Assembly: GCA_947589115.1 (NCBI GenBank)
Contig: CANPZP010000012.1
Span: 1 to 39,171, forward strand
DNA length: 39,171 nucleotides
Source of the DNA: Candidatus Gastranaerophilales bacterium
GTDB lineage: Bacteria > Cyanobacteriota > Vampirovibrionia > Gastranaerophilales > Gastranaerophilaceae
Reading direction: 5' to 3'
In this document: positions 1 to 39,171 of the stretch, piece after piece
Numbering within the stretch: the first letter of the stretch is position 1
Layout: every line of letters starts with the position of its first letter
Notes under the pieces: generated by a model
The model's database searches: none
What the model was told of the DNA's origin: nothing
The model's input: only the letters and a program-made list of their open reading frames with translations
Made by a program: the position numbers and the translations under genes

Positions 1-51
1 TAATATATAATAAAGACAACATAAAAGTATATATGAAAAGAGTCGGCGGCA

Positions 52-639
52 ATGAAATATATAGCACACAGAGTTAATACAATTGAAGAATTAAAATCAT
101 TACCTGAAGAATACGGAGTAGAGCTTGATGTCAGAGATTCATCGAATGATTTAATAATTGTCCATAATCCGTTTGAAGAGGGTGAAAATTTTGAAGAATA
201 TTTAAAAAATTATCATCATTCAACTATGATTGTAAATGTTAAATCAGAAAGAACAGAGCATAAAATTCTGGAATTATTAGATAAATATAATATAAAAGAC
301 TTTTTCTTTTTAGACAGTTCTATACCTATGATATACTTACTGTCAAATATGGGAATAACTAAGTCGGCAGTTCGTTTTTCCGAAATAGAGCCTATAGAGC
401 TTGCTCTTTCTATGAAAGGCAGAGCTGATTGGGTTTGGGTTGATTGTTTTTCCAAATTACCTATAAACCAAGATAATTATAAAATATTAAAAGACAACGG
501 ATTTAAACTATGCCTTGTTTCTCCCGAACTGCAAGGAAGGCAGGAAGATATTGAAAAGTATAAAGAATATATATTAAAAAATAATATAAAATTTGATGCT
601 GTATGCACAAAATCATATAATATCGATAAATGGAAATAA
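52..639 (+). CDS. GDPD-like (glycerophosphodiester phosphodiesterase/PI-PLC fold) protein
   Basis: Encodes 195 aa with no signal peptide, so probably cytoplasmic. The N-terminus has the GDPD-type layout: an AHR motif (His6, Arg7), then ELD (Glu24 and Asp26, metal-ligand positions) and VHN (His38), matching the two catalytic His and the ExD pair of the family. At 195 aa it is shorter than classical GDPDs (about 240-250 aa). Related short GDPD-like proteins occur in capsule and surface-polysaccharide loci, but no such locus is visible here because the window starts just upstream. The substrate is unknown. The ATG at 52 has only a weak purine-rich stretch upstream. The metalloprotease gene follows after 27 nt, so the two may be cotranscribed. 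The fold assignment is fairly secure; the activity is inferred. Confidence 0.7.
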   Translation: MKYIAHRVNTIEELKSLPEEYGVELDVRDSSNDLIIVHNPFEEGENFEEYLKNYHHSTMIVNVKSERTEHKILELLDKYNIKDFFFLDSSIPMIYLLSNMGITKSAVRFSEIEPIELALSMKGRADWVWVDCFSKLPINQDNYKILKDNGFKLCLVSPELQGRQEDIEKYKEYILKNNIKFDAVCTKSYNIDKWK

Positions 640-666
640 TTACTTATCCGGTCAGGAGTTAAGAAT

Positions 667-1521
667 ATGATAAAAAAAACCTTAAAAATAATATTATTAC
701 TGCTTGTAATATATTACCCCATAAATTCGGCAGCTGCTAAGAATCAATATGAAATAATGCAGCAAGAGGTTAATAAATGCAGGCAAATAGGTACATCTCA
801 ATGTTATAAATCTTTAGTTTCTCTGTACAATAATAATATTATACGGTATTATTACGCCAATGCATTGATAAATGAGAATAAATATCCTCAGGCAAAAATT
901 GAGTTTACAAATATTTTAAAATCCGAGAAGAAAAATCAACAACTTATTGATTTATCAAAAAAACAAATAGAATATATAAATCAGCACTTTTCCGAAATGA
1001 GGAAAGCTGACAGCTCAGACTGGGGCGATTACTATAACGAACTTAAACAGACGGCGAAATGGAAAAATCCAAGACAGTTAAAAGTCCGTATTGAAGGTAA
1101 AATAGGGAAAGAAAACATATTTAAACAAGCTTTCCAATTATGGGATAATACGGTAGGTGAAATCTCGTTTATATATGTAAGCTCGGCGCAAGATGCAAAT
1201 ATAACCTGTAAATTTATTGATTCATTTCCTGATAATAAAGCCGGAGTTACCCATATAAATTATGTTCAAGATGCTGACGGAAAAACATATTTAAATAAAG
1301 CGGATATTGAAATAGCATTACATATTTTAGGTCACACGGGAGTGATGCCGGATGCCAACATTTTAGCCGTAACACTGCATGAAATAGGTCACGCACTTGG
1401 TATTGTTGATCACAGTGCAAATAAAAATGATATTATGTACCCGTCAACGGCAACATTTAAGACAACAAATATTTCACGCCGTGATATTAATACGGTAAAG
1501 AAAATATATAATACTCAATAA
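667..1521 (+). CDS. Secreted matrixin-like (M10 family) zinc metalloprotease
   Basis: Encodes 284 aa. It begins with a signal peptide (lysines, a hydrophobic core, and a likely cleavage after the Ala run near residue 25). A helical, TPR-like stretch at about residues 35-110 (paired Tyr/Ala/Asn helices) follows. The C-terminal catalytic domain carries the metzincin zinc signature HExxHxxGxxH at residues 238-249 (HEIGHALGIVDH). The Met-turn DIMYP has Met257. Family members hydrolyse peptide bonds in exported or extracellular proteins, and this one is predicted to act outside the cytoplasm. The ATG at 667 follows a CAGGAG ribosome-binding site. There is no obvious pro-domain cysteine switch. The target is unknown; host or matrix protein degradation, or processing of its own surface proteins, are both possible. 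All zinc ligands are present, so it should be active. Confidence 0.85.
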   Translation: MIKKTLKIILLLLVIYYPINSAAAKNQYEIMQQEVNKCRQIGTSQCYKSLVSLYNNNIIRYYYANALINENKYPQAKIEFTNILKSEKKNQQLIDLSKKQIEYINQHFSEMRKADSSDWGDYYNELKQTAKWKNPRQLKVRIEGKIGKENIFKQAFQLWDNTVGEISFIYVSSAQDANITCKFIDSFPDNKAGVTHINYVQDADGKTYLNKADIEIALHILGHTGVMPDANILAVTLHEIGHALGIVDHSANKNDIMYPSTATFKTTNISRRDINTVKKIYNTQ

Positions 1522-1529
1522 AAATATTA

Positions 1530-1640
1530 CTTTATATTAAATACCGAGTTTTTTAATATCATCAATTATCAGTTCTGTAGTTAAATGATATTTTTTATAC
1601 AACAATACTATATCAAACTTTCCAAGAATATATTTCTAAT
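1530..1640 (-). pseudogene. Possible gene remnant (short C-terminal coding scrap)
   Basis: On the minus strand of this 154-nt intergenic gap, a frame ending at TAA near 1541 reads about 32 codons of protein-like sequence (ILGKFDIVLLYKKYHL, then TTELIIDDIKKLGI) before a stop appears upstream. There is no start codon or ribosome-binding site. It looks like the 3' end of a lost gene, but chance is possible in such a short stretch. It overlaps the promoter of the gene at 1676. Confidence 0.22.
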
Positions 1641-1676
1641 TTGAATTCAATACTTTTGTTTACTATAATTATAATA
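1641..1676 (+). promoter_or_regulatory. Sigma70-type promoter giving a predicted leaderless mRNA
   Basis: TTGAAT (1641-1646), a 17-nt spacer and TATAAT (1664-1669). Counting the last T as -7 places +1 exactly on the A of the ATG at 1676. No Shine-Dalgarno is present. Confidence 0.65.
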
Positions 1677-2902
1677 TGAAAAAATCTATTCTTATTTTAA
1701 TAATTATTATACTTTCCGCTATATGTTTTATAATCGGACTCGATTTAACAGGTATACTTTCACTTAATACAATAATTAAAAAAGAGGATACACCGCTGAT
1801 GGAGCAGGTTGATGAATATGTTAATCAACTTGTAAATAAAAATATCATTAAAGCCAAAATGCCTGATGAATATACATTGTATAAGTCAAGGGCAAGAAGG
1901 ATAAAAGAATACAGAGTTTGGAAATATGAGAACGGATATTTAATGTCTGCTCTCTATCAAACCGGAAAGTATAATAATATAGTTCATGCATACTATGAAA
2001 ATAATTTAATGGAAACGGGAGAAATTAATGACCTGACAATGCCTAACAGGTTTGTTCCTCTTGAAGTGGATTTAATACAACCCGCAGTACTCCTGTTTGA
2101 TTTAGGAGATAACCCGAAATATAAAAACGGTATAGAATTTATTCATTACATGCTAAGCATACAGCCGACTTTAAAAAATTGCGGAGATAATTATACTCAT
2201 AAAGTTTATAACAGTCAGTGGAAAAAATATACATTCTCTCTGGACGGTCTATATATGGCACTGCCTTTTTATCTTAAATATACACACGATTACAAAGGTG
2301 TATTTAAAAGAATGGACTGGGTGGCAAAAAACCTAAAATTAGAAAATAATTTATACTCTCACGGGACTAACTGCAAAATAAATAATAAAATTGTTTGGTT
2401 AAGAGCCGCAGGATGGTATGCAATGGCGCAAGTCGACCTTATTGAACAATTTCCCGACTCTAAAGAAAAAAATATAATGAAAAAACAGTTAATTGATTTC
2501 TTAGATGCCTTATTAAAATATCAGGATGAGAATACAGGGATGTGGCATAATGTTATCTATCCCGAAACCGAGTCAAAATGCAACCGTTTGGAAACTTCAG
2601 GTTCTTTAATGCTTTCTTATACTCTGTTAAAAGCCTATAACCTTGGTATAGTTAAAGATGAAAAATATAAAGAAGCAGGATTAAAAGCATTTAACGGAAC
2701 TGTTTCCGAAAATTTAAAGAAAAATATAATAGGACAATACTATTTAAAAGATATTTTATACTCATCAAAAGTTGAGGACACCCCTGAAAAATATTGCGTA
2801 TGCAAAAATTATGTCAAAGATGATGCAAAAGGTGCAGCCTCTTTAATTCTTGCTGCTCAGCAAGTAAAATTACTATCCGACGATTTAAACTCTTCACATT
2901 AA
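1676..2902 (+). CDS. Membrane-anchored GH88/GH105-like glycoside hydrolase
   Basis: Encodes 408 aa. Residues 4-24 form one hydrophobic N-terminal helix, so the protein is probably tethered to the inner membrane with an exported catalytic domain. The body has the alpha/alpha-barrel pattern of unsaturated glucuronyl or rhamnogalacturonyl hydrolases: LDGLYMALPF (its Asp matches the catalytic Asp of the YteR type), then WLRAAGWYAMAQVD, then DENTGMWHNV followed by ETSGSLMLSYTLLK. Family members cleave the unsaturated sugar left by polysaccharide lyases. No lyase gene is nearby, so the substrate is unknown. It may be a host or diet polysaccharide or the cell's own exopolysaccharide. The start codon lies on a predicted transcription start with no Shine-Dalgarno. 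The family call is good; the substrate is open. Confidence 0.75.
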   Translation: MKKSILILIIIILSAICFIIGLDLTGILSLNTIIKKEDTPLMEQVDEYVNQLVNKNIIKAKMPDEYTLYKSRARRIKEYRVWKYENGYLMSALYQTGKYNNIVHAYYENNLMETGEINDLTMPNRFVPLEVDLIQPAVLLFDLGDNPKYKNGIEFIHYMLSIQPTLKNCGDNYTHKVYNSQWKKYTFSLDGLYMALPFYLKYTHDYKGVFKRMDWVAKNLKLENNLYSHGTNCKINNKIVWLRAAGWYAMAQVDLIEQFPDSKEKNIMKKQLIDFLDALLKYQDENTGMWHNVIYPETESKCNRLETSGSLMLSYTLLKAYNLGIVKDEKYKEAGLKAFNGTVSENLKKNIIGQYYLKDILYSSKVEDTPEKYCVCKNYVKDDAKGAASLILAAQQVKLLSDDLNSSH

Positions 2903-2928
2903 ATAAAGGCAATTATCCGTTCGGAATC

Positions 2929-2957
2929 TTGCACAAAATTACAATAAGTGTTAGAAT
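2929..2957 (+). promoter_or_regulatory. Sigma70-type promoter of pilin-like gene 1
   Basis: TTGCAC (2929-2934), a 17-nt spacer and TAGAAT (2952-2957), with +1 expected at about 2963-2966. The stretch from the distal spacer to the start codon is almost identical to the promoter of the second pilin-like gene (35817-35845). Confidence 0.7.
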
Positions 2958-2989
2958 AAGAAGTCATGAAGGAAATAAGGAGAGAGAAT

Positions 2990-3695
2990 ATGGAAAATAT
3001 GCATCAAATCTACCCCCCCCCGTAGCGGAAAAACCAAATCATTTACTCTTGCTGAGGTTTTAATTACTCTTGTAGTTATCGGAATTATTGCAGCAATAAC
3101 TGTTCCCATTGTTTCGGCAGTCCACAAAAGGCAGGAAACTTCGGCAAAATTAAAAAAGTTTTACTCGGCACTTTCTCAAGCCGTAAGATTAGCACAAGTT
3201 GATAACCATGATTTTATAAAAGATTCCGGAGCGGAAAGACATTTTGATAATTTTGATATATGGTGGAATAAATATTTAAACAGTTTACCTGTTACAAAAC
3301 ATGAGAATACAACATATCAAATCCTTGACCCGACTATTGAAACAAGTTATACGCCTAAATATATTTATACTTTAAATGACGGTACCATACTTTATCCTTA
3401 TAACACGTTTTATAGCGGAAATCTTATAGAAATATTAATTGATGTTAACGGCGAAAAAGGCCCTAATTATCCGGGAAGAGATGTATTTCAATTCCGTATT
3501 CAGCAATATGATGAAAGTGATAATAACATACACTTCGTAAAAGTATGTACCAGTCCTGATTCATGCTATTCTTGGGGAAATTATAACAGAAACGGTGCCA
3601 TTAGGAGTTGTAAAGATGGGTTCTTTCAAACTTGTACTCAATTAATCCAAAATGACGGATGGGAAATAAAAGACGATTACCCAATAAGATTATAA
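2990..3695 (+). CDS. Pilin-like protein 1, interrupted by a poly-C tract (apparent phase-OFF)
   Basis: Translation starts at ATG 2990 after an AAGGAG site. A nine-C run (3013-3021) then shifts the frame, and TAG (3023-3025) ends it after 11 residues. The downstream frame is open to TAA at 3693-3695 and has no internal ATG, so a simple ORF finder misses it. Removing one C (or adding two) gives a 234-aa protein with a 17-residue basic leader ending in SGKTKS. The type IV pilin/pseudopilin methylation motif FTLAEVLITL (mature Phe1 = residue 18, Glu5 = residue 22) and a hydrophobic helix follow. The globular domain contains DVNGEKGPN, a Cys pair and a terminal DGWEIKDDYP motif. Prepilin peptidase would remove the leader that holds the tract, so tract changes in multiples of three would not alter the mature fibre subunit. 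Either slippage or an assembly error could explain the frame. The pilin-like identity is strong; the exact fibre type is unknown. Confidence 0.82.
3013..3021 (+). repeat. Homopolymer C9 tract in the leader of pilin-like gene 1
   Basis: Nine consecutive C in otherwise AT-rich DNA, beginning with the last base of a Tyr codon. Eight or eleven C put the start codon in frame with the pilin body; nine C do not. It lies at the same codon as the C9 tract at 35901-35909. Confidence 0.9.
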
Positions 3696-4046
3696 TGAAT
3701 AATAACCTTTCCTCAGGCAGGTTTATAATTTAAATATTAACCGTTAATTTAACCAATTAGCCTATAAAATTAGAGAAATGCAACAAAAATTTAACATATA
3801 GGTTTAATTTTTTAAAAAAACGGGAATATAAATAATAAGCCAAGTTATGGACAATTATATATAAATTAAATACGAATATAATATATAAATTTTATAAAGA
3901 ATAAGAATATTTAGCAAAACTGCAAATTAAAAGCAGCTTAAATATTTTTGCACTAAAAAATCGGTTAAAATTAAAACCAAAAATATGTTATGACGCCAAA
4001 AAAGACGCCAATTTTGCGTTGAAAAAGAACAGAAAGGAAAATTATT
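3696..4046. other. 351-bp intergenic region, no gene seen
   Basis: Very AT-rich, with no convincing ORF, tRNA or strong terminator. The only structured element seen is a direct repeat GACGCCAA at 3992-3999 and 4004-4011 (12-nt period), about 35-55 nt before the gene at 4047. It could be an operator for that gene. Confidence 0.5.
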
Positions 4047-4922
4047 ATGAAAAATATAAAAATGTCTAATATAAATTACTATGATTTCTCTTATGTAAAT
4101 GCTGAAGATGTTATGCTCAGCGAAGACAAAACCGTAATTACAATATTAAATACAAGCGATTTTTACAATTACACTCTTTTTAATTCCAAAACAGGTATTC
4201 AAACGGAAAGCTGGATGAATGGTTCAAAAGGCACTGTTATATTCTCGGGTTTAGATCCGAAAATAGAATATGCAGTAAGGGTTCAAAGCCGTGAAGATAT
4301 TCTGCCTATGCCGATTGTTAAACCTGAAATTATAATTGTTCCGACAATCCCTGTTGAGGATGCAGATATTATAATTCCTGAAAAAAAACCTACATTTAAT
4401 CGACTTAACGGATGCGGTAATATTTCGATTAAAGCTGATTCTAATCATGGTTATGCGATATTAAATGACCAAAATATGCCTTTAACTGATAAACAACTTA
4501 AAGAATGGGGCATTAAAGTAACCAATAACAAAGGGTTTTTAATACCGAAAACGGATGACGGTTATTTCTTCACTACTAACACAATCATTAATTTTGAAGT
4601 ACCGGCAGGCGGAGAATATAAACTTGGAGGTAAGAATTTAAAAAATAAGTATACTTTTATAAACGGACCTACCTTTATGACCCCGGGACTATATTACAAT
4701 GCTTGGTACGGCTATGTTCCTCCGTATTTTGTTACTCAAAAAGGCAGTTATAATTTAATTATCGACCCTGCTTGCAGATATACAAATTACTCATTATACA
4801 ATAAAGCAGGAAAACACATATTATCACAAACTGATAAAGACAAAGACGGTTTAATAATATTTAAACACGTAAATCCTTCTGATAGCTACGTCATCGGAAG
4901 CCCTATCAAAATTAAAGAATAA
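4047..4922 (+). CDS. Unrecognised protein with two copies of a repeated beta-type module
   Basis: Encodes 291 aa of unknown function. An AAAGGA ribosome-binding site precedes ATG 4047. There is no signal peptide or membrane segment. Residues about 14-86 form a module with alternating hydrophobic residues, a YNYTLFN strand, a WMNGSKGTV turn and a DPKIEYAVRV strand, resembling a fibronectin III-like beta sandwich. A second copy lies at about residues 232-291 (YTNYSLYNKAG, then DGLIIFKHVNPSDSYVIGSP). Between them is a Gly/Asn-rich region with several aromatic residues (about 200-230). The next gene, 20 nt downstream, has a third copy of the module, so the pair probably arose by duplication and works together. 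Codon use matches its neighbours. A structural or adhesive role is only a guess. Confidence 0.6.
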   Translation: MKNIKMSNINYYDFSYVNAEDVMLSEDKTVITILNTSDFYNYTLFNSKTGIQTESWMNGSKGTVIFSGLDPKIEYAVRVQSREDILPMPIVKPEIIIVPTIPVEDADIIIPEKKPTFNRLNGCGNISIKADSNHGYAILNDQNMPLTDKQLKEWGIKVTNNKGFLIPKTDDGYFFTTNTIINFEVPAGGEYKLGGKNLKNKYTFINGPTFMTPGLYYNAWYGYVPPYFVTQKGSYNLIIDPACRYTNYSLYNKAGKHILSQTDKDKDGLIIFKHVNPSDSYVIGSPIKIKE

Positions 4923-4942
4923 AAAAGTAAAGGAGATTTATT

Positions 4943-5263
4943 ATGAACAACAATAATTCAAAAAATAATAATATATTTGATACATCTTTTGTTAAACCTG
5001 AAGACGTATTTGTAAGCGAAGACAGAACGCAAATTTCAATAATTGAAACTACATCAATACGTGATTACTGTTTGTACAATGCGGAAACTACAAAACAGGC
5101 TACCCCTTGGGTTAACGGAAGAGAAGGTCATGTTACATTTTCGGACTTAAATCCCGATATAAGATATTCAATCAGGGTAAGACAAGCAAAAAATGATTCA
5201 AAACCCGAAATACACAAAATCGACACTTTACCTTTAGTTGATGACCATAAAAATAATAAATAG
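4943..5263 (+). CDS. Unrecognised single-module protein, paralogue of the preceding gene
   Basis: Encodes 106 aa of unknown function. ATG 4943 follows a good AAAGGAG site. After a short Asn-rich N-terminus, residues about 10-78 match the N-terminal module of the preceding protein almost segment by segment: PEDVFVSEDRTQISI against AEDVMLSEDKTVITI; DYCLYNAET against NYTLFNSKT; WVNGREGHVTFSDLNPDIRYSIRV against the WMNGSKGTVIFSGLDP segment and the IEYAVRV strand that follows it. The C-terminal 25 residues are polar and probably flexible. It is most likely cotranscribed with its neighbour and ends upstream of a perfect hairpin. No secretion signal is visible, so any surface role would need another route. 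Confidence 0.6.
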   Translation: MNNNNSKNNNIFDTSFVKPEDVFVSEDRTQISIIETTSIRDYCLYNAETTKQATPWVNGREGHVTFSDLNPDIRYSIRVRQAKNDSKPEIHKIDTLPLVDDHKNNK

Positions 5264-5305
5264 TTAATTAAATGCATAATTCCAATACAAATTAATACAC
5301 AAATA

Positions 5306-5336
5306 AATGAGCTGAAATTATAAATTTCAGCTCATT
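5306..5336. terminator. Perfect 14-bp inverted repeat, probable terminator
   Basis: Fourteen paired bases (AATGAGCTGAAATT and its complement) around a 3-nt loop, lying between the end of the gene at 4943 and the 3' end of the tRNA gene on the other strand. The U-tract is modest on both sides, so it could serve either strand. Confidence 0.55.
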
Positions 5337-5339
5337 AAC

Positions 5340-5429
5340 TGGAGGAGGAGGTGGGATTCGAACCCACGGTACGCTCGCACGTACGACGGTTTTCAAGACC
5401 GCTCCGATCAACCGCTCCGGCACTCCTCC
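5340..5429 (-). tRNA. tRNA-Ser, anticodon UGA
   Basis: On the minus strand the 5' GGAGGAG pairs with CTCCTCC to close a 7-bp acceptor stem. The anticodon loop CTTGAAA gives anticodon TGA, which reads UCA and related serine codons. There is a long variable arm of class II type (around GTACGTGCGAGCGTAC). The T arm is GTGGG-TTCGAAT-CCCAC and a genomic CCA is present at 5342-5340. Total length with CCA is 90 nt, normal for tRNA-Ser. In this register the discriminator base is U rather than the usual G. Confidence 0.96.
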
Positions 5430-5480
5430 AAAGCGTATTATTATATTAATAAAAAAATTATTAATTGTAAAGTATATTTT

Positions 5481-6323
5481 TTACATATCAAGACCAATAT
5501 CTAATGTTTTTGCTTTTGCAACTATTGCACTTGACGATATTACATCCACTCCCGTCTTTGCTATTTCATTGACCGTATCTATTGTTACATTTCCGCTTGC
5601 TTCTGTTAATGCTTTATTTCCAATCAATTTAACAGCTTGTTTCATTGTTTCAAAATCCATATTATCAAGCATTATAATATCAACTCCCGATAACACAGCT
5701 TCTTTGACCTGTTCTATAGTATCACATTCCACTTCTATTTTATGAGTATGAGATAATTTATCCTTTATTTTATTTACGGCATTAGTTATAGAACCTGAAA
5801 AGCGAATATGATTATCCTTTAGCATTACGCAATCAGATAAATTAAATCTGTGAAGTCTTGCGCCGCCTGTTGCTACGGCATATTTTTCAAACATTCTAAA
5901 GCCCGGTGTAGTTTTCCTTGTATCTGTTATTCTTGCTTTATTATCACCGATTGCATCTTGATATTTTTTTGTTTCAGTCGCTATTGCACTCATTCTTTGA
6001 ATATAATTTAAAGCAGTTCTTTCTCCCGTCAGAATTGCCCTTGCACTGCCCTTAATTACGGCAAGTGTATCTCCTTTTTTTATTAAATCACCGTCAGAAT
6101 ATAGTTTTTTTACTTCCACATCCTTAGAAAGTATTTTAAATACCATCTCAGCAACATTAATACCGCATAGAACACCGTCTTGTCTTGTATTTAATTTTGC
6201 GGTTATTATTTCATCCTCATCTATTAAATAATCCGTAGTTATATCTCCGAATCCGATATCTTCCTTTAATGCATTTTTAATATGTTCTTCTGTCATAAAA
6301 TCCTGTAGTAATATTTTTTGCAT
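5481..6323 (-). CDS. nadC: Nicotinate-nucleotide pyrophosphorylase (quinolinate phosphoribosyltransferase)
   Basis: Encodes 280 aa, normal length for NadC. It converts quinolinate and PRPP to nicotinate mononucleotide, CO2 and PPi in de novo NAD synthesis in the cytoplasm. Diagnostic stretches are ALKEDIGFGDITTDYL at the N-terminus, GERTALNYIQRMSAIAT, the substrate-binding TRKTTPGFR, LHRFNLSDCVMLKDNHI, and the barrel segments IEVECDT and IMLDNM. The ATG at 6323 follows AAGGAAAG and lies 12 nt after the nadB stop, so nadB and nadC form an operon. The third pathway gene, nadA, is not in this window. Confidence 0.97.
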   Translation of the reverse strand: MQKILLQDFMTEEHIKNALKEDIGFGDITTDYLIDEDEIITAKLNTRQDGVLCGINVAEMVFKILSKDVEVKKLYSDGDLIKKGDTLAVIKGSARAILTGERTALNYIQRMSAIATETKKYQDAIGDNKARITDTRKTTPGFRMFEKYAVATGGARLHRFNLSDCVMLKDNHIRFSGSITNAVNKIKDKLSHTHKIEVECDTIEQVKEAVLSGVDIIMLDNMDFETMKQAVKLIGNKALTEASGNVTIDTVNEIAKTGVDVISSSAIVAKAKTLDIGLDM

Positions 6324-6335
6324 AAAATTCTTTCC

Positions 6336-7934
6336 TTATTTATCAATAACTTTTTCATTAGATACAGCATTTAATTCCGTTTGAGGAAAATCTTCTCTAT
6401 AGTGTGCTCCTCGTGACTCTTTTCTTTCCAATGCAAAATCCGTTATTAATTTGGCAATGGTTAACATATTTCGGATTTCATATGCTTTTCTGTTCGGACA
6501 CTTATATTTACAACCGAATTGTTCTTCCGCTTCTTTTATTTTTTCGGAAGCATCTGATAATTTTTTGCCGTTTCTTACTATTCCGGCATTTTCCCACATC
6601 AAATCCTTTAATTGCGCAATCATATTTTGTTCATCAATATCAGTTTTACATTCTGCATCTTTTTCATATATATTGATTATACTTTGAATCTTTTTATCAA
6701 AATCTAATTTAAGATTAAAATTAAAAGATTTAAGGTAATTAACTAATTCAAAAGCGCACACCGCACATTCAAGAATCGAGTTTGAAGCAAGTCTGTTAGC
6801 TCCGTGAAGCCCTGTACATGCGGTTTCTCCGATTGCGAATAAACCTGTTATTGAAGTTCGTCCGTCAATTTTTGTTTTAATACCGCCCATAAAATAGTGA
6901 GCTGAAGGAGATACAGGTATTAAATCTTTTGAAGGATTTATATTATATTCTTTACAAGCACCGTAAATAGTCGGGAATCGTTTTTCAAATTTTTCTTCCG
7001 GGATATGAGAAGCATCAAGAAAAACATTTTTTAAGTTACAAGTTTTCATCTCGTTATAAATAGCCCTTGTAACAATATCTCTCGGTGCGAGTTCAAGTCT
7101 GTCATCATATTTTTGCATAAATGTATTTCTGTTTATATCCGTAAGCTTTGCACCTTCTCCTCTTACCGCTTCCGAAATCAAGAACATTGTACCTTTATCC
7201 GAAAGAGCAAATGCTGTCGGATGGAATTGAACAAATTCCATATCTTTTACTATTGCACCCGCCCTGTATGCCAATGCAATACCGTCACCTGTTGTTATAT
7301 CGGGATTGGTTGTATATTTATATAATTGACCGATTCCTCCCGTTGCCAGTATTACAACGGGAGCTTCAATTATTTCATACTCGTTCGTTTTAGAGTTATA
7401 AGCTATTAATCCTTCATTAACACCCTTTTCGTTTGTTAACAATTCTACAGCAAGAGTTTGTTCATATATTTTCACTTGTTTTTGGTTTAATACGTACTCT
7501 ACAAGGGCATTTTCTATGCAAAAACCTGTCGCATCTCCGCCGGCATGCAATATACGATTAACACTATGCGCCGCTTCTTTTGTAAATTTAAGTTTATTAT
7601 GTTCATCACGGTCAAAATTTACACCGAGCGCTTGTAATTCTTTTACGACTTCGGCACTCTTTTTGGATATAAACTCAGCCACCGAATAATCAGATAAACC
7701 CGCCCCCGCTTTTATTGTATCTTCTATATGAAGTATAGTTGAATCAAGCTTATTCTCAGGCATTACACATACCATACCGCCCTGCGCATATTTTGAATTT
7801 GATTCTATAAGCTGAGATTTTGTTATTATCAATATTCCGTCCGGAAGATTAACTTCTTTTTGAAGCTTTATTGCCGCATATAATCCTGCTATACCGCTTC
7901 CTGCAATTACCACAGAATATTTTGATCTTTTCAT
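6336..7934 (-). CDS. nadB: L-aspartate oxidase
   Basis: Encodes 532 aa from the chosen start. It is an FAD flavoprotein that oxidises L-aspartate to iminoaspartate, the first step of de novo NAD synthesis. The N-terminus has the dinucleotide fold GSGIAGLYAAI. SKYAQGGM, HSVNRILHAGGDATG, FVQFHPTA, SEAVRGEGAKL, and the family block SPSAHYFMGGI followed by GLHGANRLASNSILE are all present. The frame is open upstream to a Met at 8030, but that extension has no homology pattern. ATG 7934 has AAGGATAT at the right distance and starts directly at the FAD motif, so it is preferred. It is the first gene of the nadB-nadC operon. Similarity to succinate dehydrogenase flavoproteins is expected, but the operon partner decides in favour of NadB. 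Confidence 0.96.
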   Translation of the reverse strand: MKRSKYSVVIAGSGIAGLYAAIKLQKEVNLPDGILIITKSQLIESNSKYAQGGMVCVMPENKLDSTILHIEDTIKAGAGLSDYSVAEFISKKSAEVVKELQALGVNFDRDEHNKLKFTKEAAHSVNRILHAGGDATGFCIENALVEYVLNQKQVKIYEQTLAVELLTNEKGVNEGLIAYNSKTNEYEIIEAPVVILATGGIGQLYKYTTNPDITTGDGIALAYRAGAIVKDMEFVQFHPTAFALSDKGTMFLISEAVRGEGAKLTDINRNTFMQKYDDRLELAPRDIVTRAIYNEMKTCNLKNVFLDASHIPEEKFEKRFPTIYGACKEYNINPSKDLIPVSPSAHYFMGGIKTKIDGRTSITGLFAIGETACTGLHGANRLASNSILECAVCAFELVNYLKSFNFNLKLDFDKKIQSIINIYEKDAECKTDIDEQNMIAQLKDLMWENAGIVRNGKKLSDASEKIKEAEEQFGCKYKCPNRKAYEIRNMLTIAKLITDFALERKESRGAHYREDFPQTELNAVSNEKVIDK

Positions 7935-8039
7935 TATAATATCCTTACTATATAAATTGTTGAATTGTTTACCTGTATATGTTTTATTAAATTTAATGCT
8001 GATTAATAATTTATATTTTAGTTCAAACATAAAAAATAT

Positions 8040-8073
8040 AAAAAAGACTCAAGAATTTATCTTGAGCCTTTTT
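8040..8073 (-). terminator. Rho-independent terminator of the permease/WG-repeat operon
   Basis: On the minus strand GGCTCAAGA pairs with TCTTGAGTC (one G-U) around a short A/T loop, followed by a run of T. It lies just after the stop codon of the gene ending at 8091. Confidence 0.8.
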
Positions 8074-8090
8074 ATTATATTGAATATATT

Positions 8091-8894
8091 TTAATATAAC
8101 TGCTTAATATATTTATTAGCCTGAAGCGGGCCGTATTTTATTTCTACAACAACTTCACCTTCAAAGTTTATTGCACCCCATTTTCCGTTGTGTTTTACTT
8201 TGAAATATTTTCCCTTTGTTTCTTCTATTTTGTCATATAACGGTTCAATTATTTCATCACCGTCTAAGTTTGCGGCACCCCATTTTTCATTTTGTTTTAC
8301 TTTAAAATGGTCGCTTCCTAATTTATCTATATCTTCATATTGGGGTTTTATTATCGTTTTACCGTTTAAATTAATTAATCCTTTTCTGTCATTTAACTCA
8401 ATTACAAAATAGTAGCCGGATAATTCATCAATATCTTCATACTGAGGCTTAATAATAACTTTTCCCGATTTATTAACAACACCGTATTTTCTGTCTAATT
8501 CAACTTTAAACAATTCATTTTGCATAACTTCTATTTTGTCATACTTAGCATCAACAACAGGATTACCTTCAACATCAATTAAACCCCAATAGCCGTTAAT
8601 TGCGACTTTAATATATTTTGAATCTAACCCTTCAATATCTGTGTAAATAGGAGGTATGTTAATTCTTCCGTTATCGCTGTAGAATCCCCATTTACCGTTT
8701 GATTTATATCCTGTAATTGTTTTGTAATGGGTATAATAAGTATCTTCATAACCTGGTTTTAAACCGGAAATTCCAGCATTAGGGTTATTAATCGGCCCTG
8801 ACCCAACGGTAGATGATGTTGTTCCCTCATTGTACGCCCATGCCGGTGAAGAAATAACAAGTAATAATAAACTGATAATTAAGTTTCTTTTCAT
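8091..8894 (-). CDS. Secreted WG-repeat protein
   Basis: Encodes 267 aa. A clear signal peptide (basic start, Leu/Ile core, AWA cleavage site near residue 20) indicates export. From about residue 60 the protein consists of roughly six tandem WG-type repeats of 30-35 residues. Each is built as GKWGxxxxxG, then a xxIxPxYxDI turn, for example NGKWGFYSDNGR, NGYWGLIDVEGN, DRKYGVVNKSGK, NEKWGAANLDGD and NGKWGAINFEGE. WG repeats form beta-rich, probably propeller- or solenoid-like scaffolds and usually mediate binding; no catalytic residues are expected. The ATG follows AAGGAGG, which overlaps the stop of the upstream permease gene, so the two are probably translationally coupled. The partner is unknown. 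Confidence 0.88.
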   Translation of the reverse strand: MKRNLIISLLLLVISSPAWAYNEGTTSSTVGSGPINNPNAGISGLKPGYEDTYYTHYKTITGYKSNGKWGFYSDNGRINIPPIYTDIEGLDSKYIKVAINGYWGLIDVEGNPVVDAKYDKIEVMQNELFKVELDRKYGVVNKSGKVIIKPQYEDIDELSGYYFVIELNDRKGLINLNGKTIIKPQYEDIDKLGSDHFKVKQNEKWGAANLDGDEIIEPLYDKIEETKGKYFKVKHNGKWGAINFEGEVVVEIKYGPLQANKYIKQLY

Positions 8895-8903
8895 AAAACC
8901 TCC

Positions 8904-10433
8904 TTAATCTGAATTGCGTTTATTCTTATATCCGTACAAAATATAAATCGCCAGTCCCATTATAACCCATATTAAGAAATAAAGTGAAGAGGCACCTCCT
9001 GATAATCCTTTATAAATCATAAAACAAGAGCATAATAAGATTCCCAAAATCGGGAATAAGGGACAAAACGGAACTTTGAAGGGTCTATACCTTTTAGGTT
9101 CAGTTTTTCTGAGTATCAACACCTCTATACAAATTATTACAAAAGATGCAAATGTTCCGTAATTACATAATTCTGCCGAAATATTTAAATCCATAAATAA
9201 AGACCCTAAAATAACAATAACGGCGGAAAGCCAAGTTATAATATGGGGAGTCTTAAATGTTTTATGTATTTTCATAATATTTTTAGGAAGAAAATTATCT
9301 CTTGCGATAGCAAACAAAATTCTTGTAGTACCCAGCTGATAAACAAGCAGAACAGATGTTAAAGCACATAAAGCTCCGACAGATATAGCACCGGCATACC
9401 AATTTTTACCGATTGCCCGCATTGCATGCGCTAAAGGCGCCTGAGTATCTATATCAGACATGGGAATTATTCCCGTAAGCACTAATGCAACCGAAATATA
9501 TAATAAAGTGCATAAAACTAAAGTTCCTATAATTGCCCAAGGCAAATCCCTTTGCGGATTCTTTGTTTCTTCCGCCGCCGTAGATATTGCATCAAATCCG
9601 ATATATGCAAAAAATATTATAAACGTACCTGCCAGAATACCTTCAAATCCGTTTGGCGCAAACGGTATCCAATTATCAGGAGCAACATACTTTGCTCCAA
9701 CTGCCACAAATGATATTATTATGGATAAATTGACAAATACCATAATACCTGCAAGCCTTGTGGACTCCTTTACCCCTTTTATTAAGAGAATTGTAAGCAC
9801 CAAAACAATGAATACAGCGGGGATATTAACTGCGACAGGAAGCTCCTTTCCAAAAGGCAGATTTATAAAGGGCATTTTATCGTGAACATCCCATCCGTAT
9901 TTGTCGCACATTGCATATATAGAGCGAAAATCATTCCTTAACCAAAGAGGAAAATTAATTATAAAATCAGGTAATATATGTTTAAACCCTTTAAGCAATT
10001 GAACTAAATACCCTGTCCAAGCCGTAGCAACCGTTATATTCCCGATTGCATATTCAAGCATTAATATCCACCCGACCATCCATGCCATAAATTCACCCAT
10101 TGTTACATACGTAAATGTATATGCACTTCCTGCAACAGGTATCATAGCAGCTATTTCAGAATATGCCAGAGCGGAAAATAAACTTGCCAATGCGGCAATT
10201 AACATTGATATTATAACCGCAGTTCCCGCTCCTGTTCCCGCCTGACTTCCCACTATGGCGCTTCCGATTATTGTAAATATTCCGGTTCCGACTACTGCAC
10301 TTATTCCTAATATTAATAAATCAAATATATTAAGTGTTTTCTTTAATTCACTTTCACTGCTTTGATTAATGAAATCATCCGTTGATTTCTTGCTTAACAT
10401 GTTTATTAATATTTCTTTTGCTTTTATATTCAT
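8904..10433 (-). CDS. APC-superfamily amino acid permease (CAT-like)
   Basis: Encodes 509 aa, an integral membrane transporter with about 12-14 hydrophobic helices. The first helix has GISAVVGTGIFTIIGSA, the unwound substrate-binding segment of APC transporters. IPVAGSAYTFTYVTMGEFMAWMVGW and FFAYIGFDAISTAAEETKNPQRDLP are typical of the cationic amino acid transporter branch (YfnA/CAT type). It probably imports an amino acid by proton symport; the exact substrate cannot be read from sequence. The start at 10433 has only a weak ribosome-binding site, and a second Met 11 codons in is possible. The stop overlaps the strong AAGGAGG of the WG-repeat gene, so the two form an operon. Confidence 0.92.
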   Translation of the reverse strand: MNIKAKEILINMLSKKSTDDFINQSSESELKKTLNIFDLLILGISAVVGTGIFTIIGSAIVGSQAGTGAGTAVIISMLIAALASLFSALAYSEIAAMIPVAGSAYTFTYVTMGEFMAWMVGWILMLEYAIGNITVATAWTGYLVQLLKGFKHILPDFIINFPLWLRNDFRSIYAMCDKYGWDVHDKMPFINLPFGKELPVAVNIPAVFIVLVLTILLIKGVKESTRLAGIMVFVNLSIIISFVAVGAKYVAPDNWIPFAPNGFEGILAGTFIIFFAYIGFDAISTAAEETKNPQRDLPWAIIGTLVLCTLLYISVALVLTGIIPMSDIDTQAPLAHAMRAIGKNWYAGAISVGALCALTSVLLVYQLGTTRILFAIARDNFLPKNIMKIHKTFKTPHIITWLSAVIVILGSLFMDLNISAELCNYGTFASFVIICIEVLILRKTEPKRYRPFKVPFCPLFPILGILLCSCFMIYKGLSGGASSLYFLIWVIMGLAIYILYGYKNKRNSD

Positions 10434-10537
10434 TTATTCCGTATCTAATTATATAAATCAAATAAAATTATTATACTCTAAACATTTTTATTGTATACTA
10501 AGTCTGATTTGTAAAACCGTTAAAGGGATTAAATATC

Positions 10538-10918
10538 TTGCAGGAATTAAATATAAAAAATTATGCACATATTGGTGATGCGGTATATGAAGTTTTTATC
10601 AGAGAAAAAACTGTTATGATGACATCCAATCTCAACAGACTCCATAAATATACCGTCCATTTTGTTAATGCCAAATTTCAAACGGAACTTTTAGAAAAAT
10701 TATCACCTTTTTTTAATGAAAAAGAAATTGATATAGCAAGAAGAGCAAGAAATATTCCCACCTCTTCTTTAAGACACATAAATAAAGCTCTTCACTCAAG
10801 CGCTACATCTTTTGAAGCCGTACTCGGTTATAATTACTTACACAACAAAGAAAGATATTTTGAATTATTAAAAATAATTGAATCTTTAACTGATTTTTCA
10901 TGTATTAAAAACTTGTAA
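10538..10918 (+). CDS. mrnC: Mini-ribonuclease 3 (TTG start)
   Basis: Encodes 126 aa, an RNase III catalytic domain without the double-stranded RNA-binding domain. Mini-III trims the ends of 23S rRNA precursors. Visible features are HIGDAVYE (Asp14 catalytic), ARRARN near residues 67-72, and SFEAVLGYNYL (Glu93 catalytic), all in the family's positions. The start codon is TTG at 10538 after AAAGGG. No Met occurs before the catalytic motif, so TTG is required. Mini-III is known from Firmicutes and Cyanobacteria, which fits a Melainabacteria-type host. It is transcribed divergently from the permease, with TATACT at 10494-10499 as a possible -10. Confidence 0.92.
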   Translation: MQELNIKNYAHIGDAVYEVFIREKTVMMTSNLNRLHKYTVHFVNAKFQTELLEKLSPFFNEKEIDIARRARNIPTSSLRHINKALHSSATSFEAVLGYNYLHNKERYFELLKIIESLTDFSCIKNL

Positions 10919-10948
10919 GTTATATTTTTTATTTTTAAAATAAAAGAA
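10913..10948 (+). promoter_or_regulatory. Sigma70-type promoter giving a predicted leaderless mRNA
   Basis: TTGTAA (10913-10918, overlapping the end of the preceding gene), a 17-nt spacer and TAAAAT (10936-10941). Predicted +1 is the A of ATG 10948. There is no Shine-Dalgarno. Confidence 0.6.
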
Positions 10949-11895
10949 TGGAAAAGACTTTAATAATTTTATCCGACAATAATAAAGGAAAGTTTATTTC
11001 AAAAGGATTTTCAGATGCCTTTAAGGAACTTTCATATTTTGTTTATGAAAAAAAAGTTTATGATATCAATATAGAAGAAATTAATAAAATTGTGCCCGAA
11101 ATAATTTTTATTTTTTGGACTGATATGACTCAAAAAGAAATCATAATAGATTTTCTTAAAAATTATCAAAATAAAAATACAGTTATAATTAATTGTGCTG
11201 AACTAAAAAATGAAATACCTGCTTCGGTTTTAAAGAAAAAAAACAGTCATTTATTTACAACAGATGCCAAGAAAAAACAATCAAAGTATATTCAATGTAT
11301 AAATCCGAGAGCATACAAAACAAAATTCCAAAACTACAAATACACAATTACATTCTCAGGTAATCCCTCATACCCGAACAGAGAAAAGATATTATCAGAT
11401 TTAATAAAAACCTACGGAATAATTAATATATTTTCCAGATCATATGATTTCTACAAAAGTGTGGATGAAATATACAAAAACAAATTATTGGATGATAATT
11501 ATATGGAACTTTACCGAAAATCCTATAAGGGATATGTGGAAAATCCAAAAGAACTTTCTCAAATATATTCCTCATCAAAAATAAATATTGATATGGAAAA
11601 TGAAAATACAAAAGAAATAAATTACAGATGCTTAGAAATAATGGCATCCGGAGGCTTTTTGATAGCTCCTTATAATGATAAAATAATTAAATACTTTGAA
11701 AACGGTATCGAATTTGAAACCTATAATTCAACAGTTGATTTAATTGATAAAATTGACTTCTACTTAAAAAATTTAAATATAGCACAGCTTATTCAGGAAA
11801 AAGGAAGAAAAAATATCGTAAATAATTTTTCATTTTATGACAGATTAAAAGTTATGTTAAAGGTGGTATATGGCAAAGATATTAGTAATAGATGA
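10948..11895 (+). CDS. CgeB-like glycosyltransferase
   Basis: Encodes 315 aa with no signal peptide. The C-terminal third has the GT-B acceptor-side pattern of CgeB/Glyco_trans_1_2 proteins: a short segment around SSSKINIDMENEN, then NYRCLEIMASGGFLIAPYND with the conserved Glu and GG, then a terminal helix around IQEKGRKNIVNNFSFYDRL. The N-terminal Rossmann half is more divergent. It probably transfers a sugar from an activated donor to a surface glycan or protein; donor and acceptor are unknown. The gene has no Shine-Dalgarno and starts on a predicted transcription start. It overlaps the response-regulator gene by 26 nt, so the two are cotranscribed and probably translationally coupled. Confidence 0.72.
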   Translation: MEKTLIILSDNNKGKFISKGFSDAFKELSYFVYEKKVYDINIEEINKIVPEIIFIFWTDMTQKEIIIDFLKNYQNKNTVIINCAELKNEIPASVLKKKNSHLFTTDAKKKQSKYIQCINPRAYKTKFQNYKYTITFSGNPSYPNREKILSDLIKTYGIINIFSRSYDFYKSVDEIYKNKLLDDNYMELYRKSYKGYVENPKELSQIYSSSKINIDMENENTKEINYRCLEIMASGGFLIAPYNDKIIKYFENGIEFETYNSTVDLIDKIDFYLKNLNIAQLIQEKGRKNIVNNFSFYDRLKVMLKVVYGKDISNR

Positions 11896-12583
11896 TGATT
11901 CAGCAATAAATGAATTAATAAAAGTAAATTTGGAACTGGCATATTATAACGTAATTTGCGCACTTGACGGAAATAAAGGATATGCCTTGGCAAAGCAGGA
12001 ATTACCCGATTTAATAATTCTTGACGTTATGATGCCTGAAGTTGACGGATATACGGTAGCAAAAAGAATAAGAGAAAATGAATTAACAAAAGATATTCCA
12101 ATAATTATGCTGACCGCATTAAATATGCTTCAAAATAAAGTTGAAGGATTTAATATTGGAGTTGATGATTATCTTGTAAAACCTTTTGAAATGGAAGAAC
12201 TTTTAGTCAGAATTAAAGCACTATTAAAAAGAACAAACAATATACCTAAATCTTTTGCGGTCAAAGAAGTGCTTACTAAAGGTGATATAACACTAATTCC
12301 CGAAACATATTCAATCGAGATTAAAGGAAAAACGGCAAAAGTAACACCGATTGAATTTGATATTGTTAATCTTCTTATGCAAAATTACGGCAATATGGTA
12401 TCGTCAGGAAAAATTTTAAATGATGTCTGGGGATATTCGGCTGATGATGCCGTTGAAACCATTAGAGTTCATATGCGCCATATAAGAACAAAATTAGATA
12501 AAATTTCAAACGGTAAAAAATATATAGAAACAATATATGGCGGGGGTTACAGACTAATTCCGGAGGGAATTTCAAAAAAATAA
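11870..12583 (+). CDS. OmpR/PhoB-family response regulator (stand-alone)
   Basis: Encodes 237 aa. The receiver domain has acidic residues 8-10, phosphoacceptor Asp52 (LDVMMPEVDG), Thr82 and Lys104 (VKPFE), so it is complete. The winged-helix output domain runs from about residue 130 to 232, with VETIRVHMRHIRTKLD and YGGGYRLIP typical of PhoB-like regulators. It would bind DNA as a dimer after phosphorylation. No histidine kinase is present in the window. The closest functional analogue in the cyanobacterial line would be an RpaB/PhoB-type regulator, but orthology cannot be settled here. ATG 11870 has AAAGGTGG upstream, inside the glycosyltransferase gene it overlaps. Confidence 0.95.
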   Translation: MAKILVIDDDSAINELIKVNLELAYYNVICALDGNKGYALAKQELPDLIILDVMMPEVDGYTVAKRIRENELTKDIPIIMLTALNMLQNKVEGFNIGVDDYLVKPFEMEELLVRIKALLKRTNNIPKSFAVKEVLTKGDITLIPETYSIEIKGKTAKVTPIEFDIVNLLMQNYGNMVSSGKILNDVWGYSADDAVETIRVHMRHIRTKLDKISNGKKYIETIYGGGYRLIPEGISKK

Positions 12584-12691
12584 ACATTAAGTTTTGTAAC
12601 AATTCGTATCTTTTTTTTTATAAAACACTAAATATTTAAAAAAAAATGCCGATGGATTACATGTGTGATACAAAAGAAAAGGATACGGAAA

Positions 12692-14011
12692 ATGACTCAA
12701 GGAATTGGAAACGGATACGGAAATTATAATTTTAATTTTTCAACTAACGGGCCGAGCGGTTCAGAGAAAAAATCTGCGCAGGGTAATACTGCGAATACAA
12801 TGATGAACGATGATGAACTTCGTGCGTTAGCTATGTCAAACGCAAATATTGATACTCTTATAATTAATAACTCTTCGGTATTTGATTTAAACAATGACGG
12901 AGATATTACCGAGGAAGAAATAAATCAATACAGAGAACTTGATTATAAGAATAGTCTTGAATCAATTAAGCAAGAATCTACATATTTCCAAGGAATAGAT
13001 CCTGACACCAGCTATGAAAATAATGATGTAAATACAAAAACTTACGAAAGTCTTAATGAAGGTGTTACTGTTCTTTCAATGGAAGACCAAAAAGAATACT
13101 TTGCAAAAATAGGTATTAATTTTGAAACAAGCGGGTATAACTTTGAAAGTACGGATAAACCGTATGCTTCAAGAACACTTGATAACGGTAATGCAGAATA
13201 CGTAAAAGTTGTCAAAGATAAAGATAATCAATTAAAGATTATACAAACAATTGTTGAACCCGGTAAATCAGTCGGAACAACAATGGTTTATGACGGAATA
13301 AAAGCTGAATCAAATTCAAACACTATATCTAAAAACCAAACAAAACAAGAAGTAACAAATAATTTTGCAGAACTTGCAAAAACTCATTCTCCCGAAGAAA
13401 GGGCTAAAATATTAAAGAATTTAGAAAATTTATTTTCAAATTTATCCTCGGAAGAAGTTTTAAAACTTGTTGGTGATGAACTTGATATATTGGGACTAAA
13501 CAATGAAACAATAATTAATACATATGCTGAAGCTGTAAATAATACAACAGGAGATGCTAAAGAAACAGCAATTGCAAATCTCAATTACAGTTTATCGCAA
13601 AATGAAATTGAAATGCTTGAAACATCAAGATTAACTTATAAATCTGAATCAACATTAGATGATACAACAAAAAATCAGATGTATGATTGGTTTATAGAAA
13701 TTTCTCAAACAGTAGATACGGGCGATAGAACGGCTCTTGTTGAAAAAGTAAATCAATATATGGATGACAATAATTTTTCACCTCAAGAAAGAATTTTAGC
13801 TCTTGAACAAATCGGTAATTCAGTAGGACAAGCTCAATCAACCTATATAATGAATGAATACGCAAAAGTCGGGATAGGAGATCAGAGCAGTGTTACAATA
13901 AATCCCGCATCATTACAAGAAACTAACAATTATATCAATCAAACCGTAAGTCCTGAATTTGACCAGGAAAGAGAAATTTATAAAACAGCGTTATCTGAAT
14001 TAGAAACATAA
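12692..14011 (+). CDS. Asn-rich lineage protein with an EF-hand-like loop
   Basis: Encodes 439 aa from ATG 12692, which has AAGGA eight bases upstream. A GTG at 12665 is in frame but has no ribosome-binding site. There is no signal peptide. The N-terminus is low-complexity and rich in Gly, Asn and Ser. Residues 65-76 (DLNNDGDITEEE) fit the 12-residue EF-hand calcium loop exactly. A compact segment around residues 165-200 (NAEYVKVVKDKDNQLKIIQTI) resembles one in the 762-aa protein at 21832-24120 (KDYLKVVMDQNGGTKIISRT), and both are followed by long acidic, helical regions. Its function is unknown. The similarity suggests a small family specific to this lineage. It is a single gene with its own terminator. 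Confidence 0.65.
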   Translation: MTQGIGNGYGNYNFNFSTNGPSGSEKKSAQGNTANTMMNDDELRALAMSNANIDTLIINNSSVFDLNNDGDITEEEINQYRELDYKNSLESIKQESTYFQGIDPDTSYENNDVNTKTYESLNEGVTVLSMEDQKEYFAKIGINFETSGYNFESTDKPYASRTLDNGNAEYVKVVKDKDNQLKIIQTIVEPGKSVGTTMVYDGIKAESNSNTISKNQTKQEVTNNFAELAKTHSPEERAKILKNLENLFSNLSSEEVLKLVGDELDILGLNNETIINTYAEAVNNTTGDAKETAIANLNYSLSQNEIEMLETSRLTYKSESTLDDTTKNQMYDWFIEISQTVDTGDRTALVEKVNQYMDDNNFSPQERILALEQIGNSVGQAQSTYIMNEYAKVGIGDQSSVTINPASLQETNNYINQTVSPEFDQEREIYKTALSELET

Positions 14012-14070
14012 TAATTTAGCAATAAAACACTAATTCGTAAACATTAACAACAATAAACTTTTGTATCACG

Positions 14071-14102
14071 AAAAACTCCGGCTGAAACCGGAGTTTTTTT
14101 TA
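14071..14102 (+). terminator. Rho-independent terminator
   Basis: AACTCCGG pairs with CCGGAGTT around a CTGAAA loop, followed by an eight-T run. It follows the gene ending at 14011. Confidence 0.92.
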
Positions 14103-14150
14103 ATCAAATTTTTCTCGGATTTATTATACGAATAAATATTCTGGGATTAA

Positions 14151-14179
14151 TTGACATAAAAATATTAAAATGTTATCAT
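14151..14179 (+). promoter_or_regulatory. Sigma70 promoter of the cysK transcript
   Basis: TTGACA (14151-14156), a 17-nt spacer and TATCAT (14174-14179); a near-consensus promoter with +1 expected near 14186, 18 nt before the cysK ATG. Confidence 0.8.
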
Positions 14180-14203
14180 TCGTTGAAACTAAAGGAGGAT
14201 AAC

Positions 14204-15133
14204 ATGAAAATATATAAAAAAATTACCGATTTAGTGGGAAAAACCCCGTTATTGGAATTAACAAATACAGAGAAAAAATATAATCTTAAATCCAAAATAA
14301 TAGCGAAACTTGAATATTTCAATCCTGCAGGAAGTGTAAAAGACAGAGTTGCAAAAGCCATGATAGAGGATGCCGAAGCAAAAGGGATATTAAAGGAGGA
14401 TTCCGTAATAATAGAGCCTACGAGCGGAAATACAGGAATAGGTTTAGCCTCCGCCGCCGCAGCAAAGGGGTACAAAATAATATTAACCATGCCTGAAACA
14501 ATGAGTATTGAGAGAAGAAATTTATTAAAAGCCTATGGAGCGGAACTCGTATTAACAGAAGGAACAAAAGGGATGAAAGGCGCCATAGAAAAAGCACAAG
14601 AGCTGGCAAATCAATACAAGAACAGTTTTATCCCCGGACAATTTACCAATCCGGTAAACCCAAGAACTCATAAAGAAACAACAGGTCCTGAGATATGGGA
14701 AGATACAGAGGGTAAAGTTGATATATTTATTGCGGGAATAGGTACCGGAGGAACAATATCGGGGGCAGGAGAATATTTAAAATCAAAGAAACCCGATATA
14801 AAGATAATAGGGGTAGAACCGGCATCTTCACCCGTAATTTCAAAAGGCATATCAGGAGCGCATAAAATTCAGGGAATAGGAGCAGGATTTATACCCGATA
14901 CTTTAAATACTAAAATTTATGATGAGATTATACCGGTTGAGAATGAAGATGCATTAAAGACAGGTAATATGCTTGCAAAAACAGAAGGTTTTTTAGCCGG
15001 GATTTCATCAGGAGCGGCATTATGGGCTGCGATAGAAACAGCACAACGAAATGAAAATCAAAATAAAGTTATTGTAGTACTTTTCCCCGATACGGGCGAA
15101 AGATATCTGTCCACACAAATGTTTGAGGGATAA
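14204..15133 (+). CDS. cysK: Cysteine synthase (O-acetylserine sulfhydrylase)
   Basis: Encodes 309 aa, normal family length. It is a PLP enzyme that makes L-cysteine from O-acetylserine and sulfide in the cytoplasm. Features are the PLP lysine Lys46 in FNPAGSVKDRVA, the substrate loop TSGNTGIGLA, the phosphate-binding GTGGTISGAG, SSGAALWAA and a terminal FPDTGERYLST. The frame is open upstream to a TTG, but ATG 14204 has AAGGAGG six bases upstream and is the clear start. A near-consensus promoter precedes it. An HD-domain gene starts 3 nt after the stop and is cotranscribed. No cysE or sulfate-reduction gene is present here. Confidence 0.95.
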   Translation: MKIYKKITDLVGKTPLLELTNTEKKYNLKSKIIAKLEYFNPAGSVKDRVAKAMIEDAEAKGILKEDSVIIEPTSGNTGIGLASAAAAKGYKIILTMPETMSIERRNLLKAYGAELVLTEGTKGMKGAIEKAQELANQYKNSFIPGQFTNPVNPRTHKETTGPEIWEDTEGKVDIFIAGIGTGGTISGAGEYLKSKKPDIKIIGVEPASSPVISKGISGAHKIQGIGAGFIPDTLNTKIYDEIIPVENEDALKTGNMLAKTEGFLAGISSGAALWAAIETAQRNENQNKVIVVLFPDTGERYLSTQMFEG

Positions 15134-15136
15134 TAT

Positions 15137-15943
15137 ATGAAATCGGCAAAAGAAATTTCGACAGAATCTAAAATATTTGATAAATTAAAAAAATATCCTA
15201 AATGTTTTGAGCTTGTGGAATATTTATTTCACAATGAAGAGCTTCAGGAAATGCAGGATTATGCAAATAACGTATCAATAAAACGGCTTGGATTTAATGA
15301 CCACGGGCCAGTTCATATGCGGCAGGTAGCCATTAATGCAATAAAAATGTTAAATATAATACATGAATCAGGACTTCAAACTTCACTTGAAAATGAAGAA
15401 ATCGGGACTTTTGAGGACAGCATGTGCGCAGTAGTTATAGCGGCATTAATGCATGATTTAGGTATGATGATAGGACGTCAGGGACATGAAGATATGTCTG
15501 TTGTTTTGGCATTGCCTTTGATTGACAAAGCATTATATAAAGTTTTCCCCGATAATATTCATAAAAGAGTAGTAATAAAATCATTGGCTATAGAGTCAAT
15601 AATAGGGCATATGTCATCAAGAAAAATTCATTCGCTTGAGGCCGGGATAATACTTATAGCGGACGGATGCGACATGACAAAAGGAAGAGCAAGGATTCCT
15701 TTAGCTATAAATAACTCTCCGAGAGCAGGAGATATACATAAGTATTCCGCAAATGCAATAACAAGGGTTTCAATCAGCCACGGAGAAAATAAGCCTATAA
15801 AAATTGACATTGAAATGTCAGCTGATGTAGGATTCTTCCAAATAGAAGAAGTTTTATTAACGAAGGTGGATTCAAGTCCCGCTAAACCATATATAGAGCT
15901 TTATGCTTGGGTAACGGGTAATGAAAAGAAAAGATATTTATAA
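15137..15943 (+). CDS. HD-domain metal-dependent phosphohydrolase
   Basis: Encodes 268 aa, soluble. The HD pattern is complete: His56/His60 in NDHGPVHMRQV, the central His-Asp pair in MHDLGM (residues 106-107), His117 in QGHED, and a distal Asp in ADGCDMTKGRAR (residues 176-179). HD proteins of this type hydrolyse phosphate esters, often nucleotides, using bound metals. Long HD proteins with the ADGCDMTKGRAR signature are known in bacteria and archaea, but I know of no assigned substrate. It begins 3 nt after cysK with GAGGGA as ribosome-binding site, so it shares the cysK promoter. A link to cysteine metabolism is possible but unproven. It is convergent with the MCE gene, with one base between the stops. 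Confidence 0.8.
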   Translation: MKSAKEISTESKIFDKLKKYPKCFELVEYLFHNEELQEMQDYANNVSIKRLGFNDHGPVHMRQVAINAIKMLNIIHESGLQTSLENEEIGTFEDSMCAVVIAALMHDLGMMIGRQGHEDMSVVLALPLIDKALYKVFPDNIHKRVVIKSLAIESIIGHMSSRKIHSLEAGIILIADGCDMTKGRARIPLAINNSPRAGDIHKYSANAITRVSISHGENKPIKIDIEMSADVGFFQIEEVLLTKVDSSPAKPYIELYAWVTGNEKKRYL

Positions 15944-15944
15944 T

Positions 15945-16817
15945 TTACGGACAATCATTACTAATAGGCCGCCCGAAAAGTAATCTGCCCAATCCCATAT
16001 GTTTTTTCAAAGTATTTTTGACTCCTCCGGTTATTTCATTTACATTTTTTACCGTTGAATGAGTTTGGCAAAGAACACTATTTACGATGGGCATTGTTGT
16101 CGTGTTTACCTGAGTGGTAATTCCGTTTAAATTATCCGTTATGTTTTTAATATTTTCTGTTGATTCCTGAATATTTTCCACTGATTTGTCCATAGTATCC
16201 TGAGTTACAGATTTATTTAATTTAGTACTCATTTCCTGTAAACTTTGAGTTGTTTTAGCTAAATTTGAAGTGGCAATTTTTATATCTTTTCTTGAATCAT
16301 TTATTATTGAACGGACATCAACAAAGATATCACTTAAATTTTTTACTGCAGTATTTGCATTATCAATTAAGCTTGTGGCATCAGTAACTATTTCATCAAT
16401 AACTTCGCTGTCCAGCCTGTCATTCAAAATATTATTTATATCTTGAGATAAAACTCCTTTTATTTCCGTATTATCCTTAATTTTTGTAATTGAAGGAGAA
16501 TCGGGATAAATTAAATTAATATATCCGCTGCTCAATTTTGTCTTTTTTATTTTTGCGGTTATATTATCAGGAAGATTAATATTTCTCGGATGCAGTTTTA
16601 ATTTAATATAAGTATTTTTATATTCTTTATCAGGAAATATTTTTGTTGTTCTTCCTACTTTAAATCCTTTATAATACACATTCATTTGTTTTTCTAAAGG
16701 CTCAAGGTCGTCAAATTTGGCAACAATAGTAATATGTCCCAAGATATCTTTCATTACGAACATAAAAACAAGCGTTAGAATTATAATTAAAATAATAACC
16801 AATTTTTTCATAGTCAT
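15945..16817 (-). CDS. MCE/MlaD-family lipid-transport substrate-binding protein
   Basis: Encodes 290 aa. A single N-terminal membrane helix (about residues 5-24) anchors a periplasmic MCE domain at about residues 30-115 (MNVYYKGFKVGRTTKIF, then LSSGYINLIYPDSP). Residues about 130-260 are a long Asn/Thr/Ser-rich coiled-coil-like region with repeated hydrophobic heptads. This is the architecture of MlaD-type proteins that move phospholipids between membranes, which implies a diderm cell. The usual partners, an ABC permease and ATPase (mlaE/mlaF), are not next to it here. The ribosome-binding site is weak, and the second Met (residue 3) is an alternative start. Confidence 0.88.
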   Translation of the reverse strand: MTMKKLVIILIIILTLVFMFVMKDILGHITIVAKFDDLEPLEKQMNVYYKGFKVGRTTKIFPDKEYKNTYIKLKLHPRNINLPDNITAKIKKTKLSSGYINLIYPDSPSITKIKDNTEIKGVLSQDINNILNDRLDSEVIDEIVTDATSLIDNANTAVKNLSDIFVDVRSIINDSRKDIKIATSNLAKTTQSLQEMSTKLNKSVTQDTMDKSVENIQESTENIKNITDNLNGITTQVNTTTMPIVNSVLCQTHSTVKNVNEITGGVKNTLKKHMGLGRLLFGRPISNDCP

Positions 16818-16872
16818 AATTTAACTATTGAAGGTAATTAATATCAATCATCCAATTGGCTATATAACAGTA

Positions 16873-17712
16873 CTATTTATTTTTATTCAGGAAAAATTTT
16901 ATTATATTATTGATGCAAGATTGAGGAAGTTTTGAAACAAAATCCGCTAAATGAGCTTGAAATCCGACATTATAAGAAGGCTTCGGATTATCAGAATTTA
17001 TAATTTTCAATATGAGTTCAGAAACTTTTTTGACATCAATTCCTTTTTGATTATTTTCCAGCGCATGCTTTTCCATATAAAGCAATTCAGTTAAATATTT
17101 ATCCTTAGAAGAACAATTATATTCTTCAAAAGCTAATCTCGCTTTTTGAACGGATTTATCCCATATTGGCGTTTTAATACATGCCGGCTTTACGGAAATA
17201 ACTTTAATATTGGATTTATTTTCGATAAAGAATGAATTAAAAAGTATATCCAAAGCTCTTTTAGAAGCACAATAAGGCGAAACATACGGGAATAATCCCG
17301 AAGCTGCCATAGAACTTATATTAATAATTTTTGCATTGTTTAAAAGAGGCATAAATTTATGAACCACAGAAATTGCCCCAAAAGTATTTACGTTAAATTG
17401 CTCTTTAATTTTATCAATACTTAAACATTCAACCGGCCCTGCGACGGCTATCCCCGCATTATTTATTAATACGTCAATTTTTTCCGTATTTTTATAAACG
17501 AACCAAAACGCTTTATCAATACTTGAAGATGATGTAATATCAATATAAACTCCCGTAATGTTTTTATTAAGCGATTCTAAATTTTGTTTATCTGTCTTTC
17601 TTCTTATGCCCGCAAAGACTTTAAAACCCGATTTTGCGAGCAATAGTGCCGTTTCTTTTCCTATTCCCGAAGAAGCACCGGTTATTAATATTGTTTTATT
17701 CTTTTTATCCAT
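16873..17712 (-). CDS. Short-chain dehydrogenase/reductase
   Basis: Encodes 279 aa, a classical SDR. The cofactor motif TGASSGIG is at residues 11-18, NNAG at 84-87, the catalytic Ser in NISSMA near 133, and the YxxxK pair is Tyr147/Lys151. The basic residues after the second strand (GIRRKT) suggest NADP(H). The C-terminus has a 30-residue tail (around LPQSCINNIIKFFLNKN) that may form a hydrophobic helix. The substrate is unknown. It is divergent from yraN with only 41 bp between the starts. No Shine-Dalgarno is visible and a TATAAA lies about 6-11 nt before the ATG, so it may also be leaderless. Confidence 0.9.
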   Translation of the reverse strand: MDKKNKTILITGASSGIGKETALLLAKSGFKVFAGIRRKTDKQNLESLNKNITGVYIDITSSSSIDKAFWFVYKNTEKIDVLINNAGIAVAGPVECLSIDKIKEQFNVNTFGAISVVHKFMPLLNNAKIINISSMAASGLFPYVSPYCASKRALDILFNSFFIENKSNIKVISVKPACIKTPIWDKSVQKARLAFEEYNCSSKDKYLTELLYMEKHALENNQKGIDVKKVSELILKIINSDNPKPSYNVGFQAHLADFVSKLPQSCINNIIKFFLNKNK

Positions 17713-17718
17713 AGCAAT

Positions 17719-17754
17719 TTATATTTATCATAAAATTCTGATATAATCAAATAA
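17719..17754 (+). promoter_or_regulatory. Promoter giving a predicted leaderless yraN mRNA
   Basis: TATAAT at 17742-17747 places +1 on the A of ATG 17754. The -35 (TTATAT, 17719-17724, 17-nt spacer) is weak. There is no Shine-Dalgarno. Confidence 0.5.
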
Positions 17755-18119
17755 TGGTTATACGGAATAATATTATAACAGGTAAAACGGGAGAAGAAAA
17801 AGCGGTCGACTATCTTAAATCAGCCGGCTATAAAATATTATATCGAAATTGGCACTATTCAAAAAATGCGGAAATAGATATTATAGCTCAAGATAAAGAC
17901 ACTCTGGTTTTTATTGAAGTAAAGACAAGAAAAAGTTTAAATTTCGGACACCCGTTTGAGGCAATAAATGAAGCCAAACTTCAAAAAATAAGAACAGCCG
18001 CCCTAGGATATATTAACGAAACTAAAAAAGAATATAAATCATTCAGAATTGACGGCATAGCCATTATCGGATTAAATAATCCGAAAATAGAACATATAAA
18101 GAATATAGGGCAATACTAG
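17754..18119 (+). CDS. yraN: YraN/UPF0102 family protein (predicted endonuclease-like)
   Basis: Encodes 121 aa, the usual size. It has the PD-(D/E)xK-type core of UPF0102: GEEKAVDYLKSAGYKIL, RNWHYSKNAEIDIIAQD with the Glu-Ile-Asp, and LVFIEVKTRKS with the Glu-x-Lys. Proteins of this family resemble Holliday-junction resolvases and are thought to act on nucleic acids; the precise role is unsettled. Its stop codon shares the tetranucleotide CTAG with the stop of surE on the opposite strand. The start sits on a predicted transcription start. Confidence 0.92.
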   Translation: MVIRNNIITGKTGEEKAVDYLKSAGYKILYRNWHYSKNAEIDIIAQDKDTLVFIEVKTRKSLNFGHPFEAINEAKLQKIRTAALGYINETKKEYKSFRIDGIAIIGLNNPKIEHIKNIGQY

Positions 18120-18907
18120 CACCAAGAAGAAATATCTTCTTTGCAAAGAGCATCTTCAAGTTCCGGAATAACTTTATCTAAAGTCATTTCGAAGGTAATA
18201 GGAGTAATAGAAACCTTATTCCATCTCAGCGCATTTATATCAGAATCATCATTTTCACATTGTCTGATTAGTTCACCGGCCATCCAGTAATAAACTTTAC
18301 CCCTGGGGTCAACACGTTTATCGTATTCATCGGTAAACATTTTACCGCCTAACCTTGTAATTGCTATCCCTGCTAAATCTTCAGGCATTAAACCCGGTAC
18401 ATTAATATTTAATATAGATTTTTTAGGAAAATTAAATTCTTTAACCTTATGAAGAAATTTTCTCATGAATACCGCAACATTTTTAAATAATTCGGGGTCA
18501 GATGACATACTTGCCAATGAAACAGCAATGCTCGGGATTCCCATCATGGCACCTTCCATTGCACAGCTTACCGTACCGGAATATAAAATATCAGTACCCA
18601 AATTAGGGCCATGGTTTATACCCGAAATAATAAAATCAGGCTTTTCTTCGGGACTTAATATTGCATTAATACCTATTTTTACACAGTCACCCGGAGTTCC
18701 GCTTGTTATCCATATTCTTCTGGCTCCGAATTTTGAGTCTAATTCTTCAACCCTAATGGGAGTATGAAGTGTTAACGAATGTCCCGCAGCACTTCGTTCT
18801 CTGTCAGGTGCTATAACATATACGTCATTTTCTTTACTTAGTTCTGTTGCTAAAGCCTTTATTCCTTCAGCCATAATTCCGTCATCGTTTGAAATTAATA
18901 TTTTCAT
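18116..18907 (-). CDS. surE: 5'/3'-nucleotidase SurE
   Basis: Encodes 263 aa, normal length. It is a divalent-metal phosphatase acting on nucleoside 5'- and 3'-monophosphates. The N-terminus MKILISNDDGIMAEGI holds the metal-binding Asn-Asp-Asp. APDRERSAAGHSLTLH, TSGTPGDCVKIG, SGINHGPNLGTDILYSGTVSCAMEGAM and the later SILNINVPGL are all diagnostic. ATG 18907 follows AAGGGG. It is the last gene of the aroC-aroK-aroB-surE run, 23 nt after aroB. The end overlaps yraN by four bases on the other strand. Confidence 0.97.
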   Translation of the reverse strand: MKILISNDDGIMAEGIKALATELSKENDVYVIAPDRERSAAGHSLTLHTPIRVEELDSKFGARRIWITSGTPGDCVKIGINAILSPEEKPDFIISGINHGPNLGTDILYSGTVSCAMEGAMMGIPSIAVSLASMSSDPELFKNVAVFMRKFLHKVKEFNFPKKSILNINVPGLMPEDLAGIAITRLGGKMFTDEYDKRVDPRGKVYYWMAGELIRQCENDDSDINALRWNKVSITPITFEMTLDKVIPELEDALCKEDISSWC

Positions 18908-18930
18908 ATAAACCCCTTATTCTGCTACAC

Positions 18931-20019
18931 TTATTTAATACCCTTTATTACATATTTTTTATCAATATTATTTTTTATTGCCACACTTCTTTCCTTTATC
19001 GGCATAACAAAATTTATCTTATTATCCGCAACTTTCTTATCGGAAAACATAGCATTATAAAACTCTTCAGGCTCAAATTTTTCTTCATATGATGTTTTTA
19101 ATCCGTAATCATTTATTAGCTCTACAGAATTTTTATAATATTCTTCTGATATATATTCCAAATTATGAGCAAGTTCAAAAATCATTTTCATGCCTATTGA
19201 AACAGCTTCACCATGAGTATATTTTTCATAATGCGTTAATTTTTCAATGGCATGAGCATACGTATGCCCGAAATTTAATATAGCCCTCAATCCTTTTTCT
19301 TTTTCATCTTTATTAACAACACAGCTTTTTAATTCACAGCTCATTTTTATTAATTTCTTTAAAATTTTCGGATTTTTATTATATATTTCATCTTTATATG
19401 CTTTTAAATAACCGAACAAATTGAAATCTACCCTGTTAGCACAAGATTTTTCAATAAAAGCATACTTTAAAATTTCACTTAATCCCGTTTTAAATTGCCT
19501 GTCAGAAAGAGTATTTAACACGCAAGTATCAGAAATAACCAGTTTAGGCTGATAGAATGCACCGATTAAATTTTTACCCGAAAAATGATTAACTGCAACT
19601 TTTCCGCCGACGGAAGAATCAACCTGAGCAAGCAAAGTTGTGGGTATCTGTATAAAATCTATCCCCCTTTGATATATAGCGGCAGCAAAACCTGTTATAT
19701 CTCCAACCACTCCTCCACCCAGGGCTATCATGGCATCTTTTCTCTCCAGCTTTATTTCAAGCGCCTTATCAAGTATTTTGTTTAAAATATCCATGTTTTT
19801 ATACATCTCGCCGTCCGGCAATATTATAAACTCGGATTTTTTATTCCTTAATTTTTCACCGTACAAAGGATAAACCGTTTCGTTGGTAACAATAAGAAAT
19901 TTATTGGCATTTGTTACCTTTGAAATATAATCATAAGCTTTATTTAAAAGTTTTTCCCCTATTAAAACGGAATATGAAGTTTTCTTCGATGGGTTTATTT
20001 TTACTTTTACTTTATCCAT
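18931..20019 (-). CDS. aroB: 3-dehydroquinate synthase
   Basis: Encodes 362 aa. It converts DAHP to 3-dehydroquinate, the second step of the shikimate pathway, using NAD and a metal. Diagnostic segments are LPDGEMYKNMD, ALGGGVVGDITGFAAAIYQRGI, QIPTTLLAQVDSSVGGKVAVNH, KNLIGAFYQPKLV, and the metal-binding LNFGHTYAHAIE with a later HGEAVSIGM. It overlaps the end of aroK by 8 nt, indicating translational coupling. The C-terminus ends in a typical short helix and the length is normal. Confidence 0.97.
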   Translation of the reverse strand: MDKVKVKINPSKKTSYSVLIGEKLLNKAYDYISKVTNANKFLIVTNETVYPLYGEKLRNKKSEFIILPDGEMYKNMDILNKILDKALEIKLERKDAMIALGGGVVGDITGFAAAIYQRGIDFIQIPTTLLAQVDSSVGGKVAVNHFSGKNLIGAFYQPKLVISDTCVLNTLSDRQFKTGLSEILKYAFIEKSCANRVDFNLFGYLKAYKDEIYNKNPKILKKLIKMSCELKSCVVNKDEKEKGLRAILNFGHTYAHAIEKLTHYEKYTHGEAVSIGMKMIFELAHNLEYISEEYYKNSVELINDYGLKTSYEEKFEPEEFYNAMFSDKKVADNKINFVMPIKERSVAIKNNIDKKYVIKGIK

Positions 20020-20515
20020 TGTACTTTCTCAAAATTTCCTTAACAATTATATCAGGATTTTTATAGTTCGTGTCTATTGTAAAGTGAGCTTGTTTATAAA
20101 AAGTTTCCCTCTCAAGAAGCAGTTCTTCTATTTTTTGCTTCATATCCGAATTATGCAGTAAAGGACGGGAATCATCATATTTAATACGTTCAAAAAGAAC
20201 TTCCGGAGAAGCTTTAAGATAAAAAACAGTTGAAAATTTTTTCAGCAAACTGATATTTTCCCAAGATTTAATAATTCCCCCGCCAGTTGAAACAACTAAT
20301 TTATTTCCTATCAATATTTTTTTTAAGATTTTTGTTTCAAGCTCACGAAAATAGCTTTCGGAATACCATGAAAATATTTCATTAATACTCATACCGCTTG
20401 ATTTTACAATTTCATCATCCGTATCAACACATTCATAGCCGTTTAGATTATTCGCTAACAGTTTTGCAATAGTGGTTTTCCCCGAGCCCATCATACCAAT
20501 TAAAGAAATATTCAT
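20012..20515 (-). CDS. aroK: Shikimate kinase
   Basis: Encodes 167 aa. It phosphorylates shikimate with ATP. The Walker A GMMGSGKTTIA is at residues 7-17. DTDDEIVKSSG (shikimate-binding Asp), FRELE, and the STGGGII glycine triplet follow, with a lid Arg in RIKYDDSRPLL. Its neighbours are aroC (3 nt upstream) and aroB (overlapping downstream), so three shikimate-pathway enzymes are translated from one transcript. Confidence 0.96.
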   Translation of the reverse strand: MNISLIGMMGSGKTTIAKLLANNLNGYECVDTDDEIVKSSGMSINEIFSWYSESYFRELETKILKKILIGNKLVVSTGGGIIKSWENISLLKKFSTVFYLKASPEVLFERIKYDDSRPLLHNSDMKQKIEELLLERETFYKQAHFTIDTNYKNPDIIVKEILRKYNG

Positions 20516-20518
20516 AAA

Positions 20519-21697
20519 CTACCTTTCGGAAATCATATTCAGATAATTATAATAATTGGATTTCATCTCATCAATACTGTCATGAGAGAATTTTTCAAAC
20601 ATGGCATCAGCAAGCACAATAGCACACATAGCTTCGGCTACAACTGAACATGCAGGAACCGCACAAGTATCCGAACGTTCAAAATGTGCCTCTACCTGTT
20701 CTCGTTTATCTATAGCCACGGATTTTAGAGGTTTTACCATTGTAGGTATAGCCTTCATAACCGCAGAAATAATAATATCTTCTCCGTTAGATATTCCGGA
20801 TTCAATTCCGCCCGCATTGTTTGTTTTTCTGTAATATTTACCGTCTTTTATAAATATTTCATCATGAGTTTTAGAGCCTAAAGTTTGCGCAGCTCTTGCG
20901 CCAATACCTATTTCAACGGATTTAACAGCTTGAATACTCATAACCGCCTGAGCAAACAATGCATCAAGCTTTCTGTCCCACTGAACATGAGAGCCAAGCC
21001 CTACGGGAACATTTCTGAAAATAACTTTGAATTTACCTCCGATTGTATCTCCTTGAGATTTTGCAAAATCAATTTCAGCTTTCATTTTTTCATAAGCTTT
21101 TACGTCATCCGTTCTTAAATCTGATTTTTCAATCATATCTTTTACACTGAAAGGATTTGTATGACTGTTGGACTTTGCTGCCCCTATTTGAGTAACAAAG
21201 GAAACCCAATCAATATTAAACTCTTTAAGAACACATTTAGCTACCGCACCTGCAGCAACTCTTGCAGCTGTTTCTCTGGCGCTTGAACGTTCAAGTATAT
21301 TCCTTACATCCTTATGATTATATTTTAAAGCACCTGCATAATCCGCATGCCCGGGGCGCACGTTAATTATTTTTTTTGATTCAATTAAATCAATATTTTC
21401 TTTAGTCATTTCGACTTCATCACTACTCATTGGGATAACCCAATTTTTCCAATCCTTATTTTCAATTTCCAAACATATAGGACTGCCTAATGAAACCCCA
21501 TGCCTGACCCCTGAAAGAATTTTTGCCGTGTCGGCTTCAATTTTCATTCTCCCGCCTCTGCCGTAGCCGATTTGTCTGCGTTTTAATTCTTTATTTATAT
21601 ATTCGGAGCTAATTTTAACTCCCGCAGGTACTCCTTCTATTATTACATTTAAGCACCTGCCGTGTGATTCCCCCGACGTTAAAAACCTAAATATCAT
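20519..21697 (-). CDS. aroC: Chorismate synthase
   Basis: Encodes 392 aa. It is an FMN-dependent enzyme that makes chorismate from EPSP, the last shared step to aromatic amino acids. It has LTSGESHGRCLNVIIEGVPAG, RRQIGYGRGGRMKIE, VRPGHADYAGALKY, RSSARETAARVAAGAVAK, and a C-terminal block ending RSDTCAVPACSVVAEAM. ATG 21697 follows GTGGGAAAG. It is the first gene of the aroC-aroK-aroB-surE operon, preceded by an extended -10 promoter. Length is normal. Confidence 0.97.
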   Translation of the reverse strand: MIFRFLTSGESHGRCLNVIIEGVPAGVKISSEYINKELKRRQIGYGRGGRMKIEADTAKILSGVRHGVSLGSPICLEIENKDWKNWVIPMSSDEVEMTKENIDLIESKKIINVRPGHADYAGALKYNHKDVRNILERSSARETAARVAAGAVAKCVLKEFNIDWVSFVTQIGAAKSNSHTNPFSVKDMIEKSDLRTDDVKAYEKMKAEIDFAKSQGDTIGGKFKVIFRNVPVGLGSHVQWDRKLDALFAQAVMSIQAVKSVEIGIGARAAQTLGSKTHDEIFIKDGKYYRKTNNAGGIESGISNGEDIIISAVMKAIPTMVKPLKSVAIDKREQVEAHFERSDTCAVPACSVVAEAMCAIVLADAMFEKFSHDSIDEMKSNYYNYLNMISER

Positions 21698-21729
21698 TTC
21701 TTTCCCACATTATCCTTTTAACTTCCTTA

Positions 21730-21738
21730 ATTATACCA
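21730..21738 (-). promoter_or_regulatory. Extended -10 promoter of the aroC operon
   Basis: Minus strand reads TGGTATAAT, an extended -10 (TGnTATAAT), about 33 nt before the aroC ATG. The -35 is weak. Confidence 0.55.
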
Positions 21739-21787
21739 GATAAATACTTTACGGGAATAACGGTTAAACAAAAATTTAAACGGACAT

Positions 21788-21818
21788 AAAAAAAGCGGTT
21801 CAATGAACCGCTTTTTTT
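21788..21818 (-). terminator. Rho-independent terminator of the Asn-rich protein gene
   Basis: Perfect inverted repeat (GCGGTTC/GAACCGC extended by A and T runs on both sides) with a 3-nt loop. It can act on both strands, but only the minus-strand gene ends here. Confidence 0.9.
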
Positions 21819-21831
21819 ATATGGAAATTTA

Positions 21832-24120
21832 TTAAAATTCACTATAATAAAATCCCAATAACTGATCGTAATACGATTTTTCTTCTCTTGACAGCGATGA
21901 AATAGAATCGCTAAAGCTTTCACCATGTGCATCTTTATATTCTTTAAACGCATCATTAATATATTCTTTGGCTTCATCGGGCAATTGTGAAAATTTATCT
22001 AATGCTTTTTTCAATTCCTCAGGATTATCTGAAGCCAGCTGATCCAAGATTACATTAAATGTATCTTTGAGATTTTCATTTTCCGGATTGTTAATACATT
22101 TATCCATTAAATAAGAAGCAACTGATTGAGATGAATCGTCATTTGCAATATTAACATCGAGAAGTCCGCTTAAATTACTATTTTTCTCGCCGAATGATTT
22201 TAGTACATTTCCAAGTACTTCAGCACCATCACCTGATAATTTATTTAATATTTCTCCTATTTTATTATCATCTGAATATTGAACCGCTTTATTAAGTATT
22301 GAACTTAAAACAGCTACTGAAGTTTCATTATTCGGATCAATACTTTGTCCCATAACGGAATCATAAATTTTGTTAAAACCATCACTATGTATATCGAAGG
22401 AATCAACTATTTCTCCGTCTACAACTTTTGCCAGAGTTTCAGCGTTTAAACCTTCCATATTCATAATATTTTCAACATACCCGGATTGTCCGTTTTCTAT
22501 TAAAGTTTTGAACAGAGTATTTAACTTGTTAACGGAATCTCCATCACCATTCGCAGCCGAAGATATAAGCGGAGTTATTACATTAGTTTTAAGATTTTCC
22601 ATTAATTTATCTTTTTGCTCCGGAAATTCCTCAGCAATACTTACTATATCTGATACAGTATTTTCATTTAATTGTGAAGGTGCAATACCCAGAAGATTTG
22701 TTAATGAGTCAATATTCTTATTTTCAATTAAATAATCCATTTCCTGATTATAAAGTTTTTGGTATTCATCCTTTATACCTATTGCATTACCATTAGCATC
22801 TTTTTCTATACCTTTTTCATTTATTAAATCAGTTACGTGATTAATGAAACTATTTATTGTCTCTTCAGGAAGAATGCGTTCTTGAGTACCGTCACTATAT
22901 TTATGTGCTATATCATCAAATATGTTCGCATCTTCAGGATAATTAGCTATAATATTATCTAATACACTCTTATCTTCAGCATCAATTATTTTTTCAGCAA
23001 AATCTGTATATTGATTTAGTGTTGCATGAGCATTGTAATTAAATGAATCTCTAAACTCATCTACCATAACGCCGGTAGCAAGTTCTTTTTCATACTCAGA
23101 ATATCCATTAGCCGGATCCATTACATTCTTATATGAATCAATAACTGCATCTAAAAATTTATCTCTAGCCTCAGAATCTTTAACATTATACATTATATTT
23201 TGTATAAATCCGTCTCCTGAATCTTTATCTGAATCATATTTATCAATTAGAGCAAACAGAGTACCGTCGCCTTCTTTGCCTACAATATCCATAAGTGCAT
23301 CCAATGCGCCTTCTGCGGCTGCAGAGCCTTCAAATATTTTATCAAAACTTTCTTGCAGTGCTTGTGACTGTGCGTCAGTATTTTTACCTATGGATTCTAT
23401 ACTGCTGTAATCACTATCAACTGCGGCATTATCAACATCATAGACACTAACGGCACTTACATCTTTACCTTCTTCGTCTTTTCCGTCTGTTCTTGAAATT
23501 ATTTTAGTTCCGCCGTTTTGATCCATTACAACTTTCAAGTAATCTTTTGTTCCGTCATCATTTTCTTTTACGAAATAATCAACGGCTCCGAGTTCATTTG
23601 TTTCATTACCGTTTTCATCAAGTTTATAACTTGCTTTTGCAGTCCATTCTTCACCGCCTATTACAACCTTGGTTCCATCTTCAAAGCCATCTATTTCACT
23701 TATATCTTTTTCTTCTCCGTTTACTTTTAATTTTTCGGAAGTTTCACCTTCACCGAGTTTTGCCACAGCATCTAAGTATGAAGCAGCAGCACTTGCCTCT
23801 AATGAAACATAAGTGTTATCTTTATCATTTAAATCTGTTTCTGTTCTGGTTTGTTTACTAGCATTTTCATGAATATTACTATTTAATACGGCATCATTAG
23901 TTGTATCTTTAAGATATTTTGAGTCAAATACCGATTTACTATCATTATTACTTGGTTTTACATTTTGATTATTTTGACTATTATTGGCAGAACCTACATT
24001 TTTAGTATTATTATTGTTATTCGCATTATTAGCGTTTTGAGTTCGCCTTTGCTGGTTTCTCTGTATGTTGTTGTTTGAATAATTTTGTGATACTCTCTGT
24101 CTGCTGCTAACTTTTCCCAT
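21832..24120 (-). CDS. Large Asn-rich, acidic lineage protein (762 aa)
   Basis: Encodes 762 aa; no family recognised. ATG 24120 follows AAGGAG. There is no signal peptide or membrane helix. Residues 1-60 are low-complexity, dominated by Asn, Gln and Arg. Residues about 130-230 form a beta-type segment (DYLKVVMDQNGGTKIISRT) resembling part of the protein at 12692-14011. A calcium-loop-like DSDKDSGDGFI lies at residues 296-306. From about 250 to the end the protein is acidic and helical, with HEAT-like alternation of Leu/Ile-rich helices and polar turns, and ends in FYYSEF. It may be a scaffold or calcium-dependent exported protein, but that is speculation. It is a single gene with its own terminator. 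Confidence 0.6.
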   Translation of the reverse strand: MGKVSSRQRVSQNYSNNNIQRNQQRRTQNANNANNNNNTKNVGSANNSQNNQNVKPSNNDSKSVFDSKYLKDTTNDAVLNSNIHENASKQTRTETDLNDKDNTYVSLEASAAASYLDAVAKLGEGETSEKLKVNGEEKDISEIDGFEDGTKVVIGGEEWTAKASYKLDENGNETNELGAVDYFVKENDDGTKDYLKVVMDQNGGTKIISRTDGKDEEGKDVSAVSVYDVDNAAVDSDYSSIESIGKNTDAQSQALQESFDKIFEGSAAAEGALDALMDIVGKEGDGTLFALIDKYDSDKDSGDGFIQNIMYNVKDSEARDKFLDAVIDSYKNVMDPANGYSEYEKELATGVMVDEFRDSFNYNAHATLNQYTDFAEKIIDAEDKSVLDNIIANYPEDANIFDDIAHKYSDGTQERILPEETINSFINHVTDLINEKGIEKDANGNAIGIKDEYQKLYNQEMDYLIENKNIDSLTNLLGIAPSQLNENTVSDIVSIAEEFPEQKDKLMENLKTNVITPLISSAANGDGDSVNKLNTLFKTLIENGQSGYVENIMNMEGLNAETLAKVVDGEIVDSFDIHSDGFNKIYDSVMGQSIDPNNETSVAVLSSILNKAVQYSDDNKIGEILNKLSGDGAEVLGNVLKSFGEKNSNLSGLLDVNIANDDSSQSVASYLMDKCINNPENENLKDTFNVILDQLASDNPEELKKALDKFSQLPDEAKEYINDAFKEYKDAHGESFSDSISSLSREEKSYYDQLLGFYYSEF

Positions 24121-24471
24121 AAAATAACTCCTTTTTTAAATATAGCTCTACTTATCTCTTACTATCGGAAGAATTATTTAAAACTTTAGCTTTTATGTTT
24201 ATATTGTTAACATTTGTTTACAATTAATAAAAATTTAACTAAATAAGGAGAATATAAAAAAGTATATACATGTTTAATCATGAGCGTAACAAAAAAAACT
24301 GTTATAAATATAGCAGTTGGAGGATTAAGGCGGAAATAAACAACATGACACTGTCAATAGAATAAATTAATAAAATCAAAAAAAATTATATATTAACGAA
24401 TGTAAAAACTAGTTTAGTTTAGAGATATAAGGGGCATGGTCAAATGTAAAAAATAATTAAAAAAATTAACC

Positions 24472-24500
24472 TTGAATGTGTGTTTTTGACGGTTTACTAT
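24472..24500 (+). promoter_or_regulatory. Sigma70-type promoter of the candidate small RNA
   Basis: TTGAAT (24472-24477), a 17-nt spacer and TACTAT (24495-24500); +1 expected at about 24507. No ORF follows. Confidence 0.45.
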
Positions 24501-24506
24501 TTAATA

Positions 24507-24655
24507 ACAAACAGAAACGAGTGGGAAATAAAACGGGAAGGAGTGATGGCTTAGCCTTCATTTGGGGATATTATATCGGACTATTAATTTAAAAAAATTT
24601 AATCAAGGGTAAGATTGGGGATTAGTTAAAAGTTCTTTTAAGAAAGAACTTTTTT
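24507..24655 (+). ncRNA. Candidate small RNA of about 150 nt
   Basis: Bounded by a promoter-like pair and a textbook terminator, with no ORF of more than a few codons on this strand (ATG at the strong AAGGAG site is followed by GCT TAG). The internal GAAGG and CCUUC can pair around that site. It does not match the 6S, tmRNA, RNase P or SRP consensus features I know, so its identity is open. It could be a trans-acting RNA or a terminated leader of deoB. Confidence 0.35.
24628..24655 (+). terminator. Rho-independent terminator
   Basis: AGTTCTTT pairs with AAAGAACT around a TAAG loop, with an A/T extension and a T run. It lies 140 nt before the deoB start and ends an RNA that starts in the gene-free gap. 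Confidence 0.8.
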
Positions 24656-24797
24656 CTTATGTTTAAGATTAACTAATCATCGAGTTTTGAATTACATAAT
24701 AATATTCCCTCTGCTAAAGCATGGACATTTTTCTAAAAAATAAAAAATTAAAAACAAGTGAAATGTGTTATACTGATTAAAGATTCAGGAGTTTATT

Positions 24798-25973
24798 ATG
24801 AAAAGAGCGATTGTAATAGTTATTGATTCCATGGGAATAGGTGCATTACCTGACTGTGAAGAATACGGAGATACAAAAGAATGCAATACTCTCTGTAATG
24901 TTGCAAAGTATTCGGGAGGACTGAATGTTCCAAATTTATATAAGTTTGGAATAGGGAATCTCGCTAATATAGAGGGTATAGACAAAAATCCAAACCCGAT
25001 TGCTCAATACGGAATAATGAAAGAAGCATCAAAAGGAAAAGATACAACGACGGGGCATTGGGAAATGATGGGATTAATATTAGAAAAGCCCTTCAAAGTA
25101 TACCCAAAAGGATTTCCTCCCGAATTAATAAATAAGTTTATTGAAAAAACCGGATGCAAAGGTGTACTTGCAAACTATCCCGCATCAGGAACAAAAGTTA
25201 TTGAAGATTTTCATGTTCAGCATGAAAAAACAAAATTCCCAATCATATATACAAGTGCCGACAGTGTTTTTCAAATTGCGGCAGATATTGATGTTATCCC
25301 GCTTGAAACACTTTATGAATATTGCAGGATTGCCCGTGAAATACTGACTGACGAATACAACGTATCTCGTGTTATTGCAAGACCTTATCATATAGTAGAT
25401 TCAAAACCGGTAAGAATAGGAGAATACAGAAGAGATTTTTCCGTTCTTCCTTTTAAAGATTCAACTTGTGATATTATTCTGAAAAATAACGGAGCTGTTC
25501 TTGGAATAGGCAAGATTGAAGATATTTTTGTCGGACAAGGCATCTCTCATGCAATTCATACGGGAGGAAATACCCAAGGACTTAATATCACTCTTAAGGC
25601 GGTTAAAAATGAATTAAATCTTGATGAATTAAAAACAAAAAAATATAACATTAATACATTTGATAAAATGTTTATATTCACAAATCTTGTAGATACTGAC
25701 ATGCTCTACGGACACAGAAATGATTTTAAAGGTTATGCAAAAGCCATTGAAGAAATAGATTCTTATCTTGAAAAAATAACGGATGCCATGAGTGAGGAGG
25801 ATTTACTAATCATTACGGCAGACCACGGATGTGACCCGACGGTAAAAGGCACTGACCATACAAGAGAGCAAGTACCGATTCTTGTTTATTCAAAAAATAT
25901 CACCACTAAAAGGCTTGAAAATATTAATTCTTTTGATTATGTTTCACAGCGGATTCTTGATTGGATTTTATAA
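24798..25973 (+). CDS. deoB: Phosphopentomutase
   Basis: Encodes 391 aa, the normal length. It interconverts ribose or deoxyribose 1-phosphate and 5-phosphate in nucleoside salvage, using two metal ions. MKRAIVIVIDSMGIGALPD holds the first metal Asp and DTTTGHWEMMG the phosphothreonine site. ARPY, TNLVDTDMLYGHRND, and ITADHGCDP with the downstream TDHTREQVP supply the remaining ligands. ATG 24798 follows CAGGAG. It is a single gene in the alkaline phosphatase superfamily, and the DeoB-specific insert is present, so confusion with other members is unlikely. Confidence 0.97.
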   Translation: MKRAIVIVIDSMGIGALPDCEEYGDTKECNTLCNVAKYSGGLNVPNLYKFGIGNLANIEGIDKNPNPIAQYGIMKEASKGKDTTTGHWEMMGLILEKPFKVYPKGFPPELINKFIEKTGCKGVLANYPASGTKVIEDFHVQHEKTKFPIIYTSADSVFQIAADIDVIPLETLYEYCRIAREILTDEYNVSRVIARPYHIVDSKPVRIGEYRRDFSVLPFKDSTCDIILKNNGAVLGIGKIEDIFVGQGISHAIHTGGNTQGLNITLKAVKNELNLDELKTKKYNINTFDKMFIFTNLVDTDMLYGHRNDFKGYAKAIEEIDSYLEKITDAMSEEDLLIITADHGCDPTVKGTDHTREQVPILVYSKNITTKRLENINSFDYVSQRILDWIL

Positions 25974-25986
25974 TTTGCATTACTTC

Positions 25987-26015
25987 TTTAAATTTTAATT
26001 TTTTTTTGATATAAT
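25987..26015 (+). promoter_or_regulatory. Sigma70-type promoter of the ferredoxin gene
   Basis: TTTAAA (25987-25992), a 17-nt spacer and TATAAT (26010-26015). +1 is expected near 26022, about 40 nt before the ATG. Confidence 0.6.
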
Positions 26016-26063
26016 TTGTTTGTATATTTATATATAAAAAAATTAGTTTAAAAAGGAGAAATT

Positions 26064-26240
26064 ATGAAAGTTGTAGTTAATGACAATTGTATAGCTTGCG
26101 GCGCATGTGAATCAGTTTGTGATTCAGTATTTTCTATTGAAGATAAAGCTGTTGTTAATGAAGCTAATGTAGCAGGTAACGAAGATTGTGTTAAAGAAGC
26201 TGCTGATTGCTGCCCTGTTAACGCTATTGAAGTTGAATAG
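26064..26240 (+). CDS. Small [4Fe-4S] ferredoxin
   Basis: Encodes 58 aa. The cluster motif CIACGACESVC near the N-terminus and CCPVNAI near the C-terminus supply the CxxCxxC...CP ligands of a single [4Fe-4S] cluster. The remaining Cys may form a disulfide, as in Thermotoga- or Pyrococcus-type monocluster ferredoxins. It is a soluble, very acidic low-potential electron carrier suited to an anaerobe. ATG 26064 follows AAAAGGAG. It has its own promoter and a strong terminator, so it is monocistronic. The redox partner is unknown. Confidence 0.93.
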   Translation: MKVVVNDNCIACGACESVCDSVFSIEDKAVVNEANVAGNEDCVKEAADCCPVNAIEVE

Positions 26241-26256
26241 TTATAAAATAATGCAT

Positions 26257-26290
26257 AAAAAAAGAGAGAGATTAAACTCTCTCTTTTTTT
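26257..26290. terminator. Bidirectional terminator
   Basis: Fourteen paired bases (seven A plus GAGAGAG, with the exact complement) around ATTAAA, followed by seven T on either strand. It serves the ferredoxin gene and probably the minus-strand gene ending at 26326. Confidence 0.9.
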
Positions 26291-26299
26291 ATTTGAATT

Positions 26300-26346
26300 A
26301 TGGAAGTTATTGAAATTGTTCAAAATTATCCCGAAACAATAGCAAT
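26300..26346 (+). pseudogene. Truncated copy of the DUF1858 gene start
   Basis: A segment of about 45 bases is nearly identical (one mismatch) to 29205-29248 in the intact DUF1858 gene and encodes the same VIEIVQNYPETI-type peptide. Homology then stops abruptly inside the tail of the opposite-strand gene. The stop codon and last codons of that gene lie within the copied segment. Confidence 0.7.
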
Positions 26347-26904
26347 ATTTTTTTCGGGAGCTAAAAATATACCGTTTGATGATTTTGGTAAAAACCCGTT
26401 CATAATAAGTATTAAGGTTATAATATTTTTCCTTGAATTATCAAACGGGACATCAGAGCCGGGGAATTTATATTCAACTTCTTCCGTTCCGATTTTCCCT
26501 TTTAATTCCATTTTAGAGGAATATAGTTTCTTTTTTAGTTTCAAATCTATTTTATTACCTTCATAAAACCCTTCTATCTTTTTGTTATTAGAGAGTCCGG
26601 ACAATGATTTATCCTTTTGATTTAAATAAACTATGCAATCATCTATCATACCGTTTAAGGCTATATTATTACTGTTGATACTATCTTTTGAGGTAATATC
26701 AAAAGAAGCTTTTTGATCGTTCATACGTCCCTGATAGATATCCCATTTTACAATATTGCCTGTTTTTGTACATATAAGCCCGGTTTTAAAGTCATCGTTT
26801 GAAAAATTAATATCATATTCAACGGGAATTTTAACTCCTTTAAAATTCATGGAGTAGTTTTGTGTTTTTATCCTATTATCAAAATTAATCGGATTAATTC
26901 TCAT
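26326..26904 (-). CDS. Unrecognised lineage protein with an N-terminal FKG motif
   Basis: Encodes 192 aa from ATG 26904, which has AAGGAG immediately upstream; a Met six codons earlier is less likely. No signal peptide or membrane helix is obvious. The start MRINPINFDNRI followed by SMNFKGVKIPVEY resembles an N-terminal tag I associate with proteins of this lineage (INP, then FKG); the protein at 30274 also has SFKG. The middle is beta-rich (about residues 30-150). The last residues (around NIAIVSG) and the stop are read from the antisense strand of a copied DUF1858 fragment, so the original C-terminus was probably lost or replaced. Function unknown. Confidence 0.6.
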   Translation of the reverse strand: MRINPINFDNRIKTQNYSMNFKGVKIPVEYDINFSNDDFKTGLICTKTGNIVKWDIYQGRMNDQKASFDITSKDSINSNNIALNGMIDDCIVYLNQKDKSLSGLSNNKKIEGFYEGNKIDLKLKKKLYSSKMELKGKIGTEEVEYKFPGSDVPFDNSRKNIITLILIMNGFLPKSSNGIFLAPEKNIAIVSG

Positions 26905-26991
26905 ACAATCTCCTTTATACAAATAACCACAGATTTTAAAAATCGTAAAATTATTTTTTGCTACTTATTTTTAATATTAAATACATTCACG

Positions 26992-27000
26992 TGATATAAT
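26992..27000 (+). promoter_or_regulatory. Extended -10 promoter of the adk operon
   Basis: TGATATAAT fits the extended -10 TGnTATAAT. +1 is expected near 27007, 23 nt before the adk ATG. Confidence 0.6.
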
Positions 27001-27029
27001 AGAGTGAAAGAGAGAAATAAGGTATTAAA

Positions 27030-27686
27030 ATGAAAAAAGAATTAATATTTATAGGACCGCCCGGAAGCGGAAAAGGTACTCAAACAAAGATGCTTTCAAA
27101 TGAGTATAAATTCCCGCATATAGATACGGGTTCATTACTTAGGGAAGAAGTAAAAACAGGTTCAAAAGAAGGGCAATTGGCAAACAGTTTTATGGAAAAA
27201 GGTCAATTAGTACCTATTGAAGTTGTTTCTTCAATCATAAAAAAAAGGCTTATGCAGCCTGATTGCCAAACCGGTTTTATTCTTGACGGATACCCAAGAA
27301 GCACTGAACAAGCACTGGCTCTTGACAACATTCTAAATGATATAGATAAAGATATTAACGTAAAACCTCAGGTATTTTATTTCGATATTTCACAAGAAAA
27401 GCTTATAGATAGGCTTGTAAACAGACGTTCTTGTGAAAAATGCGGTGCCATTTATAATTTAAAAACAATGAACTTAAAAGATTCTTTAAAATGCGAAAAA
27501 TGCGGAGGAAATCTTATAAAACGTGATGATGACACCGAAGAAGTAGCACTGAAAAGATTTGAAACGTATTTTACTCAAACGGCACCCCTTATTGATTTAT
27601 ACGAAAAAAGAGGCTGGCTGACTAAATTAGATGCAGACCTTAATATTGATACCATATATAAAAATTTAAAGGAGGCTGTAAAATAA
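27030..27686 (+). CDS. adk: Adenylate kinase (zinc-lid type)
   Basis: Encodes 218 aa. It catalyses ATP + AMP = 2 ADP. The P-loop GPPGSGKGTQ starts at residue 9; the AMP-binding DTGSLLREEV and GFILDGYPRSTEQA follow. The LID domain carries four cysteines (CEKCG ... CEKCG) that bind structural zinc, as in many anaerobes and Gram-positive bacteria. ATG 27030 has AAGG upstream and a good extended -10 promoter. The next gene, map, starts one base after the stop, a very common adk-map pairing. Confidence 0.97.
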   Translation: MKKELIFIGPPGSGKGTQTKMLSNEYKFPHIDTGSLLREEVKTGSKEGQLANSFMEKGQLVPIEVVSSIIKKRLMQPDCQTGFILDGYPRSTEQALALDNILNDIDKDINVKPQVFYFDISQEKLIDRLVNRRSCEKCGAIYNLKTMNLKDSLKCEKCGGNLIKRDDDTEEVALKRFETYFTQTAPLIDLYEKRGWLTKLDADLNIDTIYKNLKEAVK

Positions 27687-27687
27687 A

Positions 27688-28440
27688 ATGTCTATCCACA
27701 GGAAATCAAGATTTGAAGTAAATATAATGAAACAAGCCGGCAACGTTGTAGCACTAGTTCATGCCGCAATGAAAGATGCGGTAAAAGAGGGGGTAACAAC
27801 TAAAGAACTTGATGACTTGGCATATAAAATAATAAAACAAAACAAAGCAGACCCGACCTTTTTGGGATATCACGGGTTTCCCGCAAGCATATGCGCCTCC
27901 GTAAACGAACAAGTTGTCCACGGTATCCCTTCTGATAATGTAATACTTAAAAACGGGGATATAATAAGTATTGATATCGGCGCAACATTTAAAGGATTTG
28001 TCGGGGACAGTGCTTGGACATATCCTGTCGGAGAGATTTCAGATGATAAAAAAATGCTGCTTGAGGCAACCGAAAAATCTTTATTTGCGGGTTTAGAGTT
28101 TATGAAATCAAACGAAAGACTTGAAAATGTAGCAGGTGCAATTGAAGATGTTGCAAAAAAATATAATCTGGGAATTGTAAGACAATACGGCGGCCACGGT
28201 GTAGGACGGAGCATGCATGAAGACCCCTTTGTTTTTAATTATCGAACAAATAACGGTCTGATTCTCCAACGAGGTATGGTCATTGCAATAGAACCCATGC
28301 TAAACTTAGGTGGTGACGACGTTGAAGTTCTTGAAGATGATTGGACGGTAGTTACCGCAGATAAAAAACCGTCAGCACACTTTGAACATACAGTACATGT
28401 CACGGATGACGGCCCTGAAATTTTAACAAAATTACTATAA
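27688..28440 (+). CDS. map: Methionine aminopeptidase, type I
   Basis: Encodes 250 aa. It removes the initiator Met from nascent proteins. Metal ligands are Asp96 and Asp107 (SIDIGATFKGFVGDSAW), the His in GGHGVGRSMHEDP, and the Glu residues in AIEPML and HFEHTV. His79 in VVHGIP is the conserved substrate-binding residue. It lacks the zinc-finger N-terminal extension, so it is type Ia. The ribosome-binding site AAGGAGG lies inside the end of adk. The bifunctional nuclease gene follows after 10 nt in the same transcript. Confidence 0.97.
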   Translation: MSIHRKSRFEVNIMKQAGNVVALVHAAMKDAVKEGVTTKELDDLAYKIIKQNKADPTFLGYHGFPASICASVNEQVVHGIPSDNVILKNGDIISIDIGATFKGFVGDSAWTYPVGEISDDKKMLLEATEKSLFAGLEFMKSNERLENVAGAIEDVAKKYNLGIVRQYGGHGVGRSMHEDPFVFNYRTNNGLILQRGMVIAIEPMLNLGGDDVEVLEDDWTVVTADKKPSAHFEHTVHVTDDGPEILTKLL

Positions 28441-28450
28441 GGATAAAAAA

Positions 28451-28960
28451 ATGCTTGAAATGAAAGTTATGGGTATAGCAATAGATACCGCAAGCGGTTC
28501 ACCCATTATTGTATTAAATGATAAAGAAAACAGAAAGGCTCTGCCTATATGGATTGGCTCGGCTGAGGCGAGTGCCATTATAAGAAAAATTGAGAATATT
28601 AAAGTCTTAAGACCTATGACTCATGACTTAATCGTTGATATTATTAAAAAAACAGGATACAGCGTTGTCAGAATAGAAATTAATGACGTCGAAAAAGATA
28701 CTTATTATTCGTCAATAATCCTTTCTAATGACGAAGGGAATGAAGTAGCCGTAGATTCACGTCCTTCTGATGCAATAGCTATAGCAATAAGAGCGGATGC
28801 ACCCATTTTCGTATCAGCTAAAGTTCTTGCGGATGGCAGTGTTTCTTGCAACAGTGAAAAAGATGAAGCGGAATCGGAAGAATTCAGAAACTTTATTCAA
28901 AGTATAAAGCCATCGGATTTTGAAAAACTGCTTAAAGATGATAAACAATCGGATCAGTAA
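28451..28960 (+). CDS. Bifunctional nuclease (BFN/DUF151) family protein
   Basis: Encodes 169 aa. The BFN domain covers about residues 1-135, with GSPIIVLNDKENRKALPIWIG, RPMTHDLIVDIIKKTGY, and the conserved DSRPSDAIAIAIRADAPIFV. Members are known as DNase/RNase proteins from plants and thermophilic bacteria. They are widespread in bacteria, but their physiological role is unclear. The C-terminal 30 residues are acidic and helical. AAGGAT precedes ATG 28451, 10 nt after map, so it belongs to the adk-map operon. Its 3' end overlaps a small minus-strand ORF. Confidence 0.92.
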   Translation: MLEMKVMGIAIDTASGSPIIVLNDKENRKALPIWIGSAEASAIIRKIENIKVLRPMTHDLIVDIIKKTGYSVVRIEINDVEKDTYYSSIILSNDEGNEVAVDSRPSDAIAIAIRADAPIFVSAKVLADGSVSCNSEKDEAESEEFRNFIQSIKPSDFEKLLKDDKQSDQ

Positions 28961-29105
28961 AATTCATACCGTTATAACCGTATGTACTGTTTTTAAATAA
29001 TTTTGACCTGCGGTTTTTATATATTTTTGAACGTCTGATGTTTTCAAATTGGCTTAATCCGATTACCGTATCTTTACAAAATATATCAATAATGAACTTT
29101 AACAT
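28932..29105 (-). CDS. Possible small protein (57 aa) in the gap after the BFN gene
   Basis: An ATG at 29105 preceded by AAAGG opens a 57-codon frame that fills most of the gap and overlaps the end of the BFN gene by 29 nt. The product begins MLKFIIDIFCKDTVIGLSQF and has a strongly basic centre (RRSKIYKNRRSK), then a Gly/Tyr turn. Codon use looks native and the ribosome-binding site is well spaced. No family recognised. It could be a real small basic protein; a chance ORF is the alternative. Confidence 0.5.
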   Translation of the reverse strand: MLKFIIDIFCKDTVIGLSQFENIRRSKIYKNRRSKLFKNSTYGYNGMNFTDPIVYHL

Positions 29106-29177
29106 ATACACCTTTCTTTTTGCTTGATGTATAATTTTTAATGATTAATTTAAAAAAAGCAACGAAAGGAATAAAAA

Positions 29178-29378
29178 ATGGGAAAAATTACTAAAGATAT
29201 GGGACTTATTGAAATTGTTCAAAATTATCCCGAAACAATAGAAATATTTCAAAAATACGGATTAGGTTGTATAGGCTGTGCAGCTGCAAGATTTGAAAAT
29301 TTAGAAGCGGGTGCAAAAGTTCACGGTATTGACCCTGACAAAATGGTTGAAGACCTTAACGCTGTTATTCAAGGCTAA
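29178..29378 (+). CDS. DUF1858 (hybrid-cluster-protein-associated) domain protein
   Basis: Encodes 66 aa, the whole DUF1858 domain: IEIVQNYPETIEIFQKYGLGCIGCAAA followed by a helical C-terminus. The paired cysteines CIGC are typical; the family often occurs with hybrid-cluster proteins or redox proteins in anaerobes and may help handle an iron-sulfur or sulfide function. ATG 29178 follows AAAGGA. Its first third is duplicated at 26300-26346. It has its own probable terminator. Confidence 0.88.
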   Translation: MGKITKDMGLIEIVQNYPETIEIFQKYGLGCIGCAAARFENLEAGAKVHGIDPDKMVEDLNAVIQG

Positions 29379-29390
29379 ATATAATAAATT

Positions 29391-29428
29391 TGCTTCCTAT
29401 ATATTTTTATAGGCAGTGACTTTTTTTT
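29391..29428 (+). terminator. Probable Rho-independent terminator
   Basis: CCTATA pairs with TATAGG (with outer TGC/GCA pairing across a bulge), followed within a few bases by an eight-T run, after the DUF1858 gene. Confidence 0.55.
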
Positions 29429-29487
29429 ATGTTTTTATTATTATTTTGTTTATGAATAATTATTAATTAGTTAAGGAGATATAAAAT

Positions 29488-29991
29488 ATGGAAGTTATCT
29501 TAAAAAAAGATGTACAAAATATCGGAGAAGCAGGAGATATAGTTAACGTTAAAGACGGTTATGCAAGAAATTTTCTGCTCCCTCAAAATTTTGCGGAAGT
29601 GGCAACAAAAGGTGCAAAAGAAAACAGAGAAAAAAATCTTGCAAGAATTAAAGCTAAACAAGAAAAATTACATGCTGAAGCTCTCGAAATAGCTAAAAAG
29701 ATTGAAGCACTGGGAGTTCTTGAATTTTCTGCAAAAGCAGGCGAAAGCGGTAAATTATTCGGCGCTATCACTACAAAAAAACTTGCTGAAGAAATTAAAG
29801 CTAAAACAGGTGTTGAAATCGACAGAAAAACAATTTCTCTTGATTCACCTATCAACAGATTAGGTAATTTTAATATGCAGATTAAATTAACTTCAAAAGT
29901 TAAAGCTGCTTTATCTGTTGCCGTTACTGCTTCAGAGGTATTAAAAGAAGAAATCGAAGAAACCGAAAATCAAGAAGCGGTTGCAGAATAA
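29488..29991 (+). CDS. rplI: 50S ribosomal protein L9
   Basis: Encodes 167 aa. MEVILKKDVQNIGEAGDIVNVKDGYARNFLLPQNFA is the signature N-terminal domain (16 residues of it diagnostic on their own). A long basic helix (residues about 45-75) and the C-terminal rRNA-binding domain (GKLFGAITTKKLAEEI) follow. The last 18 residues are an acidic extension (ending ENQEAVAE) slightly longer than in E. coli L9 (149 aa). ATG 29488 follows AAGGAG. It stands alone, without rpsF/ssb/rpsR as neighbours. The leader region after it has small ORFs and a terminator. Confidence 0.97.
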   Translation: MEVILKKDVQNIGEAGDIVNVKDGYARNFLLPQNFAEVATKGAKENREKNLARIKAKQEKLHAEALEIAKKIEALGVLEFSAKAGESGKLFGAITTKKLAEEIKAKTGVEIDRKTISLDSPINRLGNFNMQIKLTSKVKAALSVAVTASEVLKEEIEETENQEAVAE

Positions 29992-30033
29992 TTAAAATCG
30001 TGCTAATATCACATACATAAAAAGGAATAAAAA

Positions 30034-30087
30034 ATGACTTACACTCAAAATCGACGCAGCATATTAAAAGGAGGCTTTACGATTTAA
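30034..30087 (+). CDS. Tiny ORF 1 (17 aa), possible leader peptide
   Basis: ATG 30034 has AAGGA at good spacing and reads MTYTQNRRSILKGGFTI, then TAA. It lies between rplI and a terminator. The flanks can pair (AAAATCGTG near 29994 with CACGATTTT near 30092), so translation of the ORF would disturb that structure. No protein match is recognised. Confidence 0.35.
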   Translation: MTYTQNRRSILKGGFTI

Positions 30088-30123
30088 TCGTACACGATTT
30101 TTGATGTGTAATTATATAAGTTT

Positions 30124-30152
30124 AAAGCCTTCTGTTTATCGGAAGGCTTTTT
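30124..30152 (+). terminator. Rho-independent terminator after rplI and tiny ORF 1
   Basis: AAAGCCTTC pairs with GAAGGCTTT around a 9-nt loop, followed by a T run. Confidence 0.85.
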
Positions 30153-30167
30153 AACATGGAGAAAATT

Positions 30168-30251
30168 ATGAAAAATCAGCGACGTAGAAATTTATTTATT
30201 TTGACAAATACCCCGTTTGTCAAACTCAGGAACTTAATATGGGGTTTGTAA
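30168..30251 (+). CDS. Tiny ORF 2 (27 aa), possible leader peptide of the gene at 30274
   Basis: ATG 30168 follows GGAGA and reads 27 codons beginning MKNQRRRNLFILTNTPF, ending 22 nt before ATG 30274. Its start resembles tiny ORF 1 in DNA and peptide (CGACGxAGxA; Q-x-R-R). A perfect 9-bp hairpin lies inside it. Confidence 0.35.
   Translation: MKNQRRRNLFILTNTPFVKLRNLIWGL
30200..30245 (+). promoter_or_regulatory. Hairpin/pseudoknot-like leader element
   Basis: TTTGACAAA (30200-30208) and TTTGTCAAA (30216-30224) form a perfect 9-bp stem with the loop TACCCCG. The loop bases ACCCC can pair with GGGGT at 30241-30245, giving a possible pseudoknot 30 nt before the start codon at 30274. As DNA, the palindrome could instead be an operator. 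Confidence 0.4.
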
Positions 30252-30273
30252 GAGTTTTATAAAAGGAAAAGAA

Positions 30274-31554
30274 ATGCCAATACAAGCCATATCAACAAAA
30301 ATTATTTCCACTTTAGGAAATAAAGAATCATTACTCCCGATTATGATAAAAGACGGCGTTGATTCACTAAGTTTAACATATAAATCTTTTAAAGAAGGCG
30401 GAGTCATTGAAGGGATTGACAGAGCAACCGATGAATTCGGAACTCAAGCTATTTGGATAGGCGGTATCCCTTTATTTAAAAAGTTAGCAGATAAAACAAT
30501 TTATAAAAAAGCGAATATTAATCCTAATGTTGACCCGAGAATTATATCAAATAAAGAATATTCTTTATGGGCGGTAAAAAATGCCAAAGGATTTATGAAT
30601 AATAATAAATCCCAAAGTGTTAAATCCGCTATTGATGACTGTTTGAAAGACGGAGGAAAATTAGCCGGAAATTTATTTATAACTAAAATAATTGCAGCTA
30701 CAATTCTAACTCTGGGCAGTTTTTTCCTGTTGACTAAAACAAAACAAAATAACACAAAACATAATGTTAAAAAAGAAATGAATAATTCATTAAAAAACGA
30801 AAATTCAAACAAACAAAATTCTCCCTCCTTCAAAGGTATAGCATCAAAAATTACGGAGGGTATTATGTTTAATCCCGTTCACAATATGAAACTTATTGAT
30901 GCGGGTATTACTTCCGAAAGATTGTTATGTTCAAGAAATAAAGTTGAATTTATAGAGCATGCAATAAAAGAAGGCGGCTTCTTATTCTTTATTTACGGTT
31001 TCGGTAATCTGATTGAAAAAGGCATAAATACTTTTTCCGATAAAATTCTAAAAAAACCTATTAATCTTCCAATCGACGTATTAACGGATAAAAATCTTTC
31101 AGATTCTTTAAAGAACAATACAATTCTTAAAGACATTTATAAACTTCCGAATCAAAATAAATCCTTAACGGAAAAATTAGATTTTATTATAAATAATCCG
31201 GATAATATTGTTGTTAAAGCGGCAAAAAGCGCAAAAATTATTTCAGAAGTCAGTGATAAAGCAGGGAAAAAATTTGTTGATACTTCTAAATATATAAATA
31301 TAAAAGAATTTAATAATCTCGGCGAAAATTTGAAAAATCTGGACAAATGCTATAAAATGAGTAATTCTGCAACAAAAAGTTTTATTAACAAATTAAAATA
31401 TTTAAAAATAGCCTCCGTGAGTGCTAATATAGCTATTTCATGCCTGTTTTTGGGATATATTATTCCAAAGGCCATATATAAATACAGAAATATTAAAACG
31501 GGAACAACTAAATTTCATGTCACTGAGGACTTGAAAAAAACAAATAATTGCTAA
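30274..31554 (+). CDS. Unrecognised two-helix membrane protein with SFKG motif
   Basis: Encodes 426 aa; no functional family recognised. ATG 30274 follows AAAAGG. There is no signal peptide. Hydrophobic helices lie at about residues 134-155 (IIAATILTLGSFFLLT) and 383-405 (ASVSANIAISCLFLGYI). Between them are a Lys/Asn-rich linker with NSPSFKGI and a long polar helical region. The N-terminal DGVDSLSLTYKSFKEGG and FGTQAIWIGGIPLFKK look like conserved blocks. The SFKG motif recalls the NFKG of the protein at 26326. It is probably an envelope protein peculiar to this lineage. The leader with tiny ORFs and hairpins suggests post-transcriptional control. Confidence 0.6.
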   Translation: MPIQAISTKIISTLGNKESLLPIMIKDGVDSLSLTYKSFKEGGVIEGIDRATDEFGTQAIWIGGIPLFKKLADKTIYKKANINPNVDPRIISNKEYSLWAVKNAKGFMNNNKSQSVKSAIDDCLKDGGKLAGNLFITKIIAATILTLGSFFLLTKTKQNNTKHNVKKEMNNSLKNENSNKQNSPSFKGIASKITEGIMFNPVHNMKLIDAGITSERLLCSRNKVEFIEHAIKEGGFLFFIYGFGNLIEKGINTFSDKILKKPINLPIDVLTDKNLSDSLKNNTILKDIYKLPNQNKSLTEKLDFIINNPDNIVVKAAKSAKIISEVSDKAGKKFVDTSKYINIKEFNNLGENLKNLDKCYKMSNSATKSFINKLKYLKIASVSANIAISCLFLGYIIPKAIYKYRNIKTGTTKFHVTEDLKKTNNC

Positions 31555-31583
31555 TAAATAAACTAATTCGTATAATGTTTTTA
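31548..31583 (+). promoter_or_regulatory. Sigma70-type promoter giving a predicted leaderless mRNA
   Basis: TTGCTA (31548-31553), a 17-nt spacer and TATAAT (31571-31576), with +1 on the A of ATG 31583. There is no Shine-Dalgarno. The -35 overlaps the end of the preceding gene. Confidence 0.65.
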
Positions 31584-33547
31584 TGGAATATATAACAGTA
31601 AAAAAATACACATTAAAAAGAATTGAAAATAAATCCGAATATAAAATTGATTACGAAAAGGAATTAAATCCGCAGCAATTGGATGCCGTAAAACAAAAAG
31701 ACGGAGCGATACTGGTTATTGCAGGAGCGGGCAGCGGAAAAACAAAGACACTGACTTATAGAGTCGCAAGACTTATTGAGGATGGAATCAGTCCTAATAA
31801 CATACTTTTATTAACCTTCACAAAAAAAGCAGCACGTGAAATGCTCTCAAGAGCGGCTTTAGTTTTGGATTCAAGATGCGAAGAGGTTAAAGGCGGCACC
31901 TTCCATTCTTTTGCAAATATTATTCTAAGAAAATATTCTTCCGTTCTTGAACTTAATAATAATTTCACCATAGCCGACAGACCGGACTGTGAAGATATTA
32001 TTAACCATATTCGCTCTAAAGTCATTAATAAACAGGAAAAAAGATTTCCCAAAAAACATACTATACTTGATATTTATTCAAAATCAATAAATAAAAATAT
32101 TCCCTCGGATGAAGTTATTCTTTCGGAATACAAAAATTTTGAACACGCATCGGTTAAAATCAATGAAATTATAAGACAGTATACTCTATACAAAAGACAA
32201 AATTCCATATTGGATTATGATGATTTACTTTTATATTTAAAAGTCCTTTTGGAAACGAAACCGGAAATAAGAAAAAAATTATCAAATCAATATAAATATA
32301 TATTAGTTGATGAATATCAAGATACAAATACAATTCAGGCTGAAATTATTAAATTGTTAGCATCTGAGCATAATAATGTAATGGCTGTAGGGGATGATTC
32401 ACAAAGTATCTACTCATTTAGAGGCGCTAATTTTAAAAATATTCTTGATTTCCCTAATATCTTTGAAAACACTAAAATTATAAAACTTGAACAAAATTAC
32501 AGAAGTTCGGGGAATATTCTTGCTCTGGCTAATGAAATCCTTTTAAAAGCTAAAGAGAAATATACAAAAACATTATTCTCAAATATCGAATGTCCGATAA
32601 AACCCGCATTAATTTGCGCTAAAGACTTAAAAACAGAAGCCGAATTTATTGCTCAAAGAGTATTGGAACTTACGGAAGAAGAAAATATTCCGCTCTCAGA
32701 TATATGTGTTCTGGCGAGAAGTGCAAGGATGACATATAATCTTGAAATTGAACTTTCAAAGCGCAATATACCGTTTAAAAAGTTCGGGGGCATGAAATTT
32801 ATTGAAGCTGCACATATTAAAGATATTATTGCGCACCTTCGTGTTATACTTAATCCTTCCGATATAATAAGTTATACAAGGATATTACTCCTTTTAGACG
32901 GAATAGGGACTCAGAGTGCAAACAAACTTCTTCCCGTTTTAACAGACGGAAATGGATTAAATAACGATAAATTGCCCGTAAAAAATCCTGAAGCTGTTTT
33001 AAAGTTAGTTAATTTAATAAATATTAATCAAACAAATTTATATAATCCCGCTAAAATCGTACAAAGCGTAATAAATTACTATGAACCTATTCTGGCGGAT
33101 AAATATGATGACTCTTCAAAACGTAAAAAAGATTTAGAACACTTTTATGCACTAAGTGAAAAATATTCAAGTTTAGAGGACTTTTTAAGTGATTTAGCTT
33201 TAGAACCGCCCGATACCTCAGTTTCAGATATTGAAGAAGGCGCATTTAAAGATGAGTACCTTACATTATCCACTATCCACAGTGCTAAAGGTTTAGAATA
33301 TAAAGCAGTATTTATAATAGGCGCCGTTGACGGAAGATTCCCTTCTACTTTTTCTTTTAATTCCACTGAAGAATTGGATGAGGAATTAAGATTAATGTAT
33401 GTTGCTGTTACGAGGGCAAAAACTCATCTTTTAATTACATACCCTATTGATATGTTTGATTACTCAACAAACATGGTGCTGTCCAAACCTTCAAGATTTT
33501 TAGACGAAATAAGCCAAGAGATTCTTGAAAAATGGATTGTAGAATAA
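31583..33547 (+). CDS. UvrD/PcrA/Rep-type superfamily 1 DNA helicase
   Basis: Encodes 654 aa. It is an ATP-driven 3'-5' DNA helicase. The Q-motif LNPQQLDAV is at residues 28-36 and Walker A AGAGSGKT at 47-54. LLTFTKKAAREML, LVDEYQDTNTIQ (Walker B), GDDSQSIYSFRGA, EQNYRSSGNIL, LSTIHSAKGLEYKAVFI and LRLMYVAVTRAK supply the rest. It is somewhat shorter than PcrA/UvrD (about 720-740 aa) and lacks their C-terminal extension, so it may be closer to Rep or to short UvrD-like helicases. Roles in repair or replication restart are likely but not assignable. It is convergent with ilvA, with 5 nt between stops. Confidence 0.93.
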   Translation: MEYITVKKYTLKRIENKSEYKIDYEKELNPQQLDAVKQKDGAILVIAGAGSGKTKTLTYRVARLIEDGISPNNILLLTFTKKAAREMLSRAALVLDSRCEEVKGGTFHSFANIILRKYSSVLELNNNFTIADRPDCEDIINHIRSKVINKQEKRFPKKHTILDIYSKSINKNIPSDEVILSEYKNFEHASVKINEIIRQYTLYKRQNSILDYDDLLLYLKVLLETKPEIRKKLSNQYKYILVDEYQDTNTIQAEIIKLLASEHNNVMAVGDDSQSIYSFRGANFKNILDFPNIFENTKIIKLEQNYRSSGNILALANEILLKAKEKYTKTLFSNIECPIKPALICAKDLKTEAEFIAQRVLELTEEENIPLSDICVLARSARMTYNLEIELSKRNIPFKKFGGMKFIEAAHIKDIIAHLRVILNPSDIISYTRILLLLDGIGTQSANKLLPVLTDGNGLNNDKLPVKNPEAVLKLVNLININQTNLYNPAKIVQSVINYYEPILADKYDDSSKRKKDLEHFYALSEKYSSLEDFLSDLALEPPDTSVSDIEEGAFKDEYLTLSTIHSAKGLEYKAVFIIGAVDGRFPSTFSFNSTEELDEELRLMYVAVTRAKTHLLITYPIDMFDYSTNMVLSKPSRFLDEISQEILEKWIVE

Positions 33548-33552
33548 CTCAT

Positions 33553-34758
33553 TTACTGAACATTTGAAGTTATTCTGTAACCTCTGTTTTTAAGCGCTTT
33601 TTGAATTTCTTCAAAGTGCTGTGCATTTTTTGTTTCCATTGATATTTTTAAGAAACAATCATTAATATCCGTATTTTCGCCGCCTTGGTTATGTCTTACT
33701 CTTATAACATTCGCACCTAAGTCTGCAATAATTGCGGATACATCTTTCAGTTGTCCGGGCTTATCCAGAAGTTCTATAGTTAAATGTGATAATCTTCCGG
33801 TTTTTAACAAACCTCTGTTGATTACCCTTGATAATATATTTACATCAATATTTCCGCCCGAAACAATACATGCGGTTTTTTTGTTTTTAAGAGGTAATTT
33901 TTCAAACATAGCTGCCGCTACGCTCAAAGCTCCGGCACCTTCCGCCACAAGTTTTTGACGTTCCATCAACGTTAATATGGCTGATGCTATTTCATCATCG
34001 GAAACTGTAACAATATCATCCACATATTTTTGACAAAGTTCAAATGTTAAACTTCCCGGTTTTTTCACTGCGGTACCGTCCGCAAATGTATGTACAACAG
34101 GAAGCTCAAGTATTTTTTTATTGAGATAAGACTGATACATACTTCCGGCACCCTGAGCTTGAACACCATATACCTTGCAATCAGGCTTCAAGGTTTTTAG
34201 GGTAAAAGCGACTCCCGAAATAAGTCCGCCCCCTCCAATCGGAACGATAACAGCCTCAACATCCTTTAATTGGTCAAGTATTTCAAGTCCTATTGTACCT
34301 TGCCCCGCAATTACATCTTCATCATCAAACGGATGAATAAACTCCGCTCCGGTTTCCTTTTGAAACTCACAAGCTGCATTATATGCATCATCATATACCC
34401 CGTCAATGAGTTTTATATCGGCGCCATACTTTCTTGTTGCCTCAACTTTAGATATAGGTGCGGTTGCAGGTATAAAAATCGCAGCCTTTATTCCGTTTTT
34501 TTGAGCTGCCAATGCAACACCCTGCGCATGATTTCCCGCAGAACATGCTATTATTCCTTTTCTCTTTTGTTCTTCGGTCAGCTTTGATATTTTATAATAT
34601 GCTCCCCTTAACTTAAAAGAGCCTGTTACTTGTAAATTTTCCGATTTTAAATAAATTTCATGCCCTTCTAATAAGTTTCGGGAAAGTATTAAATCCGTTT
34701 TTCTCGCCGTATCTTTTAAGACATCTGCGGCATCATATATTTTATTAATGTTTAACAC
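33553..34758 (-). CDS. ilvA: Threonine ammonia-lyase with C-terminal ACT domain (GTG start)
   Basis: Encodes 401 aa. It is a PLP enzyme deaminating threonine to 2-oxobutanoate, the entry to isoleucine synthesis. The PLP lysine is Lys49 in TGSFKLRGAYYKI; ACSAGNHAQGVALAA and PIGGGGLISGVA are also present. Residues about 325-401 form one ACT domain (LTIELLDKPGQLKDVSAII), so it is the short ACT-bearing form rather than the long two-domain IlvA of E. coli. The start is GTG at 34758, as no Met occurs before the first conserved block. ilvE lies 2.5 kb away on the other strand. Regulation by the ACT domain is probable. A catabolic TdcB-like role cannot be excluded. Confidence 0.92.
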   Translation of the reverse strand: MLNINKIYDAADVLKDTARKTDLILSRNLLEGHEIYLKSENLQVTGSFKLRGAYYKISKLTEEQKRKGIIACSAGNHAQGVALAAQKNGIKAAIFIPATAPISKVEATRKYGADIKLIDGVYDDAYNAACEFQKETGAEFIHPFDDEDVIAGQGTIGLEILDQLKDVEAVIVPIGGGGLISGVAFTLKTLKPDCKVYGVQAQGAGSMYQSYLNKKILELPVVHTFADGTAVKKPGSLTFELCQKYVDDIVTVSDDEIASAILTLMERQKLVAEGAGALSVAAAMFEKLPLKNKKTACIVSGGNIDVNILSRVINRGLLKTGRLSHLTIELLDKPGQLKDVSAIIADLGANVIRVRHNQGGENTDINDCFLKISMETKNAQHFEEIQKALKNRGYRITSNVQ

Positions 34759-34821
34759 GTGCTTTTCACCTTACTATATTTACTAATTTATGATGTTTTA
34801 TATTAACATAATAATACTTCA

Positions 34822-34849
34822 TTGTGAAATAGAAATTTTAATGTATAAT
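34822..34849 (+). promoter_or_regulatory. Sigma70-type promoter of the glycosyltransferase gene
   Basis: TTGTGA (34822-34827), a 16-nt spacer and TATAAT (34844-34849), with +1 near 34856. A small GTAATC/GATTAC hairpin follows in the leader. Confidence 0.5.
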
Positions 34850-34891
34850 ATTATAGTAATCACAAAGATTACGTATAAACGGAATTATACT

Positions 34892-35777
34892 ATGAAAAAA
34901 GCATCAATAATTACTTTAACATATAATCAGCTTGAAAGAGCAACAAAACCATATATTGAGTCTTTATATAAAAATACCGATGAAAAATTATTTAATCTTA
35001 TAATAGTTGACAATGGTTCAACTGACGGCACAGTAGAATATCTTAAAACGCTCATGAAAGAAAAAAATAATTTACATGTTATTTTTAATGCAGAGAATAA
35101 GGGATATTCAAAAGGAAATAATCAGGGTATTAAATTTGCATTAGAATATAGCCAAAATGCAATGGGGGGGGGGAGATAAAGCCCCTGAATTTATCGGATT
35201 ATTAAATAACGACATATATTTTCAAAAAAATTGGCTTGAAACAATAATAAATTTTATAGAAAATACTCCTGATGCCGGATTGGTTTCTCCTTCTCTGCTT
35301 GGCAGAAAAAAACATAATCTTAAAAAGTTTATTAATAATAAATATAATTTTAAATATAAAAATGCAGCTCACAAAGTAATGTTTGCAAATTTTTGTTGTG
35401 TTTTATTCAGAAAAAACATAGTTGAAGAAATAGGATTGCTGGACGAAAATTTTACTCCCGCATTTTATGAAGATACTGACTTTTCATTCAGATGCACTCA
35501 AGCGGGAAAACAAAATTATGAATTAAATAATGTATATATTTTCCATAATTACAGTCTTACGAGTTCAAAATTAAATAAAATTGATAACATTTATAAAAAG
35601 AATGAACAATATTATTATAAAAAGAACGGCTATATTGCCCAATACGCTTGGGAATCATTTGTAAAAATCAGCACAATTAAATCAAGTCCTTTTTATAAAT
35701 TGATAACTCTTGAAAAATGTATTAAACAAAGATATGAAAAAATATTTAGAGGGTTAAATAAAATCATACAAAAATAA
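34892..35777 (+). CDS. Family 2 glycosyltransferase, interrupted by a poly-G tract (apparent phase-OFF)
   Basis: Reads MKKASIITLTYNQ from ATG 34892. The frame is open upstream to 34790, but the family starts here. It then runs through VDNGSTDGT (nucleotide-sugar Asp) and NKGYSKGNNQGI. A run of ten G (35164-35173) puts it in the wrong frame and TAA ends it at 35177-35179 after 95 aa. The next frame continues with FIGLLNNDIYFQ (metal-binding Asp), FCCVLFRK, and FYEDTDFSFR (ED catalytic region), to TAA at 35775-35777. Nine G would join both halves into 294 aa with all GT2 motifs in order, so this is not a decayed pseudogene. Length changes by three would only add or remove a Gly in a loop. It lies 100 nt before the second pilin-like gene; modification of that protein or a surface glycan is plausible. 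An assembly error is the alternative. Confidence 0.82.
35164..35173 (+). repeat. Homopolymer G10 tract inside the glycosyltransferase gene
   Basis: Ten G in a row following an ATG codon, in AT-rich DNA. Nine or twelve G join the two halves of the gene in one frame; ten G do not. Confidence 0.9.
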
Positions 35778-35816
35778 ACACAAGCTTCATACAAGAGTAT
35801 TTTTTATATTATTTTC

Positions 35817-35845
35817 TTGATAAAAACAAGAATAAGTGTTAAAAT
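35817..35845 (+). promoter_or_regulatory. Sigma70-type promoter of pilin-like gene 2
   Basis: TTGATA (35817-35822), a 17-nt spacer and TAAAAT (35840-35845); +1 is expected at about 35851-35854. From AATAAGTGTT to the C tract it is nearly identical to 2943-3021. Confidence 0.72.
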
Positions 35846-35877
35846 AAGAAGTCATGAAGGATATAAGGAGAGAGAAT

Positions 35878-36610
35878 ATGAAAAATAAGCATCAAATCTA
35901 CCCCCCCCCGTGGCGGAAAAACACTTGCGTTTACTTTATCTGAGGTATTAATTACTCTTGTCGTTATAGGAATTATAGCTGCAATTACCGTTCCGATTGT
36001 AATGCAAAATCATAAAAGAACTGAAACAGCAGCAAGATTGAAGAAAATGTACTCATCTATTTCGCAGGCAATAAAACTTGCGGAAGTAGAACAAGGTGCG
36101 CCCATTTCCGAATGGGGAAATACTTGGGGTGATGCAACATATGAAGATTATAGAGGAAAAAATTACAGCGCCTTATATATATGGAAAAAATATTTAAATA
36201 AATATTTACCGTTAGACAATAATACAGAATGCCATGATTATTCAAGCTGCGATTATTTACTTCAATTTAATGACGGCTCACAGATTGTTTATTTAAGTTG
36301 GACATATAGTCGGAGTTGGACAGCTGTGAATGATACACCAGGTTACTTTTATTTTACTGTTGATGTTAACGGTTTTAAAGGTCCGAATAAAGAAGGCAGT
36401 GACCGTTTTGATTTTTATGTTAACTTAAAAGAGAACCCTAAACACTTATTGGGAGGAACTCTTGTATATAATGAAGTTTATAATAATAAGACAAACTACA
36501 CAAGAGAAGAACTGCTTAAAGACTGTAAATCTGGCTCTGCTGGCCGTTGTCTTGATTTAATTATGAATGACGGATGGGAGATAAAGAACGATTATCCAAG
36601 AAAGCTTTAA
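35878..36610 (+). CDS. Pilin-like protein 2, interrupted by a poly-C tract (apparent phase-OFF)
   Basis: ATG 35878 follows AAGGAGAG. As written, nine C (35901-35909) shift the frame and translation stops at TGA 35941-35943 after 21 aa. Removal of one C (or two extra) gives 243 aa. The 17-residue leader ends GGKTLA, and the methylation motif FTLSEVLITL follows (Phe18, Glu22) with a hydrophobic helix. The globular domain carries DVNGFKGPNKEGSDRF, a Cys-rich middle and a terminal NDGWEIKNDYP. The DVNGxKGPN block recalls the calcium site of GspG-type pseudopilins. The C-terminal motif and the 5' leader match pilin-like gene 1, while the middle has diverged. The first ATG in the pilin frame after the tract is at 36002, which would yield a protein lacking the secretion signal. 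An internal start is therefore not a useful alternative. Confidence 0.83.
35901..35909 (+). repeat. Homopolymer C9 tract in the leader of pilin-like gene 2
   Basis: Nine C starting with the last base of the Tyr codon, at exactly the same codon and with the same length as the tract at 3013-3021. Eight or eleven C give the open frame. Confidence 0.9.
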
Positions 36611-36634
36611 AAAATCCCCTTTTCGGGGATTTTT
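36611..36634. terminator. Bidirectional Rho-independent terminator
   Basis: AAAATCCCC pairs with GGGGATTTT around a short T/C loop, between the convergent pilin-like gene 2 and the nitroreductase gene. T runs are present on both strands. Confidence 0.88.
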
Positions 36635-36635
36635 A

Positions 36636-37148
36636 TTATAAATATTTAACCGTTTCAACAATGGGTTTTCTTTCCTGATGTCTTGGCGAAGGCCCTGCTC
36701 CGTCAGCAGGATAGCCCATAGGCATAAGTAAATACGGTTCTATGTTCTCGGGAAGCTTAAAAACCTCTTTTACTTTTTCGGTATCAAAATAGCATACCCA
36801 GCAAGAGTCAATACCCGTATCTTTTGCGGCGAGCATCATATGGGTGGCAACAATTGATGCATCCATTTCAGCACTTTTTCTTCCGTTAAAAGGATTCGTC
36901 CAAGATTTTGATATATCAGCACAAACTAACAATACGACAGGGGCATTAAATGCATAAGGTGTTAATTCATTAATTTTTTTTAAAGATTCTTCACTTTTTA
37001 AAACATATATTTTTTGAGGTTGAAAATTAACGGCAGTAGGCGCTAACCTCCCCGCTTCAAGGATAATATCCAATTTCTCCTGTTCCACTTGTTTATTTAA
37101 ATACTTTCTTGCTGAAAATCTGTTTTTCGCCAATTCATTAAAACTCAT
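36636..37148 (-). CDS. Nitroreductase-family FMN protein
   Basis: Encodes 170 aa from ATG 37148 with AAGGAG upstream; the frame extends to a TTG at 37169 that is less likely. The N-terminal NRFSARKYLNKQ is the FMN-phosphate Arg motif. AGRLAPTAVNFQPQKIYVL, VATHMMLAAKDTGIDSCWVCYF and LLMPMGYPADG are typical of the small nitroreductase group. It uses FMN and NAD(P)H to reduce nitro compounds, quinones or related substrates; the physiological substrate is unknown. Single gene. Confidence 0.92.
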   Translation of the reverse strand: MSFNELAKNRFSARKYLNKQVEQEKLDIILEAGRLAPTAVNFQPQKIYVLKSEESLKKINELTPYAFNAPVVLLVCADISKSWTNPFNGRKSAEMDASIVATHMMLAAKDTGIDSCWVCYFDTEKVKEVFKLPENIEPYLLMPMGYPADGAGPSPRHQERKPIVETVKYL

Positions 37149-37245
37149 TTTTTCTCCTTTAATTGACAATTTACACTTAAAAAACTATTATTTTATAAAA
37201 AGACGTATTTGACAACATTTTAAAAAAAGTTAACCGGAGCAGAAA

Positions 37246-38262
37246 ATGAACATAGATTGGGCAAATTTAGGATTTACATATATTAAAACACCATACAGAT
37301 ATATTTCAAATTATAAAGATAATAAATGGGATGAAGGTATATTATCCGAAGATGATACCGTAAAAATAAGTGAATGTGCAGGTGTATTACAGTATGCGCA
37401 AACTTGTTTTGAAGGTTTAAAATCATATAGAACGGTTAATAATGAAGTTGTCTGCTTCAGACCCGATTTAAATGCAAAAAGAATGGCTGACTCGGCTAAA
37501 AGATTAGAGATGCCTATTTTCCCCGAAAACAGATTTATACAAGCCGTTATAGAAACCATAAAAGCAAATATAGATTATGTTCCGCCATACGGTTACGGAG
37601 CTACGTTATATATAAGACCTTATATGTTCGGTTCCAATCCGGTAATAGGAGTAAAGCCCGCAAATGAATACCAGTTCAGAATATTTACAACTCCTGTAGG
37701 GCCTTATTTTAAAGGCGGAGTAAAACCGCTTACCATAAGAGTACCCGATTTTGACCGTGCGGCACCAAGAGGCACGGGACATATTAAAGCCGGATTAAAC
37801 TATGCAATGAGCCTCCATGCTATCGTAGATGCTCATAACAAAGGATTTGACGAAAATATGTACCTTGACCCCGCAACCAGAACAAAAGTGGAAGAAACGG
37901 GCGGTGCTAACTTTATTTTCGTTACTAAAGATAATACCGTTGTTACACCAAAGTCCAACAGTATTCTTCCTTCAATTACACGCCGGTCTTTATTGTATGT
38001 TGCCGAAAATTACCTCGGATTAAAAACACAGGAAAGAGAAATCCTTTTTGATGAAGTTAAAGAATTTCAGGAATGCGCTCTTTGCGGTACAGCAGCCGTT
38101 TTATCTCCCGTAGGTAAAATAGTTTACAATTCAGAGGAAATTAATCTGCCCTCAGGCATGCAGGGTATGGGAGAAATTACAAAAAAATTGTATGATACTT
38201 TAACAGGTATCCAGATGGGACGTATCACTCCGCCTGACGGATGGTTATGGAAAGTCGAATAA
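37246..38262 (+). CDS. ilvE: Branched-chain amino acid aminotransferase
   Basis: Encodes 338 aa, the length of class IV type II (BcaT) enzymes. It transfers the amino group between glutamate and the 2-oxo acids of Val, Leu and Ile. The PLP lysine is Lys181 in GTGHIKAGLNYA. QTCFEGLKSYR, RPYMFGSNPVIGVKP, VEETGGANFIF, and ECALCGTAAVLSPVG also match. ATG 37246 follows CGGAG. It is followed after 18 nt by the zinc-ribbon protein gene, possibly on the same transcript. ilvA in this window supplies an isoleucine precursor. Confidence 0.96.
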   Translation: MNIDWANLGFTYIKTPYRYISNYKDNKWDEGILSEDDTVKISECAGVLQYAQTCFEGLKSYRTVNNEVVCFRPDLNAKRMADSAKRLEMPIFPENRFIQAVIETIKANIDYVPPYGYGATLYIRPYMFGSNPVIGVKPANEYQFRIFTTPVGPYFKGGVKPLTIRVPDFDRAAPRGTGHIKAGLNYAMSLHAIVDAHNKGFDENMYLDPATRTKVEETGGANFIFVTKDNTVVTPKSNSILPSITRRSLLYVAENYLGLKTQEREILFDEVKEFQECALCGTAAVLSPVGKIVYNSEEINLPSGMQGMGEITKKLYDTLTGIQMGRITPPDGWLWKVE

Positions 38263-38280
38263 TATTAATTGAGGTGTTAT

Positions 38281-39171
38281 ATGTTTTGCCCTAATTGCGG
38301 AAAAGAAGTAGAAGAAAATCAGAAATATTGTTCTAACTGCGGATACTGCCTTTTAGAGGAGGAGGAACGGCAGGATAAAGAAACAAATAAAGAAAATAAA
38401 TCTTCGGGGCTTTTCGACATCCTTATTCCGATAATTGTAATAGGATTAATTCTTACGGGCTTATTTTTATCTTTCATGAAATCAGATGAAGTCAGTAATT
38501 TTTTCAAAAATGATTCATTAGAACCGCCTAAAGCCGAAAACTGTGAAAGTAAACTTGTTACTGATTTGGCGGTCAGTATATTTGAAGAAAATGACTACTA
38601 TTTTAAATTGTTAGAACCTTATTCAATATCGGATGTATATTTAAAATATCCCCAAGAAGAATCATATGACAGCTCAACAGATAAATATACCTGTTCGGGT
38701 ACAATTGTTGTAACAGCTCAAGAAGAAGGTTTTTTACCGCTTGAAAATGATAATGACTACTATAAAAAAACTTTCTATTTAAAATGGAACGATGATAAAA
38801 CTAAACTTTTAAGCGTTTTAAAGAAATATAATCAATATACCTGTAAAATAGAATATACGTCACAAATATCAGAAGGACAAACATTAGTTAATTCATCATT
38901 CTGCGGAAGCGAAAATGTTTTTGATACATCTGACTTAGGTAAATTTTCCTGTATCGGAGATTGTGAGGATACCATCTTAACTCAGGAATCCGACAACGAA
39001 GAAAATCAACAAGACCAAAATAATCAAACGGATTCATTAAATAACGAATCAGAAATTCAAGAAAATAATACAAAAACAAACATTGAAGAGGAAAAACCCT
39101 CTCAAGAGAAAAAACATAAGCAAGAAATCGAAAACAATCAGGAAAAGCAAAGTGAAGTTCAATCTCCTAAA
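38281..39171 (+). CDS. Zinc-ribbon membrane protein (3' end beyond the window)
   Basis: At least 297 codons, open to the window edge. ATG 38281 follows GAGGTG. The N-terminus MFCPNCGKEVEENQKYCSNCG is a zinc ribbon with two CxxC pairs (residues 3-6 and 17-20). An acidic linker and one membrane helix (about residues 44-65, LIPIIVIGLILTGLFLSF) follow. The outer part has a mixed beta domain with several Cys (about 80-235). From about 235 it is a Gln/Glu/Asn/Lys-rich, probably disordered tail. Zinc-ribbon-plus-single-helix proteins are common, and the role is unknown. The helix orientation places the ribbon in the cytoplasm. Confidence 0.85.
   Translation, partial: MFCPNCGKEVEENQKYCSNCGYCLLEEEERQDKETNKENKSSGLFDILIPIIVIGLILTGLFLSFMKSDEVSNFFKNDSLEPPKAENCESKLVTDLAVSIFEENDYYFKLLEPYSISDVYLKYPQEESYDSSTDKYTCSGTIVVTAQEEGFLPLENDNDYYKKTFYLKWNDDKTKLLSVLKKYNQYTCKIEYTSQISEGQTLVNSSFCGSENVFDTSDLGKFSCIGDCEDTILTQESDNEENQQDQNNQTDSLNNESEIQENNTKTNIEEEKPSQEKKHKQEIENNQEKQSEVQSPK

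Follow-up and report, generated by a model that had tools for sequence, protein, structure and literature searches.

A probable phase-variable repertoire of pilin-like genes with C or G tracts in the leader in Gastranaerophilales

The closest described counterparts of the genes analyzed here are the opa genes of pathogenic Neisseria, which carry CTCTT repeats in their leader-peptide region (PMC3960869). Both are dispersed multigene surface families in which a repeat in the leader slips the frame (demonstrably in opa, putatively here) and leaves the mature protein untouched. The two differ in that opa uses pentamer repeats in genes for outer-membrane adhesins, whereas the genes of the Gastranaerophilales genome studied here combine a C or G homopolymer with a class III prepilin leader in about 33 copies, and switching has been demonstrated for opa only. 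The contingency loci of Campylobacter jejuni, with 29 poly-G/C tracts of 7 or more bases in strain NCTC11168 (PMC4965091), are similar in having C/G runs within an AT-rich genome, frame switching of coding sequences (inferred in our case) and sugar-transferase targets. However, C. jejuni lacks mismatch repair (PMC4235727), whereas a MutS gene is present in the genome studied here. Also in contrast to C. jejuni, a single length predominates among the tracts of one gene family in this genome, with the pilin leader as the main target.

Pilus genes of Neisseria provide two further comparisons. Pilus switching by frameshift was described for gonococcal pilC (Jonsson et al. 1991, cited in PMC4471445), a parallel for the control of pilus expression by a frameshift in a pilus gene, although pilC is an assembly/tip gene and not a pilin subunit, whereas in Gastranaerophilales the tract is found in dozens of genes for pilin-like subunits. 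The pilE/pilS system resembles the tract-bearing pilins in its many pilin variants with a conserved N-terminus. Antigenic variation at pilE/pilS proceeds by recombination from silent copies; every copy in the genome studied here, in contrast, is equipped with a promoter and an ATG of its own.

Little is known about the surface biology of Gastranaerophilales, which are gut bacteria related to cyanobacteria but not photosynthetic, and a search of the open-access literature (subscription papers fell outside it) found no paper joining this group with phase variation. The mechanism as such has precedents outside this group; what is probably new, in our judgment, is the lineage, how many pilin genes are involved, the position of the tract within a prepilin leader, and the uniform default state, a single step away from ON. 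If our reading is true, tens of switchable pilins per genome, found family-wide, would rank among the richest contingency systems of the gut, and would explain why Gastranaerophilales pilin genes look broken in assemblies.

The C9 cassettes of the window and their products

The window, that is, the whole stretch of 39,171 nucleotides analyzed, contains near its left end a cassette composed of the following elements.

2952..2957, forward strand: extended -10 element (TG-T-TAGAAT), a consensus match only, with the conserved form tg.TaAAAt across 24 aligned C9 cassettes from the genome
2977..2982, forward strand: Shine-Dalgarno sequence AAGGAG, 7 nt 5' of the ATG, near-identical across C9 cassettes
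2990..3012, forward strand: start codon and pre-tract leader (MENMHQIY), the ATG being invariant in 24/24 aligned cassettes
3013..3021, forward strand: C9 tract, the proposed switch, of length nine in 33 of the 34 distinct pilin tracts of the genome
3022..3041, forward strand: post-tract leader (RSGKTKS in the pilin frame) up to the predicted prepilin peptidase site, with Ser at -1
3042..3692 (stop at 3693-3695), forward strand: pilin-like body FTLAEVLITL..., 217 aa, supported by Pfam/NCBIfam profiles, profile matches to solved pilins and a structure model

Read from the ATG at 2990, the sequence runs TAC CCC CCC CCG TAG, with the stop codon immediately 3' of the tract, and yields only MENMHQIYPPP*. 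The body, which starts as FTLAEVLITLVVIGIIAAIT... and is open from 3042 to 3692, is reached from this ATG with one base less or two more (C8 or C11), giving 17 leader plus 217 body residues. Both the nine C followed shortly by a TAG in the ATG frame and the 234-aa pilin-like protein obtained with eight or eleven C had been proposed in the initial annotation, and both held. The tract and the frame offset are thus shown. In most cassettes, this one included, no other start with a good Shine-Dalgarno sequence was found in the pilin frame, and a stop near the Shine-Dalgarno sequence closes that frame upstream.

A chance origin of the C9 run was ruled out by dinucleotide shuffles (0.02 nine-mer matches expected in the window, 4 observed) and by the bimodal distribution of C/G run lengths, with 61 runs of four, nine of five, none of six to eight, two of nine and one of ten. 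A repeat tract near the 5' end of a reading frame, beyond chance expectation, is one criterion for a contingency locus, and the window gene meets it.

Several lines of evidence identify the body as pilin-like. It scored above the cut-off of NCBIfam TIGR02532 and slightly below that of Pfam N_methyl, and its profile matched the solved type IV pilins PilA, PilE1, GspG and geopilin through the helix (E 1e-5 to 4e-4). A structure model (pLDDT 88) predicts a helix at residues 3-54 followed by strands forming a beta head; together with the profile matches, it fulfills the criterion of a long N-terminal helix plus beta-sheet head for a type IV pilin. On the other hand, a Foldseek search of the PDB with this model gave no significant match, and VIA-align to gonococcal pilin was weak (Z 4.0, rmsd 4.3, 134 aligned residues), with unrelated rows reaching similar Z.

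As to the leader, class III signal peptides are defined, with a -1 Gly called critical, in PMC4471445. The requirement for a hydrophilic leader of 6-26 aa followed by a 21-residue hydrophobic stretch with Glu5 is met by the 17-aa leader if it is read in frame, and E5 of the hydrophobic stretch FTLAEVLITLVVIGIIAAITV is invariant in 26 members. The Gly-ended leader is not found: the -1 residue of the tract-bearing pilins of this genome is Ala in 22, Ser in 11 and Thr in one, as against Gly in 66/128 and Ala in 52/128 copies from relatives and Gly in 15/25 tract-less paralogues. One PF01478 match above cut-off shows that the genome encodes a prepilin peptidase. That such an enzyme removes the leader part encoded by the tract is therefore plausible, and we consider it probable, yet it remains unproved because the -1 Gly is missing and no cleavage has been shown. 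The proposal that the tract encodes the part removed by prepilin peptidase held in part, since the tract does lie upstream of the predicted site and the -1 residue is Ser, not Gly. We therefore class the window protein as pilin-like; that these proteins form pili is an inference.

A separate observation concerns DUF6613 (PF20318), which was matched by 10 of 26 aligned tract-bearing pilins (best 1e-14) and probably represents a pilin head of the Gastranaerophilales lineage.

The window holds a second, identical pilin cassette, and directly upstream of it a family 2 glycosyltransferase split into two halves in overlapping frames.

34790-35179 and 35157-35777, forward strand: the two halves of the glycosyltransferase
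35164..35173, forward strand: G10 tract splitting the glycosyltransferase, adjoining the second pilin
35878..35900, forward strand: second copy, start and pre-tract leader (MKNKHQIY)
35901..35909, forward strand: second copy, C9 tract, with the frame offset of the first copy
35930..36607, forward strand: second copy, pilin-like body, 226 aa

The split glycosyltransferase is likely to be a second phase-variable gene of the window, an inference from its sequence. Only the tract at 3013-3021 had been seen initially; the second C9 tract and the G10 tract had been missed.

The pilin repertoire of the genome and of its relatives

The genome (1.82 Mb in 98 contigs, about 96% complete; DNA read only around tracts and pilins) contains 105 overlapping nine-mer C/G matches, which correspond to about 75 distinct tracts, and a search with the pilin N-terminus revealed about 64 pilin-like loci. 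About 33 of the pilins bear a tract (34 distinct contexts, the tract being of nine bases in 33 and of ten in the remaining one), which rules out a single odd gene. Two main cassette types were found, ATG-n20-C9-GTGGCGGAAAAAC and ATG...ACCCGCAC-G9-TAAAAT. Among the 34 copies with a readable start, 31 share a one-base offset in a common direction, two have the alternative wrong frame, and a single copy, with G9 and located on contig C15, is in frame. In most tract-less paralogues the leader is short, its in-frame ATG lying 4-7 codons 5' of the body, as in MKKNKG|FTL.

The tract-bearing bodies are intact and under purifying selection, as 27 of those with a closed body have at least 192 aa, only two being short (L018, 55 aa; L029, 108 aa), and dN/dS for the closest pairs is 0.24-0.42. 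The median identity among bodies is 40%, the leaders being far more alike.

Of 191 genomes searched across the family, 20 have a C run before the pilin motif and 42 have a G run, in many genera; reversed-pattern controls gave no matches. The initial annotation, which had considered a single gene, was thus too narrow: the system is genome-wide and family-wide. Bodies in relatives are also intact (111 of 116 closed bodies), and start frames 0, 1 and 2 are represented by 21, 32 and 68 copies among about 120 inspected. Copies of the same cassette in one genome were found ON and OFF at lengths one base apart: G10 OFF in twelve copies and G11 ON in two (G062), C9 OFF in five and C10 ON in one (G107), G10 ON in five and G11 OFF in two (G082), and C8 ON in four and C9 OFF in three (G052). 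These one-base ON/OFF pairs, shown here as reading frames, are the trace expected of a slippage switch. At a locus shared by two relatives (G202 and G211, sequences compared by eye), a 720-nt body is 100% identical and the upstream flank 99% identical, with G10 plus A in one and G9 in the other.

A length difference was also found within the source genome, where the right end of contig C68 and the left end of C41 overlap by 112-113 bases and differ only in C10 versus C9, so that the assembly contains this locus in two lengths. Where other contigs meet at repeats, the overlap is in some cases exactly 77 bases, which is probably the word length of the assembler, and the exact match on each side of the C10/C9 difference is shorter than this, from which we infer why the two contigs were not joined. 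Either both lengths exist in the population, or a small number of reads at low coverage carried an error. A further criterion for contingency loci, tract length differing between copies or strains with a change of frame, is met by this overlap, the G202/G211 locus and the same-cassette paralogues.

In the genome itself, on the other hand, the pilin tracts are all of nine bases (one locus nine/ten) despite a dS of 0.2 or more between closest paralogues, whereas the other tracts number 18 of nine, 19 of ten, three of eleven and one of twelve (Fisher p 3e-7 versus pilin tracts). As the nine-long tracts of the latter group include orphan pilin leaders, the contrast is even stronger. The length seems to be maintained at a default value a single step away from ON, through selection for OFF, gene conversion of the leader or programmed slippage, each no more than a possibility. 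How a slippery tract stays at one length is the question raised by this uniform OFF-by-one state.

Phase variation and the competing explanations

The likely and best reading, in our view, is a repertoire of phase-variable pilins that are mostly OFF and are switched when the tract slips, with the reservation that switching is inferred and no reads were examined; it could be tested with existing metagenome reads. In this proposal, each pilin-like gene of the repertoire would have its own promoter, ribosome site and ATG, and its leader would contain a C or G tract; replication slippage in the tract would change its length by one base, so that the ATG would either come to share the reading frame of the pilin body or cease to do so. 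With a tract of nine bases, as in the source genome, translation would end soon after the leader and the gene would be OFF, while rare length variants would express the full prepilin. With most copies one step from ON, few of the many pilins would be displayed per cell at once. Slippage in living populations and the silence of the OFF state are both inferred.

The contingency gene proposed in the initial annotation is therefore supported as the likely reading by the ON/OFF copies, the C9/C10 overlap and the selected, intact bodies, switching itself being inferred. A homologue without a C run had been named as refuting. A contig scan found only one relative, the homologue L206 from a Gastranaerophilales MAG, which indeed lacks the tract and is in frame; it is, however, an in-frame paralogue of the ordinary kind and as such is no refutation of the switch. 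Three points do weigh against free switching. Freely slipping tracts should differ in length, as the other tracts of the genome do, and the pilin tracts are uniformly nine; in-frame copies in relatives amount to 20 of 92, below one third (p 0.02, copies not independent); and MutS, being present, should slow slippage.

The rival that survives best, although we regard it as unlikely, is programmed slippage, in which a tract length of nine would be purposely maintained and a fixed small share of full-length product would arise from each copy through RNA polymerase slippage or +1 ribosomal frameshifting (CCC-C/GGG-G), the tract acting as a setter of low expression and not as a switch. Slippage by +1 on C and G runs is an established phenomenon. 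In its favor, 33 of 34 pilin tracts are exactly nine, the offset is common to the C and G cassettes of the genome, and almost every copy has its only Shine-Dalgarno-ATG in a wrong frame, yet the bodies are under selection. Against it, a programmed site should keep the start-body offset in all members, and this is not the case: the offset is shared by 31 of 34 copies in the genome, while other genera have different lengths and offsets, frame 2 being the commonest, and the ON and OFF copies of one cassette at adjacent lengths are hard to square with a site that keeps its offset. A bolder version, also unlikely in our view, would have dozens of pilins fixed OFF-by-one and expressed only via low-level programmed slippage or frameshifting, with the tract as a conserved expression limiter that is also mutable to full ON, a two-mode control of the repertoire.

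The remaining explanations are very unlikely. Out-of-frame copies could be silent donors that store bodies to be recombined through the shared leader into an expressed locus, as in pilS/pilE, for which the greater similarity of leaders than of bodies might be invoked; however, each copy has its own promoter, Shine-Dalgarno sequence and ATG, the genome yielded no single expressed locus that carries this leader in frame, and tract purity would be unnecessary. Decay of duplicated pilins broken by a shared ancestral frameshift would fit the nearly general loss of frame and the few short bodies, but not the persistence, in AT-rich DNA, of intact bodies of about 217 codons with dN/dS well below 1. 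Finally, a homopolymer error of sequencing or assembly might be suspected in a fragmented draft genome with many contigs ending in pilin cassettes, but the same length recurs at about 33 loci, tracts of 10-12 occur elsewhere in the assembly, and tracts lie at the equivalent place in dozens of other genomes.

Further C/G tracts in the genome and its relatives

About 40 further C/G tracts of 9-12 bases are found in the genome, several splitting surface-sugar genes and others in frame, which gives the pattern of a contingency-rich genome. Around 30 tracts of this length lie within genes or at gene ends, some in frame and some splitting the gene (L014, L032, L033, L034, L038, L043, L056 and L057, among others), and the genes concerned include two TupA-like ATP-grasp proteins, two CTP transferases, short-chain dehydrogenases, an APH-type kinase and a polysaccharide pyruvyl transferase.

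Seven G9 leader cassettes are orphans (L018, L026, two in L033, L039, L045 and L055). Six have a tract-less short-leader pilin about 170 bp downstream, and that of L039 stops at the contig end. Translation of these cassettes in the shifted frame would give a short peptide with a hydrophobic end, and they may be either relic leaders or small regulated peptides, both mere possibilities. A group of proteins with a pilin-like N-terminus, FSLAELLISLL, reaches 800 aa or more (L016, L024, L053 and L071), and at three of the four loci a C/G tract lies within the reading frame or at its end.

Among relatives, one genome (G159, contigs C8, with L098, C35 and C86) has C runs as long as 52 bases that stand at the ends of contigs and precede pilin bodies; these could be real giant tracts or assembly artefacts. 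Others, including G176, G081, G049 and genomes of further genera, contain several hundred to more than 1000 overlapping nine-mer C/G matches each, with few or no tracts before the searched pilin motif, which indicates that other gene families carry them.
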